In this document: positions 1-51,439 of the stretch, piece by piece | How the letters are laid out: each line of letters starts with the position of its first letter | Numbering within the stretch: the first letter of the stretch is position 1 | NCBI GenBank assembly: GCA_009779405.1 | Contig: WREI01000010.1 | Location: 1-51,439 of the forward strand | Length of the DNA: 51,439 nt | Source: Clostridiales bacterium | Lineage (GTDB): Bacteria; Bacillota; Clostridia; Christensenellales; CAG-138 | Reading direction: 5' to 3' | Notes under the pieces: generated by a model | Seen by the model: only the letters and a program-made list of their open reading frames with translations | Database searches by the model: none | What the model was told of the DNA's origin: nothing | Program-made: the position numbers and the translations under genes

Positions 1-6
1 ACCGAG

Positions 7-1215
7 ATGTGGCAGGCGGCGACCGAGCGCACAAAGGCGCAGATTCTGGAAGAGATCACGGAGCTGAAAGAGCTGATGAATGACGCGCGCAGATTGCGGG
101 ATCGGTTTTTGCTGGAGCCCGGCGAGGCGGAGGCATATCTGGTGGAATTGGAGGCAAAATATGCCGCCGCGCCGGAGAGATTAGAGGATATACGCGCCTA
201 CGGCGTCTTGCAGGAGATTCCGATCTATGACTTTGAGAACAAAAAGGTGGCTGCATACACAGGATTCAGCGCGCGCGAAAAGGCGGAGCACGGCAAAGCA
301 TTGGAAGTGCAGAATAACAACGATGTGAAGGAAATGGTTGTTGTGGGAAAAGACAAAAACGGCAATATCACCAGCATGATTACGCCGATGCGCAACGCGG
401 CTTTCTATTTTCACAATTTCGCATTTTACAATTGGGGAACGGCAGCTTTGTCGCAGGCGGAAGCGCGGGGGACGATAGAACGCCTGTTGGAGCAGATAGG
501 CGGTGATATGATCATCGACCGTGTTGTTGACTTGGGCTATGCGTATTCAGTGGAGTGCGCGCGGGCAGCGGGGGGCGTGCCCATCACTTCCTCCGGTTCC
601 TGGCGCGGGCAGTACGCTATTGAAACGACGGGTCTTATGGAAACGGCTCCCTACTGGGGCTATGAAAAATTAGTTTTCGAGATCAGCCAAGAGGGGATTG
701 CCGATATGTGCTGGCTCTCGCCCATCGAAATTACAGATACGGCCGTGGAAAACGCAAAGCTGCTGCCCTTCTTCGAGATTCAAGAGATCTTTGCGGCGAT
801 GATGGCAGTCAAATACGCGGGGCAGCAGGGGATGTTCGGGGTTGCGAACCCGGAAGCAGTGGTGCAGACCAAGGCGGAGCTCTGGGAAGAGCTCGCCGAA
901 CTGCGGGAGATTATCCACGACGCGGACAGGCTGCGCGACAGGCGCATGATGACGCCCGAGGAAGCGCAGGAATATCTGATTGATTTGGAAGCAAGGTATG
1001 CCGCCGCACCCGAGATCGCGCCCCTGCCAAGCGCAGAGCTGCAATATGTGCTCCACTTTGAAATTGACCGGGTGACCCTGACCTTACAGCGCATAGTCGA
1101 TGAAGGTGCCTATGAAAGCGGACTGTTGATCCCCGTCTGGAATTTCTATGACAAATCTTCGGGCATGAGCCTGCTGTGCATCAATGCGATTGATGGAACG
1201 ATAATAGAAGGGTAA
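7..1215 (+). CDS. DUF6034-like protein, probably 5'-truncated by the window edge, with an internal ~50-aa duplication
   Basis: 402-aa ORF open to the window start; C-terminal 'WLSPIEITDTAVENAKLLPFFEIQEIF...VTLTLQRIVDEGAYESGLLIPVWNFYD' resembles DUF6034 lipoproteins of gut Firmicutes; two copies of TKAxxxEExxELxExxxDAxRLRDRxxxxPxEAxxYLxxLEAxYAAAPE. Confidence 0.65.
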   Translation: MWQAATERTKAQILEEITELKELMNDARRLRDRFLLEPGEAEAYLVELEAKYAAAPERLEDIRAYGVLQEIPIYDFENKKVAAYTGFSAREKAEHGKALEVQNNNDVKEMVVVGKDKNGNITSMITPMRNAAFYFHNFAFYNWGTAALSQAEARGTIERLLEQIGGDMIIDRVVDLGYAYSVECARAAGGVPITSSGSWRGQYAIETTGLMETAPYWGYEKLVFEISQEGIADMCWLSPIEITDTAVENAKLLPFFEIQEIFAAMMAVKYAGQQGMFGVANPEAVVQTKAELWEELAELREIIHDADRLRDRRMMTPEEAQEYLIDLEARYAAAPEIAPLPSAELQYVLHFEIDRVTLTLQRIVDEGAYESGLLIPVWNFYDKSSGMSLLCINAIDGTIIEG

Positions 1216-1334
1216 TGTTCAATGTTCAACGCGCAACGCACAATGGTTGTAGAAATGCTATGGCATTTCTAATTAAAAAGGGATGCCATCGGCATCCCTA
1301 CATTCATTGAACATTGCGCGTTGTGCATTGAGCG
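1214..1334. repeat. Composite MITE-like element A: degenerate TTCAATG/CGCAACG tandem arms in inverted orientation flanking two GTAG palindromes
   Basis: Left arm AATGTTCAATGTTCAACGCGCAACGCACAATG; inner GTAGAAATGCTATGGCATTTC (1249-1269) and GGGATGCCATCGGCATCCCTAC (1280-1301); right arm CATTGAACATTGCGCGTTGTGCATTGA (1305-1331). Confidence 0.75.
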
Positions 1335-1339
1335 TTTCC

Positions 1340-2572
1340 TTAAAACGCAAACAACCCATCCACAAACACAGGCATTTCCACGCCATCCTGCGTAATGCCG
1401 ACAATACTGAGATCCTCCGTCCCCAGCATAAAGTCCACATGCGTAATGGAATCGTTTAGGCCTGCGGCTTTGCTCTCGTCCTTGCTCATCGCCGTGCCGC
1501 CCTTTATGCAGCTGGGATAGGCCTCGCCGAACGCGAGGTGGCAGGAGGCGTTCTCGTCGTAGAGGGTCTCATAGAAGAGCACCTGCGCCTGGCGTATCGG
1601 GGAGTCGTAGGGTACCAAGGCGACTTCGCCCAGGAAGCTTGCGCCCTCGTCCAGCGCGATCTCCTCGCGCAACAGCGCCTCGCCGCTGCTGGCCGTGGCT
1701 TCAATAATCTTGCCGTTCTCAAACACGAAGCGGATGTCGTTGATGATCGTACCCTTCAGGCAGAGGGGCATGCTGGCCATCACGACGCCGTTGGCACCCG
1801 TTTTCCGGGGTGCCGTGAAAATCTCCTCCGTGGGCATATTGGGCATAAACGGGACGCCCTTCGTCGTCACGTCGCCGCCCGCTTCCCAAACGTGGTTTTC
1901 GGCCAGCTCCACGGTGAAATCCGTGCCCAGGGCGTTGCGGTAGCGCAGGGCCTTGAAGTTGTATTCGTTCAGGATATGCATGCGCTCCTTCAGCTTGGCG
2001 GCGTGCTTCTGCCAATTGCCCACAGCGGAACCGTCGCCCAGCACGCGCACGGCGGTGAAGATCTTATCCCACAGCGCCTCTATCGCCTCGGCCTCGGGCA
2101 GCTCGGGGAAGACCTTTTTCGCCCATGCGGGCGCGGAAAGCGCGCCGATGCTCCACGCATTTTCGTTTCGCATCATCATCTCGCGATATTCTTTGAGCGC
2201 TTCGCCGCTGACCTTAGCCCATCTGGCCAAGCGGGAGGGATCCACGCCCAGCAGGGATTCCGGGTCGTCGGATACCAGATGCAGGGTGGCCGCGCCCTCG
2301 CGGGAATAGTCCGTCATAAAGCGGACGAGCCACTCGGGGCAAGTGTCGAAGACTTCGTCGGCGGCATGGAGGTATTTCATGCGCGTCGTCGGGTCGTCGA
2401 TCCAGCGCATGATGACCTCCTGGCAGCCGTTCTCGTACGCGATGCGCTGGCATTCGCGCGCGAACTCGGCGTTTTCGACCTGGCAGCTGATGATCAGCTT
2501 CTGTCCCTGTTGGATGTTTACGCCGACTTCGACCAGCAGGCGCATGTACTCTTTTTGTTTGGGTGTTAGCAT
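1340..2572 (-). CDS. M29-family aminopeptidase (AmpS/PepS-like thermophilic metalloprotease)
   Basis: 410 aa; N-term MLTPKQKEYMRLLVEVGVNIQQGQKLIISCQVENAEFARECQRIAYENG and C-term GGTAMSKDESKAAGLNDSITHVDFMLGTEDLSIVGI typical of M29 aminopeptidases. Confidence 0.9.
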   Translation of the reverse strand: MLTPKQKEYMRLLVEVGVNIQQGQKLIISCQVENAEFARECQRIAYENGCQEVIMRWIDDPTTRMKYLHAADEVFDTCPEWLVRFMTDYSREGAATLHLVSDDPESLLGVDPSRLARWAKVSGEALKEYREMMMRNENAWSIGALSAPAWAKKVFPELPEAEAIEALWDKIFTAVRVLGDGSAVGNWQKHAAKLKERMHILNEYNFKALRYRNALGTDFTVELAENHVWEAGGDVTTKGVPFMPNMPTEEIFTAPRKTGANGVVMASMPLCLKGTIINDIRFVFENGKIIEATASSGEALLREEIALDEGASFLGEVALVPYDSPIRQAQVLFYETLYDENASCHLAFGEAYPSCIKGGTAMSKDESKAAGLNDSITHVDFMLGTEDLSIVGITQDGVEMPVFVDGLFAF

Positions 2573-2602
2573 GGTTTGCTCCTTTGTTTGTTTTTATTTT
2601 GT

Positions 2603-2651
2603 GTAGGGGACGATTGCAATCGTCCCGCGTAGGGGCGGATAGTATCCGCCC
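2603..2651. repeat. Two tandem GTAG-type palindromes
   Basis: GTAGGGGACGATTGCAATCGTCCC (2603-2626) then GTAGGGGCGGATAGTATCCGCCC (2629-2651). Confidence 0.8.
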
Positions 2652-2676
2652 GTGATTTTAGCGTATGCCGGGTGTC

Positions 2677-4743
2677 CTATTCCGTTTGCGGAGAGTAATA
2701 GTAGTTCCCCGTATCCCAAAGCAATGAGTCAAAGCCTGTGATTTGGGATTTGTCCGTGAAGCGGTTATTCCGAACGTCTAAAGATTGATACGACGCAGTG
2801 GGGCAGAGGGCGAGGGTGGTCAGTTGGCTGTAATTGCACCATAGCCATTCCAACGCGAGGTTATGGCTTAAATTTAACTCAGTAAAGGTGTTGTGGCCGC
2901 ACGAGAGAGATTTTAGCGCAGAATTATTGCTCACATCCAACGCAGTCATGAATGAATTTGAGGAAACGGAAAGCGCTTCTAATGCAAAATTGCTTCTGAG
3001 ATCTATTGCGACCAACTCCGTGTCGCAACACAAAAGCGCTTTCAACGCGAGATTGTTGCTTACATCCAGTTCCACCAGCGGGTTTGCTGTGCATTGCAAC
3101 CGTTTCAGCGCAAGATTCATGCGCAGGTCTATTTCCGTCAGCGCGTTGTTGGAGCATTCGAGCGTTTCGAGCGCAGGGGTTTGAGTCAGAACGAGCTCCG
3201 TCAACCGATTGTCTTCACAGTTGAGATATTCCAGCGCAGGATTATTGCTTACGTCTAACCCGGTCAGTCGGTTTTCATCGCAGGAAAGACGCCGTAATTC
3301 CGCAAGGCCGGCCACATTCAATACCCCGGAGAGGTTGTTGTTCCAAATATTCAGCACGACAACTCGCTTATTGCTCACATCCTCTGACCAATCGATATTG
3401 AATCCCCACTTCCTCGGAACATAGCTACCGTCAACGGGATCGGCCTTTGGCATGCTCCACCCGTTGTTATCAATGATTGCGTTGATCACGGCGATATCGC
3501 CGGGGTTATAGGTGCCGGCAACAGCATCTCCCCGCTGGGGATAATAATGGCATTCTCCCGTGTCCCATTTTGCGGGGTCAAAGCCCGTGATTTGGGCTTT
3601 ATCCGTGAAGTGGTTGTAGCGGACATCCATGCACCAATAAGGCGCGTCGGGACACAGTGAAAGAGCGCTGAGATTATTGAAGTCACAAGACAGGAATTCC
3701 AATGCAGCAAGCGCCGAAACATCCAGTTCAGTCAACAGATTCTCCGCGCAGCCAAGATCCTGCAAGGCGGGAAGGTCGAAAAGGCACAACTCCGCAAGTT
3801 GATTGTACGCGCAAGCAAGCTCCCGCAACATCGGAAACCCTGAAAGGGTCAACTCGGACAGATTGTTATCTTCGCAATAGATGCGGAACAAAGACGGAAG
3901 GTCGAAAAGCTCCAGTTCGGATATTTGGTTGTCGCAACAGTAAAGGTGACGCAGAAACGGAAGCCCAGAAATATGCAGCGCGCTCAGTCGATTGGCGTTG
4001 CAGAATACTGCTTCCAAAGCAAGAAGCCCGGAAAGCTCCAACTCTGTCAGTTGATTGTACGCGCAATCAAGTTCCCGCAAACTCGGAAGCCCGGAAAGGT
4101 TCAACTCTGTCAGCCGGTTACGGTTGCAGTAAAGCCACTCCAAAGCGGGAAGCCCGGAAAGATTCAGCTCTGTCAGTTGGTTGTCATTGCAGGAAAGCTC
4201 CTCCAAAGCGCTAAGACCAGATATATTCAACACACCCGTCAGCCCCGTTGACCAAAGATGCAAAGTTGTAACTCGCTTGTTAACAGTATCCCACGACCAA
4301 GCTACGTTCTGTTGCCACTCCTCCGGCACATAGGTACCATCTACGGGGTCGGCTTTTGGCAAATCCAACCCGTTGTTGTCGATCATTGTGTTGATCACGG
4401 CGATATCGCGGGGATTATAGAGCGGCAATGATTCCGCCCAGTCGGGGATGACCGTAAGGCCTGCCAAATGGCGTAGAACAAGAGCGGCATCGGCGACGGT
4501 GACGCCGCCCATTCCGTCGACGTTTGCGGCGGCAAGCTGCTCGGGACTGAGGGTGACAAGGCCCGTCAGATGGCGCAGAATCAGGGGCGCGTCGCTTGCG
4601 TCCAGCTTGCCGTCGCCATTTGCGTCGCCGGGTTTCAACGGCGCGCTTTCCGCAATTGTCGTAGGGGCGGATAATATCCGCCCGCCGAAGAGCAGGGATA
4701 TAATGAGGAACCAGGAGAATATACGGAGGATGCGTTTGTGCAT
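2677..4743 (-). CDS. Secreted dockerin / leucine-rich-repeat surface protein
   Basis: Start moved to internal ATG 4743 (MHKRILRIFSWFLIISLLFG); dockerin type I GDANGDGKLDASDAPLILRHLTGL; LRRs LTELNLSGLPALEWLYCNRNR; two tandem modules each starting with DIAVIN.(M/I)IDNNG...DPVDG. Confidence 0.85.
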   Translation of the reverse strand: MHKRILRIFSWFLIISLLFGGRILSAPTTIAESAPLKPGDANGDGKLDASDAPLILRHLTGLVTLSPEQLAAANVDGMGGVTVADAALVLRHLAGLTVIPDWAESLPLYNPRDIAVINTMIDNNGLDLPKADPVDGTYVPEEWQQNVAWSWDTVNKRVTTLHLWSTGLTGVLNISGLSALEELSCNDNQLTELNLSGLPALEWLYCNRNRLTELNLSGLPSLRELDCAYNQLTELELSGLLALEAVFCNANRLSALHISGLPFLRHLYCCDNQISELELFDLPSLFRIYCEDNNLSELTLSGFPMLRELACAYNQLAELCLFDLPALQDLGCAENLLTELDVSALAALEFLSCDFNNLSALSLCPDAPYWCMDVRYNHFTDKAQITGFDPAKWDTGECHYYPQRGDAVAGTYNPGDIAVINAIIDNNGWSMPKADPVDGSYVPRKWGFNIDWSEDVSNKRVVVLNIWNNNLSGVLNVAGLAELRRLSCDENRLTGLDVSNNPALEYLNCEDNRLTELVLTQTPALETLECSNNALTEIDLRMNLALKRLQCTANPLVELDVSNNLALKALLCCDTELVAIDLRSNFALEALSVSSNSFMTALDVSNNSALKSLSCGHNTFTELNLSHNLALEWLWCNYSQLTTLALCPTASYQSLDVRNNRFTDKSQITGFDSLLWDTGNYYYSPQTE
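4661..4683. repeat. GTAG-type palindrome inside the dockerin/LRR coding sequence
   Basis: GTAGGGGCGGATAATATCCGCCC; translated on the minus strand as GGRILSAPT. Confidence 0.8.
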
Positions 4744-4778
4744 AGGCGATCCTTTCAGTCTTTCGCGCATGGCTTATC

Positions 4779-4801
4779 GGGCGGATACTATCCGTCCCTA
4801 C
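4779..4801. repeat. GTAG-type palindrome (minus orientation) supplying the glgA stop codon
   Basis: GGGCGGATACTATCCGTCCCTAC; its CTA is the reverse complement of the glgA TAG stop. Confidence 0.75.
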
Positions 4802-6432
4802 GATTGCGGCACTTCCGGCATCGGCTTTTTCGCCGTGGAAGCGGTGGGTTTTTTCGCGGGGGTTGGTTCGGATTCTATCTCGGCGGGCGATGCATGCGTC
4901 GCCCCTACGGGTGCGATTTCCACGGCCGTCAATTCGATTTCCGTGGTCGGTTTTTTCCGCGACTTTTTGGGTTTCGGTGGTGGTGGCGGGGGTTCTATGC
5001 CGAGTATATCCTGATACAGCCGCAGATAGGCCTTGGCCGATGTGGTCCAGGAGAAATCGCAGGCCATGGCGCGCTGAACCAAGCGTTCCCACATCTCCTT
5101 GTCGCAATGGTAATACTCCACCGCCTCTTCCAGCGCGTATAGCATCTCGTGGGCGTTGTAGTTGCGGAAGGAGAAGCCGTTGCCGCTGTCCTCGAAGCGG
5201 TTGTAGGGCTGAATGCTGTCGCGCAGGCCGCCTGTTTCGCGGACGATGGGGATGGTGCCATAGCGCAGGGAGATCAATTGCGACAGCCCGCAGGGCTCGA
5301 ACTGCGAGGGCATCAGAAACATATCGCTCCCGGCATAGATGCGGTGCGCCAGACCCTCGTTCAGCTCCACGCGCGCGGCCACGCGGCCTGGGTATTGTGC
5401 CTGCGCATCGCGGATGAAGCGCTCATAGCGCGCATCGCCGTTGCCGAGGAAGGCGACCTGCACGTCGAGACGCATCAGGTCGTGCAGCACGCATTCCACC
5501 AAATCCAGCCCCTTTTGCGGGGTGAGGCGCGTAATCATGGAGATGAGCGGCGGCTCGTCGCGCGGCTCCAAACCCAGTTCCTCCTGCAAGCGGCGCTTCA
5601 ACAGAGTTTTGCCCATGATATTCTCCGCAGTGAAATGCGTGGAGAGGAAGCGGTCGTCGGCGGGGTTGTAGACAGCTGTATCGATGCCGTTCAATATGCC
5701 CGAGAGCACGTGCTGCCTGTGGCGCAGGAGCCCGTCCAAGCGTTCGCCGAAATATTCGCTGCGTATCTCCTCGGCATAGCTGGGACTGACCGTGCAGATG
5801 CGCGTCGCGAAGACCAGCCCGGCCTTCATAAACGAGAGCAGGCCATGGAATTCCAAGTTGTCCGGCGTGAAATAGCCACTGTTCAGGCCCAATAATGAAC
5901 CGATACGGTGCCAGGTGTAGAGCCCCTGATAGCGCAGGTTGTGGATGGAGAAGACGCTCTTGATGTCCCGCATCTTCATATCCCAGCAATATTGCTCGTG
6001 CAGCAGCACGGGTATCAGCCCCGCCTGCCAGTCGTTGCAGTGGAGGATGTCGGGGAAGAAGGCCAGCCGCGACAGGGCTTCCAGCACGGCGCGGCAATAG
6101 AACGCGAAGCGGAAACCGTCGTCCTCCTCGCCCGTATAGAGCTTGTCGCCGCCGAACACGGCGAGGTTGTCGACAAAATAATAGGTGACGCCGTTGTCGA
6201 CCACGGAGTCGATGCCGCACCAGAGCTGCTGGCTGCCCATCAGCACGGTGAATTCGCACTCGTGGTGCATGCGGTTGACCCAATAGCTGTCGATGATGCG
6301 ATATTTGGGCAGTATGACGCGCGCGTCCACACCCTCGCGCACCAGCGCCGCGGGCAGGGAGCCCAGCACATCGGCCAGCCCGCCTGTCTTGGCAAAAGGC
6401 ACGCATTCGCTGCCCGTGAAGAGGATTTTCAT
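4798..6432 (-). CDS. glgA: Glycogen synthase with low-complexity C-terminal extension
   Basis: MKILFTGSECVPFAKTGGLADVLGSLPAAL; ...SQFEPCGLSQLISLRYGTIPIVRETGGLRD; tail PPPPPPKPKKSRKKPTTEIELTAVEIAPVGATHASPAEIESEP. Confidence 0.95.
   Translation of the reverse strand: MKILFTGSECVPFAKTGGLADVLGSLPAALVREGVDARVILPKYRIIDSYWVNRMHHECEFTVLMGSQQLWCGIDSVVDNGVTYYFVDNLAVFGGDKLYTGEEDDGFRFAFYCRAVLEALSRLAFFPDILHCNDWQAGLIPVLLHEQYCWDMKMRDIKSVFSIHNLRYQGLYTWHRIGSLLGLNSGYFTPDNLEFHGLLSFMKAGLVFATRICTVSPSYAEEIRSEYFGERLDGLLRHRQHVLSGILNGIDTAVYNPADDRFLSTHFTAENIMGKTLLKRRLQEELGLEPRDEPPLISMITRLTPQKGLDLVECVLHDLMRLDVQVAFLGNGDARYERFIRDAQAQYPGRVAARVELNEGLAHRIYAGSDMFLMPSQFEPCGLSQLISLRYGTIPIVRETGGLRDSIQPYNRFEDSGNGFSFRNYNAHEMLYALEEAVEYYHCDKEMWERLVQRAMACDFSWTTSAKAYLRLYQDILGIEPPPPPPKPKKSRKKPTTEIELTAVEIAPVGATHASPAEIESEPTPAKKPTASTAKKPMPEVPQS
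4885..4908. repeat. GTAG-type palindrome inside the glgA 3' coding region
   Basis: GGGCGATGCATGCGTCGCCCCTAC; translated as VGATHASPA. Confidence 0.8.
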
Positions 6433-6494
6433 GAGGTCACTCCTTGTGTGTTTGTGTTTGCATCAATCTGTCCGATTTGAAAGCTTTTTCATCC

Positions 6495-6772
6495 CTATTT
6501 GAACAAATCGCTGTGGCTGCCTGTGCGGGCAAGCACAAGCAACAGTTCGCCTTTTTCTATGCGATAAACAAGCAACCAATCCGGTCTGATATGGCATTCG
6601 CGATATCCGTGCCAGTTTCCCGTCAATGCATGATCCCGAAAGCTTGAAGCGAGCGTTTGCCCCGCTGCAAGCGCACGGATACAATCATCCATAAAGCGCA
6701 TCCTATGCCCGCGCTTCCCGGCAAGCGCATAATCCTTCTTGAACTGTGACAGAAAAGTATGATGCTTTGCAT
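6495..6772 (-). CDS. YafQ-type mRNA interferase toxin; start region apparently frameshifted
   Basis: Frame reads ...KHHTFLSQFKKDYALAGKRGHRMRFMDDCIRALAAGQTLASSFRDHALTGNWHGYRECHIRPDWLLVYRIEKGELLLVLARTGSHSDLFK, but the ATG directly after the antitoxin stop (6772) is in another frame. Confidence 0.75.
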
Positions 6773-7042
6773 TTATGCTTTCAGTTCCTTCAATGCGTCT
6801 TCCACATCCGAATAGCGTCGCACGCTTTTATCGTGTAGGATGGCTTCTGCTTCTTCGAATGCTGCCAAAGTTGTCGCGTTCGGTATCGCCGAAATCTCAA
6901 AGGGTATGCGGCTTTCCCGCACCGTAGCCTTTGCAAAAACCGTTACCGCCGTGGAAAAGCTCATGCCAAATTCACCGCAGAGCCATTCCATCTGTTTCTT
7001 CAACTGGTCATCCATGCGGATGCTTACTGTCGTCTGCGCCAT
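6773..7042 (-). CDS. RelB/DinJ-family antitoxin
   Basis: MAQTTVSIRMDDQLKKQMEWLCGEFGMSFSTAVTVFAKATVRESRIPFEIS; adjacent to YafQ-like toxin; start placed at ATG 7042 rather than TTG 7048. Confidence 0.9.
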   Translation of the reverse strand: MAQTTVSIRMDDQLKKQMEWLCGEFGMSFSTAVTVFAKATVRESRIPFEISAIPNATTLAAFEEAEAILHDKSVRRYSDVEDALKELKA

Positions 7043-7074
7043 ATACAATACATCCTTTCACATTTGATAGGTAT

Positions 7075-7104
7075 ATATTATTGCGTTTTATGCGGTTTGT
7101 CAAT
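7075..7104 (-). promoter_or_regulatory. Sigma70-type promoter for the TA pair
   Basis: Minus strand TTGACA-17 nt-TAATAT directly upstream of the antitoxin. Confidence 0.7.
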
Positions 7105-7134
7105 CAAATGTCGTAAATATTCGCAATCTTGACA

Positions 7135-8256
7135 CTACACCGCCTGATTCTTCCGCACGATAATCGGAAAACTGTCGTAGCCGGTCAACATACGGTTATT
7201 GCCGACGGTGACGCCCTTGTCGAGTATCACGTGATCGAGCACCGCGCCTTCGCCCACGCTGACGCCCTGCATGATGATGCTGTTGCGGACGACCGCTGTC
7301 TTGGCGACTCGCACGCCGCGGAAAAGCAAGCTGTTCTCCACCTGCCCCTCCACCACGCAGCCGTCGGCCAATATGCTGTTGGCAACGCGCGCGTTTGCGC
7401 CGTAGCGGGCGGGCACCTCGTCCTTCACCTTGGTGAACACGCGGTTCTCGTCAAAGAGGTCGTGCGCGACGTCGGCGCGCAACAGATCCATGCTGTGCGT
7501 GAAATAGGTCATCAGCGAATCGAGCCGCGCCACATAGCGACTTGTTTTATAGCCGCGCATATGCAGGGAATGCTTCTTTTTGAGCAGGATATCGCGGTAG
7601 AAATCGTAGTCCCCCCGCGCGTAGGCCTCTTCCAGCAGGAATTCGAGGAGGTTTTTATCGAGGATAAACACGTCACAGCTCTGTTTGTCGCTCTTGGGGC
7701 GATAGGGGTTCAGTTCCAGATCCTGCACCCGCTCGTCGGCGTCCAGAATCAGGCGCAGATCGTTGTTCTGCGCTTCGGGGTCTAAGGTCGGCACCTCGTT
7801 ATAGAGGATCGTGATATCCGCTCCGGTATCGATATGCGCCTGCAGCATATCGTTGAAGCGTATATTGAAGATCGTATGGCTGCCCGTGAGTATGCAATAT
7901 TTCTGCGGGCAGCGGCGCACATAGCCCAACACCGAGCGCAGGGCGTCGACGGAGCCGCGGTATACGCCCTCGTTGCCCTTGGTCAGAAAGGGCGGCAGGA
8001 TAAAGAGCCCCTCGCGCTTGCGGTTCAGGTCCCACTCCTTGCCGGAACCCAAATGATCCATCAGCGAGTGATAGTTCTTCTGCGTGATCAGCCCAACACT
8101 CGAAATGCCTGAGTTGACCAGATTGGAGAGGATGAAGTCTATGCAGCGGTAGCGGCCGCCAAAGGGCGTCGCGGCGATGCTGCGGGAGCTTGTCAAATCT
8201 TTCAGCTGGGGGTTGTTGTCCCCGGTGTAAATCAGGCCAAATGCGTTTGTGCTCAT
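7135..8256 (-). CDS. glgD: Glucose-1-phosphate adenylyltransferase regulatory subunit
   Basis: MSTNAFGLIYTGDNNPQLKDLTSSRSIAATPFGGRYRCIDFILSNLVNSGISSVGLITQKNYHSLMDHLGSGKEWDL. Confidence 0.95.
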   Translation of the reverse strand: MSTNAFGLIYTGDNNPQLKDLTSSRSIAATPFGGRYRCIDFILSNLVNSGISSVGLITQKNYHSLMDHLGSGKEWDLNRKREGLFILPPFLTKGNEGVYRGSVDALRSVLGYVRRCPQKYCILTGSHTIFNIRFNDMLQAHIDTGADITILYNEVPTLDPEAQNNDLRLILDADERVQDLELNPYRPKSDKQSCDVFILDKNLLEFLLEEAYARGDYDFYRDILLKKKHSLHMRGYKTSRYVARLDSLMTYFTHSMDLLRADVAHDLFDENRVFTKVKDEVPARYGANARVANSILADGCVVEGQVENSLLFRGVRVAKTAVVRNSIIMQGVSVGEGAVLDHVILDKGVTVGNNRMLTGYDSFPIIVRKNQAV

Positions 8257-8257
8257 G

Positions 8258-9466
8258 CTATACCTCCTCTTCGCCGTACACCGCGCCCTTGGGGAGCCTT
8301 GTGCCCGCGTGCAGCGTCACGCGGCTGCCGATCAGCACCAGGTCGCCCGTCAGGCTGTCGTCCACCTGCTCGCCCTCGCGGCGTCGGTCGCCCAGCACGC
8401 AGTCGTCCTCTATCACCGTGTTTTCATCGATGATGGCCTTGTAAATCTTGCAACGTTTGCCGATCTTGGAATTCGGCAGGATAACCGAATCGACGACCTC
8501 GCTGCCCTCGTCCACCTCGGAGCCGAAGAAGAGCACCGAGCGCTTTACGCTGCCGCGCACAACGGAGCCCTCGGCGACCAGAGATTCCGTGATCACCGCG
8601 TCGTGGCCAATATAGTGCGGGGGCTTGACGGGATTGCGCGTATAGATGCGCCAGTTGGGGTCGTTCAAATCCAGCACGGGCGGATCGCCCAAGAGGTCCA
8701 TGTTCGCTTCCCAGAGCGAGGACAGGGTGCCAACATCCTTCCAATAGCCCGCGAACGGATAGGCCACCATGCGCTCCTCCCGCGCCAGCATGGCGGGGAT
8801 GATATTCTTGCCGAAGTCCTTATCGCTGGCGGGATCCAGCTCATCTGCCAGCAGATAGCTCTTCAGGGTCTGCCACCGGAAGATATAGATACCCATGCTC
8901 GCGTTGTTGCTCTTGGGCACTTTCGGCTTCTCCTCAAAGGAGACGATATTGTCTCGCTCGTCCGTGTTCATGATCCCAAAGCGCGAGGCCTCCTCCATCG
9001 GCACGCGGATGACGGCGATGGTCGCCGCAGCCTTCTTCTGGATGTGGTGGCGCAGCATGGCGGCATAGTCCATCTTATAGATATGGTCGCCCGAGAGGAT
9101 GAGCACATACTCGGGATCATACTGGTCGACAAAGGCGATGTTCTGATAGATGGCGTTGGCGGTGCCGCTGTACCATTGCCCGACCTTCTCGGTCATATAG
9201 GGCGGCAGGACGAAGACGCCGCCGTCGTTGCGGTCCAAATCCCAGTGCTGGCCCGTGCCGAGGTAGGAGTTGAGCTCGAGGGGGCGGTACTGCGTCAGCA
9301 CACCAACCGTATCGATATCCGAATTGACGCAGTTGCTGAGCGGGAAATCGATGATGCGGTATTTGCCGCCGAAAGGCACAGCGGGCTTGGCCATATCGGA
9401 GGTGAGTATCCCCAGACGGCTGCCCTGCCCGCCCGCGAGCAGCATGGCGACGATTTTCTTTTTCAT
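8258..9466 (-). CDS. glgC: Glucose-1-phosphate adenylyltransferase
   Basis: [49 protein letters not shown]. Confidence 0.95.
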
Positions 9467-9486
9467 AGACGTCTCCTTTCTTGGTT

Positions 9487-9586
9487 AGGCAATAGGCAGT
9501 AGGCAGTGGGCAGTAGGGAATGAATTCCCTAACACCTTGCGCCACTGCATATAATTAAAGCAAACCTACTCTGCCTGTTGCCTACT
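9487..9586. repeat. Composite element C: arms of GGCAGTA-type degenerate tandem repeats plus one GTAG palindrome
   Basis: AGGCAATAGGCAGTAGGCAGTGGGCAGTAG ... GTAGGGAATGAATTCCC (9513-9529) ... CCTACTCTGCCTGTTGCCTACT (9565-9586). Confidence 0.75.
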
Positions 9587-11441
9587 CCTCACAAACAAAA
9601 TACACCGCCCCAAACGGTGGCAGCTGCACCGACAAGCGGTGCAAAAACCGGTCGAGGGGAACCGGGATGGTCTCCACGGGGGGGGTATTCTCAAAATCGC
9701 CCGTGCCGCCGAAGCGCGGGGCGTCGGAGGAGAATACCTGCGTGTAGGTACCCGCCTTGGGGACGCCCAGGGTATAGGCGCGGTCGGGTACGGGCGTGAA
9801 GTTGAACAGGCAGAGCAGCTTGTTGCCCGCTTCATCCCGCCGATAGAAGCCGCAGACCGAGCGGTCGCTGTCGTTGACGACGGCCCATTCGAAGCCGAAC
9901 CAGTCGTCGTCGCACTGATAGAGAGCGGGCGTGTCCTGATAATATCGGTTCAGCTCCCGCGTAAAGCGCTGCATCTCCACATGTTTGGGGTACTCGAGCA
10001 GCAGCCAGTCGAGACTCTCGTCAAAGCGCCATTCGATAAACTGGCCGATCTCCATGCCCATAAAGGTCAGTTTTTTGCCGGGGTGGGCGATCATATAGGC
10101 ATAGAGCAGGCGCAATTGCGCGAACTTCTGCCAGTAGTCGCCCGGCATCTTGTTCAGCATGGACAGCTTGCCGTGCACCACCTCGTCGTGCGAGAAGGAG
10201 AGCATATAGTATTCCGAAAAGGCGTACATCATCTGGAAGGTCAGCTTGTCGTGGTGCCATTTGCGGTAATAGGAGTCCATCTGCATATATTTCAGCAGAT
10301 CGTTCATCCAGCCCATATTCCACTTATAGTCGAAGCCCAGACTGTCCTCGTGCTTGTTCGTGACTTTCGGGAAGGCCGTGCTCTCCTCCGCGATAAAGAG
10401 CTTATAGCCGGGCAGTTCGTGCACCGCTTCCGCCGTCCGTTGCAGCAGTTCCACGGCGTCGAGGTTCTCCTTGCCGCCGTAGCGGTTGGCCAGCCATTCG
10501 CCCTCGTTGCGCCCGTAGTCCAAGTAGAGCATGCAGGATACCGCGTCGGCGCGCAGGCCGTCAATATGGAACTCCTTCAGCCAATAGACCGCGTTGCTCA
10601 CGAGATAACTGCGCACCTGCGGGCGCCCGTAGTCGAAGAGCAGAGTGCCCCATTGGCGCATATCGGAGCGGCGCGGATCCGGGTGCTCATAGAGGGGCAG
10701 ACCGTCAAAGCGCGCCAGTCCGTGCGCATCCCGCGTGAAGTGGGCGGGCACCCAGTCCATCAGCACGCCTATCCCCTTCTCGTGGGCACGGTTGACCAAG
10801 TATTTCAGGTCGTCCGGGCTGCCATAGCGGGCCGTGGGCGCAAAGTATCCGGTCACCTGATAGCCCCAGCTGGGCGTATAGGGGTGGCACATCAGCGGCA
10901 TCAGCTCGATGTGCGTATAGCCCATATCCGCCGCGTAATCCACCAGCTCGTGCGCCAGCTGGCGATAGGTGAGCCCCTTCTTCCAGCTGCCCGCGTGCAC
11001 CTCATAGATGTTGACGGGCTTGTTGTGATAGGTATGGTTGCCCGCGAGGTATTTTTCATCGGTCCACGGAAAAGGTTCCGCGTCCCAAATCATACTGGCC
11101 GTGCCGTTCTTCTCGCAGGCGGCGGCATAGGGATCGGCCTTGAGGACGACGTTCCCGTCGCGCCCCATCACGGCATACTTGTAGAGGTTCGTGTGATTGG
11201 CAATGCCGATGAAGATTTCCCAAACACCCGTGCTGCCCACGGGAGTCATAATGTCCGCGCTCTGGTTCCAATAGTTCCAGTCCCCCACGACGGACACGCG
11301 CATGGCGTTGGGCGCCCAAACGGCGAAGCGGTGCGCGGGCCGACCGTTCCACTCGACCCTGTGACAGCCGAGGGATTCATAAGCAGAGCTGCTCGTACCC
11401 TCATTGAAGTAATAGAGTTCCAATTCCGACAATTGCCCCAT
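9582..11441 (-). CDS. glgB: 1,4-alpha-glucan branching enzyme
   Basis: WAPNAMRVSVVGDWNYW; GYTHIELMPLMCHPYTPSWGYQVTGYFAPTARYG; FSHDEVVHGKLSMLNKMPGDYWQKFAQLR. Confidence 0.95.
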   Translation of the reverse strand: MGQLSELELYYFNEGTSSSAYESLGCHRVEWNGRPAHRFAVWAPNAMRVSVVGDWNYWNQSADIMTPVGSTGVWEIFIGIANHTNLYKYAVMGRDGNVVLKADPYAAACEKNGTASMIWDAEPFPWTDEKYLAGNHTYHNKPVNIYEVHAGSWKKGLTYRQLAHELVDYAADMGYTHIELMPLMCHPYTPSWGYQVTGYFAPTARYGSPDDLKYLVNRAHEKGIGVLMDWVPAHFTRDAHGLARFDGLPLYEHPDPRRSDMRQWGTLLFDYGRPQVRSYLVSNAVYWLKEFHIDGLRADAVSCMLYLDYGRNEGEWLANRYGGKENLDAVELLQRTAEAVHELPGYKLFIAEESTAFPKVTNKHEDSLGFDYKWNMGWMNDLLKYMQMDSYYRKWHHDKLTFQMMYAFSEYYMLSFSHDEVVHGKLSMLNKMPGDYWQKFAQLRLLYAYMIAHPGKKLTFMGMEIGQFIEWRFDESLDWLLLEYPKHVEMQRFTRELNRYYQDTPALYQCDDDWFGFEWAVVNDSDRSVCGFYRRDEAGNKLLCLFNFTPVPDRAYTLGVPKAGTYTQVFSSDAPRFGGTGDFENTPPVETIPVPLDRFLHRLSVQLPPFGAVYFVCEE

Positions 11442-11520
11442 ATCCGTCTCCCCGTATTATAAGTATAGGTTTACATGCATATAATAACACATTATAGAGG
11501 GAAATAAAACAGGTTTTTAT

Positions 11521-11624
11521 GTAGTTATCAAACGTCAGACGTCAGTCATCAGTTTCTGCAAGCGGAGCCACAAAAAAGGCATCCCGCAAAGGGATGCCTA
11601 CCATCAACTGACGTCTGATAACTA
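11521..11624. repeat. Composite element F: AGTTATCA(G)ACGTCAG arms in inverted orientation with one palindrome
   Basis: AGTTATCAAACGTCAGACGTCAGTCATCAG ... GGCATCCCGCAAAGGGATGCCTAC (11578-11601) ... CAACTGACGTCTGATAACTA. Confidence 0.75.
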
Positions 11625-14600
11625 ATCCAAGCGTCTCCGCTTCTTTCCAACCAGCACAAGCCCCAACCCAAGAAGGCTCCCCGCCAGCGTCGGCCATAGC
11701 AGCAGGGTATATCCGCCCTCTCCGGTCGCGGCGTGCTCGAGGATCGTCATCGTGCCTTTCACAAAGGTGATTGTATAATTCGGGTTTGCGAAGGCTTCCT
11801 TTTCCACAATGTCATATTCACCGGGCTCCGTGCCGCTGTATTGCAGCGAGCCACGCAGGGTATCGCCCGTGAGCAGGGGCGGCTGCACGGTCCAGGTCAG
11901 CGCGGGATCCTCCGCGTCCACATATTTCATCTGATCGTTCGCCGTGACGGTGATGGCCCGTTTTGCAATCGTCATCGTACCCGGCACAAAGGTCAGGGCA
12001 TAGTTGTCAGACTGTAAGCCTGTGACGCTGAGGGGATACGCGTCCGCATTGGTACCGAAATAGTTGTATACGGGCGTGCCGTATATCGCGTCTTCCGCCG
12101 TATCGCTGTATTTCAATTGGGACGCATTCACCGTATAGCCGAAAACCGGGTCGGGTTCGCCATAGGTCTTGCCCGCGTCGTTCACCGTGACGGTCAGCGG
12201 GGCCTTTGCAACCGTGATGCGGATGCTCCCCTCGGCGGAAGCATTGTAGTTGCCGTCGCCATCTTTCTTAACATATACCGTCACTTCGCCCGCCGCGATA
12301 ATCGTCACTACGCCCGTGTCGGGGTCTACCGTCACGATGCTTTCATCGCTGCTGCGGTAGATATATGCCCCACTGCTCTCGCCGCCCGTCACGTCGGGCA
12401 GGGGGAAGGGCGCGTCGCCATAGGTGACGGTGATCTCGGCATCGGCAAATGCGGGCGTGCTCTGCGCGCCCTTGTTCGTGTTATAGGGCCAAGCTTCGGA
12501 CTCGCCGGGATTCAGGTTCGCATCGCCCTCAAACACGGCGGTGATGAGGTGCCCTCCCACGGGGAACGCGGTGCTTTGCAGCGTCGCAACGCCAAACTCG
12601 TCACAGACGGCCGTACCCAGCAAGACTCCGTCCAGCATGAAGGCGATCGTTTTGCCCGCCAGCTCGTCCGCGCCGGGGGCAATCACTGCCAGCTGTGCCG
12701 TGATGGCGACTTCATCGCCGTATGCAGAGGATGTGGGCGCGACACTCGTAACGTTTACGCTTGTATCCGCCTTAAGCACAATCTGCACATGCACTTCCGT
12801 GGTGGAAGGGTTGTAATTGTTGCTGCCCGAATATACCGCCGTGATGTCGTGTGATCCCACAGCAAGGGAGGTGGTGGAAAAACTCGAAAGCGCTATTTCA
12901 TTCACGTTTTTCGTTCCCAACAGGGTGGCCCCATCGTAATAATCGACCGTGCCTGTGGGTGCCGGGTTGCTGGTGTTGCCGGGGATATCGCCGTTCACCG
13001 AAGTAAGGAAAATGGCGGCCTGTCCGTATACCGTGGGGTTGATTGTGTTGGCCTGGTAAAGGAAGTGGATTTTGGAGTTTGCCTTATCCACCGTATGATC
13101 CAGCGGGGCGGATTCGGATTCGTTATAGGTATCGTTTCCCAGATACTTTGCCACAATGGTGTGCGTACCACCGGAAAGATAATCGACACTCCATGTTGTC
13201 TGTCCCGCCGCGTCCAGCGTTATCTCCCTGCGAAGGACGCCGTCCGCATAGAACTGGATCCTGCCCGCAGGCGTGCCGCTTGCGGCAGCAACCGTGGCGG
13301 TGAAGCTGACGCTTTTCGAATACAGACTGGGGCTGCCCGAGGAGACCAGCGTTGTCGTAGTGTCTATCTTCTCAACATTGAGCTGCGCGCCCTTGCCCGT
13401 GGCGCTGGTCACGCCAAGGAAGGTAAAGCTGACCTCCTTGCCCCCTGCTGTACCCAAAGTGGCTTCTACGGCGGCTTTGTCATTGTCGATACTCGGCAGA
13501 TCATAGGGGATATCCTCCTCCACACCGTTGGTATAGGTGAATTTCAACAGCGTGCCGGTCAGATCAATCGTCGTATCCGTTACAAGATAGCTCGTCTTGT
13601 CCGGCTGGGTGGTGACTTCAACGGTAAGCAGCGCGTTCTGGCCCAGTTCCACCGCGCCGTAACTGACCGCGCCGCTCGTCGCGCGCATCGCGCCTGTCTG
13701 GTCTTTTTGGAGAGCGCTCACTACGGCGGCCCTTTGTCCCGCATCCAAGTAAGAAATGGAATTGACGGTAAACGCCGAGATGGCTGTGTTCGTACCCGCC
13801 GCGATGCCGTTGCCCAATATGGGATGGATGGTGCCGCTCAGCATATTCAGCCCGAACACATGCCGCCTCATGATATACACGGCAGGGCTGCTGCCGGGGA
13901 GGGTGCTCAGCCCTTCGATAAAGTTATCAAAGCCCATAAAGTTGCCCGGCCCGTTGACCTGGCCGCCGACATTGCCCATGATGATGCTGTTATATGGGTA
14001 TATGAATTTACCGCTGTCTATGAAGCTTCCGGCACCCGTGTTATCCGTGATGGTGCTGTGGAATATATAGGTTCTCGTGCCGCAGTCAATGGTGCCGCCT
14101 GTAGAAGTTGCGCCCGTGTTGCCCGAAACCGTGCAGTTGGTTAGAACCAATGTGGGCGCGCCGGGTGCATATATCGCGGCGCCGCTGCCGCCGGGGGCCT
14201 TGTTATCGATGAACGCGGACGCGTTTACCATGGCGTTGCCGACGGATACCCGCAGTCCGCCGCCGTTGCCGCCCGTGCTGTTGCCGATCAGGGTACAGCC
14301 GTTCAGTGTGACGGTATTGGCGTATACCCCGCCGCCTTCGCTGCCTGCCGTATTGTTCTTCAGCGTGCAGCCGTTCAGCGTAACAGAAGCGGAGCTGTAT
14401 ATGGCGCCGCCGTAGGTTCCGGCAGTGTTGCCCTCAAACGTGCAGCTGTTCAGCACAGAACTGGACGAGGTGTCCAAAAACAGTGCGCCGCCGAAGCGAT
14501 TGCCGCTGCTGCTTGCCGCATTGCCCACAAAGCTGCAATCGGTCAGGGTGGCTGTGTTCACGATGGACACGGCGGCGCCGCCGCTGTTGGTGCTGCTCGG

Positions 14601-16892
14601 TGCCGTGTTGCCGGTGAAGTGGCAGTCGGTCAATGTCGCGTTGATTGCATGCATGCCGCCGCCGCGGAGTATGTTTCCGGCGTTGCCGTCTATCTTGTTC
14701 CCGGCAAAATAACAGCCGCGCAGGTTCGCGGTGTTCGCATACAGCGCGCCGCCGCGTATAGTCCCACTGTAACCGTTGACGCTGTTGCCGACAAATGCGC
14801 AGTCGATTGCCGTGACTGTGCCGTTCGCGATGGAGACCGCACCGCCGCAATACCCGGTGTTGTTCTCAAAATAGCAGTTGCGCAGGACATGCGTACCCGC
14901 GTCGGACAGATACAGTGCGCCGCCGTAGCTGCCCCCGTTTTCGACAAAGCGGCAACCGCTGATCTTGGCATTGCCGCCCACATATACCGCGCCGCCGTTG
15001 GTATAAGCGGAGTTGCGTGTCGCAAAGTCACAGTCGCGCAGGGTGGCATTCCCCGCCGCATAGATCGCGCCGCCGTTGACGCGGGCAATATTCCCCGAAA
15101 AGACACAGGACTGCGCCACCACCGAACCGGAACTGTTGATACCGCCGCCGTTGCCGCCGTCGGGCGCGCGCGTATCCAAGATGTGCAGTCCATAATAATA
15201 GGTCGTCTCCGTGCCGGATGCCGAAAAACCGCGGGTATTTCCCAACATCCGCGCATCCAAGCTGATTTCCGACAGGCCGTCCGCGCCTAAGCGCCCGATA
15301 ATCATCATATCGTCCGCGAGGGAGATATTGCCTGCTTCGATATGAAACTTACTTGTACCGGAAACGCTGTCGGTCGCGGCGAAATATATGACGCACCTGT
15401 CTGGCAGGGGCGCTGTGCTGTACGCCGCCGCTTCCGATGCACGCTGGTACAGGGAACCGGTTCCCGAACCGGCACTGGTTGTAACCACCCAACTCCGCGC
15501 CGACAGGTTGCACGCGCCGAACTGACAGACGCCGCCCGCCGTGCCGCGGTCGCTGCCCGCCGCGTCGGTCTCGTAGCCACTCAGCACGGTCGCCAAAGAG
15601 GGCAGCCCCTCGGGGAGCAGCATCAGATAATTATACGTGAGGGAGTTGTTGCCGAAACAATTGGCATAACTTAGGTCAAATGCGTTTTCGCCGCCCAAAT
15701 CCGTCCCGCTTTTCGTATAATCGGTCATCCCGTCCAGCGTTATCAGGCAGTTTTGGGCGTAGATGGTTCCCGATACGGCTATATTGTATTTATCAAAGTA
15801 ACCCTTCTTGTTGTCGGTAAAGGTGCAATGGATAAGGTTGGCGTCGCCGCCCTTGCCCGAAACCTGCGAAACCACCAGCACCGCGTCACCGCCAGCGGCG
15901 CCGGGGTGCCGATTGTCGAAAAATGTGGTATTGACCGCCGTGACATTCCCGCCTGCGGTATACATGGCGGACATGCCCGTATTGCCCGAGAACGCGCAGT
16001 TCAACAGTTCGGTATCGTCATACGTATACAGGCCGCCCGAGACCGAGCCTGTGTTATTCAAAAACACGCAGTCCGTCACTGTGGCTAAGCCGCTGATATA
16101 CGCGCCGCCGCCGAAGGCGGCACGGTTGCCGTTAAACAGGCAGCGGTTCAGCGTGCCGGCGCCCGTGATGTTCAAGCCGCCGGCCCTGCCCGTGCTATAG
16201 GTGATTGCATTGTCGGTGAAGATGCAGTCCGTGACTGTGGCCGCGCCGTTTAATTCCGCCGCGCCGGTGATATACGCCGTGTTTCCCGTGAAGCGGCAGC
16301 CGTTCAATGTGGCCGCGCCGCCCACGCGCAGCGCGCCGCCATAGCCCGCCGCCGTGTTGCCGATAAAGTCACAATTCGTCAGCGTGGCAGTCCCGCTGAC
16401 GCGCGTCGCGCCGCCGTCGGCGCCGCTATAGTTGTCCCGGAACACGCAGAAATCAAAGACGGCGTTGCCCGATGCAACGTGCACCGCGCCGCCATCACCG
16501 CTTGCATTCCCGCCCTCGAGCGCCAGCCCGCGCAGGGTCAGGGTGTCGGCGCTGCAGTGCAGCAGCCGGAACGCGGTCACCGCATCCCGCTCTATCGTAA
16601 CAATCCCGCCGCCGTCTATGGTGAGACTCTTGCTAAAACTGATCTCGCCGGAGGTCAGCGTAACCGTCGTCAGGCCCGGCGCGAAGATGATCGTGTCGCC
16701 GTCCTCGGCACTCGCGATCACGTCCCTCAGTGAGTCGTCGCCGCTGTCACCGCCGTTCTTGACAACCAGGGTCGGCTTCGTGGGCGCGGCCTTGGCGGCT
16801 ATGGGTGCAAAGCCCCAAAATCCTGCCGCCAGCAAGATCACCAACAAGACGGATGCAATGCGTTTCCCCAAAAAACTGTTTTTCTGCAGCAT
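11622..16892 (-). CDS. Very large surface protein: Pmp-like right-handed beta-helix repeats, Ig-like domain 3 repeats, MBG-type domains, C-terminal membrane anchor
   Basis: Start at 16892 (MLQKNSFLGKRIASVLLVILLAAGFWGFAPIAAKA, preceded by GGGGAAAGGG); many FxGNxAxxxGGA repeats; ATTTLVSSGSPSLYSKSVSFTATV (Ig-like 3); MBG motifs KTYGEPDPVFGYTV; C-term hydrophobic segment + KKRRRLD. Confidence 0.85.
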   Translation of the reverse strand: MLQKNSFLGKRIASVLLVILLAAGFWGFAPIAAKAAPTKPTLVVKNGGDSGDDSLRDVIASAEDGDTIIFAPGLTTVTLTSGEISFSKSLTIDGGGIVTIERDAVTAFRLLHCSADTLTLRGLALEGGNASGDGGAVHVASGNAVFDFCVFRDNYSGADGGATRVSGTATLTNCDFIGNTAAGYGGALRVGGAATLNGCRFTGNTAYITGAAELNGAATVTDCIFTDNAITYSTGRAGGLNITGAGTLNRCLFNGNRAAFGGGAYISGLATVTDCVFLNNTGSVSGGLYTYDDTELLNCAFSGNTGMSAMYTAGGNVTAVNTTFFDNRHPGAAGGDAVLVVSQVSGKGGDANLIHCTFTDNKKGYFDKYNIAVSGTIYAQNCLITLDGMTDYTKSGTDLGGENAFDLSYANCFGNNSLTYNYLMLLPEGLPSLATVLSGYETDAAGSDRGTAGGVCQFGACNLSARSWVVTTSAGSGTGSLYQRASEAAAYSTAPLPDRCVIYFAATDSVSGTSKFHIEAGNISLADDMMIIGRLGADGLSEISLDARMLGNTRGFSASGTETTYYYGLHILDTRAPDGGNGGGINSSGSVVAQSCVFSGNIARVNGGAIYAAGNATLRDCDFATRNSAYTNGGAVYVGGNAKISGCRFVENGGSYGGALYLSDAGTHVLRNCYFENNTGYCGGAVSIANGTVTAIDCAFVGNSVNGYSGTIRGGALYANTANLRGCYFAGNKIDGNAGNILRGGGMHAINATLTDCHFTGNTAPSSTNSGGAAVSIVNTATLTDCSFVGNAASSSGNRFGGALFLDTSSSSVLNSCTFEGNTAGTYGGAIYSSASVTLNGCTLKNNTAGSEGGGVYANTVTLNGCTLIGNSTGGNGGGLRVSVGNAMVNASAFIDNKAPGGSGAAIYAPGAPTLVLTNCTVSGNTGATSTGGTIDCGTRTYIFHSTITDNTGAGSFIDSGKFIYPYNSIIMGNVGGQVNGPGNFMGFDNFIEGLSTLPGSSPAVYIMRRHVFGLNMLSGTIHPILGNGIAAGTNTAISAFTVNSISYLDAGQRAAVVSALQKDQTGAMRATSGAVSYGAVELGQNALLTVEVTTQPDKTSYLVTDTTIDLTGTLLKFTYTNGVEEDIPYDLPSIDNDKAAVEATLGTAGGKEVSFTFLGVTSATGKGAQLNVEKIDTTTTLVSSGSPSLYSKSVSFTATVAAASGTPAGRIQFYADGVLRREITLDAAGQTTWSVDYLSGGTHTIVAKYLGNDTYNESESAPLDHTVDKANSKIHFLYQANTINPTVYGQAAIFLTSVNGDIPGNTSNPAPTGTVDYYDGATLLGTKNVNEIALSSFSTTSLAVGSHDITAVYSGSNNYNPSTTEVHVQIVLKADTSVNVTSVAPTSSAYGDEVAITAQLAVIAPGADELAGKTIAFMLDGVLLGTAVCDEFGVATLQSTAFPVGGHLITAVFEGDANLNPGESEAWPYNTNKGAQSTPAFADAEITVTYGDAPFPLPDVTGGESSGAYIYRSSDESIVTVDPDTGVVTIIAAGEVTVYVKKDGDGNYNASAEGSIRITVAKAPLTVTVNDAGKTYGEPDPVFGYTVNASQLKYSDTAEDAIYGTPVYNYFGTNADAYPLSVTGLQSDNYALTFVPGTMTIAKRAITVTANDQMKYVDAEDPALTWTVQPPLLTGDTLRGSLQYSGTEPGEYDIVEKEAFANPNYTITFVKGTMTILEHAATGEGGYTLLLWPTLAGSLLGLGLVLVGKKRRRLD

Positions 16893-17031
16893 ATTTGTAC
16901 CCTTTCCCCGTTCGAGTATCAAAAACCCTAATTCTACGTATGTAGTATAACATAATATCGGCAAAACGCTATACAAAAATCCAAACAACGTGTATACTGA
17001 ATATACAAAAAAAGTCTTTCGGGAGTTTTTT

Positions 17032-17472
17032 ATGCGTATTGTCATCGGCGGCGACCACGGCGGCTTTGCCCTAAAGCACGCGGTGTTCGCCTTTCTTTCG
17101 GAAAACGGGTACGATGTGCGGGATTTGGGCTGCTTTGACTTGCAGAGCGTCGATTACCCCGACTATGGCTTTGCCGTGGGCGAAGCGGTTGCGAGTGGGC
17201 AGGCAGACCGCGGCATCGCCATCTGCACCACGGGCATAGGCATATGTATGGCCGCGAACAAGGTTGCGGGCGTGCGCGCCGCGCTCTGCACCACGATCCT
17301 CGCGGCGGAGATGACCCGCCGCCACAACGACGCGAACGTGCTCTGTCTGGGCGGGAACACAGTGTCAAACGAGCAGGCCATCGCCATCACACAAACCTTT
17401 CTCGGCACGGAATTTGAGGGCGGGCGCCACGCCGTCCGCGTAGAAAAAATCAACCACTACAAAAATATATAA
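17032..17472 (+). CDS. rpiB: Ribose-5-phosphate isomerase B
   Basis: [33 protein letters not shown]...[22 protein letters not shown]; start ATG 17032. Confidence 0.93.
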
Positions 17473-17482
17473 GGAGCGACAC

Positions 17483-18112
17483 ATGAGCAAAGTAACCGTC
17501 ATTGAACATCCCCTGATCCACCACAAGATGGCCATACTGCGGGATAAGCACACGGGCAGCAAGTCCTTCCGCGAGGTCGTCAACGAGCTGGCCCTCCTCG
17601 TGGCCTATGAGGTGACGCGGGACTTCCCGCTGGTGGAGACGGAGATCGAGACGCCGATCACCACAGGCACCTTCAAGGTGCTCGCGAACGAAAAGGTCGC
17701 CGTCATCCCTGTACTGCGCGCGGGGCTCGGCATGGTGGACGGCATCCTGTCCATCATCCCCAACGCGAAGCTGGGGCATATCGGTCTCTACCGCAACCAC
17801 GATACCCTGCTGCCGACCGAGTATTATTGCAAACTGCCCGACGATATCGCCGAGCGCGTATGCATCATCATGGACCCCATGCTCGCGACGGGCAACACCA
17901 CGAATGAAGCCATACGCATGGTCAAGGAGCGCGGGGGCAAGGATATACGCTTCGTATGCCTTCTCGCCGCGCCACAGGGCATAGAAGCCGTGCACCGGGA
18001 GCACCCGGATGTGGATATCTACATCGCCAACGTGGACGGCAAACTGAACGAGCACGGCTACATCGTGCCGGGCTTAGGCGACGCAGGCGATCGGCTGTTT
18101 GGGACGAAGTAA
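17483..18112 (+). CDS. upp: Uracil phosphoribosyltransferase
   Basis: [43 protein letters not shown]...[12 protein letters not shown]. Confidence 0.96.
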
Positions 18113-18116
18113 CAGG

Positions 18117-18146
18117 TAATAAGTAATAATGCAGAATGCAGAGATT
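18117..18146. repeat. Single arm G of the GCAGAATGCAGA repeat family
   Basis: GGTAATAAGTAATAATGCAGAATGCAGAGA, identical to the reverse complement of the right arm at 38774-38803. Confidence 0.75.
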
Positions 18147-18956
18147 TCGGTTCTTTGCCGACCCCTCGATATCCCTTTCTCCCGTCTTATCCCCCCGCTC
18201 TCGTCGCCCTCCTGGGCGGCGGCGCGGGCGGAGGGGCGGGTGGATGCGGTTGCGCACGAACGGCAGCTGCATGCGGATACAGGGGCCGCCTATCCCTGGG
18301 CGAACGTGCTGCTGCTCTTGGCGCAGTGCTATGATCCGTTCCCCGCGGGCTGCGGGATTTCGCCCTATTATATCGCAAGCAATACATTTTATCATAAGAC
18401 TAACGCCCTGTTGGACGCGCTGCAGGAGCGGGACATACGCGCCGAGCGCGCAAAAATTCCGTTTCGTGCCGTCTTTCTGGAAGCAGGCATAGGCCGCGTC
18501 GGCAGGAATGCCCTGCTTTCCATCGAGCCCTATGGCACGCGCGTGGCGCTGCAAGTCCTTGCGCTTGCTTTGGAGGACCCCATATTTGACCCTATTCCTG
18601 CACGGGACGCGTGGGGTTGCGGGTCTTGCACAGTCTGCCAAGACGCCTGCCCTACGGGCGCGATAGATGAGAGCGGCTGGCATGGAGAGCGCTGCCTGCG
18701 CGCGCACTATTATGACGATCCGCCGCCGCCTTGGGTACTTGCGCATGCCGATACCCTGCTTGGCTGTGAGCACTGCCAGAACGTCTGCCCGCGCAACGCG
18801 CATTTGCGCGCAGTCGAACCGAGTGCAGAAACGAGGGCCGCCCTCGATCCCGCGCGCATCCTGTCGGGCGATATAGCGCCCGCGCTGACCTTGGTCGGCA
18901 AAAACCAGAAGCGCCATCTGATCCGTTCGGCGGTAGTCCTCACAAAGCGCATATAA
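18129..18956 (+). CDS. QueG-like epoxyqueuosine reductase / double-cluster 4Fe-4S protein; start codon inside a repeat arm
   Basis: WGCGSCTVCQDACPTGAI and CEHCQNVCPRNA ferredoxin motifs; RVGRNALLSIEPYGTRVALQVLAL. Confidence 0.8.
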   Translation: MQNAEISVLCRPLDIPFSRLIPPLSSPSWAAARAEGRVDAVAHERQLHADTGAAYPWANVLLLLAQCYDPFPAGCGISPYYIASNTFYHKTNALLDALQERDIRAERAKIPFRAVFLEAGIGRVGRNALLSIEPYGTRVALQVLALALEDPIFDPIPARDAWGCGSCTVCQDACPTGAIDESGWHGERCLRAHYYDDPPPPWVLAHADTLLGCEHCQNVCPRNAHLRAVEPSAETRAALDPARILSGDIAPALTLVGKNQKRHLIRSAVVLTKRI

Positions 18957-19048
18957 TTGCAAAATATGATAAAACAAATCGAACACCCATTGTCCCGCTC
19001 CGCAATATTTGGTAAAATAGAGTACAACAAAAAAAGGAGCACCCTCCC

Positions 19049-19627
19049 ATGAAAAGAATCCTGACTATAGTATTAGCGGCGCTGCTCGCCCTTGCTTTAT
19101 TTTCATTTACGGGCTGCGCCGGGGAAAAAGAGACGCAGAGCGCGCTGACGGGTGAACCCGATGAGATCATGGCGGCGCTGATGTTAAAGGCGGCGGCCTA
19201 CGTCACGAGCGAATACGGCCTGCCTGCCACCTTCAACGATTCCGTCACGGCCGCGACCGCGCAAGGGGCCCTCGGCCTTTCCGCCGACGATTTTGAGCAG
19301 TATATCGAATCCGCCACCGCGAATAAGGGCATGATCATCACCACCGCGCACCTCGTCACCTTGGCCAAGCTGAAAGATCCGGCGGATGCCAAAACCGTTA
19401 TGAAGTTAGTCGCGGAGGGCTTTGACAGCGGGCAGTGGATCTGCGTGTTCCCCGATGAGAGCCTTGTCATCGCAAGCGGCCCCTATTTGCTGCTGATCGC
19501 GTCCAAGACCGACTGGAGCAACGCCGTATTGACCGCATTCAAAGAACTGGCGGGGGAATATACGAAGGCGAACACCTTCTATTCCGGCCCGGGAGAGCTC
19601 GGCAGCATGGAGTTGCTGCCCGATTAG
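19049..19627 (+). CDS. DUF4358-like lipoprotein
   Basis: Lipobox ALFSFTGCAG; directly upstream of MBOAT and DHHW genes, the usual DUF4358 context. Confidence 0.65.
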   Translation: MKRILTIVLAALLALALFSFTGCAGEKETQSALTGEPDEIMAALMLKAAAYVTSEYGLPATFNDSVTAATAQGALGLSADDFEQYIESATANKGMIITTAHLVTLAKLKDPADAKTVMKLVAEGFDSGQWICVFPDESLVIASGPYLLLIASKTDWSNAVLTAFKELAGEYTKANTFYSGPGELGSMELLPD

Positions 19628-19630
19628 GCC

Positions 19631-21037
19631 GTGCTCTTCTCGTCCGTCACATTCCTCTATTATTTCCTCCCCGCGGTGTTGGCGCTGTACTTCTTGACGC
19701 CGACGCCGCAGGGTTCTCCGCGCCTGCGCAATATTGTACTGCTGGCGGCGAGCATCGTTTTCTATGCCTGGGGCGAGCCCGTATACCTCTTTTTAATGCT
19801 GGCGGAAGTGGCGCTGCTCTGGGCCTTCGGATTGCTGATAGACAAATTCCGCGGCACGCGCAAATCCAAGCTCTTTTTGATCTTCTCCATCCTCGCGCCG
19901 CTCATAGCGCTGGGCTTTTTCAAATATGCCGATTTCTTCCTCGGCAATATCAATTCTGTTTTCGGAAGCAGCATACCCCTGCTGAAGCTGGCCCTGCCCA
20001 TCGGCATCAGCTTCTATACCTTCCAGCTCCTCTCCTACAGCATCGACCTGTATCGCGGCGAGGTGGCCGTGCAGCGCAATCCCCTCGATTTCGCCTGCTA
20101 TGTGATGCTTTTCCCGCAATTGATGGCCGGGCCTATCGTGCGCTACGCGGATATCGCGGCACAGCTCACCGTGCGCGAACACAGCGTCCCGCGTTTTGCG
20201 CAGGGCGCCCGCCGCTTCGTCATCGGCTTGGCCAAGAAGGTGCTGATCGCCAATATCCTGGCCGAGCTCTGCCAAATCATGCGTGCAAGCCGCGAAGGCA
20301 GCGTGCTCTCCGCGTGGCTCTATATTCTGGCCTTCGGCCTGCAAATTTATTTCGACTTCTCGGGCTATTCCGATATGGCCCTCGGCTTGGGCCGCATCTT
20401 CGGCTTCGACTTCCCGGAGAACTTCAACTATCCCTATATCGCGGACAGCATCACCGATTTTTGGCGGCGCTGGCATATCTCCCTGTCGCAGTGGTTTCGG
20501 GACTATCTCTATATCCCGCTCGGCGGCAGCCGCGTCAAGACGGCGCGCTTTGTCCTGAATATTCTGATCGTCTGGTTCGCGACGGGCTTCTGGCACGGCG
20601 CGGACTGGAATTTTATCGCCTGGGGCCTGTATTTCGGGCTGATTCTGCTGCTCGAAAAATTGGTGTTCGGCAAAGCACTGGCCAAGCTGCCCAAAGTCTT
20701 GAAACATATATATGTGCTGTTGATCGTCGCGGTCGGTTGGGTCTTCTTCGATTCGAGCGGCTTTGCCGCGGCGGGCGCGACACTCGGCAGGCTTGTCGGC
20801 ATAGGCGCGGAGTCGGCAGCGGGCGTGGAGTCGCTCTACTATCTGCGCAGTTACGCCGTACCGCTGCTGATTGGCTTTATCGGCGCGACGCCCCTGCCAA
20901 AGCGCGTCTTCCTGCGCCTGTCCCGCTCCCGCTCGGCGGCCATATGGGAACCGATTGGCGTAGCGGTGCTGCTGCTGATCGTCACCGCGTTTTTGGTGGA
21001 CGGTTCCTTCAACCCCTTTATCTATTTCAGGTTTTAA
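19631..21037 (+). CDS. MBOAT-family O-acyltransferase (AlgI-like)
   Basis: GTG start; QIYFDFSGYSDMALGLGRIFGFDFPENFNYPYIADSITDFWRRWHISLSQWFRDYLYIPLGGSR; FWHGADWNFIAWGLYFG. Confidence 0.95.
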   Translation: MLFSSVTFLYYFLPAVLALYFLTPTPQGSPRLRNIVLLAASIVFYAWGEPVYLFLMLAEVALLWAFGLLIDKFRGTRKSKLFLIFSILAPLIALGFFKYADFFLGNINSVFGSSIPLLKLALPIGISFYTFQLLSYSIDLYRGEVAVQRNPLDFACYVMLFPQLMAGPIVRYADIAAQLTVREHSVPRFAQGARRFVIGLAKKVLIANILAELCQIMRASREGSVLSAWLYILAFGLQIYFDFSGYSDMALGLGRIFGFDFPENFNYPYIADSITDFWRRWHISLSQWFRDYLYIPLGGSRVKTARFVLNILIVWFATGFWHGADWNFIAWGLYFGLILLLEKLVFGKALAKLPKVLKHIYVLLIVAVGWVFFDSSGFAAAGATLGRLVGIGAESAAGVESLYYLRSYAVPLLIGFIGATPLPKRVFLRLSRSRSAAIWEPIGVAVLLLIVTAFLVDGSFNPFIYFRF

Positions 21038-21040
21038 GCT

Positions 21041-22147
21041 ATGAAGACGTCACGCACAGAAAACCCGGCCCCCGCACGCATCGGAACTTTGATCGTGTTT
21101 ATCCTGATCATGGGCGTGTTTGCCGTACTCAACCGCGCAATCAAGCCCCCGGCCATATTGCTGACGGAGCGCCGCCAACCTGCAAAGCTGCCCGATTTTA
21201 CGTTTAAGAATATCGCCGACGCGGAATTTATGAACGGGTTCGAAGCCTTTGCCGCAGACAGCTTCGCCCTGCGCGAGCCCCTTCGCAGTCTGCGCGCCGC
21301 GACGGTGTTCTATGCGCTGGGGCAGGCGGATAAGTCGGGTCTCTACCGCGATTCCGCCGTGGGCGCGGGTCGCTTTGTGCAAGTGGACGAGCTCTCCCTG
21401 CGCCAAACGGCGGCAAAACTGCGCAAGGTCGCGGAGCCGCTGCAAGAATTGGATATGCAGATCTATTACGCCGTGATTCCCGATAAGAGCATCTATGCGA
21501 CGCAGAGCTATCCCGGCTTTGACCCGGCCCTCGCCGCCGCCATTCTGGGCATGGAGCTGCCGGATTTTACGCCCGTGGACCTGACCCCCGCCCTCTCCGC
21601 CGACGCCTATTACCGAACCGATCTGCACTGGAACCAGGTGAAGCTCGAGCCCGTCTTAAACACTCTCGGCACTGCTATGGGCGTCCCCTTCGGCGGCAGG
21701 GCGCGGATGCACTTTCAGGGCGTCTACGCCGGGCAACTGGCCCTGCCCATGGACTTTGACGATATGAAATATATCGAACTGCCAAACAGTGTCACGGCGC
21801 GCTACCTGAATGACAGAAGCATGGAATGGGAAGCGCGCCCCATATACAAACTCGAGGCCCTGACAGACCTCGACCCCTATGACCTCTTCCTCGGCGGTCC
21901 GCAACCGCTGATTATATTGGAAAACCCGAACGCGAATACGAACCGCACCCTCTATCTCTTCCGCGACTCGTTCGGCTCCTCCCTCGCCCCCCTATTGACC
22001 ACAGGCTATCGCCGCATCGTCCTCATAGACCTGCGCTACATACACGCCACCCTGCTGCCGCAGTTTATCGACTGGGAAGCGGGCGCGGATGTGCTGTTCT
22101 TATACAGTTCTCAGCTGTTGAATAATGCGGGGGTGTTGATGGTGTAA
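21041..22147 (+). CDS. DHHW/AlgX-like acetylation partner protein
   Basis: Single N-terminal TM; YRTDLHWNQ; FRDSFGSSLAPLL motif; downstream of MBOAT. Confidence 0.8.
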   Translation: MKTSRTENPAPARIGTLIVFILIMGVFAVLNRAIKPPAILLTERRQPAKLPDFTFKNIADAEFMNGFEAFAADSFALREPLRSLRAATVFYALGQADKSGLYRDSAVGAGRFVQVDELSLRQTAAKLRKVAEPLQELDMQIYYAVIPDKSIYATQSYPGFDPALAAAILGMELPDFTPVDLTPALSADAYYRTDLHWNQVKLEPVLNTLGTAMGVPFGGRARMHFQGVYAGQLALPMDFDDMKYIELPNSVTARYLNDRSMEWEARPIYKLEALTDLDPYDLFLGGPQPLIILENPNANTNRTLYLFRDSFGSSLAPLLTTGYRRIVLIDLRYIHATLLPQFIDWEAGADVLFLYSSQLLNNAGVLMV

Positions 22148-22151
22148 CGGA

Positions 22152-22279
22152 TCAATGCACAACGCGCAATGCGGCAATGCTCAATGGCGGAAGAAAAGCC
22201 GGGCGCTTCTTTTAATCAAAGAGAGATGCCCTCAGCATCTCTACAATCATTGAACATTGCGCATTGACCATTGAACATT
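22152..22279. repeat. Composite MITE-like element B (same family as A)
   Basis: Left arm TCAATGCACAACGCGCAATG shares 20 nt with the reverse complement of the element A right arm; palindrome GAGATGCCCTCAGCATCTCTAC (22223-22244); right arm CATTGAACATTGCGCATTGACCATTGAACATTT. Confidence 0.75.
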
Positions 22280-23689
22280 TTATCCAAACGGCCTTCTCCC
22301 GCAAACAAAATTCCGCACCCAATAGGAGCTCGAGGAGCCGAACGAACTGCGCACGACCGCGCCCGCGCTGGAGCTGGCGTGGATAAAGCGCTCATTGCCT
22401 ATATAGATGCCTGTGTGACTGACCTTACTGGAGCTGTCGTTGCAGAAGAAAACGAGATCCCCGCGCTTCAGATCCGATATCTTTTCGATTTTCTTCCAGC
22501 TGCTGTTGGCTGCATAGCTCGACGAGGACTGGCGGCTGATGGACAGGCCCGCACTGCGCAGGCAGAAATAGACCAGTCCCGAGCAGTCGAAGGCGTTGGG
22601 ACCCTTTTCCGCCCATACATAGGGATAGCCCATGCGGCTCTCGGCGCAGGCGATCATGCCGTCTATGCCCGAGCCATAGCTGCCGCTTGGCGGATTGGTG
22701 GGCTTGGGCGTATTGGTTGGTTTCGGGGTGTTCGTCGGCTTGGGCGTATTCGTCGGCTTGGGCGTGTTGGTCACCTTTGGCGTCGTATTCGGTTTGGGCG
22801 TATTCGTCGCCTTCGGCGTTGTGTTCGGCTTCGGTGTGTTGGTCGGCTTGGCGGTGGGCTTGGGCGTTGTCCCGCTCGGGCGGGGCGTGGGCTTCGGCGT
22901 GTTTGTAATTTTGGGGGTATTCGTCGGTACGGGGGTGGGCGTCGGAATCGGCGTGGGGGTCGGCGTCGGCGTCGGCGCCGGGGTCCAGAGCCGGGAGGAG
23001 CTGATGGCCTCGTCCGAATACAGTATATTCAAATCATCCGCATCCGCTTCGCCGCTCAGCGGCAGTCGGTTCCCGGCTTGAAACAGCAGGAGCGCGTCCC
23101 GTGTTTTGGGACCGAAAAAGCCGGAGGCCTCCTCCGTGAAATAGCCCAATTCCGTCAGGCGCTTTTGCAGATCCAGCACATCCGCGCCCGTGTCGGTCGC
23201 TTTCAGCCTGTAATGCGGCGCGGTGGGGGCGTGCAATAATTCTTGCAAATCGGAATCGGCGATGCCTGTGTCGTCCAACCCGACAGCGCGCTGGAAGCGC
23301 TTGACCGCTTCCTGCAGCGGCAGGTTGAAACGGGGCAAGGGCTCATCGGAATCCAGATAGCCCAACTCCGCCAGGCGGCTTTGCAGCAGCTCCACGGCGG
23401 CATTTTCGTCCCCCAATTGCAGGGTGGCATATTGTGAGATGATGACGGTAGACTTGGCTGTCGGCGCCACCGTCAACTCCACAGGCAGCTCGCCCGGCGG
23501 CTCTATGGTTGCCGGGGCTATGGGTGTCGGCATCCCGGCAGCGTCCGTAACCGGGGCCGGCACGGCACCTATCCCGAGCAACACCATCACAAGCACGGCC
23601 ATCAGCACCGCGCAAAGCGGGATGACCAGCAGTATCCGCACCGACAGGATGGGCTTTTGTTTGTCCTTATACGCAGATTTTTGTCGCAT
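22280..23689 (-). CDS. Membrane-anchored peptidoglycan-binding (x2) and NlpC/P60 hydrolase with Thr/Pro-rich linker
   Basis: PG-binding-like DLQKRLTELGYFTEEASGFFGPKTRDALLLFQ; linker (TNTPKP)n; NlpC/P60 YPYVWAEKGPNAFDCSGLVYFCLRSAG...RGDLVFFC...VSHTGIYIGNERFIHAS. Confidence 0.92.
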   Translation of the reverse strand: MRQKSAYKDKQKPILSVRILLVIPLCAVLMAVLVMVLLGIGAVPAPVTDAAGMPTPIAPATIEPPGELPVELTVAPTAKSTVIISQYATLQLGDENAAVELLQSRLAELGYLDSDEPLPRFNLPLQEAVKRFQRAVGLDDTGIADSDLQELLHAPTAPHYRLKATDTGADVLDLQKRLTELGYFTEEASGFFGPKTRDALLLFQAGNRLPLSGEADADDLNILYSDEAISSSRLWTPAPTPTPTPTPIPTPTPVPTNTPKITNTPKPTPRPSGTTPKPTAKPTNTPKPNTTPKATNTPKPNTTPKVTNTPKPTNTPKPTNTPKPTNTPKPTNPPSGSYGSGIDGMIACAESRMGYPYVWAEKGPNAFDCSGLVYFCLRSAGLSISRQSSSSYAANSSWKKIEKISDLKRGDLVFFCNDSSSKVSHTGIYIGNERFIHASSSAGAVVRSSFGSSSSYWVRNFVCGRRPFG

Positions 23690-23776
23690 GCGGACAGTAT
23701 ACAGGCTATTTACAGCCTTTTTGCTGAAAAGGTATGAATAAGCTGAAAATAAACAGGCCTGTATATCAAAACTGTA

Positions 23777-25623
23777 CTATAGCGATGCCCGGCGGCTGCG
23801 TCTTGCAAACGCAAAGGCGAATACGACCGTAAGCAGCAGCAGCGCAATGCCGAGGATGGTGGTTATTCTCGTGCCGCGGCCCCCTGTGTGGGGATACGGG
23901 GCGGCGGAACTGTTTTCAATCGTACAGTGTATCGCGTACACGTTGCTTTCGCCGCTGCCGTGCGCGGTAAAGGCCGCTTCTATGGGTGCAGCGAGTTTAA
24001 TATATCCGCCGGGTGCTTCCGTCTCGAATATGTAGTACATGAGATAGACCTTGGGATATATGCCCATGTAGGCTTTTATGCCATCGAACAAGGCAAGGCC
24101 GTCCGTTCCGGTCGTTAGCTCCCAATCCTCCGCGTCCGTATAACCCTCGTCGCCCGGATAGAGAATTTTGCCGCTTGTATCCTTCCTGAGAAAAGTGCCT
24201 TCTTCGCCGCTGCCCATCAACGAGAGCTTAAACGACGCCCCCTGCAATTTATGCGCAGGGTCGTTTGCCGAGACTTTCAGAATCTCGATTTGCGCAGAAT
24301 GCGGTTGTTCTTCTTTCGGATACTCGTTTTTCGGATAGAGATGCACTGTTGTCAACCATGTATCGTTGCCTGTATTATACAAGGGCAGCGGGACGATACA
24401 GGGACCGGATACGCCAATGATATCCTCGTTTTGCTGTTCCACAATCAAATACAATCCGTCGGAAAGCCCGTTGAATACAGCCAAACCCGTGCTATCCGTC
24501 GTTTCCGACGCGATAAACAGCAAGGCATACGCATGCTCTGTGTCAATTGCGGGCGAGTACAGTTTTGTTGGATGGTAAGGGTCATCCAACGCAAAGTTTA
24601 CACAGTCGGGCGGGGCTTCATGGGAGAAGATATCTATCAGGTAAAGGTTAAAGCCTATACCCGGCAGCGGAATGGCACTGTCCGGCAGTTGGGATGCATC
24701 CAGTTCCTCGCCACTGCCCTTGGGGCCGGACAAACTGAGATCCTCCAGGCCATATTTATGGATTACAAGGCTATTTTCCCCGGGGATCGGCGTGGGCGTG
24801 GGCGTCGGTTCCGACGTGGGTGTGGGCGTCGGTGTGGGAGTGGGGAGTTCCACTTGATCCGCTGCGAAGAGGATACGCCCGTTTCCGCCAACCCCGCCGC
24901 CACAGACCGCCGTATTATTGTATATAAATACTTTGCCTTCGGGAAATTGCGCTTTGAGGTTGCCGATGCTTGATGCTGTGACGCTGTTTGCGTTCGTGAG
25001 TGTAATCCCGCTTCCGTCATATTCGGCGGGGGTGACGCCGTTTGCAAAGGGAATCACCTTTCCCGGGTAACGTTGGCCTGCCATATCCCAATACCAGTCG
25101 TAAGGCGTCCCGTCAATCGCCTTTTGGGGCATGATCGGTTTTGCAGTGGATTCGATGCAAACCTGAGCGCCGCGGTTGTTCGCTGTGTTGCCGCCGATGG
25201 TGACGCTTCTCTCTTCAAAGTTTACGATGCCTATCGTACAACTCCATATGCCGCCGCCCCTGGCATCGCCCTTGTTGGCAGAGTTCCCGACGATTACGGC
25301 ATTGTGTACCGTGCTGGTTCCCGTTGCTATGCCGGTTCCGATGGCGCCGCCATACGTAGTGGTCGCCGTATTATCGTAAAAATCCCCGGCATAAATGTTT
25401 ATTTTCCCGGTCGCGTCGATATAAATGCCGCTGAATTCAGGTTTATATTCCCGGTGAGAATTACGGTATGTTCCCCTGTGGTTTCTAAGGCAGCCCTTAA
25501 GGCGGTCGGTGTATTGACGGATGTTTCTGCCGCCCGTGCCGTATGCGGCATCGCTGTGAACAATGTCACCACGATGCAGAGCATGAGCGTAAAGCTTAAA
25601 ACAGAGCCGAGTTTCTTTTTCAT
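23777..25623 (-). pseudogene. Pmp/SpaA-like surface protein with LPXTG-like anchor; 5' end split into two frames
   Basis: Signal peptide frame 25399-25623 (MKKKLGSVLSFTLMLCIVVTLFTAMPHTARAAETSVNTPTALRAALETTGEHTVILTGNINLNS) does not join the main frame (SGIYIDATGKINIYAGDFYDNTATTTYGGAIG...YPHTGGRGTRITTILGIALLLLTVVFAFAFARRSRR). Confidence 0.65.
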
Positions 25624-25763
25624 TGCGCGTCATCCTTTCTTTGATATCGCTTTATGAATGTCATAGGTACGCAACGCGGTAGCATATCGTAAAATATTGT
25701 TTATGTATAAAGATTTCTCAAACGGCAGGTTTTTTTCCTGAATCGTCGTTTTTGTTTGCCATA

Positions 25764-25798
25764 ACAAAAACCACTATACCGTATTTTGGGTATGGTGG
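25764..25798 (-). terminator. Rho-independent terminator downstream of the exonuclease gene
   Basis: Minus strand CCACCATACC-CAAAATAC-GGTATAGTGG followed by TTTTTGTT. Confidence 0.7.
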
Positions 25799-25854
25799 CT
25801 TTGCTTGTAGTCTGCGTTTCGGCGGTCAGTTTGGGGAGCGCGCGTCTTTCCTCT

Positions 25855-26853
25855 TTATCCCTTCGGTATCTTCACGCGCACGCTGATCAAATTATGATCG
25901 GAGACCTTGTTCATAAGCGTCTCTATTCTGCCGAGCTTGCTGGGGCTGATGCCCTTGGAGTACAGGATGTTGTCGATGATCTTGGTATTGCTGCCCGTGC
26001 CGAACGTGGCGTGCTCCTTGTTTGCGAGACGGACATCGATTTTCAGGTTCTTCTCCAACCAGTCGGCGGAAGCGTTGAAGTCGCCCGTGACGATATAGTT
26101 CTTTGCGCCCGTCGACTTGATTTTGCTCTCCATGGTGCGCAGGGTGCTGACCTTCAGCGACGCCGAGCCATTCGGCATATGCACATTGAAGAAATGTACC
26201 AGGCCCTTGTTGGTCAGCAGCTGGACATAGCCCATGACCCGGTTTTCGCCCGTACTCGTCAGCTTGAAAGTTTCGGCATGGATAATGGGCTGTTTGGAGA
26301 GGATCAGGGTGCCATATTCCCCGCCGCCCAGGTCGATGGCCTTGCTGAAATAGTAATAGGGATAGCCCGCCGCTTCGGCCAGCTTCTTCGCATAATCCAC
26401 CTTGCCGGAGCGGGAGGTGTGGCGATCCACTTCCTGCAGGCCTACGACCTCGGCGCCCGATTCGCGTATGGCCTTGGCCACCTGTTCCAACTTCGCGCCG
26501 TTTCCGAGGGCCTTGACATTGAAGGTGGCGATGCGCAGGTTCACGTCGCCCGTGAGCGCTTGGGAATAACTGCGCTTCTCCACATAGTCGCGGTGCACAT
26601 AGGCGGGCGCGCCGTTGTAGAGTATCTTATAGAAATCGCCCTCGGTGCCGAGTATGGCATACTTCGTGTCCTTGTTGGCCGTGCCGACGAGCGTGGAGAG
26701 CGCCGAGGCCTTGGCGCGCACGTTCACGTCGCGGCGGACATTGGTGATAACCGCGACCTCCACCTTGTCGCTCGCGGCCTGCGCGCGGAGCGGGAACAGG
26801 GCGCAGAGCAAGGCGGCGCAGAGCAGGATGCTGATAAGTTTGATGCGTTTCAT
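25855..26853 (-). CDS. Secreted endonuclease/exonuclease/phosphatase-family protein with N-terminal SH3-like domain
   Basis: RIATFNVKALGNGAKLEQVAKAIRESGAEVVGLQEVDRHT...VTGDFNA...SDHNLISVRV; signal peptide plus NVRAKASALSTLVGTANKDTKYAIL. Confidence 0.88.
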   Translation of the reverse strand: MKRIKLISILLCAALLCALFPLRAQAASDKVEVAVITNVRRDVNVRAKASALSTLVGTANKDTKYAILGTEGDFYKILYNGAPAYVHRDYVEKRSYSQALTGDVNLRIATFNVKALGNGAKLEQVAKAIRESGAEVVGLQEVDRHTSRSGKVDYAKKLAEAAGYPYYYFSKAIDLGGGEYGTLILSKQPIIHAETFKLTSTGENRVMGYVQLLTNKGLVHFFNVHMPNGSASLKVSTLRTMESKIKSTGAKNYIVTGDFNASADWLEKNLKIDVRLANKEHATFGTGSNTKIIDNILYSKGISPSKLGRIETLMNKVSDHNLISVRVKIPKG

Positions 26854-26899
26854 GGGTACCTCCTTATGGGGGATTTACGAGTTATGTGGTATTCCGGGA

Positions 26900-26923
26900 G
26901 GGCGCAATATATTGCACCCCTAC
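26900..26923. repeat. GTAG-type palindrome
   Basis: GGGCGCAATATATTGCACCCCTAC. Confidence 0.7.
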
Positions 26924-26925
26924 GG

Positions 26926-28740
26926 TTAATCAATCCTAATCCCAAACACCTCTTGCCCGCGGCTGCCGATGACGATGATATTGTTGAACACGGCGGGGGA
27001 GGCTTCGAAATTGCTCTTCGTGGGTTTTATCCGGGCGAGTTCGACACCCGTCAACCCATCCAACAGATAGAGATAGCCGCCGGAATCGGCAATCAGCACA
27101 TAGCCCTTGGGGTGCGTGTCCTGGGAATAGACCAGCACGGGCGAGCTCCAGGTATAGTACTCCATGGGGAATTCCCACTTGCGCTCAAAGGTGTCCTTGT
27201 CGAGCGCGAGCAGGATACCCGTATCCTTATCGGGCGTGCGGGCATAGGGGACGAAGACCAGGTCTTCCACATTAGTTCCCGCTTTGCCGAGGGCGACCGT
27301 CGCCTGTATGCCGCCGGATATGCCGTTCACCGTGTGCACGGTGAGGGGATAGTCGCGGGTGATATCGCCCGTCATGGCGTTGATACGGAAGAGCGGGGTT
27401 CGACCCGTCTTATCCGACTTCGCGGTGAAGTGCAGGGAGGTGCCGACATAGAGGTATGCCTCGGTCTCCGAGCGCACATCGAGCACGGGCGAACCGTTGG
27501 TATCGTCCTTCGTATCGGCGATCCACTTGGTCTCCATGGTGCCGAGGTCTATACACTGGAAGAGCCCGTCGTTGGACGAGAGGTAAATGCAGCCATTCCA
27601 AATGACGGCGCTGCCCTCATAGCCCAGCCAGGGTATGGCCGTCTGGTCTATCTTGGCAGAGGACCTGTTCGACTCATAGCGCTTCTTTACAATCTCGCTC
27701 GGGTTGACCGAGACGGTACCCGCAACCTGGTCGTACTGCATATTCAATTTCATGGTGTAGAGCACGCCGTTTTCACCGGGCCAGATCAGGAGATCGTTCT
27801 TCTCGTCGATCAGCGGCGCACTGTCATAGGCATAGAACTCGCGCTGGGCGAAGGAATCCGCGCCCTGCTTGCCGAACTCATAGAGCCGCGTGCCGTCGAT
27901 CAGCGAATAGATCATTGCGCGGGACTTCTGCGCGTCGTTGTCATATTCGTCACCGCTGCCGAGATAGAGCAGGGGAACACCGCGCGGGTCTAAACTGCCC
28001 GTGCCTTTGAAGGGCATGCCGACATTGATGGGGTCGCGGGTCTCCTTGCCGTCTTCCAGGTCGAAGAAATATACATAACCGTCCATGGTGGGATATATGA
28101 CCTCCACCAAGAGGGGCTTTGCCTTTGCCCAGTCGTGCATGTTCATAGTCTGCTTTACCTTATCCGGCCACTGAACCATGAGGGGCTGCCCCGTCCAGCC
28201 GCTGCCCGTCCAATTCTTCTCCGGGTTGTTGCGCGGCAGATATCGGGTGGGCTTCATCCATATCTGTTTGAGTTTCACGTTGTTCGGATCGATGGAGATG
28301 CTGCCGTGCGCCGCGCCCGTGCGCCAGTTGTCGCCGCGGAAGGTGATGACGCCCACGAGATTGGTATAGTCCGAAGCTTTGGGGAAATTGATCTCATATT
28401 TTCTCGCGAACGGCGCACCCTGCGTAAGCACCTCGCCGTCCACCTCTAAGAAGCTGACATAATTGTATCTTTCCGGCTTGGACGCCTCGATGGCATAGGG
28501 TGTCGGGCGCGGCGTGTCCGTGGGCCCCGGCGTTTCACCCGGCCCCGGTGTGGCCGTCGTCCCCGGCTCGGGTGTGAGTTGTGCCGGTTGAATGCCTTGT
28601 ATACAGCCGAGTCGCTGTGCCGTGAATACGATAACCAGCACCAGCGCCACGAGCACCAGAAGCATGATGAGCAGCGACAAGAAAAAGCGTGGGTGCACCT
28701 TAACCTTGCGCTTTTTCCCCTTATACGGATCGTAATCCAT
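26926..28740 (-). CDS. Membrane-anchored PQQ-like beta-propeller protein, copy 1
   Basis: MDYDPYKGKKRKVKVHPRFFLSLLIMLLVLVALVLVIVFTA; repeated W.(Y/F)...SPVL...YLLDG blades; ends FEASPAVFNNIIVIGSRGQEVFGIRID. Confidence 0.85.
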   Translation of the reverse strand: MDYDPYKGKKRKVKVHPRFFLSLLIMLLVLVALVLVIVFTAQRLGCIQGIQPAQLTPEPGTTATPGPGETPGPTDTPRPTPYAIEASKPERYNYVSFLEVDGEVLTQGAPFARKYEINFPKASDYTNLVGVITFRGDNWRTGAAHGSISIDPNNVKLKQIWMKPTRYLPRNNPEKNWTGSGWTGQPLMVQWPDKVKQTMNMHDWAKAKPLLVEVIYPTMDGYVYFFDLEDGKETRDPINVGMPFKGTGSLDPRGVPLLYLGSGDEYDNDAQKSRAMIYSLIDGTRLYEFGKQGADSFAQREFYAYDSAPLIDEKNDLLIWPGENGVLYTMKLNMQYDQVAGTVSVNPSEIVKKRYESNRSSAKIDQTAIPWLGYEGSAVIWNGCIYLSSNDGLFQCIDLGTMETKWIADTKDDTNGSPVLDVRSETEAYLYVGTSLHFTAKSDKTGRTPLFRINAMTGDITRDYPLTVHTVNGISGGIQATVALGKAGTNVEDLVFVPYARTPDKDTGILLALDKDTFERKWEFPMEYYTWSSPVLVYSQDTHPKGYVLIADSGGYLYLLDGLTGVELARIKPTKSNFEASPAVFNNIIVIGSRGQEVFGIRID

Positions 28741-28766
28741 GCCTGTTTCCTCCTGTTATTTTCCGA

Positions 28767-30527
28767 TCAGTCGATGCGGACGCCAAAGATGCCCTTTGTG
28801 CGCGTGCCTATGACCAGAATGTTGTTAAAGGCGGATGGAGATGCCTCCATATTCCCGCCGAGTGTGAGTTTGTCGCAGATTTCGCCGCTGCGCCCGTCGA
28901 TCAGCAGAATATTGCCGTTTCGGTCGCATTGGATGAGATAGCCCCGGCCCGATGCGTCATAGAGGGCAAGCGGGGAGCTCCAGGTATAGGCGGGCAGGGC
29001 GAGGTTCCAGAGGAGTTCGCCCGTCGCGCGGTCAAAGGCCAGCAGCCAACCCTCGTTTACGCCGCTGCCCACGCTGGCGAAGTTGAAGAACACCAAATCG
29101 GACAGTTCCTGCTCGCCCAGAACCGGACTGCCCATCGCGCCGCCCGTGATGGCTTGGCCCGTATACACTTCGCGGTCATATTGCCAGAGTATCGACCCGT
29201 TGCGGGCGTCGAGCTTATACACGCCCGCCTTGCCGCGCCCGTTCTTGGCGGTCGCGTCCACGGTCGCGCCGACATAGAGGTAGGCTTCGCCGTCCTCCGT
29301 CAGCTCCAGCGCGGGTGAAGCGTTGGTGTCGTCGCGCAGATCCTGCACCCAGACCACGGACATACGGTTGAGGTCGACGCATTGGAAGAGCCCGGAATTA
29401 TCCGACAGATAGGCATAGCCCGCGTATGCGGCACAGCTGCCCTCATAGCCCAATTTGAATTTGCCGCTCCGGGTCCTGTCTGCGCTGTAGCGCATCTTCA
29501 CGATCTCGTCCGGCGTCACGGAGAAGCGCCCGCTGTCGGGGTCAAAAGCGGTATGCAGGCGCAGGGTATAGAGCAGCCCGTTCTCGCCGGGATAAATGAG
29601 GGTATCGGTTGCGGCATCGACGATGGGCGCGCTGTCATAGCAGTGCCAGGCGCGGTGGGCAAATTTTTCTTCGCCGTCCTTGCCGAATTCATAGAGCACG
29701 CTCCCGTCTGTCAGCGAGACGATAAAGACGCGGCTCTTTTGGGATGCGCTCGCATACATATCGCCGCTGCCGAGATAGAGCAGGGGATAGCCGCGCGGGT
29801 CTAAACTGCCCGCGCCCTTGAACGGAACGCCGAGCGAAAGCTTGTCCCGCGTAGGCGCGCCCGTCTCCAAATCCAGAAAGTAGATATACCCGTCCATCGC
29901 GGCATAGATGACTTCGACCAATTCATCCTTTTCGATGGCCGCGGCGTGCATGTTCATCAAATCCTTGGTCTCGCGGGGCCACTGCACCAGCAGGGGCTGG
30001 CCCGTCCAGCCGTTGCCCGTCCAGCTGCCGCTTTCCGGGCTGCTGATGCCCTTGGGCAAGGAGCGGGTGGGGACATTCCACAGCTGTTTCAGTTTTTGTT
30101 CGCTGATCTCGGCCACGCCATAGGCGGCATTGCCGCGGAAATTGTTCGCGCGGAAAGTCAGCACGCCGGGCAGATAGCTGTATTCGCTTGCGTCCGTCAG
30201 GGAGATGGGCTCTTCGCGGCGATATTCTTCGACCGTGCGGCCCTCATATTCCACCTCGCAGACAAAGCCCCGGTTTTCGGGGCGGCTGTCGGCGACCGCC
30301 GTCGCAAAGGGCGTCGGTTCGGGCGTGGGCGCGGGGGTGGCCGGGGGCGTGGCGGTCAGTTGGACGATGATGCTTTCGGCGGTCGGACGGGGCGGCAGGG
30401 TAGGCAGGGGCGCACCCTGCGTATTTTTATCCGCAAGGCTTTGGCATGCAAAACAAATTGTAAAGAGTGCGAAGGGCAAAAGCAGTGCCCTGTACAGGCT
30501 TGCGCGCGGCCTTGCGTGCTTCCGCAT
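28767..30527 (-). CDS. Secreted PQQ-like beta-propeller protein, copy 2 (paralog of 26926-28740)
   Basis: Start at 30527 (MRKHARPRASLYRALLLPFALFTICFACQS, SD AAAGGAGGGG); shares VLTFRANNFRGNAAYG, WTGNGWTGQPLLVQWP, GSLDPRGYPLLYLGSGD and MEASPSAFNNILVIGTRTKGIFGVRID with the neighbour. Confidence 0.85.
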   Translation of the reverse strand: MRKHARPRASLYRALLLPFALFTICFACQSLADKNTQGAPLPTLPPRPTAESIIVQLTATPPATPAPTPEPTPFATAVADSRPENRGFVCEVEYEGRTVEEYRREEPISLTDASEYSYLPGVLTFRANNFRGNAAYGVAEISEQKLKQLWNVPTRSLPKGISSPESGSWTGNGWTGQPLLVQWPRETKDLMNMHAAAIEKDELVEVIYAAMDGYIYFLDLETGAPTRDKLSLGVPFKGAGSLDPRGYPLLYLGSGDMYASASQKSRVFIVSLTDGSVLYEFGKDGEEKFAHRAWHCYDSAPIVDAATDTLIYPGENGLLYTLRLHTAFDPDSGRFSVTPDEIVKMRYSADRTRSGKFKLGYEGSCAAYAGYAYLSDNSGLFQCVDLNRMSVVWVQDLRDDTNASPALELTEDGEAYLYVGATVDATAKNGRGKAGVYKLDARNGSILWQYDREVYTGQAITGGAMGSPVLGEQELSDLVFFNFASVGSGVNEGWLLAFDRATGELLWNLALPAYTWSSPLALYDASGRGYLIQCDRNGNILLIDGRSGEICDKLTLGGNMEASPSAFNNILVIGTRTKGIFGVRID

Positions 30528-30848
30528 TTTGGGTGCCCCTCCTTTCCCGATACTACATGTGGGATGGCCCGCATCCCGGTTCTGCATAAAAATAAGAATC
30601 CATACTAAGATGTTCGCATCTTATCATGGATGTTTGAACAGATTTTTATAGAAATGTAAACAGTTTTTACGAAGAATAGCGAAGCGGGTCGAATGTTTAA
30701 TTATGCATACGGCGCAATTTTATGCAGAAAGGAAAATCATGTCTCCGCGCCGAAAAATAAAGAAAGCAGACGCGAAAGACTTGCACTTCTCGAAATTTCG
30801 GCTATACTATAAGTGCGGTTTACAATCAGCCGAAAAAAGGAGACCTGC

Positions 30849-32069
30849 ATGTATATCCAACGACATATAGAGGAAGTATTGAAAAGCGCTATCCATGAAA
30901 AGGGCGCTCTCTGCGTGACGGGGGCGCGGCAGGTCGGGAAATCGACCGTCCTGCAAACGCTCTTCGGCGAACACAGGGCGCTGAGCTTGGACGAGAGCCG
31001 CCTGCGCAGGCTGGCCACGGAGGAGCCCGAGGCCTTCTTCGAGCAGTTTCCGCCGCCCGTCTTTGTGGATGAGATTCAATATGCTCCCTCGCTGTTTCCC
31101 TATATCAAAATTCACATCGACAGAACCGGGGCAAAGGGCGCCTTTCTGCTCTCCGGTTCGCAGCGCTATGAAATGATGGCCAATATCACCGAGAGTTTGG
31201 CGGGACGCATCAACCTGATAGACCTCTATGGGCTTTCCATGCGCGAAATTTTGGGCGATCCCTTCCGTGGCGAGTTCCTGCCCACGCAGGAATACCTCGA
31301 TGCACGCAAACCCCGCCCGGTCGCTTATAACGAGCTGTGGGCGCATATCTGGCGCGGCTTTTTCCCCGAAATCGTGGGGAGTGGCACGAATTGGCGCCGC
31401 TTTTACGCGAGCTATGTGCGCACCTATTTGGATCGCGACGTATCAAAACTGGCACAGGTGGGCGATTTGCTGAAATTCGAACAGTTCATGGTCGCGATGG
31501 CGGCACGCACAGGCCAGCTGCTCAATATCGGTGATGTGGCAAAGGACACGGGCATCAGCCGTCAGACCGCCGAAAAGTGGCTCTCGGTGCTGGTTGCGTC
31601 CAACCTCGTCTTTATATTGCAGCCCTATCACAACAGCGTCCTGCAGCGCTTGATCAAGACGCCGAAGGCCTATTTCCTCGATACCGGCTTAGCTGCCTAT
31701 CTGGTCGGCTGGGACAACGCGCAAGTACTGCAAAACGGGGCGATGGCGGGCGCAATGTTTGAAAGCTTTGTAATAAGCGAAATCCTCAAATCCTGGACGA
31801 ACGCAAGCGGCGTGACGCCCTCGATGCGCTTCTTCTTCCTGCGTGACAGGGACGGCAACGAAATCGATTTGCTCATCCAACACAACGGCGTGCTCTACCC
31901 CATCGAAATCAAGAAGCACATCCATTGCGATAAACACGACATCGCCGCATTCAAGCAATTAGAAAAAATCCCCGGCATGCAGCGCGGCGACGGTTGCGTC
32001 ATCTGCATGGCAGGGGATGTATTTCCAATCACCAAACGCGACAGGGCGGTCGGGGTGTGCTATTTGTAA
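30849..32069 (+). CDS. AAA ATPase with DUF4143 C-terminal domain
   Basis: MYIQRHIEEVLKSAIHEKGALCVTGARQVGKSTVLQTLF; Walker B VFVDEIQYAPSLFPYIK; DUF4143 SRQTAEKWLSVLVASNLVFILQPY; preceded by AAAAGGAGA. Confidence 0.92.
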   Translation: MYIQRHIEEVLKSAIHEKGALCVTGARQVGKSTVLQTLFGEHRALSLDESRLRRLATEEPEAFFEQFPPPVFVDEIQYAPSLFPYIKIHIDRTGAKGAFLLSGSQRYEMMANITESLAGRINLIDLYGLSMREILGDPFRGEFLPTQEYLDARKPRPVAYNELWAHIWRGFFPEIVGSGTNWRRFYASYVRTYLDRDVSKLAQVGDLLKFEQFMVAMAARTGQLLNIGDVAKDTGISRQTAEKWLSVLVASNLVFILQPYHNSVLQRLIKTPKAYFLDTGLAAYLVGWDNAQVLQNGAMAGAMFESFVISEILKSWTNASGVTPSMRFFFLRDRDGNEIDLLIQHNGVLYPIEIKKHIHCDKHDIAAFKQLEKIPGMQRGDGCVICMAGDVFPITKRDRAVGVCYL

Positions 32070-32081
32070 TGCGCAAAAACA

Positions 32082-33401
32082 TCACCCCACATAGAAATGT
32101 ATACCCAACAGATGGAATATTTGTTGGCACATGGCCTTGAAACGTGCGTTATACGAAAAGGGGGACTGCCCGCCGCAGATATAATGCGCCCCGTCTATGC
32201 TGATATCCAGATAGACATACTTGTCGAATTCATAGCTGGCGAAGCCGAGATTGTCCGGTATTTGCAGTAAATTGTAATTGGAAACCAGTCGCTGCACTTC
32301 CCGCATTTGCGCATCGGAGAGCGTTATATCTTCAAAGACGGGCGCGCCAATCCCGTTAGGCAGACTATCGATCTGCGGTTCGCCCGCAGACAGGCGTATT
32401 GCGCGGAAGAAGTCCTCTTTTGGTTCCTTATAGTAAATAACCAATGCATCATAGTCTATCGCTTCCTTGTCATAATCGAAATTGTCCACACCATACGCCG
32501 CGCAGAACGCCGCCAGCTGCGCGGGGCTTCGCGCTTCTTCAAAGATCACTTTGATCTCGTACTCTTCCAGCTCAAAATAGAGAAAGGGCGATGCGCTGAT
32601 CGGCAGTGCCCGCGGATTGTACTCCCTTTCCGCTTTTTCCCGGAGTGCCAGGATCTCTTCTTCCGTCAGGGATCTGTCTAAGTAGAGCGTGATCTCTCTG
32701 CCGCAAATATAGTTCGAGGAACGGCTGAAACTGCAATCGGAGCTGCCAAAATACGCGCCCAGAGCCTTCAGTTCTTCCACAAAGGGGATAAAGTAATCGT
32801 CGGGTTTATATTTGCCGATGGGGCCTTCGCTCCAAAAAGCCTGTTCATAATCCCTTTTGTTTTCCGCGTCGAAAATATATTCCAACTCAATGCCGGGCTT
32901 CGTTTCGAGTATATCGTCAGTGGGCAGATAGGCGTTGTAGCCGTCCCCGCGCAATTGTGCCTGCAAGCTGTAATAGTCCGTGCGGCTCTTCACATAAAAG
33001 GTGTAGATATATTTCTTATACTCCTCCTTGCGAAACGCGCCCGCAATCCGCAGCGCCCGCGGCTCATATTCAGAGGGATAGGCGATATTGGCCAAAAGGC
33101 CGTATTCGTCGAGGAACCAAATGCGCGGCTGGTCCTCCGCCCTGTCGCCCATATGCTCCGACACCCACATGAAACATCTCTGCAAGGCCTTACAATCGCG
33201 CGCGTTGTCCACCACATAGTATTCGTGCGAATGGCTGTCCCCGATAACCACGCGCGTGACCCGATCATTCGGGCCGAACAAAAGAAACTCTTCCGCGTGC
33301 AAAAAGCAAAAAGCGAAGCCGCCCGCAAGCCCGCAGAGCAGCAGGATGGTCAGAATGATGAGGATGGTTTTTGTTATTCTGCGATTTTCGGGTTTTGGCA
33401 T
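32082..33401 (-). CDS. Hypothetical membrane-anchored protein
   Basis: 439 aa, N-terminal TM RRITKTILIILTILLLCGLAGGFAFCFLH; no recognised domain. Confidence 0.7.
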   Translation of the reverse strand: MPKPENRRITKTILIILTILLLCGLAGGFAFCFLHAEEFLLFGPNDRVTRVVIGDSHSHEYYVVDNARDCKALQRCFMWVSEHMGDRAEDQPRIWFLDEYGLLANIAYPSEYEPRALRIAGAFRKEEYKKYIYTFYVKSRTDYYSLQAQLRGDGYNAYLPTDDILETKPGIELEYIFDAENKRDYEQAFWSEGPIGKYKPDDYFIPFVEELKALGAYFGSSDCSFSRSSNYICGREITLYLDRSLTEEEILALREKAEREYNPRALPISASPFLYFELEEYEIKVIFEEARSPAQLAAFCAAYGVDNFDYDKEAIDYDALVIYYKEPKEDFFRAIRLSAGEPQIDSLPNGIGAPVFEDITLSDAQMREVQRLVSNYNLLQIPDNLGFASYEFDKYVYLDISIDGAHYICGGQSPFSYNARFKAMCQQIFHLLGIHFYVG

Positions 33402-33521
33402 GATTTGTGTTTCTCCAATTCACGGACACGCAATGCGTGATTCGGCATAATGGCATATGCGTTTACTGAGACATTTTTATATATCGAACGGATACGGGCG
33501 ATTGCCCCTTCAACGCACAAA

Positions 33522-33550
33522 CCGGCAGGGGACAAGGATCCCGCTGCCGG
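33522..33550 (-). terminator. Possible intrinsic terminator downstream of nrdD
   Basis: CCGGCAG...CTGCCGG hairpin followed on the minus strand by TTTGT. Confidence 0.4.
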
Positions 33551-33571
33551 ATATAATACGCCATTACGTTG

Positions 33572-35683
33572 TTACGCCCCCACTACCTCATCATCCGGCG
33601 CGGCGCCCAGCACGAACTTCTTGCGCAGTATATACTCCTCCTTCTTCCCGGGGTTGTAATTCTGCACGGGGCGGAGGTACCCGACCACGCGGCTCCAGAC
33701 CTCGGTCTCGCGGCCGCACTCGGGGCAGCTGAACTGCTCGCCTGCGAGGTAGCCGTGTTCGTGGCAGACCGAGAAGGTCGGCGTCAGGCTGATATAGGGC
33801 ATCTTGTAGCGCTCAAAGACCGTGCGAATCAGGGTCTTGGCGGTCTCGATATCCTCTAATTTCTCGCCGAGATAGAGGTGCTGCACGGTGCCGCCCGTAT
33901 ACAGGCTCTGCAGCTCATCCTGTAAATCCATACACTCGAAGATATCCTCCGTATAGGTCACGGGCAGCTGGGAGCTGTTCGTATACTGCGGCTCGTCCAT
34001 GCCCGACTGGATGATGTCGGGATAGTGTTGGCGGTCGAGCCGCGCGAGACGATAGCTGGTACCCTCGGCGGGCGTGGCTTCGAGGTTATAGGAATGCCCG
34101 GTCTCCGCCTGGAACTGCACCATCAGTTCGCGCAGGAAGTGCATCACATCCAGCGAAAACGCCAAACCCTGTACACTGCCGATATCCTTGCCGATGAAGT
34201 TGAGACAGCACTCGTTCATGCCGACGAGCCCGATCGTATTGAAATGGTTGGTCCAATATTCGCCCGTGCGTTCCTTGACCTTGCGCAGATAGAACTGCGA
34301 ATAGGGATACAATCCGTGCGCGGTCTGCCCCTCGATGATCTTGCGCTTGATCTCCAAGGAGTCCATGCCCAACCGTGCCACGCGCTCCAAACGCTTATAG
34401 AAATCGTCTTCGCTTGTGGCAAGGTAGCCGAGACGCGGCAGGTTGATGGTATAGACCCCGATGCTGCCCGTCATGGGGTTGCTGCCGAACAGGCCGCCGC
34501 CGCGCTTGCGCAGTTCGCGGGTGTCGAGGCGCAGGCGGCAGCACATGGAAACCGCATCCTCGGGCGAGAGGTCGGAATTGATATAGTTCGCGAAGTAGGG
34601 GATGCCGTACTTGCAGGTGATGCGCATAAATTCGTCGACCACGGGGCTGTTCCAGTCGAAATCCTTCGTGATGTTCAGCGTCGGGATCGGGAAGGTGAAG
34701 ACCCGGCCCTTGGCATCGCCTTGCAGCATGACGGCGCAGAAGGCGCGGTTGAATATATCCATCTGCTCCTGAAAATCGCCGTAAGTCTTGTCCATATATT
34801 CGCCGCCGATCACAACCGGTTCGTCCTTGAGCGTGCGCGGCACCTTGATATCAAAGGTCAGGTTGGAGAAGGGGCATTGGAAGCCGACGCGGGTGGGGAC
34901 GTTGATATTGAATACAAACTCCTGAATACACTGCTTGACCTGCTCGTAGTCCATCTTGTCATAATAGAGGAAGGGAGCGCAATAGGTATCGAAGCTGCTC
35001 CAGGCCTGCGCGCCCGCGGTCTCGCCCTGGGTCGTGAAGGTCGAATTGACCACCTGCCCCAAGAAGGAGCGCAGATGTTTGGCGGGCTTGCTCTCCACCT
35101 TGCCCGGCACGCCGCCAAAGCCCTCGGAGAGCAGTTGGCGCAGGTCCCAGCCCGCGCAATAGGGGCCGAAGAAGCCGAGGTCGTGGATATGCGCTTCGCC
35201 GCTCTCGTGCGCCTTGCGTATGTCCTCAGGATAGATCTCATAGAGCCAGTATTTCTTCGTGAACGCTTCGCGGACATAGTTGTTCAGCCCGTTCACGCTC
35301 TTCTGCATGTTTGCGTTTTCCTTGATGCCCCAGTCCTTGTCGTCGAGATAATCGCCGAACATATCGATGGTCGCGCCAATGAGCGCGTTGATCTCACGCG
35401 CGCCGCGCCGCTTGTCGCGATAGAGGATATAGGCCTTGGCGGTCCTCGCGTGGCCCGCTTCAATCAGCACCTTTTCCACGACGTCTTGCACGGCCTCGAT
35501 ATCGGGCGTGGCATGGCTGTCATAGCGTTCGCCCAAAACGCGGACGACCTCGTCGGTCAAAACGCGGGACAGGTATTCATCGCTGCCGCCGACGGCGACC
35601 GCCGCCTTGAAGATGGCGTTCTGTATTTTATTCGGTTCAAAGGCCTCGATGCGCCCGTCTCTCTTGCGAATTTCTGTAATCAT
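33572..35683 (-). CDS. nrdD: Anaerobic ribonucleoside-triphosphate reductase
   Basis: Start at MITEIRKRDGRIEAFEPNKIQNAIFKAA; ATP cone; Zn motif CPECG; glycyl radical RVVGYLRPVQNYNPGKKEEY. Confidence 0.95.
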   Translation of the reverse strand: MITEIRKRDGRIEAFEPNKIQNAIFKAAVAVGGSDEYLSRVLTDEVVRVLGERYDSHATPDIEAVQDVVEKVLIEAGHARTAKAYILYRDKRRGAREINALIGATIDMFGDYLDDKDWGIKENANMQKSVNGLNNYVREAFTKKYWLYEIYPEDIRKAHESGEAHIHDLGFFGPYCAGWDLRQLLSEGFGGVPGKVESKPAKHLRSFLGQVVNSTFTTQGETAGAQAWSSFDTYCAPFLYYDKMDYEQVKQCIQEFVFNINVPTRVGFQCPFSNLTFDIKVPRTLKDEPVVIGGEYMDKTYGDFQEQMDIFNRAFCAVMLQGDAKGRVFTFPIPTLNITKDFDWNSPVVDEFMRITCKYGIPYFANYINSDLSPEDAVSMCCRLRLDTRELRKRGGGLFGSNPMTGSIGVYTINLPRLGYLATSEDDFYKRLERVARLGMDSLEIKRKIIEGQTAHGLYPYSQFYLRKVKERTGEYWTNHFNTIGLVGMNECCLNFIGKDIGSVQGLAFSLDVMHFLRELMVQFQAETGHSYNLEATPAEGTSYRLARLDRQHYPDIIQSGMDEPQYTNSSQLPVTYTEDIFECMDLQDELQSLYTGGTVQHLYLGEKLEDIETAKTLIRTVFERYKMPYISLTPTFSVCHEHGYLAGEQFSCPECGRETEVWSRVVGYLRPVQNYNPGKKEEYILRKKFVLGAAPDDEVVGA

Positions 35684-36084
35684 AAATCTTCTCCTCCGTT
35701 TATATTCACCCAATGCCCCTTGGGATTTGTTCGTGTGCCTATCCTAACAGCCACTACATCTTGTGTCAAACGTATATGTTTACATCTATATGTGGGATTA
35801 TGCAGTCTTATGCGTGCATAAAATTCCTGCCGCACTGCATAGAAAGCGCGCAAACGCAGTGTTTTCAAGGGTTATCGGCGCATACGCGCAAAGTCTCATG
35901 CATACGGCCCATGCATAGCTTTTCATTTTCCCTGCATGCCTATGCGTTTTGTTCAAAAACTGTTCAAAGTTACATTCATAACTCGTTCATAAAGCCCGTC
36001 CAAGCGTAACATAATTGTAAAAGCTTTATATCAAATGCGTTTATCCCCTTTGCAGCGCCCGCGCTTTCTGCTATTCTACGCAAT

Positions 36085-38730
36085 ATGAAAGCTTATATTT
36101 ATAAGAAGGGTACCGGAATTTGTCGAAAGGCCTTGGCTTTTGCGCTGGCCCTGCTCTGCGCGCTGCCCGCCTTCGCGGGCTGTGCCGCGTGGGAACAGGA
36201 GGGCGCGTTCGCGCCGACGGACCACGCCGCGGGCGAGGTTTGCAAGGCCTTCTATGACAATATCCTGAACGCCTATCTCTCGGAGGACAAGGCCTGGAAG
36301 GACGGCTATTATGCCGAGGCCTATGCCCTGATCTCCGCCGACTCCAAGTGCAAGGAGACCCAGGCCGGCATCCCGATCGTCGGCGCCGCCACCGCCAGCC
36401 CGGACGGCAGCGTTGTGGAGAGAACGGCGCACCCCGGCGCCACCGCCGAACCGCTGCCCGAAGAGGACAGGGACAGCAAGATCAACTATGTCACGCTTCG
36501 CAGTAAATATGAGAATATCTACGAAGCCATAGGCCTGGAAGCATACGCGATACAGGTGACCAATGTCTCCGCTTCGGGCAATATCGCCAGCGTGGACTTT
36601 CAATTGACCTATCAGACGAGCAAGGGCGGCATATTGAACTATCCCGCCTGCGTGATGCAACTGCGCCGCCAGAGCGGCCGCTGGATGGTGCTTTGGGAGC
36701 CCTCGCTGATCTTCCCGATGATGGAGTGGGGCGATGTCGTGCTGCAGGGCGTGCTGCAGCCCAAGCGCGGCGAGATCTTCGCCGCCGACGGCACCCTGCT
36801 TGCCAAGAATACCGCCGCCGTGACCATATTCGCCGTACCCAGCAAGATTCCCCTGCCCGACGGCGCCAAGCCGAAATATGATATCAAGGAACTGTTTTCA
36901 AAGGATAATGAATTGCTGGAGCAGGACGAGAAAGATGAGAAGCAGCTCTATGCCGACTTCTGGAACGCAGTGTCCGCGATTCCCGAGCTTAACTTGGATG
37001 AACAGAAAGTGCGCAACGCGTTTGCCCGTACCTATCAGGATATGGCGAAGCTCACGACCATCTACCCCGACCTGCTGACCCCCGAACTGGAATCGCGGAT
37101 GGCGGAGGTCAAGGGACTTGCATGGGATGTGGGCAATTTCGGCACCGTGCGCGAATATCCCTATGGCGATCTGTTCGGGCATTTCACGGGCTATGCCGGC
37201 ATCATCTCCATCGAGCAGTTGACAGGTTTTGATAAGTATATGAACCCCACCCCTCATTTGTACCTGAACGATCCCTTCTATGACGGCGACAGCTGGGTCG
37301 GCAACGTGGGCTTGGAGAATCAATATGAGGAAATCCTGCGCGGCGAGAAGGGCGCTTTTGCCTATATCCAGAGCGCCGCCGGAAAGAACAAGGAGACCCT
37401 CTTTAACACGCCCGCCAAGGACGGCGAGGATATTCACCTCACGCTGAAGCCCTATATGCAGGAGCGCGTCAGGGAAGTGTGCGAAACCATCGTTATCCAG
37501 CCGCCGCCCCTGGTAGATGAGGAGGGGAAGCCTGTGCTGGATGAGAAGGGGAAGCAGATATGGAACAAAATCAACTATGTGGTTATCGTGATGAATCCGA
37601 AGACGGGCGAAGTCGAGGCCATGTACAGTTCCCCGGGCTATGACCCTAACCCCTTCTCAAGAGGCGACCTCAGCTACGACGCGTGGGAAGATATGAAGGA
37701 AGACCCGGAAAAACCCCTTGTAAACCGCAATATACAGGAATATTACCCGCCCGGTTCCACCTTCAAAACCATGACCGCCGCCATCGCGTTGGAGAGCGGC
37801 GTGGTAGGGCCGGAGGATGAATTCCCCTCCGGCGAGCGGGTATTGATCGGCAGCCGCAGCGATATCTGGTATCCGATGTACCGCAACGGGCGCTTTGCCT
37901 ATACGGGCGTGGAACAGGTGGCCCGCACCGCAAACAGCAACCGCCACAAGCCGATGAACATGCGCTCCTCCCTTATAGACTCGGACAATATCTATTTCGC
38001 CTGGGTCGCGCTCTGTCTGGGCTGGGATACCTATCGCTGGTATTTGGAAAAGAACGGCATGAACGAGGCCATCCCCTTCGATATGAAGGTGCTGCCCGCG
38101 CAGTTCAAGAGATCCGACAGCGAGGCCTCCTATAACCTCTTGGCCATGACGGGCTATGGGCAGGGCGAACTCCAGATCACGCCCCTGCAAATGGCCTGCT
38201 ATACGGCGGCCTTCGCGAACGAGGGGCATGTCCCCGTCCCCTATATCATCAAGGAGAAGTGGCAGCCCGTCGGCACGGAATATGAGAAGATCTACGAATT
38301 CGAGCCGCGCACCTGGAAGACCATCGCAACGCCCGAGGACGCGGCGCTCATCGCCGAGATGATGTGGGGCGTCTGCCGCAGCCGCTATCTGCGCATGCCG
38401 GATCGCGGCGGCACGGGCATGTATTTGGAAGTGACCAGCTATGAGATCGCGGGCAAGACGGGTACGACCGAGTTAGGCAAAAACAGGCCCGGCGACAAGG
38501 CCGCCACGGAATTGGCCTGGTTCATCGGCTTTCGTTACACGATGCCGAACGGCGCCCCTGTCCCCGACGAAGACCAGCGTCTCGTCCTCGTCATGCTCGA
38601 GCTGGATATGGGCAACCTCCCCCCCGAATACACCCTCTTCAAATTCAAAATCGCCCAGGCCCTATTGAAGAGCGACGATTTGACAAGGGATCCGACGACG
38701 CAGAATATTATTACGGAGCCGTTGGAGTAG
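36085..38730 (+). CDS. Penicillin-binding protein with MecA_N-like domain (PBP2/PBP2a-type transpeptidase), lipoprotein-like N-terminus
   Basis: ALLCALPAFAGCAAW lipobox; SxxK in YPPGSTFKTMTAAIALE; SxN in SLIDSDNIYFA; KTG in IAGKTGTTELG. Confidence 0.9.
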   Translation: MKAYIYKKGTGICRKALAFALALLCALPAFAGCAAWEQEGAFAPTDHAAGEVCKAFYDNILNAYLSEDKAWKDGYYAEAYALISADSKCKETQAGIPIVGAATASPDGSVVERTAHPGATAEPLPEEDRDSKINYVTLRSKYENIYEAIGLEAYAIQVTNVSASGNIASVDFQLTYQTSKGGILNYPACVMQLRRQSGRWMVLWEPSLIFPMMEWGDVVLQGVLQPKRGEIFAADGTLLAKNTAAVTIFAVPSKIPLPDGAKPKYDIKELFSKDNELLEQDEKDEKQLYADFWNAVSAIPELNLDEQKVRNAFARTYQDMAKLTTIYPDLLTPELESRMAEVKGLAWDVGNFGTVREYPYGDLFGHFTGYAGIISIEQLTGFDKYMNPTPHLYLNDPFYDGDSWVGNVGLENQYEEILRGEKGAFAYIQSAAGKNKETLFNTPAKDGEDIHLTLKPYMQERVREVCETIVIQPPPLVDEEGKPVLDEKGKQIWNKINYVVIVMNPKTGEVEAMYSSPGYDPNPFSRGDLSYDAWEDMKEDPEKPLVNRNIQEYYPPGSTFKTMTAAIALESGVVGPEDEFPSGERVLIGSRSDIWYPMYRNGRFAYTGVEQVARTANSNRHKPMNMRSSLIDSDNIYFAWVALCLGWDTYRWYLEKNGMNEAIPFDMKVLPAQFKRSDSEASYNLLAMTGYGQGELQITPLQMACYTAAFANEGHVPVPYIIKEKWQPVGTEYEKIYEFEPRTWKTIATPEDAALIAEMMWGVCRSRYLRMPDRGGTGMYLEVTSYEIAGKTGTTELGKNRPGDKAATELAWFIGFRYTMPNGAPVPDEDQRLVLVMLELDMGNLPPEYTLFKFKIAQALLKSDDLTRDPTTQNIITEPLE

Positions 38731-38732
38731 AA

Positions 38733-38803
38733 AATAATGCAGAATGCAGAGAGCTTTGTAATCATACTATATCTCTGCATTCTGCATTATTACTTATTAC
38801 CTC
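38733..38803. repeat. Element D: inverted repeat of GCAGAATGCAGA arms
   Basis: AATAATGCAGAATGCAGAGA ... TCTCTGCATTCTGCATTATT(ACTTATTACC), perfect ~20-bp inverted repeat. Confidence 0.75.
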
Positions 38804-38827
38804 CGAATGCCAACAAGGAGCGCTTAC

Positions 38828-39910
38828 TTGAAAAAAACCACCATCGTCTTCACCGGCGGCGGCACCGCCGGGCATGTCACGCCCAACCTCGCCATCATCG
38901 AGAAATTGGATCCCGCGCTTTGGGATATGCACTATATCGGCACGGAAAACGGTTTGGAGCGCACGCTCCTGGTCGGGTATCCGGCGGTGCAATACCACGC
39001 GGTCGACGCGGGCAAACTGCGCCGCTATTTTTCGCTGAAAACCCTGACGATGCCCTATCATGTGCTGCACGGTATGGCGCAGAGCCGCGCGCTGCTGCGG
39101 CGCTTGCAGCCGAAAGTCCTGTTCAGCAAGGGCGGCTATGTGACCGTCCCCGTCGTGCTCTCCGCGCCGAAGAGCTGTCACGTCTTCGTCCACGAATCGG
39201 ATTACAGCCCCGGTCTCGCAAACCGCATGGAGTTGCGCCGCGCCGACACGGTATGCTGTTCCTTTTCGGATACGCTGTCACACTTTCCATCAAACGTCAA
39301 GGCGGTGCACACAGGTACGCCCATACGCGCCGCGCTCTATGCGGGGGAAAAAAGCAAGGGTCTCGCCTTCTGCGGCTTCTCGGGCCAAAAGCCGGTCTTG
39401 CTCTGCACGGGCGGGAGTTTGGGCGCGGGCTTTCTGAACGAAACCCTGCGCGCCGCCCTGCCACGGCTATTGGCAAGCTTTGATATCGTGCAAATCACTG
39501 GCAAGGGCAAGGTGGATGAGAGTTTTGCGCAGGAGGGCTACAAACAATTTGAATACGTCGGCCCCGAAATGGGCGACCTCTTCGCTGCCGCCGATCTCGT
39601 CCTCGCGCGCGCAGGCGCAAACACGGTCTTCGAACTGACCGCCCTCCAAAAGCCCGCCCTCCTGATCCCCCTCCCGGCGACCAGTTCGCGCGGCGACCAG
39701 CTCCACAACGCCGAGTATATGCGCCGAAACGGCTACGCCGAGGTGCTCATGCAAGAGCAAACCACCCCCGAACTGCTTGTCGCAACCCTCCAAATCCTCT
39801 ACACCAACCGCGGCCCCTATATCGCCCGCATGGCCGCAGCCAGGGCAGACGGGACGAGGGAGATTGTAAGGATGATTGAAAAAACCGTAGATACTGAACG
39901 GCAACCTTAA
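38828..39910 (+). CDS. murG: UDP-GlcNAc:lipid-I N-acetylglucosaminyltransferase, probable TTG start
   Basis: MKKTTIVFTGGGTAGHVTPNLAIIEKL with AAGGAG SD before TTG 38828; CTGGSLGAGFLNE; ARAGANTVFELTALQKPALLIPLP. Confidence 0.93.
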   Translation: MKKTTIVFTGGGTAGHVTPNLAIIEKLDPALWDMHYIGTENGLERTLLVGYPAVQYHAVDAGKLRRYFSLKTLTMPYHVLHGMAQSRALLRRLQPKVLFSKGGYVTVPVVLSAPKSCHVFVHESDYSPGLANRMELRRADTVCCSFSDTLSHFPSNVKAVHTGTPIRAALYAGEKSKGLAFCGFSGQKPVLLCTGGSLGAGFLNETLRAALPRLLASFDIVQITGKGKVDESFAQEGYKQFEYVGPEMGDLFAAADLVLARAGANTVFELTALQKPALLIPLPATSSRGDQLHNAEYMRRNGYAEVLMQEQTTPELLVATLQILYTNRGPYIARMAAARADGTREIVRMIEKTVDTERQP

Positions 39911-40000
39911 TTGAAAGCATATTATGCATAGAGGGAGGAATAATAAAATATAATCGGGTATGATATCACTCAGTGGTACAACCCGCAAGCAAACACGGCA

Positions 40001-40025
40001 GATTATTAACAAATTGTTAACAATC
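40001..40025. promoter_or_regulatory. 25-bp operator-like palindrome upstream of the Panacea operon
   Basis: GATTATTAACAAATTGTTAACAATC; 11 of 12 base pairs symmetric. Confidence 0.65.
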
Positions 40026-40049
40026 TATGCGTTGAAGTGAGGTGAATCA

Positions 40050-40163
40050 ATGATTAAAATAGTAGACACTGACCTTTTGGCACGTTGGTTCCAAGAGGAA
40101 GCGGTAGGCACTGATGACCACTATCGTGTCAACAATGATGAATGCAAAAAGGAGGGGTTTTGA
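40050..40163 (+). CDS. 37-aa small ORF translationally coupled to the Panacea gene
   Basis: GAGGTG SD; MIKIVDTDLLARWFQEEAVGTDDHYRVNNDECKKEGF; stop overlaps next start as TGATG. Confidence 0.5.
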   Translation: MIKIVDTDLLARWFQEEAVGTDDHYRVNNDECKKEGF

Positions 40164-40639
40164 TGCTGTCGCCGTTAGTATATGCGAACAGTCTTTTGAA
40201 GCGTGGGTTTGAACGCAAAGTTCCTATTTCGCCATACAAATTGCAGAAGCTGATTTACTTCTTGTATGCAAATATAGCGTGGAAGAAAGGAATTGTGCTT
40301 TTTTCGAGTAGGTTTATAGCAGAGGAAACTGGGCCAATGCTCGCGGAAGTTGCATACGCTTTTAGAGAGTATGATGGTGAAGAACCGATTCGGAAATTTT
40401 TCAGGGATGAAAACGGAGATGTTCAAATTCTAAGTGAAAGAAACGAATGGTTCAAGGATTGCTTAAACAAAACATGGGATATGTATGGGTATATGGAATG
40501 GACGGAACTTTCAGCTTTGACACACGGAGTGGGAACAACATGGCTCACTGCTTGGAGAAAAGCAAAAGAAAAGGACAATCGATTCTTAGAATTTCAAGAT
40601 GTGAGGGACGATGGAAGAGGCTTTTTTGACTTCGCCTAA
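40163..40639 (+). CDS. Panacea-domain (DUF4065 / SocA-like) protein, candidate antitoxin
   Basis: ISPYKLQKLIYFLYANIAWKKGIVLFSSRFIAEETGPMLAEVAYAFREYDGEE matches the Panacea pattern YkLqKLlYf...G.lf...f.A...GP; AGGAGG upstream. Confidence 0.88.
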   Translation: MLSPLVYANSLLKRGFERKVPISPYKLQKLIYFLYANIAWKKGIVLFSSRFIAEETGPMLAEVAYAFREYDGEEPIRKFFRDENGDVQILSERNEWFKDCLNKTWDMYGYMEWTELSALTHGVGTTWLTAWRKAKEKDNRFLEFQDVRDDGRGFFDFA

Positions 40640-41006
40640 AGAAAGCGAAGAAGAAACAACTCTTGCCGGGATGACTCAGGATGAAGCGGAGAGGTTCCCC
40701 GAACCGGGAGATGTGAAAAAGCTTTATAAAAGCCTAAAGCCGAAAGCATTATCGAAGGCCACCGTAAAGTCAATTGAGGAACAACGACAAGAGAATGACA
40801 ATCAGCGACACAAACTTGCACGATGGTTGGTGGGGGGCATTGTTATCTTCCTCTGCACAATGACGGCGGCTACGTTTTTCTTGAGTTTGGGTTTCGATGT
40901 AAGCGTTCCCGAACCTTTTGATAAGCTACTGCAAATCATCCAAGCAGCGTTGTTCACCTTTTTGGGGTTCTTGTTTGGAGAACGTTCTAAGGAAGATCGA
41001 CAATAG
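40611..41006 (+). CDS. Small two-helix membrane protein overlapping the Panacea gene, candidate membrane toxin
   Basis: 131 aa; TM-like ARWLVGGIVIFLCTMTAATFFLSLGF and LLQIIQAALFTFLGFLFGERS; 29-nt overlap with upstream gene. Confidence 0.75.
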   Translation: MEEAFLTSPKESEEETTLAGMTQDEAERFPEPGDVKKLYKSLKPKALSKATVKSIEEQRQENDNQRHKLARWLVGGIVIFLCTMTAATFFLSLGFDVSVPEPFDKLLQIIQAALFTFLGFLFGERSKEDRQ

Positions 41007-41157
41007 CATGTCCGAAATCATCAAGGATATGTGCAGATGCATTTATTTGGATAGATTCATAGCATAGAGGAAGAAAAGGAAGAAACTACTTGCATATTGT
41101 ACAGTGCAGAGAGGTTGAACACAAGTCTCTCTGCATTATTACTTCTTGCTTTCCTCT

Positions 41158-42702
41158 TTATTCTTCTGCAAGTAACCCCCCATACATCTCCTCCCACTCC
41201 TGAATCAGCTGAATATTCGCGTGTTCGATCTTGCTCAGCTCGTCCCTCTGCACCTTGTGTAAAAACAGCGCCCTATACCAGTCGTAACGCCCGTAGTGCG
41301 CCGCGTAGGCGGGCGTGCTAAACTGATTCCCGTTTCTCGCGTATATCTCATTGCGGGCAAAGCCCAAGAGGGTCACCATATGCTCGGCGTGGTTCCAATA
41401 GGTATGGTTGCTCAGGCGATAGAGGTCGTCCTCGGTCAGCAACCTCTCGCTGCTCTCGGGGAACACGAAGCCGTTTTCATCGAAATAGAAACTGGCGAAG
41501 CTGCCGTCCATCGCGATATAGCCCGCCTGCCGTATACAGGCCTGTCCCTCGGGCGAGAGCATCCAGTCCAAGAATCTGCCGCCCGCCTTTTCCTCGTCTC
41601 CCTTGCGTATAATGCCGTAATAATGCACGGAGAAGGGGTAACTCCCCTGCACGATGTTTTCCGGGGTCGGCTCCACGCCGCCTATGGAAAGGGTCTTGAT
41701 ATGTTCGCCGGGCGAATAGGTGATGCCCTCGCCCGCGTCCTGAAACAGAAAGTATTTGTAGGTATAACCCAAGCCGCCGCCCTCCTCGGTCTTGGCGGAA
41801 GCGACGCCCAGCAGCGTGGACATATCGTCCACAATCTCCTCGGAAAGTATGGCGGGCGCAAACGGCGTGCCTTGCATCACCAGATTCTCCATCGCCGTCT
41901 GGCTGCCGGAGTTGGGGTTGCGGCTATAGGCGTTGATGGGCAACTCTTCGCCGCCCAATTCGCGCCAGTTGGTGATCTTGCCCGCGTAAATATCGCGGAG
42001 CTGCTCTATCGTGAGACTGTCCACCGGATTGCCGAGATAGGTGATAAATACAAAAGCGTCCCAGCAGACGGGCCGCATATCGAGCTCCACGCCGTTGTCC
42101 GCGGCCAGCCGCAATTCTTCCTCGGAGGGTGCGGTTACGATGATGAGGTCCGTACTCTCTTCGAGGAGCGTCGCGTATGGATAGTCCTCGTCGGACGCGG
42201 GCGACGCCCCGCTCGGGGACAGCCATACAAAGCCCTCGGCAACGCCGCTGCTCTTATTGCCGAAGATCAGGTTTTCATAGGCCTGATGCGTCTTGTTGAA
42301 GCTGATGATATCGAAGGGATATTGCAGGCGCAGATGCTGGCGCGCAAACTCCTCCGCCATCGGCATGGCGACCGTGGAGCCGTCGATGCAGGGATAGGAG
42401 CCAAGGGTAATGGCGTATTCGTAATCGCCGCCGGGCAGCGGCGATGTGCTTTGCATCGGATTCCCTAAGCGATAAGGGCTGTCCTGCACAATCTGCTTCC
42501 AGTGATAGGGGACATTGAGCGGCGGCTCGGCGGGGTCTTGCAGCGCTGCCACCCAGCCCGGCGCCGTCTCCCACAATTGTGCGGGCATCTCGCCCTGCGC
42601 GGGCGCCGCGCTGTCCGCAGGCCCCTGCTTCGGGTCCCCATTGCAGGCGACAAGCGTCAAAACCAGCGCCGACAGCAGCAGGATGGAAAGAATTCGTTTC
42701 AT
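41158..42702 (-). CDS. PstS-like substrate-binding lipoprotein with C-terminal YARHG domain
   Basis: MKRILSILLLSALVLTLVACNGD lipobox; YSRNPNSGSQTAMENLVMQ phosphate-binding-like; FARNEIYARNGNQFSTPAYAAHYGRYDWY YARHG. Confidence 0.85.
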   Translation of the reverse strand: MKRILSILLLSALVLTLVACNGDPKQGPADSAAPAQGEMPAQLWETAPGWVAALQDPAEPPLNVPYHWKQIVQDSPYRLGNPMQSTSPLPGGDYEYAITLGSYPCIDGSTVAMPMAEEFARQHLRLQYPFDIISFNKTHQAYENLIFGNKSSGVAEGFVWLSPSGASPASDEDYPYATLLEESTDLIIVTAPSEEELRLAADNGVELDMRPVCWDAFVFITYLGNPVDSLTIEQLRDIYAGKITNWRELGGEELPINAYSRNPNSGSQTAMENLVMQGTPFAPAILSEEIVDDMSTLLGVASAKTEEGGGLGYTYKYFLFQDAGEGITYSPGEHIKTLSIGGVEPTPENIVQGSYPFSVHYYGIIRKGDEEKAGGRFLDWMLSPEGQACIRQAGYIAMDGSFASFYFDENGFVFPESSERLLTEDDLYRLSNHTYWNHAEHMVTLLGFARNEIYARNGNQFSTPAYAAHYGRYDWYRALFLHKVQRDELSKIEHANIQLIQEWEEMYGGLLAEE

Positions 42703-42725
42703 GGAGGGCCCCCCTTTTTTTAATC

Positions 42726-42749
42726 GTAGGGGCGAGGCATGCCTCGCCC
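42726..42749. repeat. GTAG-type palindrome
   Basis: GTAGGGGCGAGGCATGCCTCGCCC, identical to 46233-46256. Confidence 0.85.
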
Positions 42750-42780
42750 GTTTCATTCAATTATACCCTTAACCCAAAAA

Positions 42781-43827
42781 TCAATCAATAAAAACATTCT
42801 CGATCGTAAATGTGTCCCGCGCGGCGTCATAATAATTGTATTCATCCAAGTACGGCGAATAGGAGACGCATTCCATGGTGTTGCGCAGGGAATCAAAGGT
42901 CAAAATGCGCAGAAAACCAAAACCCTTCTTTTCCATATGCATGCCTTGCAGGTTGTACATCAGCGCCGTCACGGTATGTCCGTCATCATAGACCTTTTCC
43001 CATTTCCCCTCGCCGCCGGAGTGGCCGCAGATCACGAGACGCAGGTTCGGGTGGTCGGCAAAGAGCGCTTCGAGCCGCAGTCCCTCCGAATAGAGCAGAC
43101 CGTTGGTGGCGAGGAAGCTGTGGGTGACGATGACGACCGTATGCGTCGGGTAGGCGTCCATCTGTTGCTCCGCCCAGCGCAGGTAGACGTCGCTCTTGCC
43201 GGGCCAGCCTATGCCCAAAAGGAGCAAGTTGCGCCCGCCCGCCGTGATGGGCTGCACCCAGCACTGCCCGCCGTTGAAAAGCAGCGACTCCTCCCGCACA
43301 TCGCAGAAGTCATAGGATAAAAAGGTCTGATATTCCGGCTCGGGCCAGCCCACGTCGTGGTTCCCCGCGACGACATAACGCGGAATCTCCCCGCGCATGA
43401 TATCCATCCCGCGCGAGATCTTCTTCCAGTGCCCCTCCTCCCTGCGGTTGTCGATCACATCGCCCACATGCAGCATGCCGAGGAAATTGCGGGCCTCGCG
43501 CTGCTCGACTATCCAGCGCGCCATCGCTTCATACACATCGGGGAAACGCCAGCCGTATACCTGCGTGTCGGAGATCCAGACGAAGGAAAAGGGCGTCGGC
43601 GCGGGGGTCGGCGTCGGCGTGGGCGGGGGTGTAACGAAGGCCAGCGCGGGCAGGGCCGTATCCTGCGTATCGGATACGGCGGCGGCGGTCGGCGCGGGGG
43701 TCGCTTCCGCTTCCCGAGCCGGGGGCGCCGACGCGGAGCCGCGCAACAGCGGAAAGGATACGAGGATGGCAACCAGGCAGAGCGTACCCGCCATCCACAG
43801 CCAGGTAGCGCGAAAAGCTTTGTTCAT
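42781..43827 (-). CDS. Membrane-anchored metallophosphoesterase
   Basis: FVWISDTQVYGW; LHVGDVIDNRREEGHW; YVVAGNHDVG; VIVTHSFL; LVICGHSGG. Confidence 0.92.
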   Translation of the reverse strand: MNKAFRATWLWMAGTLCLVAILVSFPLLRGSASAPPAREAEATPAPTAAAVSDTQDTALPALAFVTPPPTPTPTPAPTPFSFVWISDTQVYGWRFPDVYEAMARWIVEQREARNFLGMLHVGDVIDNRREEGHWKKISRGMDIMRGEIPRYVVAGNHDVGWPEPEYQTFLSYDFCDVREESLLFNGGQCWVQPITAGGRNLLLLGIGWPGKSDVYLRWAEQQMDAYPTHTVVIVTHSFLATNGLLYSEGLRLEALFADHPNLRLVICGHSGGEGKWEKVYDDGHTVTALMYNLQGMHMEKKGFGFLRILTFDSLRNTMECVSYSPYLDEYNYYDAARDTFTIENVFID

Positions 43828-43837
43828 GTGCGCCCTC

Positions 43838-44059
43838 CTATGGATTGGGGAGGGGCAGGGGCGCCCCGCTCGGCTTCGGGGTCAGCGCGGGTACCTCCAC
43901 GCGCACCACGGGGACGACGCGATTCTCGCCCTCCGCCGCCCAAACGGGCAAAATGGGCGCGGGCGCGGGGTTCGCCGTCTCGCTGCGGATCAGGATGAAG
44001 AGCACGCAGGCGGCGGTCAACACCCCCAGCCACAGCGCGCGGAACAGTTTAAAAAGCAT
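43838..44059 (-). CDS. Small single-TM hypothetical protein
   Basis: MLFKLFRALWLGVLTAACVLFILIRSETANPAPAPILPVW; upstream of the metallophosphoesterase, same strand. Confidence 0.55.
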   Translation of the reverse strand: MLFKLFRALWLGVLTAACVLFILIRSETANPAPAPILPVWAAEGENRVVPVVRVEVPALTPKPSGAPLPLPNP

Positions 44060-44248
44060 GGCACCCTCCTGAATTTTAGGTTGAGTGCTTTTTATCACGC
44101 GAATTTTTGCGAATGTTGTTTTAGGCAAAGGAAGTCAAATATTTCTCTCCATAACGACTTACTGCATTCACAGATGTCGGTATTATGAAGATTGTATTTA
44201 CGATATATTTCGTGTATACTGCCACCATCCCCCAAAGGTGGTGCGGCA

Positions 44249-45055
44249 ATGAGCGGCGACGAAATCCTCGTTTTTTTAGCTTCCCTTGTGGCAGCGGTAC
44301 TGTTTTTTGTGAAATGGTATCGGGCTATATTCGCCGCATGGCCAAAGTCGCGCGGCAAGTTGGGGAAAATACTGCTGGGCGTACTCCCCGTCCTCGCCTT
44401 CCTGATCATCCGCTTTGTTTTGAAAAATCTGGCCTCCTATGACGTGATCTTCGACCCCTCCTATATCACCTTCTATATATTCCTCGGCTTTGCCTGCCTT
44501 GCCTTCGGCTGCTTTATGATGCGCGGCTGCTTCGACCTGTCCTGGCGGGACGATGTGCTGCACCTGAACAACAGGGCCGCGGCGTTCGCCTTTGCGGGCG
44601 GATTTTTGGGTATCACGCTGATTTACGCGGCGGCGAACATCGGCGATGGTCCCGGTTGGTGGTGCGTCATCTTCGCGGGCGGTCTGGGGCTCGGCGCGTG
44701 GTTCCTGTCGGCTCTGATTTTGCAGGCCTGCACGCGGGTCTTTGAGCGCGTCACGGTCGAACGGGACCTCTCCTGCGGCATACGGCTCGGCTGTTATCTG
44801 ATCGCGAGCGGCATCCTGCTCGGCAGGGCCTCGGCGGGCGATTGGACGAGTTTCCAAATGACGGTGATCGAGTTTTGGGTCGGCTGGCCCGTGCTGCCGC
44901 TGACGGCGCTGGCCATCATCGGCGAACTGCTCTGCGTCCGCGCGGCCAATGAGCGGGAGACGCTCGGGAATAATATCGCGGGCTCCGTCCTCTGGGGCGT
45001 TATCATGATCGCCGCCGCGATATGCAGCGTCGTCTTCCTGATTCCCGGCCTTTGA
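44249..45055 (+). CDS. Polytopic membrane protein (DUF350-like architecture, tentative)
   Basis: 268 aa, 6-7 hydrophobic segments in paired pattern; directly upstream of a GSP-synthase-like ATP-grasp gene. Confidence 0.65.
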   Translation: MSGDEILVFLASLVAAVLFFVKWYRAIFAAWPKSRGKLGKILLGVLPVLAFLIIRFVLKNLASYDVIFDPSYITFYIFLGFACLAFGCFMMRGCFDLSWRDDVLHLNNRAAAFAFAGGFLGITLIYAAANIGDGPGWWCVIFAGGLGLGAWFLSALILQACTRVFERVTVERDLSCGIRLGCYLIASGILLGRASAGDWTSFQMTVIEFWVGWPVLPLTALAIIGELLCVRAANERETLGNNIAGSVLWGVIMIAAAICSVVFLIPGL

Positions 45056-45058
45056 GCG

Positions 45059-46285
45059 ATGGATATGGGTATAAAATTGGCAGGCATCCCGCGCGACGCG
45101 GATTACCGCTACGAGGTGATCTTCCGCGCCTATAAATGGGACCCACAGGTGGGTGACAGCAATACCATCGCCCGGCACGCGCTGCTGATGGATGCGGATA
45201 CCGCGCGGCAATTGGAAGTTTGGGCGGAGCAGTTGTCCGAAGAAACCATGCGCATGGAAGAAGCGCTGATCGACAGGCCCGCCCTATATAAAAAGCTGGG
45301 ATTCCCGAAGGAAACGCGCAAGGCCTTGGAGAAAATGACGGGCTATGGCCGCGATAAAAACATACGCCTGATGCGCTTCGACTTCCACCCGACAACGGCG
45401 GGCTGGGCCATCTCGGAGGTGAACAGCGATGTGCCGGGCGGACTGGCCGAGGCCTCCTCCCTGCCCGTTCTCGCGGCCCGCTATTTCGAGGGCTATGCGC
45501 CGGCCAAAAACACGGCGGACGCGCTGCTGCAAGCGTTTCGGGACAAGATCCCGGCGGGCGGCAGCATCGCCTTTGTGCACGCAACCTCCTATGCCGACGA
45601 CCGCCAGGTGATGCAGTTTCTGGGCGACAGCGTAAGCGCCGCGGGCTATCGCGCCCTCTACGCCGCGCCGGATCATATTGTATGGGAGGGCAACAAGGCG
45701 CAGGGTATAGACGCAATCGTCCGCTTTTATCCCTTGGAATGGCTGGCGAATCTGCCGAAGAAGTCGGCGTGGACCAAATATTTCAACAGCGAAACCCCCG
45801 CCTGCAACCACCCCGCCGCCATGCTCACGCAGTCCAAACGCCTGCCCCTCGTCTGGGACGAATTGGGCGTCGAGCTCCCCGCGTGGAAGACCCTGCTGCC
45901 GCAGACGGGAGACCCAAAATCGGTCAAACAACCAAGCGAGGACTGGGTGCTGAAACCGGCCCTGGGCAGGGTGGGGGAGGGCATCGCAATCCGCGGCACC
46001 ATGCCCGAAAAAGAACGGCGGCAAATTGCAAAAGCCGCGCGCAGAGAGCCCCAAAACTGGGTCGCGCAGCGCAAATTTGAAAGCTTGCCGTTGACGTCGG
46101 AAACAGGGGAAATCTATCACCTCTGCGTCGGCGTATTCACCGTAGACGGAAAAAGCGCGGGCTTCTACGGCAGAATCAACCCCTATCCGCGCATGGACGC
46201 CAACGCGAAGGATATAGCGATATTAATTAATTGTAGGGGCGAGGCATGCCTCGCCCGCCCGAATACAGAAAGGACCCCAAAATGA
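45059..46285 (+). CDS. Glutathionylspermidine-synthase-like ATP-grasp protein, C-terminus extended through a palindromic repeat
   Basis: YEVIFRAYKWDPQVGDSNTIARHALLM; IRLMRFDFHPTTAGWAISEVNSDVPGG; WVLKPALGRVGEGI; tail INCRGEACLARPNTERTPK. Confidence 0.8.
   Translation: MDMGIKLAGIPRDADYRYEVIFRAYKWDPQVGDSNTIARHALLMDADTARQLEVWAEQLSEETMRMEEALIDRPALYKKLGFPKETRKALEKMTGYGRDKNIRLMRFDFHPTTAGWAISEVNSDVPGGLAEASSLPVLAARYFEGYAPAKNTADALLQAFRDKIPAGGSIAFVHATSYADDRQVMQFLGDSVSAAGYRALYAAPDHIVWEGNKAQGIDAIVRFYPLEWLANLPKKSAWTKYFNSETPACNHPAAMLTQSKRLPLVWDELGVELPAWKTLLPQTGDPKSVKQPSEDWVLKPALGRVGEGIAIRGTMPEKERRQIAKAARREPQNWVAQRKFESLPLTSETGEIYHLCVGVFTVDGKSAGFYGRINPYPRMDANAKDIAILINCRGEACLARPNTERTPK
46233..46256. repeat. 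GTAG-type palindrome inside the ATP-grasp 3' coding region
   Basis: GTAGGGGCGAGGCATGCCTCGCCC. Confidence 0.85.
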
Positions 46286-47025
46286 CCGGAAACATAGACG
46301 CATACAAAGCCTGGGTGCCGGCGGACGCCCTGTGGACGGACTGGGCCAAGCCCGTCCTGTTCGCAAACATGCCCCCGGAATGCTATGATAAAATCGTCGT
46401 CCCCGAACTGCCCTGGATCACGCGCTTGGACGCGTCGACGGCCATTATCGCCGACCTGCCCGGCAGGGCGGGCGTGCTGACGGGCCTGGCGCTGGCGCGA
46501 CTCGGCTATCGCCCCGTGCCACTCTATAACGGCGTCTGCGAGGGCGGGGCAAGCATGGTCGTCCCCAACATAGAAATTATGCAGGTGCTCTGCGGCGGCG
46601 CGAAGATCATATCCGCCATGCCCCTACGCTCCGACGCGCCGCCCGCGTTCCTGCTCGACGCGAACCGACTGAACGGGTTTGGCAAGCAGCCGGGCAGCTA
46701 TGACAACCGCTGGTGCGTCTTCCCCCAAGACCTGCCCTCCGCCGCCTTCCTTCGCAACAGCGGCATCCGAAACGTCATCGTCCGCACCAACAACCGGCAC
46801 GAAGACTTGACGCACATCCTGTATCGCTACCAAAGCGAGGATATCTCCATCTTTATACACGACGGCATCCAACAAAAACCCGTGCAAATCCACAAGCCTT
46901 CCCGCTTCAAACATCTCTTTTATCGCGTCGGCGTGATCATGGGCCTGCGCCGCAACGCGGCAGGCGGCTTCGGCGCGCAGGTCCCCGAACCCGGCAGTGG
47001 CGGGCGGTATTACGGGTATGGTTGA
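46282..47025 (+). CDS. Uncharacterised partner of the ATP-grasp protein
   Basis: ATGA overlap with upstream gene; MTGNIDAYKAWVPADALWTDWAKPVLFANMPPE; AGGACC upstream. Confidence 0.7.
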   Translation: MTGNIDAYKAWVPADALWTDWAKPVLFANMPPECYDKIVVPELPWITRLDASTAIIADLPGRAGVLTGLALARLGYRPVPLYNGVCEGGASMVVPNIEIMQVLCGGAKIISAMPLRSDAPPAFLLDANRLNGFGKQPGSYDNRWCVFPQDLPSAAFLRNSGIRNVIVRTNNRHEDLTHILYRYQSEDISIFIHDGIQQKPVQIHKPSRFKHLFYRVGVIMGLRRNAAGGFGAQVPEPGSGGRYYGYG

Positions 47026-47028
47026 TTT

Positions 47029-47075
47029 CAATGTTCAGCGCGCAATGTTCAACGCACAATGATTGTGGAGACGCC
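47029..47075. repeat. Single arm E of composite element family A/B
   Basis: TTCAATGTTCAGCGCGCAATGTTCAACGCACAATGATTGTGGAGACGCC, no matching right arm seen. Confidence 0.6.
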
Positions 47076-47205
47076 GGATGCCAGATTCGGTGACAAGGGC
47101 TTTGTTTTACGCGTATTTGGCGCTGGTTTTGATATTTTTGAACGAAGGCTTGAAAAATGGCAAAATATCAAACAAATATCCCGACAGCAGGCCCTTGATC
47201 TTCTT

Positions 47206-47484
47206 CTATTTTGCCATTTTTTTCAGGTTTATACACGCGAATGCAAGAAGAACTTGGAAGTATTGGGTTAGGGCCCCAATACTTCTGTAGTTCGTGCAGC
47301 TATTTCGGGTTATTTTCTTGTATCCGTCTCTGTTCGTCGTGCGATAGGATAGCACCTGATTCTCAGGACAGATCACGCAATCACAATATTCGTCATGCAC
47401 ATATTTATAATGTAACGGCTTACCTGATTGTTGTCGCGGTACGCGTCCCCCTGACACATGCCCCTTGACACATTCTGCTATCAA
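47206..47484 (-). pseudogene. IS1182-like transposase fragment
   Basis: PRQQSGKPLHYKYVHDEYCDCVICPENQVLSYRTTNRDGYKKITRNSC resembles the IS1182 transposase segment (YVYDEYYDCYICPN..L.Y.TTNR.GY..Y). Confidence 0.6.
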
Positions 47485-48167
47485 CTTTTTCGATCATTAT
47501 CAATTATAAACGGGATTGAGCGATAATACTGCAGCATGAAAAGCAAGTTCACCCTCATATTTGAATTTGAATAGTATTGAAATAGCGTACCTGTATATAC
47601 TATTTTGTCATCAAATTCATCAATAATTCCATATTGCACTGTTTCAATACCATCTTCATAGTAATAAGCAATACATAAAGATCCTGTCGGCAAATAACAG
47701 AATGGAATTGAAATTTCATAATCTTGATTTTGTCTTCGCATTATTGATTTAATCTGTTCTTGAGCTCCTTCTTGCGAAGGGAATATGGATAATATTAAGC
47801 AATCCCAAATCTCAAGCTTTTCATTCAAGAAAACATAAAGTTTTTCACTATTATCCGCAACAATAACAGCGTAGTAGCCTTGAAAAGTCCTGCGTAAATA
47901 CCTTAACCGAAAATGCTCGCGCAAATTGCTAACCGTTAGCGCTGGTTCTCCATCATCTTCAATCCACATTTCTAAAAATACATGCAGCGATTCTGCTGAA
48001 TGTTGTTGTGCGCACTCTTCTGTTTTGCATATATTATTTATGCGCAACCATTTACTTTTCTTGTATTTCCGAAATGGACCAAATACAACGAATAATGAGG
48101 AGAAACATAATACGCTCATTGCAAAGCAAATAAGAAAAATAATGATGAATTTCCTTTTGTTTTTCAT
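47481..48167 (-). CDS. Single-pass membrane hypothetical protein, AT-rich; possible immunity partner
   Basis: MKNKRKFIIIFLICFAMSVLCFSSLFVVFGPF; directly downstream of the Rhs-type tail ORF. Confidence 0.6.
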   Translation of the reverse strand: MKNKRKFIIIFLICFAMSVLCFSSLFVVFGPFRKYKKSKWLRINNICKTEECAQQHSAESLHVFLEMWIEDDGEPALTVSNLREHFRLRYLRRTFQGYYAVIVADNSEKLYVFLNEKLEIWDCLILSIFPSQEGAQEQIKSIMRRQNQDYEISIPFCYLPTGSLCIAYYYEDGIETVQYGIIDEFDDKIVYTGTLFQYYSNSNMRVNLLFMLQYYRSIPFIIDNDRKS

Positions 48168-48206
48168 TTGATTTTCCCCTTTTAATAACAAAGATAAATT
48201 GCATGC

Positions 48207-48821
48207 TCAAGGATTCAATATCCGCACTGCAATGAAAAGAATATCAGAATCATATCCTGCACTTATGGTTGTTGTACACCCATCACCTATAAGAAAAACA
48301 CCTACTCCTGACCAAGAAGCTTGCAAAGGGTTTATTTTTCCCCTTCGTGCACTCAATTCTCCGCGCTTATCTGCCCAAGTTCCATCATTAAGAAGTATTG
48401 CAAAATGGTAATCATACTGTCCGGCAGCGAGTCCCACTATAGGCGTTGTTCTTACAGAAATAATAAATTCGTTTATAGCAGCATATGTATAACTCGATAT
48501 TTGTCTAGCAGAAAAAGCTTTTTTACCTACCTCTATTCCTCCTGGTCTTCTAATTCTATTGATTCGGTCAATGGCAGATTTTGCTACTTTATTGACACCA
48601 TAAGACCCATCAAAATTGTAACCAAATATTTCCTTCCTTGCATCATCGCTCATGTGCAATCCTGCTGCATCATAAAGATACATCATAACATTACCCCGGC
48701 ACCTAGTTTTAGCATCCTTACAGGGTTTGAAATCCGGAGCAACAGTTTGTGTACCCGCACACGAGGGGCATGTCCATGCAGAAGAGCCACCGCAAGAGCA
48801 CATTCCATTCGGGTCATGCAT
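48207..48821 (-). CDS. Orphan Rhs-type C-terminal tail, putative polymorphic toxin domain
   Basis: Reading frame ...CLNNPTNMHDPNGMCSCGGSSAWTCPSC resembles the Rhs core exit (..YDPNG); downstream FGYNFDGSYGVNKVAKSAIDRINRIR and DYHFAILLNDGTWADKRGE; no Rhs core upstream. Confidence 0.55.
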   Translation of the reverse strand: MHDPNGMCSCGGSSAWTCPSCAGTQTVAPDFKPCKDAKTRCRGNVMMYLYDAAGLHMSDDARKEIFGYNFDGSYGVNKVAKSAIDRINRIRRPGGIEVGKKAFSARQISSYTYAAINEFIISVRTTPIVGLAAGQYDYHFAILLNDGTWADKRGELSARRGKINPLQASWSGVGVFLIGDGCTTTISAGYDSDILFIAVRILNP

Positions 48822-48835
48822 ATTGGTTGGATTGT

Positions 48836-49123
48836 TTAAACAGCATCCTCATATAGTTTGAGCAATTTCTTTTGCTCCTTAATGATCTTCTCCAGCTCTT
48901 TGCGGGTGGGTTCAGGTTTCCGCTGCCTGCCCGGTTTGCGCTTGGGGTATTGTTCGGGGTTATTCTTTCTCAATGCTGCATAGTAATTGCTGAAAAACCA
49001 CTTAACTTGGTCGTGTGTCAAGCCAACCGCTTCACTGATTTCCAAGTTGCTTTTTCCTTCATTCTTCAAGTACAGCATCTTTTCTCGGATTTCGTCCGAA
49101 TGTCGCATTACTTCCCTTGCCAT
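48836..49123 (-). CDS. IS3 OrfA-like helix-turn-helix protein (orphan)
   Basis: MAREVMRHSDEIREKMLYLKNEGKSNLEISEAVGLTHDQVKWFFSNYYAALRKN...KPEPTRKELEKIIKEQKKLLKLYEDAV; start ATG 49123 with GGGAGG. Confidence 0.6.
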   Translation of the reverse strand: MAREVMRHSDEIREKMLYLKNEGKSNLEISEAVGLTHDQVKWFFSNYYAALRKNNPEQYPKRKPGRQRKPEPTRKELEKIIKEQKKLLKLYEDAV

Positions 49124-49244
49124 GGACTGCACCTCCCTTTTGTTTATTCTAACACATTTACTTCGGGTACCTGTCCATTTTCCCGGATGCAGTGCATTAC
49201 GGTACAGCGAACAAAAATACCCCCTTTGCAAGCGGGTAAATCAA

Positions 49245-50345
49245 CTATCGTTCGTCCCTTTCGATAGTGCTGCTTGTTTGAAAACGTATCGTTTCGCGGC
49301 ACAGTTCCCTTATTTGCGCCTGTCGCTTCAACAAGTATTGCACCACAAAGGTTTTTGGGTCGGATATGCCATCCCGAACAGGCAGGCTCCACGGAATGCT
49401 GTGAACGAGCTTATGCAGTTCCCCGGTGGTAATCGTGCGTATCCGCAATGGTCTATTGGCATATCGGACAAGCTCCACAAAATCGCCGATTAGGGCATCG
49501 TTCACTACGCTTGGATAGTTCCTCGAAACCAAAGCGATATTGTGGTCGAAGAAAGGCGCGAGGGACAAAACTTCGCCCGTGTCGCTCTTGCGCAGCACAC
49601 CGAAATTATGTTCGTGCCTGTCCATGTTCAGAACGAGCGCGTCCAAATAGCACATCTGCAAATAAGCGTCTGTAATATGCTGCCCGTATGGGGCGAGAGC
49701 ATCGTAGATTTTGATATAATTAGGCGTATCCCCGACAATGCTATGTGCAGGCTCAAAGTCCACGCTTGCATTATGCGTGAAGTCGCGGCTCTTGATAAAG
49801 TCGCCGTCCGGTTCGTATTCCGCCATTGGAAAGCCCAGCAGTTTGCCGATACGGGAAATCAGCAGTTCGGAAAACAGTTCTTCCGGTTTTCCCGCTTTCA
49901 GCATCCACCATTCGCCGTCTATCAATCGCCAACACTTTTCAAAACTGCCTATGTTGGTCAGTTCGGGAGTGCGGCTGGGGGCTTGGTGAAAGGAATTGAC
50001 ATCGCCCGTTAAGGCAAGATTGTCAAAACGGTTGACGGAAAAACGAACGTCCGCATAATTTGTGGTCGTATCATCTATGGGCCTTACCCAATAATTATCC
50101 GTGATGGTGGCGGCGTTCACAGAAAGAACCGCTGTGAGGTCGTCCCTGTTTTGCAAGCGTAGCGCCTTTTTGAGCAAGCGGGAATTGGTACGGTGATTGT
50201 CTATCGCGCGGGAACAAAGCCAGGTTACTATATCGCCCGTGCGCTGCAAATACAACGGCAACCGCTCGGGAATAATTGCCTGAAATTCTCCATTTACTAT
50301 CTTTGCGATAGGCGTATCTTTTGAAAGCAAGAGCAAATCAATCAT
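49245..50345 (-). CDS. HipA-like kinase-fold protein
   Basis: WWMLKAGKPEELFSELLISRIGKLLGFPMAEYEP; YLDALVLNMDRHEHNFGVLRK; LAPFFDHNIAL. Confidence 0.7.
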   Translation of the reverse strand: MIDLLLLSKDTPIAKIVNGEFQAIIPERLPLYLQRTGDIVTWLCSRAIDNHRTNSRLLKKALRLQNRDDLTAVLSVNAATITDNYWVRPIDDTTTNYADVRFSVNRFDNLALTGDVNSFHQAPSRTPELTNIGSFEKCWRLIDGEWWMLKAGKPEELFSELLISRIGKLLGFPMAEYEPDGDFIKSRDFTHNASVDFEPAHSIVGDTPNYIKIYDALAPYGQHITDAYLQMCYLDALVLNMDRHEHNFGVLRKSDTGEVLSLAPFFDHNIALVSRNYPSVVNDALIGDFVELVRYANRPLRIRTITTGELHKLVHSIPWSLPVRDGISDPKTFVVQYLLKRQAQIRELCRETIRFQTSSTIERDER

Positions 50346-50573
50346 ATTGCGTTTTCACCATCCTTTATTGATTGTATCATATTTGCGCTAAGATACAAGA
50401 ATTTTTCTCAATCCAATCATTCCTTTTTCGCCCTGCTCTTATAGACGTTATACTCTGCGATTCGTAAAGTAAAATCGTTTTCCATTATTATACACATTTC
50501 AACCCTTTCCGTAAATACATTTTCATAAAATCAATTCATTTTCTACCCCTCCGTAAATTTTACAAACAAACCG

Positions 50574-50699
50574 CCTTACAAACGCCCAAAAAATTGCCTG
50601 TAAGGGAGGATGCAATTTTCGATTGCTATTTTGACGGTTTTCGGCGCAAATTTTATAAATAAAATGCCTTACAAAACCCGAAAAAATTGCCTATAAGGG
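50574..50699. repeat. Two 33-nt direct repeats with internal dyad symmetry
   Basis: CCTTACAAACGCCCAAAAAATTGCCTGTAAGGG (50574-50606) and CCTTACAAAACCCGAAAAAATTGCCTATAAGGG (50667-50699), 29/33 identical, 93 nt apart. Confidence 0.8.
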
Positions 50700-50806
50700 C
50701 AAGAGCGTCAAACGCAAAAAACGCCGAAAATCATACCTATATATAGGAACAACTTTATAAGGTAGCCCCACCCAGCCACTTCTTTCGGGAGGTAGCTTTT
50801 TTGTCG

Positions 50807-50842
50807 CGCCCACGAGTGCTTTTGCGCCGTGGGCGTTTTTTT
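50807..50842 (+). terminator. Rho-independent terminator
   Basis: CGCCCACG-agtgcttttgcgc-CGTGGGCG followed by TTTTTTT. Confidence 0.75.
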
Positions 50843-50873
50843 ATGTCCCAAAAAAATGAAAGGAAACAAACCC

Positions 50874-51439
50874 ATGAAACTCACCAAAGAAAACCATGAA
50901 GCACCATCCGCAAAATCTACAAAGGTCAAATTGATGCTGTTGCGTTAAGCACCACAAGCCTTGTAGATGAAATCATCCTCTCCATGCACGAGCATTCGCT
51001 TAGGGTCTGCCACCGTGCATGACATCAATTTGGCAAGGGATATGATGCTCAATTCTCCTGTTTAAAGTACGGTGACATCCTCATAAATGACAGGGGCTTT
51101 ATTGACAGGGAAGTTATGAATCGCTTGAAATTGGAACGTGGCGTGGATATGTATATCCCCTTGCGTGATAAGATGGTGGCATATAAATTAGCCATATCCG
51201 TTGCCAATTCCGAATTGAACTGGCAGAAGCATCCCGATAAGTCCCGTCATGGCGAAATGATTGCCCTTGTAAATCTCCCCGCCGATTGTTGGGTACAAAA
51301 GAAATCGAAAGTCCCCAATGTGCCGCTCAATGCCTGTGTGGTTTGGAATGTGCCGAAAGATGAATACTTTGTAATCGTCACAACCGATATTACCAAAGCC
51401 GCAAGGGAAATTATCAAAATCTATGCCCTGCGTGTTGAG
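50874..51439 (+). pseudogene. DDE transposase (IS4/IS1634-like), multiply frameshifted, running off the window edge
   Basis: Fragments in different frames: MKLTKENHEA / IRKIYKGQIDAVALSTTSLVDEIILSMHEHS / IRLGSATVHDINLARDMMLNSPV / KYGDILINDRGFIDREVMNRLKLERGVDMYIPLRDKMVAYKLAISVANSELNWQ. Confidence 0.65.

Follow-up and report, generated by a model that had tools for sequence, protein, structure and literature searches.

REPs are already known to occur within RAYT transposase genes and within other open reading frames. Intragenic REPs, and REPs whose TAG supplies a stop codon, were described by Di Nocera et al. 2013 (PMC3733652), and the main text of Quentin et al. 2018 (PMC6006769) reports in-frame REPs in genes of RAYT subclass 2.4, the subclass considered here. 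The former survey also cautions that many N-terminal REPs may really be 5' untranslated, and it places the REP-like palindromic elements of Rickettsia (RPEs) in a CGTC superfamily with no transposase association. In Stenotrophomonas maltophilia, the REP is cleaved in vitro by its TnpAREP/RAYT (PMC8266576). A limited literature search found no report of REPs together with a RAYT in Firmicutes.

The window analyzed here is a whole stretch of 51,439 nucleotides from a Clostridiales bacterium (contig WREI01000010.1). A 23-base palindrome, GTAGGGGCGGATAATATCCGCCC, is present on its plus strand at 4661-4683, where the original prediction had placed it, and consists of GTAG, a stem GGGCGGAT, the loop AAT and the complementary stem ATCCGCCC. 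The stem is perfect (8/8 pairs), and as single-stranded DNA the element folds with z = -3.2. The open reading frame on the minus strand crosses it with the codons GGG CGG ATA TTA TCC GCC CCT AC(G), read as GRILSAPT, and one further G (GGC) precedes this peptide to give GGRILSAPT. These residues, codons 21-28 of a gene encoding a dockerin/LRR protein, follow the hydrophobic core FSWFLIISLLFG and precede a Pfam Dockerin_1 domain, so that coordinates, frame and domain assignment all agree with the proposal of a palindrome lodged between signal core and dockerin. The product carries a signal peptide (identified by eye), the Dockerin_1 domain and LRRs. Translation more likely starts at ATG 4743, which has an AAAGGA Shine-Dalgarno sequence, than at ATG 4770, and the element is in frame from either start. 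By the -3/-1 rule, a rule of thumb, signal cleavage likely occurs after TIA and before ES. The features of the window are collected in Table 1.

Table 1. GTAG-REPs of the window and the genes that they touch
Feature	Position	Strand	Remarks
GTAG-REP variant GTAGGGATGCCGATGGCATCCC	1280..1301	-	intergenic
GTAG-REP GTAGGGGACGATTGCAATCGTCCC	2603..2626	+	intergenic, 3' side of dockerin/LRR gene
GTAG-REP core type A, loop AGT	2629..2651	+	tandem with REP 2603..2626
Dockerin/LRR secreted protein gene	2677..4743	-	688 aa from ATG 4743; alternative ATG 4770
Signal-peptide coding region MHKRILRIFSWFLIISLLFG-[GRILSAPT]-TIA	4651..4743	-	cleavage after TIA inferred
GTAG-REP core type A	4661..4683	+	tag 4661-4664, stem 4665-4672, loop 4673-4675, stem 4676-4683
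GTAG-REP GTAGGGACGGATAGTATCCGCCC	4779..4801	-	its TAG (4800-4798) is the glgA stop codon
Glycogen synthase (GlgA) gene	4798..6432	-	one in-frame REP, terminated by another
GTAG-REP core type C	4885..4908	-	in non-conserved C-terminal glgA tail, read as VGATHASP
GTAG-REP core type B GTAGGGGTGCAATATATTGCGCCC	26900..26923	-	
GTAG-REP core type C GAGGCATGCCTC	42726..42749	+	intergenic
GTAG-REP core type C	46233..46256	+	last codons of GSP_synth-like gene (45059-46285)

The core of the palindrome, GGGCGGATNNNATCCGCCC, was found as 75 exact palindromes in the 2.5-Mb genome, compared to 0 for the reversed pattern. With this copy number and the open frame, the claim that a dispersed palindromic element is read in frame in the signal-peptide region was borne out. 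Within the window, allowing up to three mismatches, six strand-matches (three sites, both strands) were obtained against 0 in 100 shuffles, and a genome search for GTAGGG..CCC returned 108 and 111 matches on the two strands against 13 and 19 in the reversed control. GTAG was the commonest of the 256 tetranucleotides directly 5' of a hairpin (62 occurrences in a 400-kb sample), followed by TAGG and AGGG, both of which overlap GTAG and, for the most part, probably reflect these same elements with the register shifted. Several core types coexist, with the common ends GTAGGG...CCC: type A (GGATNNNATCC), type B (GCGATAWATCGC / GCAATATATTGC), type C (GAGGCATGCCTC / GACGCATGCGTC) and rarer ones. The palindrome at 4661-4683 is therefore a GTAG-tagged REP, one of a few hundred copies: an unpaired GTAG directly precedes a short stem-loop, the elements are dispersed at high copy number (75 exact copies of core A in the genome and, in 800 kb, 90 elements with GTAGGG) and mostly extragenic, away from divergent promoters, and they are linked to RAYT genes. 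Further families of GTAG hairpins lacking the GGG end were also noticed (GTAGAAATGCC.., GTAGGAATCGC.., GTAGGCGTTTGCG.., GTAGGCATCCC..), at L028 15663, L040 8517, L034 17273 and L042 3363 and at 11579-11601 of the window.

The nearest neighbor of the element, the REP at 4779-4801, is inverted with respect to it, with the tags outside and 95 bp between the two. No repeat of this spacer was detected in an 800-kb sample, and a REPIN unit spanning 4661-4801 was rejected on that ground. A MITE with terminal inverted repeats and target duplication (unit of 70-300 bp, repeats of 15-30 bp) was likewise discarded, the unit being 23-24 nt long and the neighboring 95-bp spacer unique in the sample. Elsewhere in the window, two small minus-strand ORFs at 6495-7048 resemble, by eye, a pair formed by a RelB/DinJ antitoxin and a YafQ-like toxin.

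Placement was analyzed in the same 800-kb sample of genome stretches, 83% of which is coding. Genes were called with a simple home-made script, so that counts near gene edges are approximate: among 90 elements, 66 were intergenic, 17 overlapped a gene edge, mostly with the TAG of the REP serving as stop codon, and only 7 were intragenic (binomial p ~1e-55 for 7/90). For the 72 elements outside genes and with a gene on both sides, 51 had unidirectional, 18 convergent and 3 divergent flanking genes, compared to available lengths of 60, 24 and 24 kb, respectively (p ~5e-5). Because the majority of copies are intergenic, the element at 4661-4683 is an exception, and a special coding role for the element was not supported, since most copies avoid genes.

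Linkage to a transposase was evident in relatives at the family level, where RAYTs L065 (genome G011) and L071 (G035) are flanked by identical core A, with RAYT L068 (G002) flanked by another core. A profile built from the RAYTs of relatives identified two full RAYTs in the present genome, L076 and L075, which are associated with cores B and C, respectively. One, at C9, sits between core C REPs and has its TAG stop within the GTAG of the 3' REP; the other, at C83, is bordered on one side by a core B REP. No core A RAYT was found in this genome by the profile search (assembly 92.7% complete, 116 contigs), perhaps because of an assembly gap or a loss. The profile of the RAYT group matches the E. 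coli TnpAREP (PDB 4er8, E = 1.8e-10), and the alignment contains the features of subclass 2.4, namely HuH and Y motifs with NH.H, WQ and YI..NP. Three genes of this genome with Pfam Y1_Tnp domains (L005-L007), our first RAYT candidates, have no GTAG elements nearby; L006 and L007 were rejected as mobilizers and look like subclass 2.1/TIRYT. These two (L006 1114-1869; L007 from ~901 onward) are longer Y1 transposases without GTAG REPs, and their GGGGAC-rich ends resemble, by eye, the GGGGWSAS TIR motif.

The RAYT genes themselves contain these elements. We collected 101 related RAYTs, 80 of them from named GTDB genomes, mostly Oscillospiraceae and other Clostridia, and 52 of the 101 carry exact in-frame GTAG elements at two fixed sites. 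The first, about 41 codons before MPNHxH, is occupied in 37 RAYTs and nearly always read in the sense direction (VGA....P); the second, 12-21 codons after MPNHxH, is occupied in 49 and nearly always read antisense (often GR...APT). The peptide GRILSAPT is of the same type as this second site (for instance, GRMISAPT in L111). The first site may correspond to the 8-aa insertion of subclass 2.4 that the main text of Quentin et al. (PMC6006769) leaves unexplained. Once near-duplicates were removed, 27/33 genes had two cores matching to within 2 bases (shuffled mean 1.8, maximum 8), and the internal core matched the flanking one in 13/14 (shuffled mean 1.6, maximum 9), although these shuffles ignore relatedness and do not amount to probabilities. 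Inverted in-frame REP pairs with a matched core, before and after HuH, can be seen in L110-L189 and L082-L109.

The original prediction took the palindrome for an insertion that adds a peptide, and this view was not supported. In paralogues from the same genome that lack the palindrome, the distance from hydrophobic core to dockerin domain differs by only 0-2 residues (gaps in BLAST alignments), and the export-signal stretch comprises 11-12 codons compared to 13 with the element. The paralogues thus retain the slot in the export signal and not the residues GRILSAPT, which suggests that the element at 4661-4683 stands in for native residues, either by direct replacement or by an insertion with a compensating deletion. 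Orthologues of the dockerin/LRR gene were sought in the genome contigs and none was found; an empty site was also sought by synteny in G001, a genome of the same genus, where ParB/ParA-like genes follow glgA (ORFs read by eye).

Other in-gene copies behave in a similar manner, with a net length change of 0 to +3 codons instead of +8 in the signal peptide, CysS and a NadD-HD protein when compared to paralogues or orthologues. In CysS (L035 18921-18943), the REP-encoded VGADTIRP costs 1-3 residues relative to orthologues that are 62-68% identical, and the net change in the NadD-HD protein (L206) is about +1 relative to its closest orthologues. The CysS peptide is located between the catalytic and DALR domains. 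In GlgA and the GSP_synth-like protein, the REP occupies the tail past the conserved domains. An ABC-F ATPase of the present genome (G000, L209 3733-3755) also contains VGADTIRP, and the ABC-F gene of a sister species (L232 ~1396, G001) carries, at the equivalent position and in the same frame, a REP with another core, GTAGGGGCGATCTGTGATCGCCC, read as VGAICDRP; an apparent exchange of the core in place would account for this pair from two species of one genus. In-gene REPs thus appear to stand in for native residues at tolerant places, as judged from three loop regions in which the alignment is uncertain.

Taken together, we consider it very likely that a GTAG-tagged REP, mobilized by a RAYT of subclass 2.4, came to lie in the signal peptide in place of about 8 native residues, probably with near-neutral effect. 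By homology, the RAYT would bind the single-stranded hairpin with its 5' GTAG tag and drive its copying round the chromosome. Selection would then clear most coding sites, so that most copies would last only between genes, chiefly at gene 3' ends, and in-gene copies would survive at tolerant sites that keep an open frame, such as linkers, tails and loops. One such copy would have settled downstream of the hydrophobic core and ahead of the cleavage site, in the place of about 8 native residues. If cleavage occurs after TIA, GRILSAPT is removed with the signal peptide, and the element is therefore probably close to neutral. No adaptive role is indicated.

Four other explanations were weighed. 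The element could be a regulatory mRNA hairpin affecting the stability or translation of the dockerin/LRR gene, with its own translation incidental. The hairpin is strong, and REPs are generally found in likely transcribed regions at gene 3' ends (PMC3733652), but this one sits about 60 nt inside the coding region, away from both the start codon and the 3' end, the 5' region of the mRNA shows no unusual folding (z = -1.6), and paralogues lack the element, all of which makes a regulatory function unlikely. We consider it quite improbable that translation starts downstream, for example at the TTG just before the dockerin domain, leaving the element 5' untranslated: this TTG, in LKPGDANGDG, has a weak purine-rich stretch upstream, yet a complete signal peptide with an ATG and AAAGGA precedes it in frame, an arrangement shared by at least five paralogues. 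Dockerin proteins, moreover, are normally secreted.

The analogy with RPEs drawn in the original prediction survives only as a loose likeness to in-frame elements; kinship is not supported, as the tag is GTAG and not CGTC and the sequence flanks RAYT genes in relatives. A protein-coding palindrome of the Rickettsia kind, kept for adding new peptides, would fit a dispersed palindrome with several in-frame copies in unrelated proteins, and a REP that is open in both phase-0 readings (VGA....P and GR...APT). Such an element is nevertheless very improbable here, given the tag, the low intragenic count (7/90), the linkage to RAYTs, and in-gene copies that replace residues and lengthen the proteins by 0 to +3 codons only. 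An origin in place, by chance or codon bias, has nothing in its favor beyond GC-rich coding DNA and is practically negligible in view of an exact family match with 75 copies, 0 in the control and 0 in the shuffles.

Beyond the reading of the element as a REP mobilized by a RAYT, the less expected observations are the inverted pair with matched cores, a replacement that hardly changes the length and the apparent ABC-F core swap. They lead us to a broader model, which we offer tentatively as a possibility. Clostridial RAYTs of subclass 2.4 would harbor two in-frame copies of their own hairpin, inverted relative to each other and placed in two fixed loops, with cores that track the flanking REPs of the species, and cores in host genes would be exchangeable in place. 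REPs would spread in coding DNA by overwriting (conversion or template switching) and not by simple insertion, and selection on the transposase would hold the coding-compatible frame GTAGGGGC...GCCC (VGA....P / GR...APT). Matched inverted pairs in RAYT genes and in-place core exchange, if true, would provide a direct test of how the recognition sequence of a REP family changes. For annotators, there is a warning in such peptides as VGADTIRP, VGATHASP and GRILSAPT: in the proteins of these Clostridia, they represent translated mobile-DNA debris and not domains. The linkage described here connects one REP family of Clostridia with its transposase.

Compared to known systems, REPtron Sm of S. maltophilia (PMC8266576) is alike in its 23-nt REP composed of GTAG, an 8-bp perfect palindrome and a 3-nt loop, and differs in its group 3 RAYT and in its stem sequence. 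As with REPINs/BIMEs, inverted REP pairs with the tags outside occur in this genome (spacers of 20-47 bp), but the 4661/4779 pair, with its longer unrepeated spacer, is probably no REPIN unit. RPEs share the palindromic, dispersed character and the in-frame copies in unrelated proteins, and are set apart by their CGTC tag, by peptides that are often longer and by frequent location within genes, with no transposase known for them. Much closer is the GTAG-REP superfamily (PMC3733652), with its unpaired 5' GTAG, stem of 6-13 bp, short loop and many copies, of which most are flanked by unidirectional or convergent genes and a minority are in ORFs, and with a GTAG that often provides a TAG stop codon; Firmicutes/Bacillota is not among the phyla which that survey lists, and the present family comprises several coexisting core types, every one with the ends GTAGGG...CCC. 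RAYT subclass 2.4, equivalent to Bertels group 4, has, according to the main text of Quentin et al. (PMC6006769), the same motifs (NH[IVL]H, WQ and YI..NP), long REPs whose stem base is formed by three G-C pairs, in-frame REPs in the transposase gene after HuH, and an 8-residue insertion elsewhere. In that text, the insertions fall "generally" between HuH and Y and the 8-aa insertion is not called a REP, whereas the genes described here often hold two opposite REPs, before and after HuH, with matched cores.
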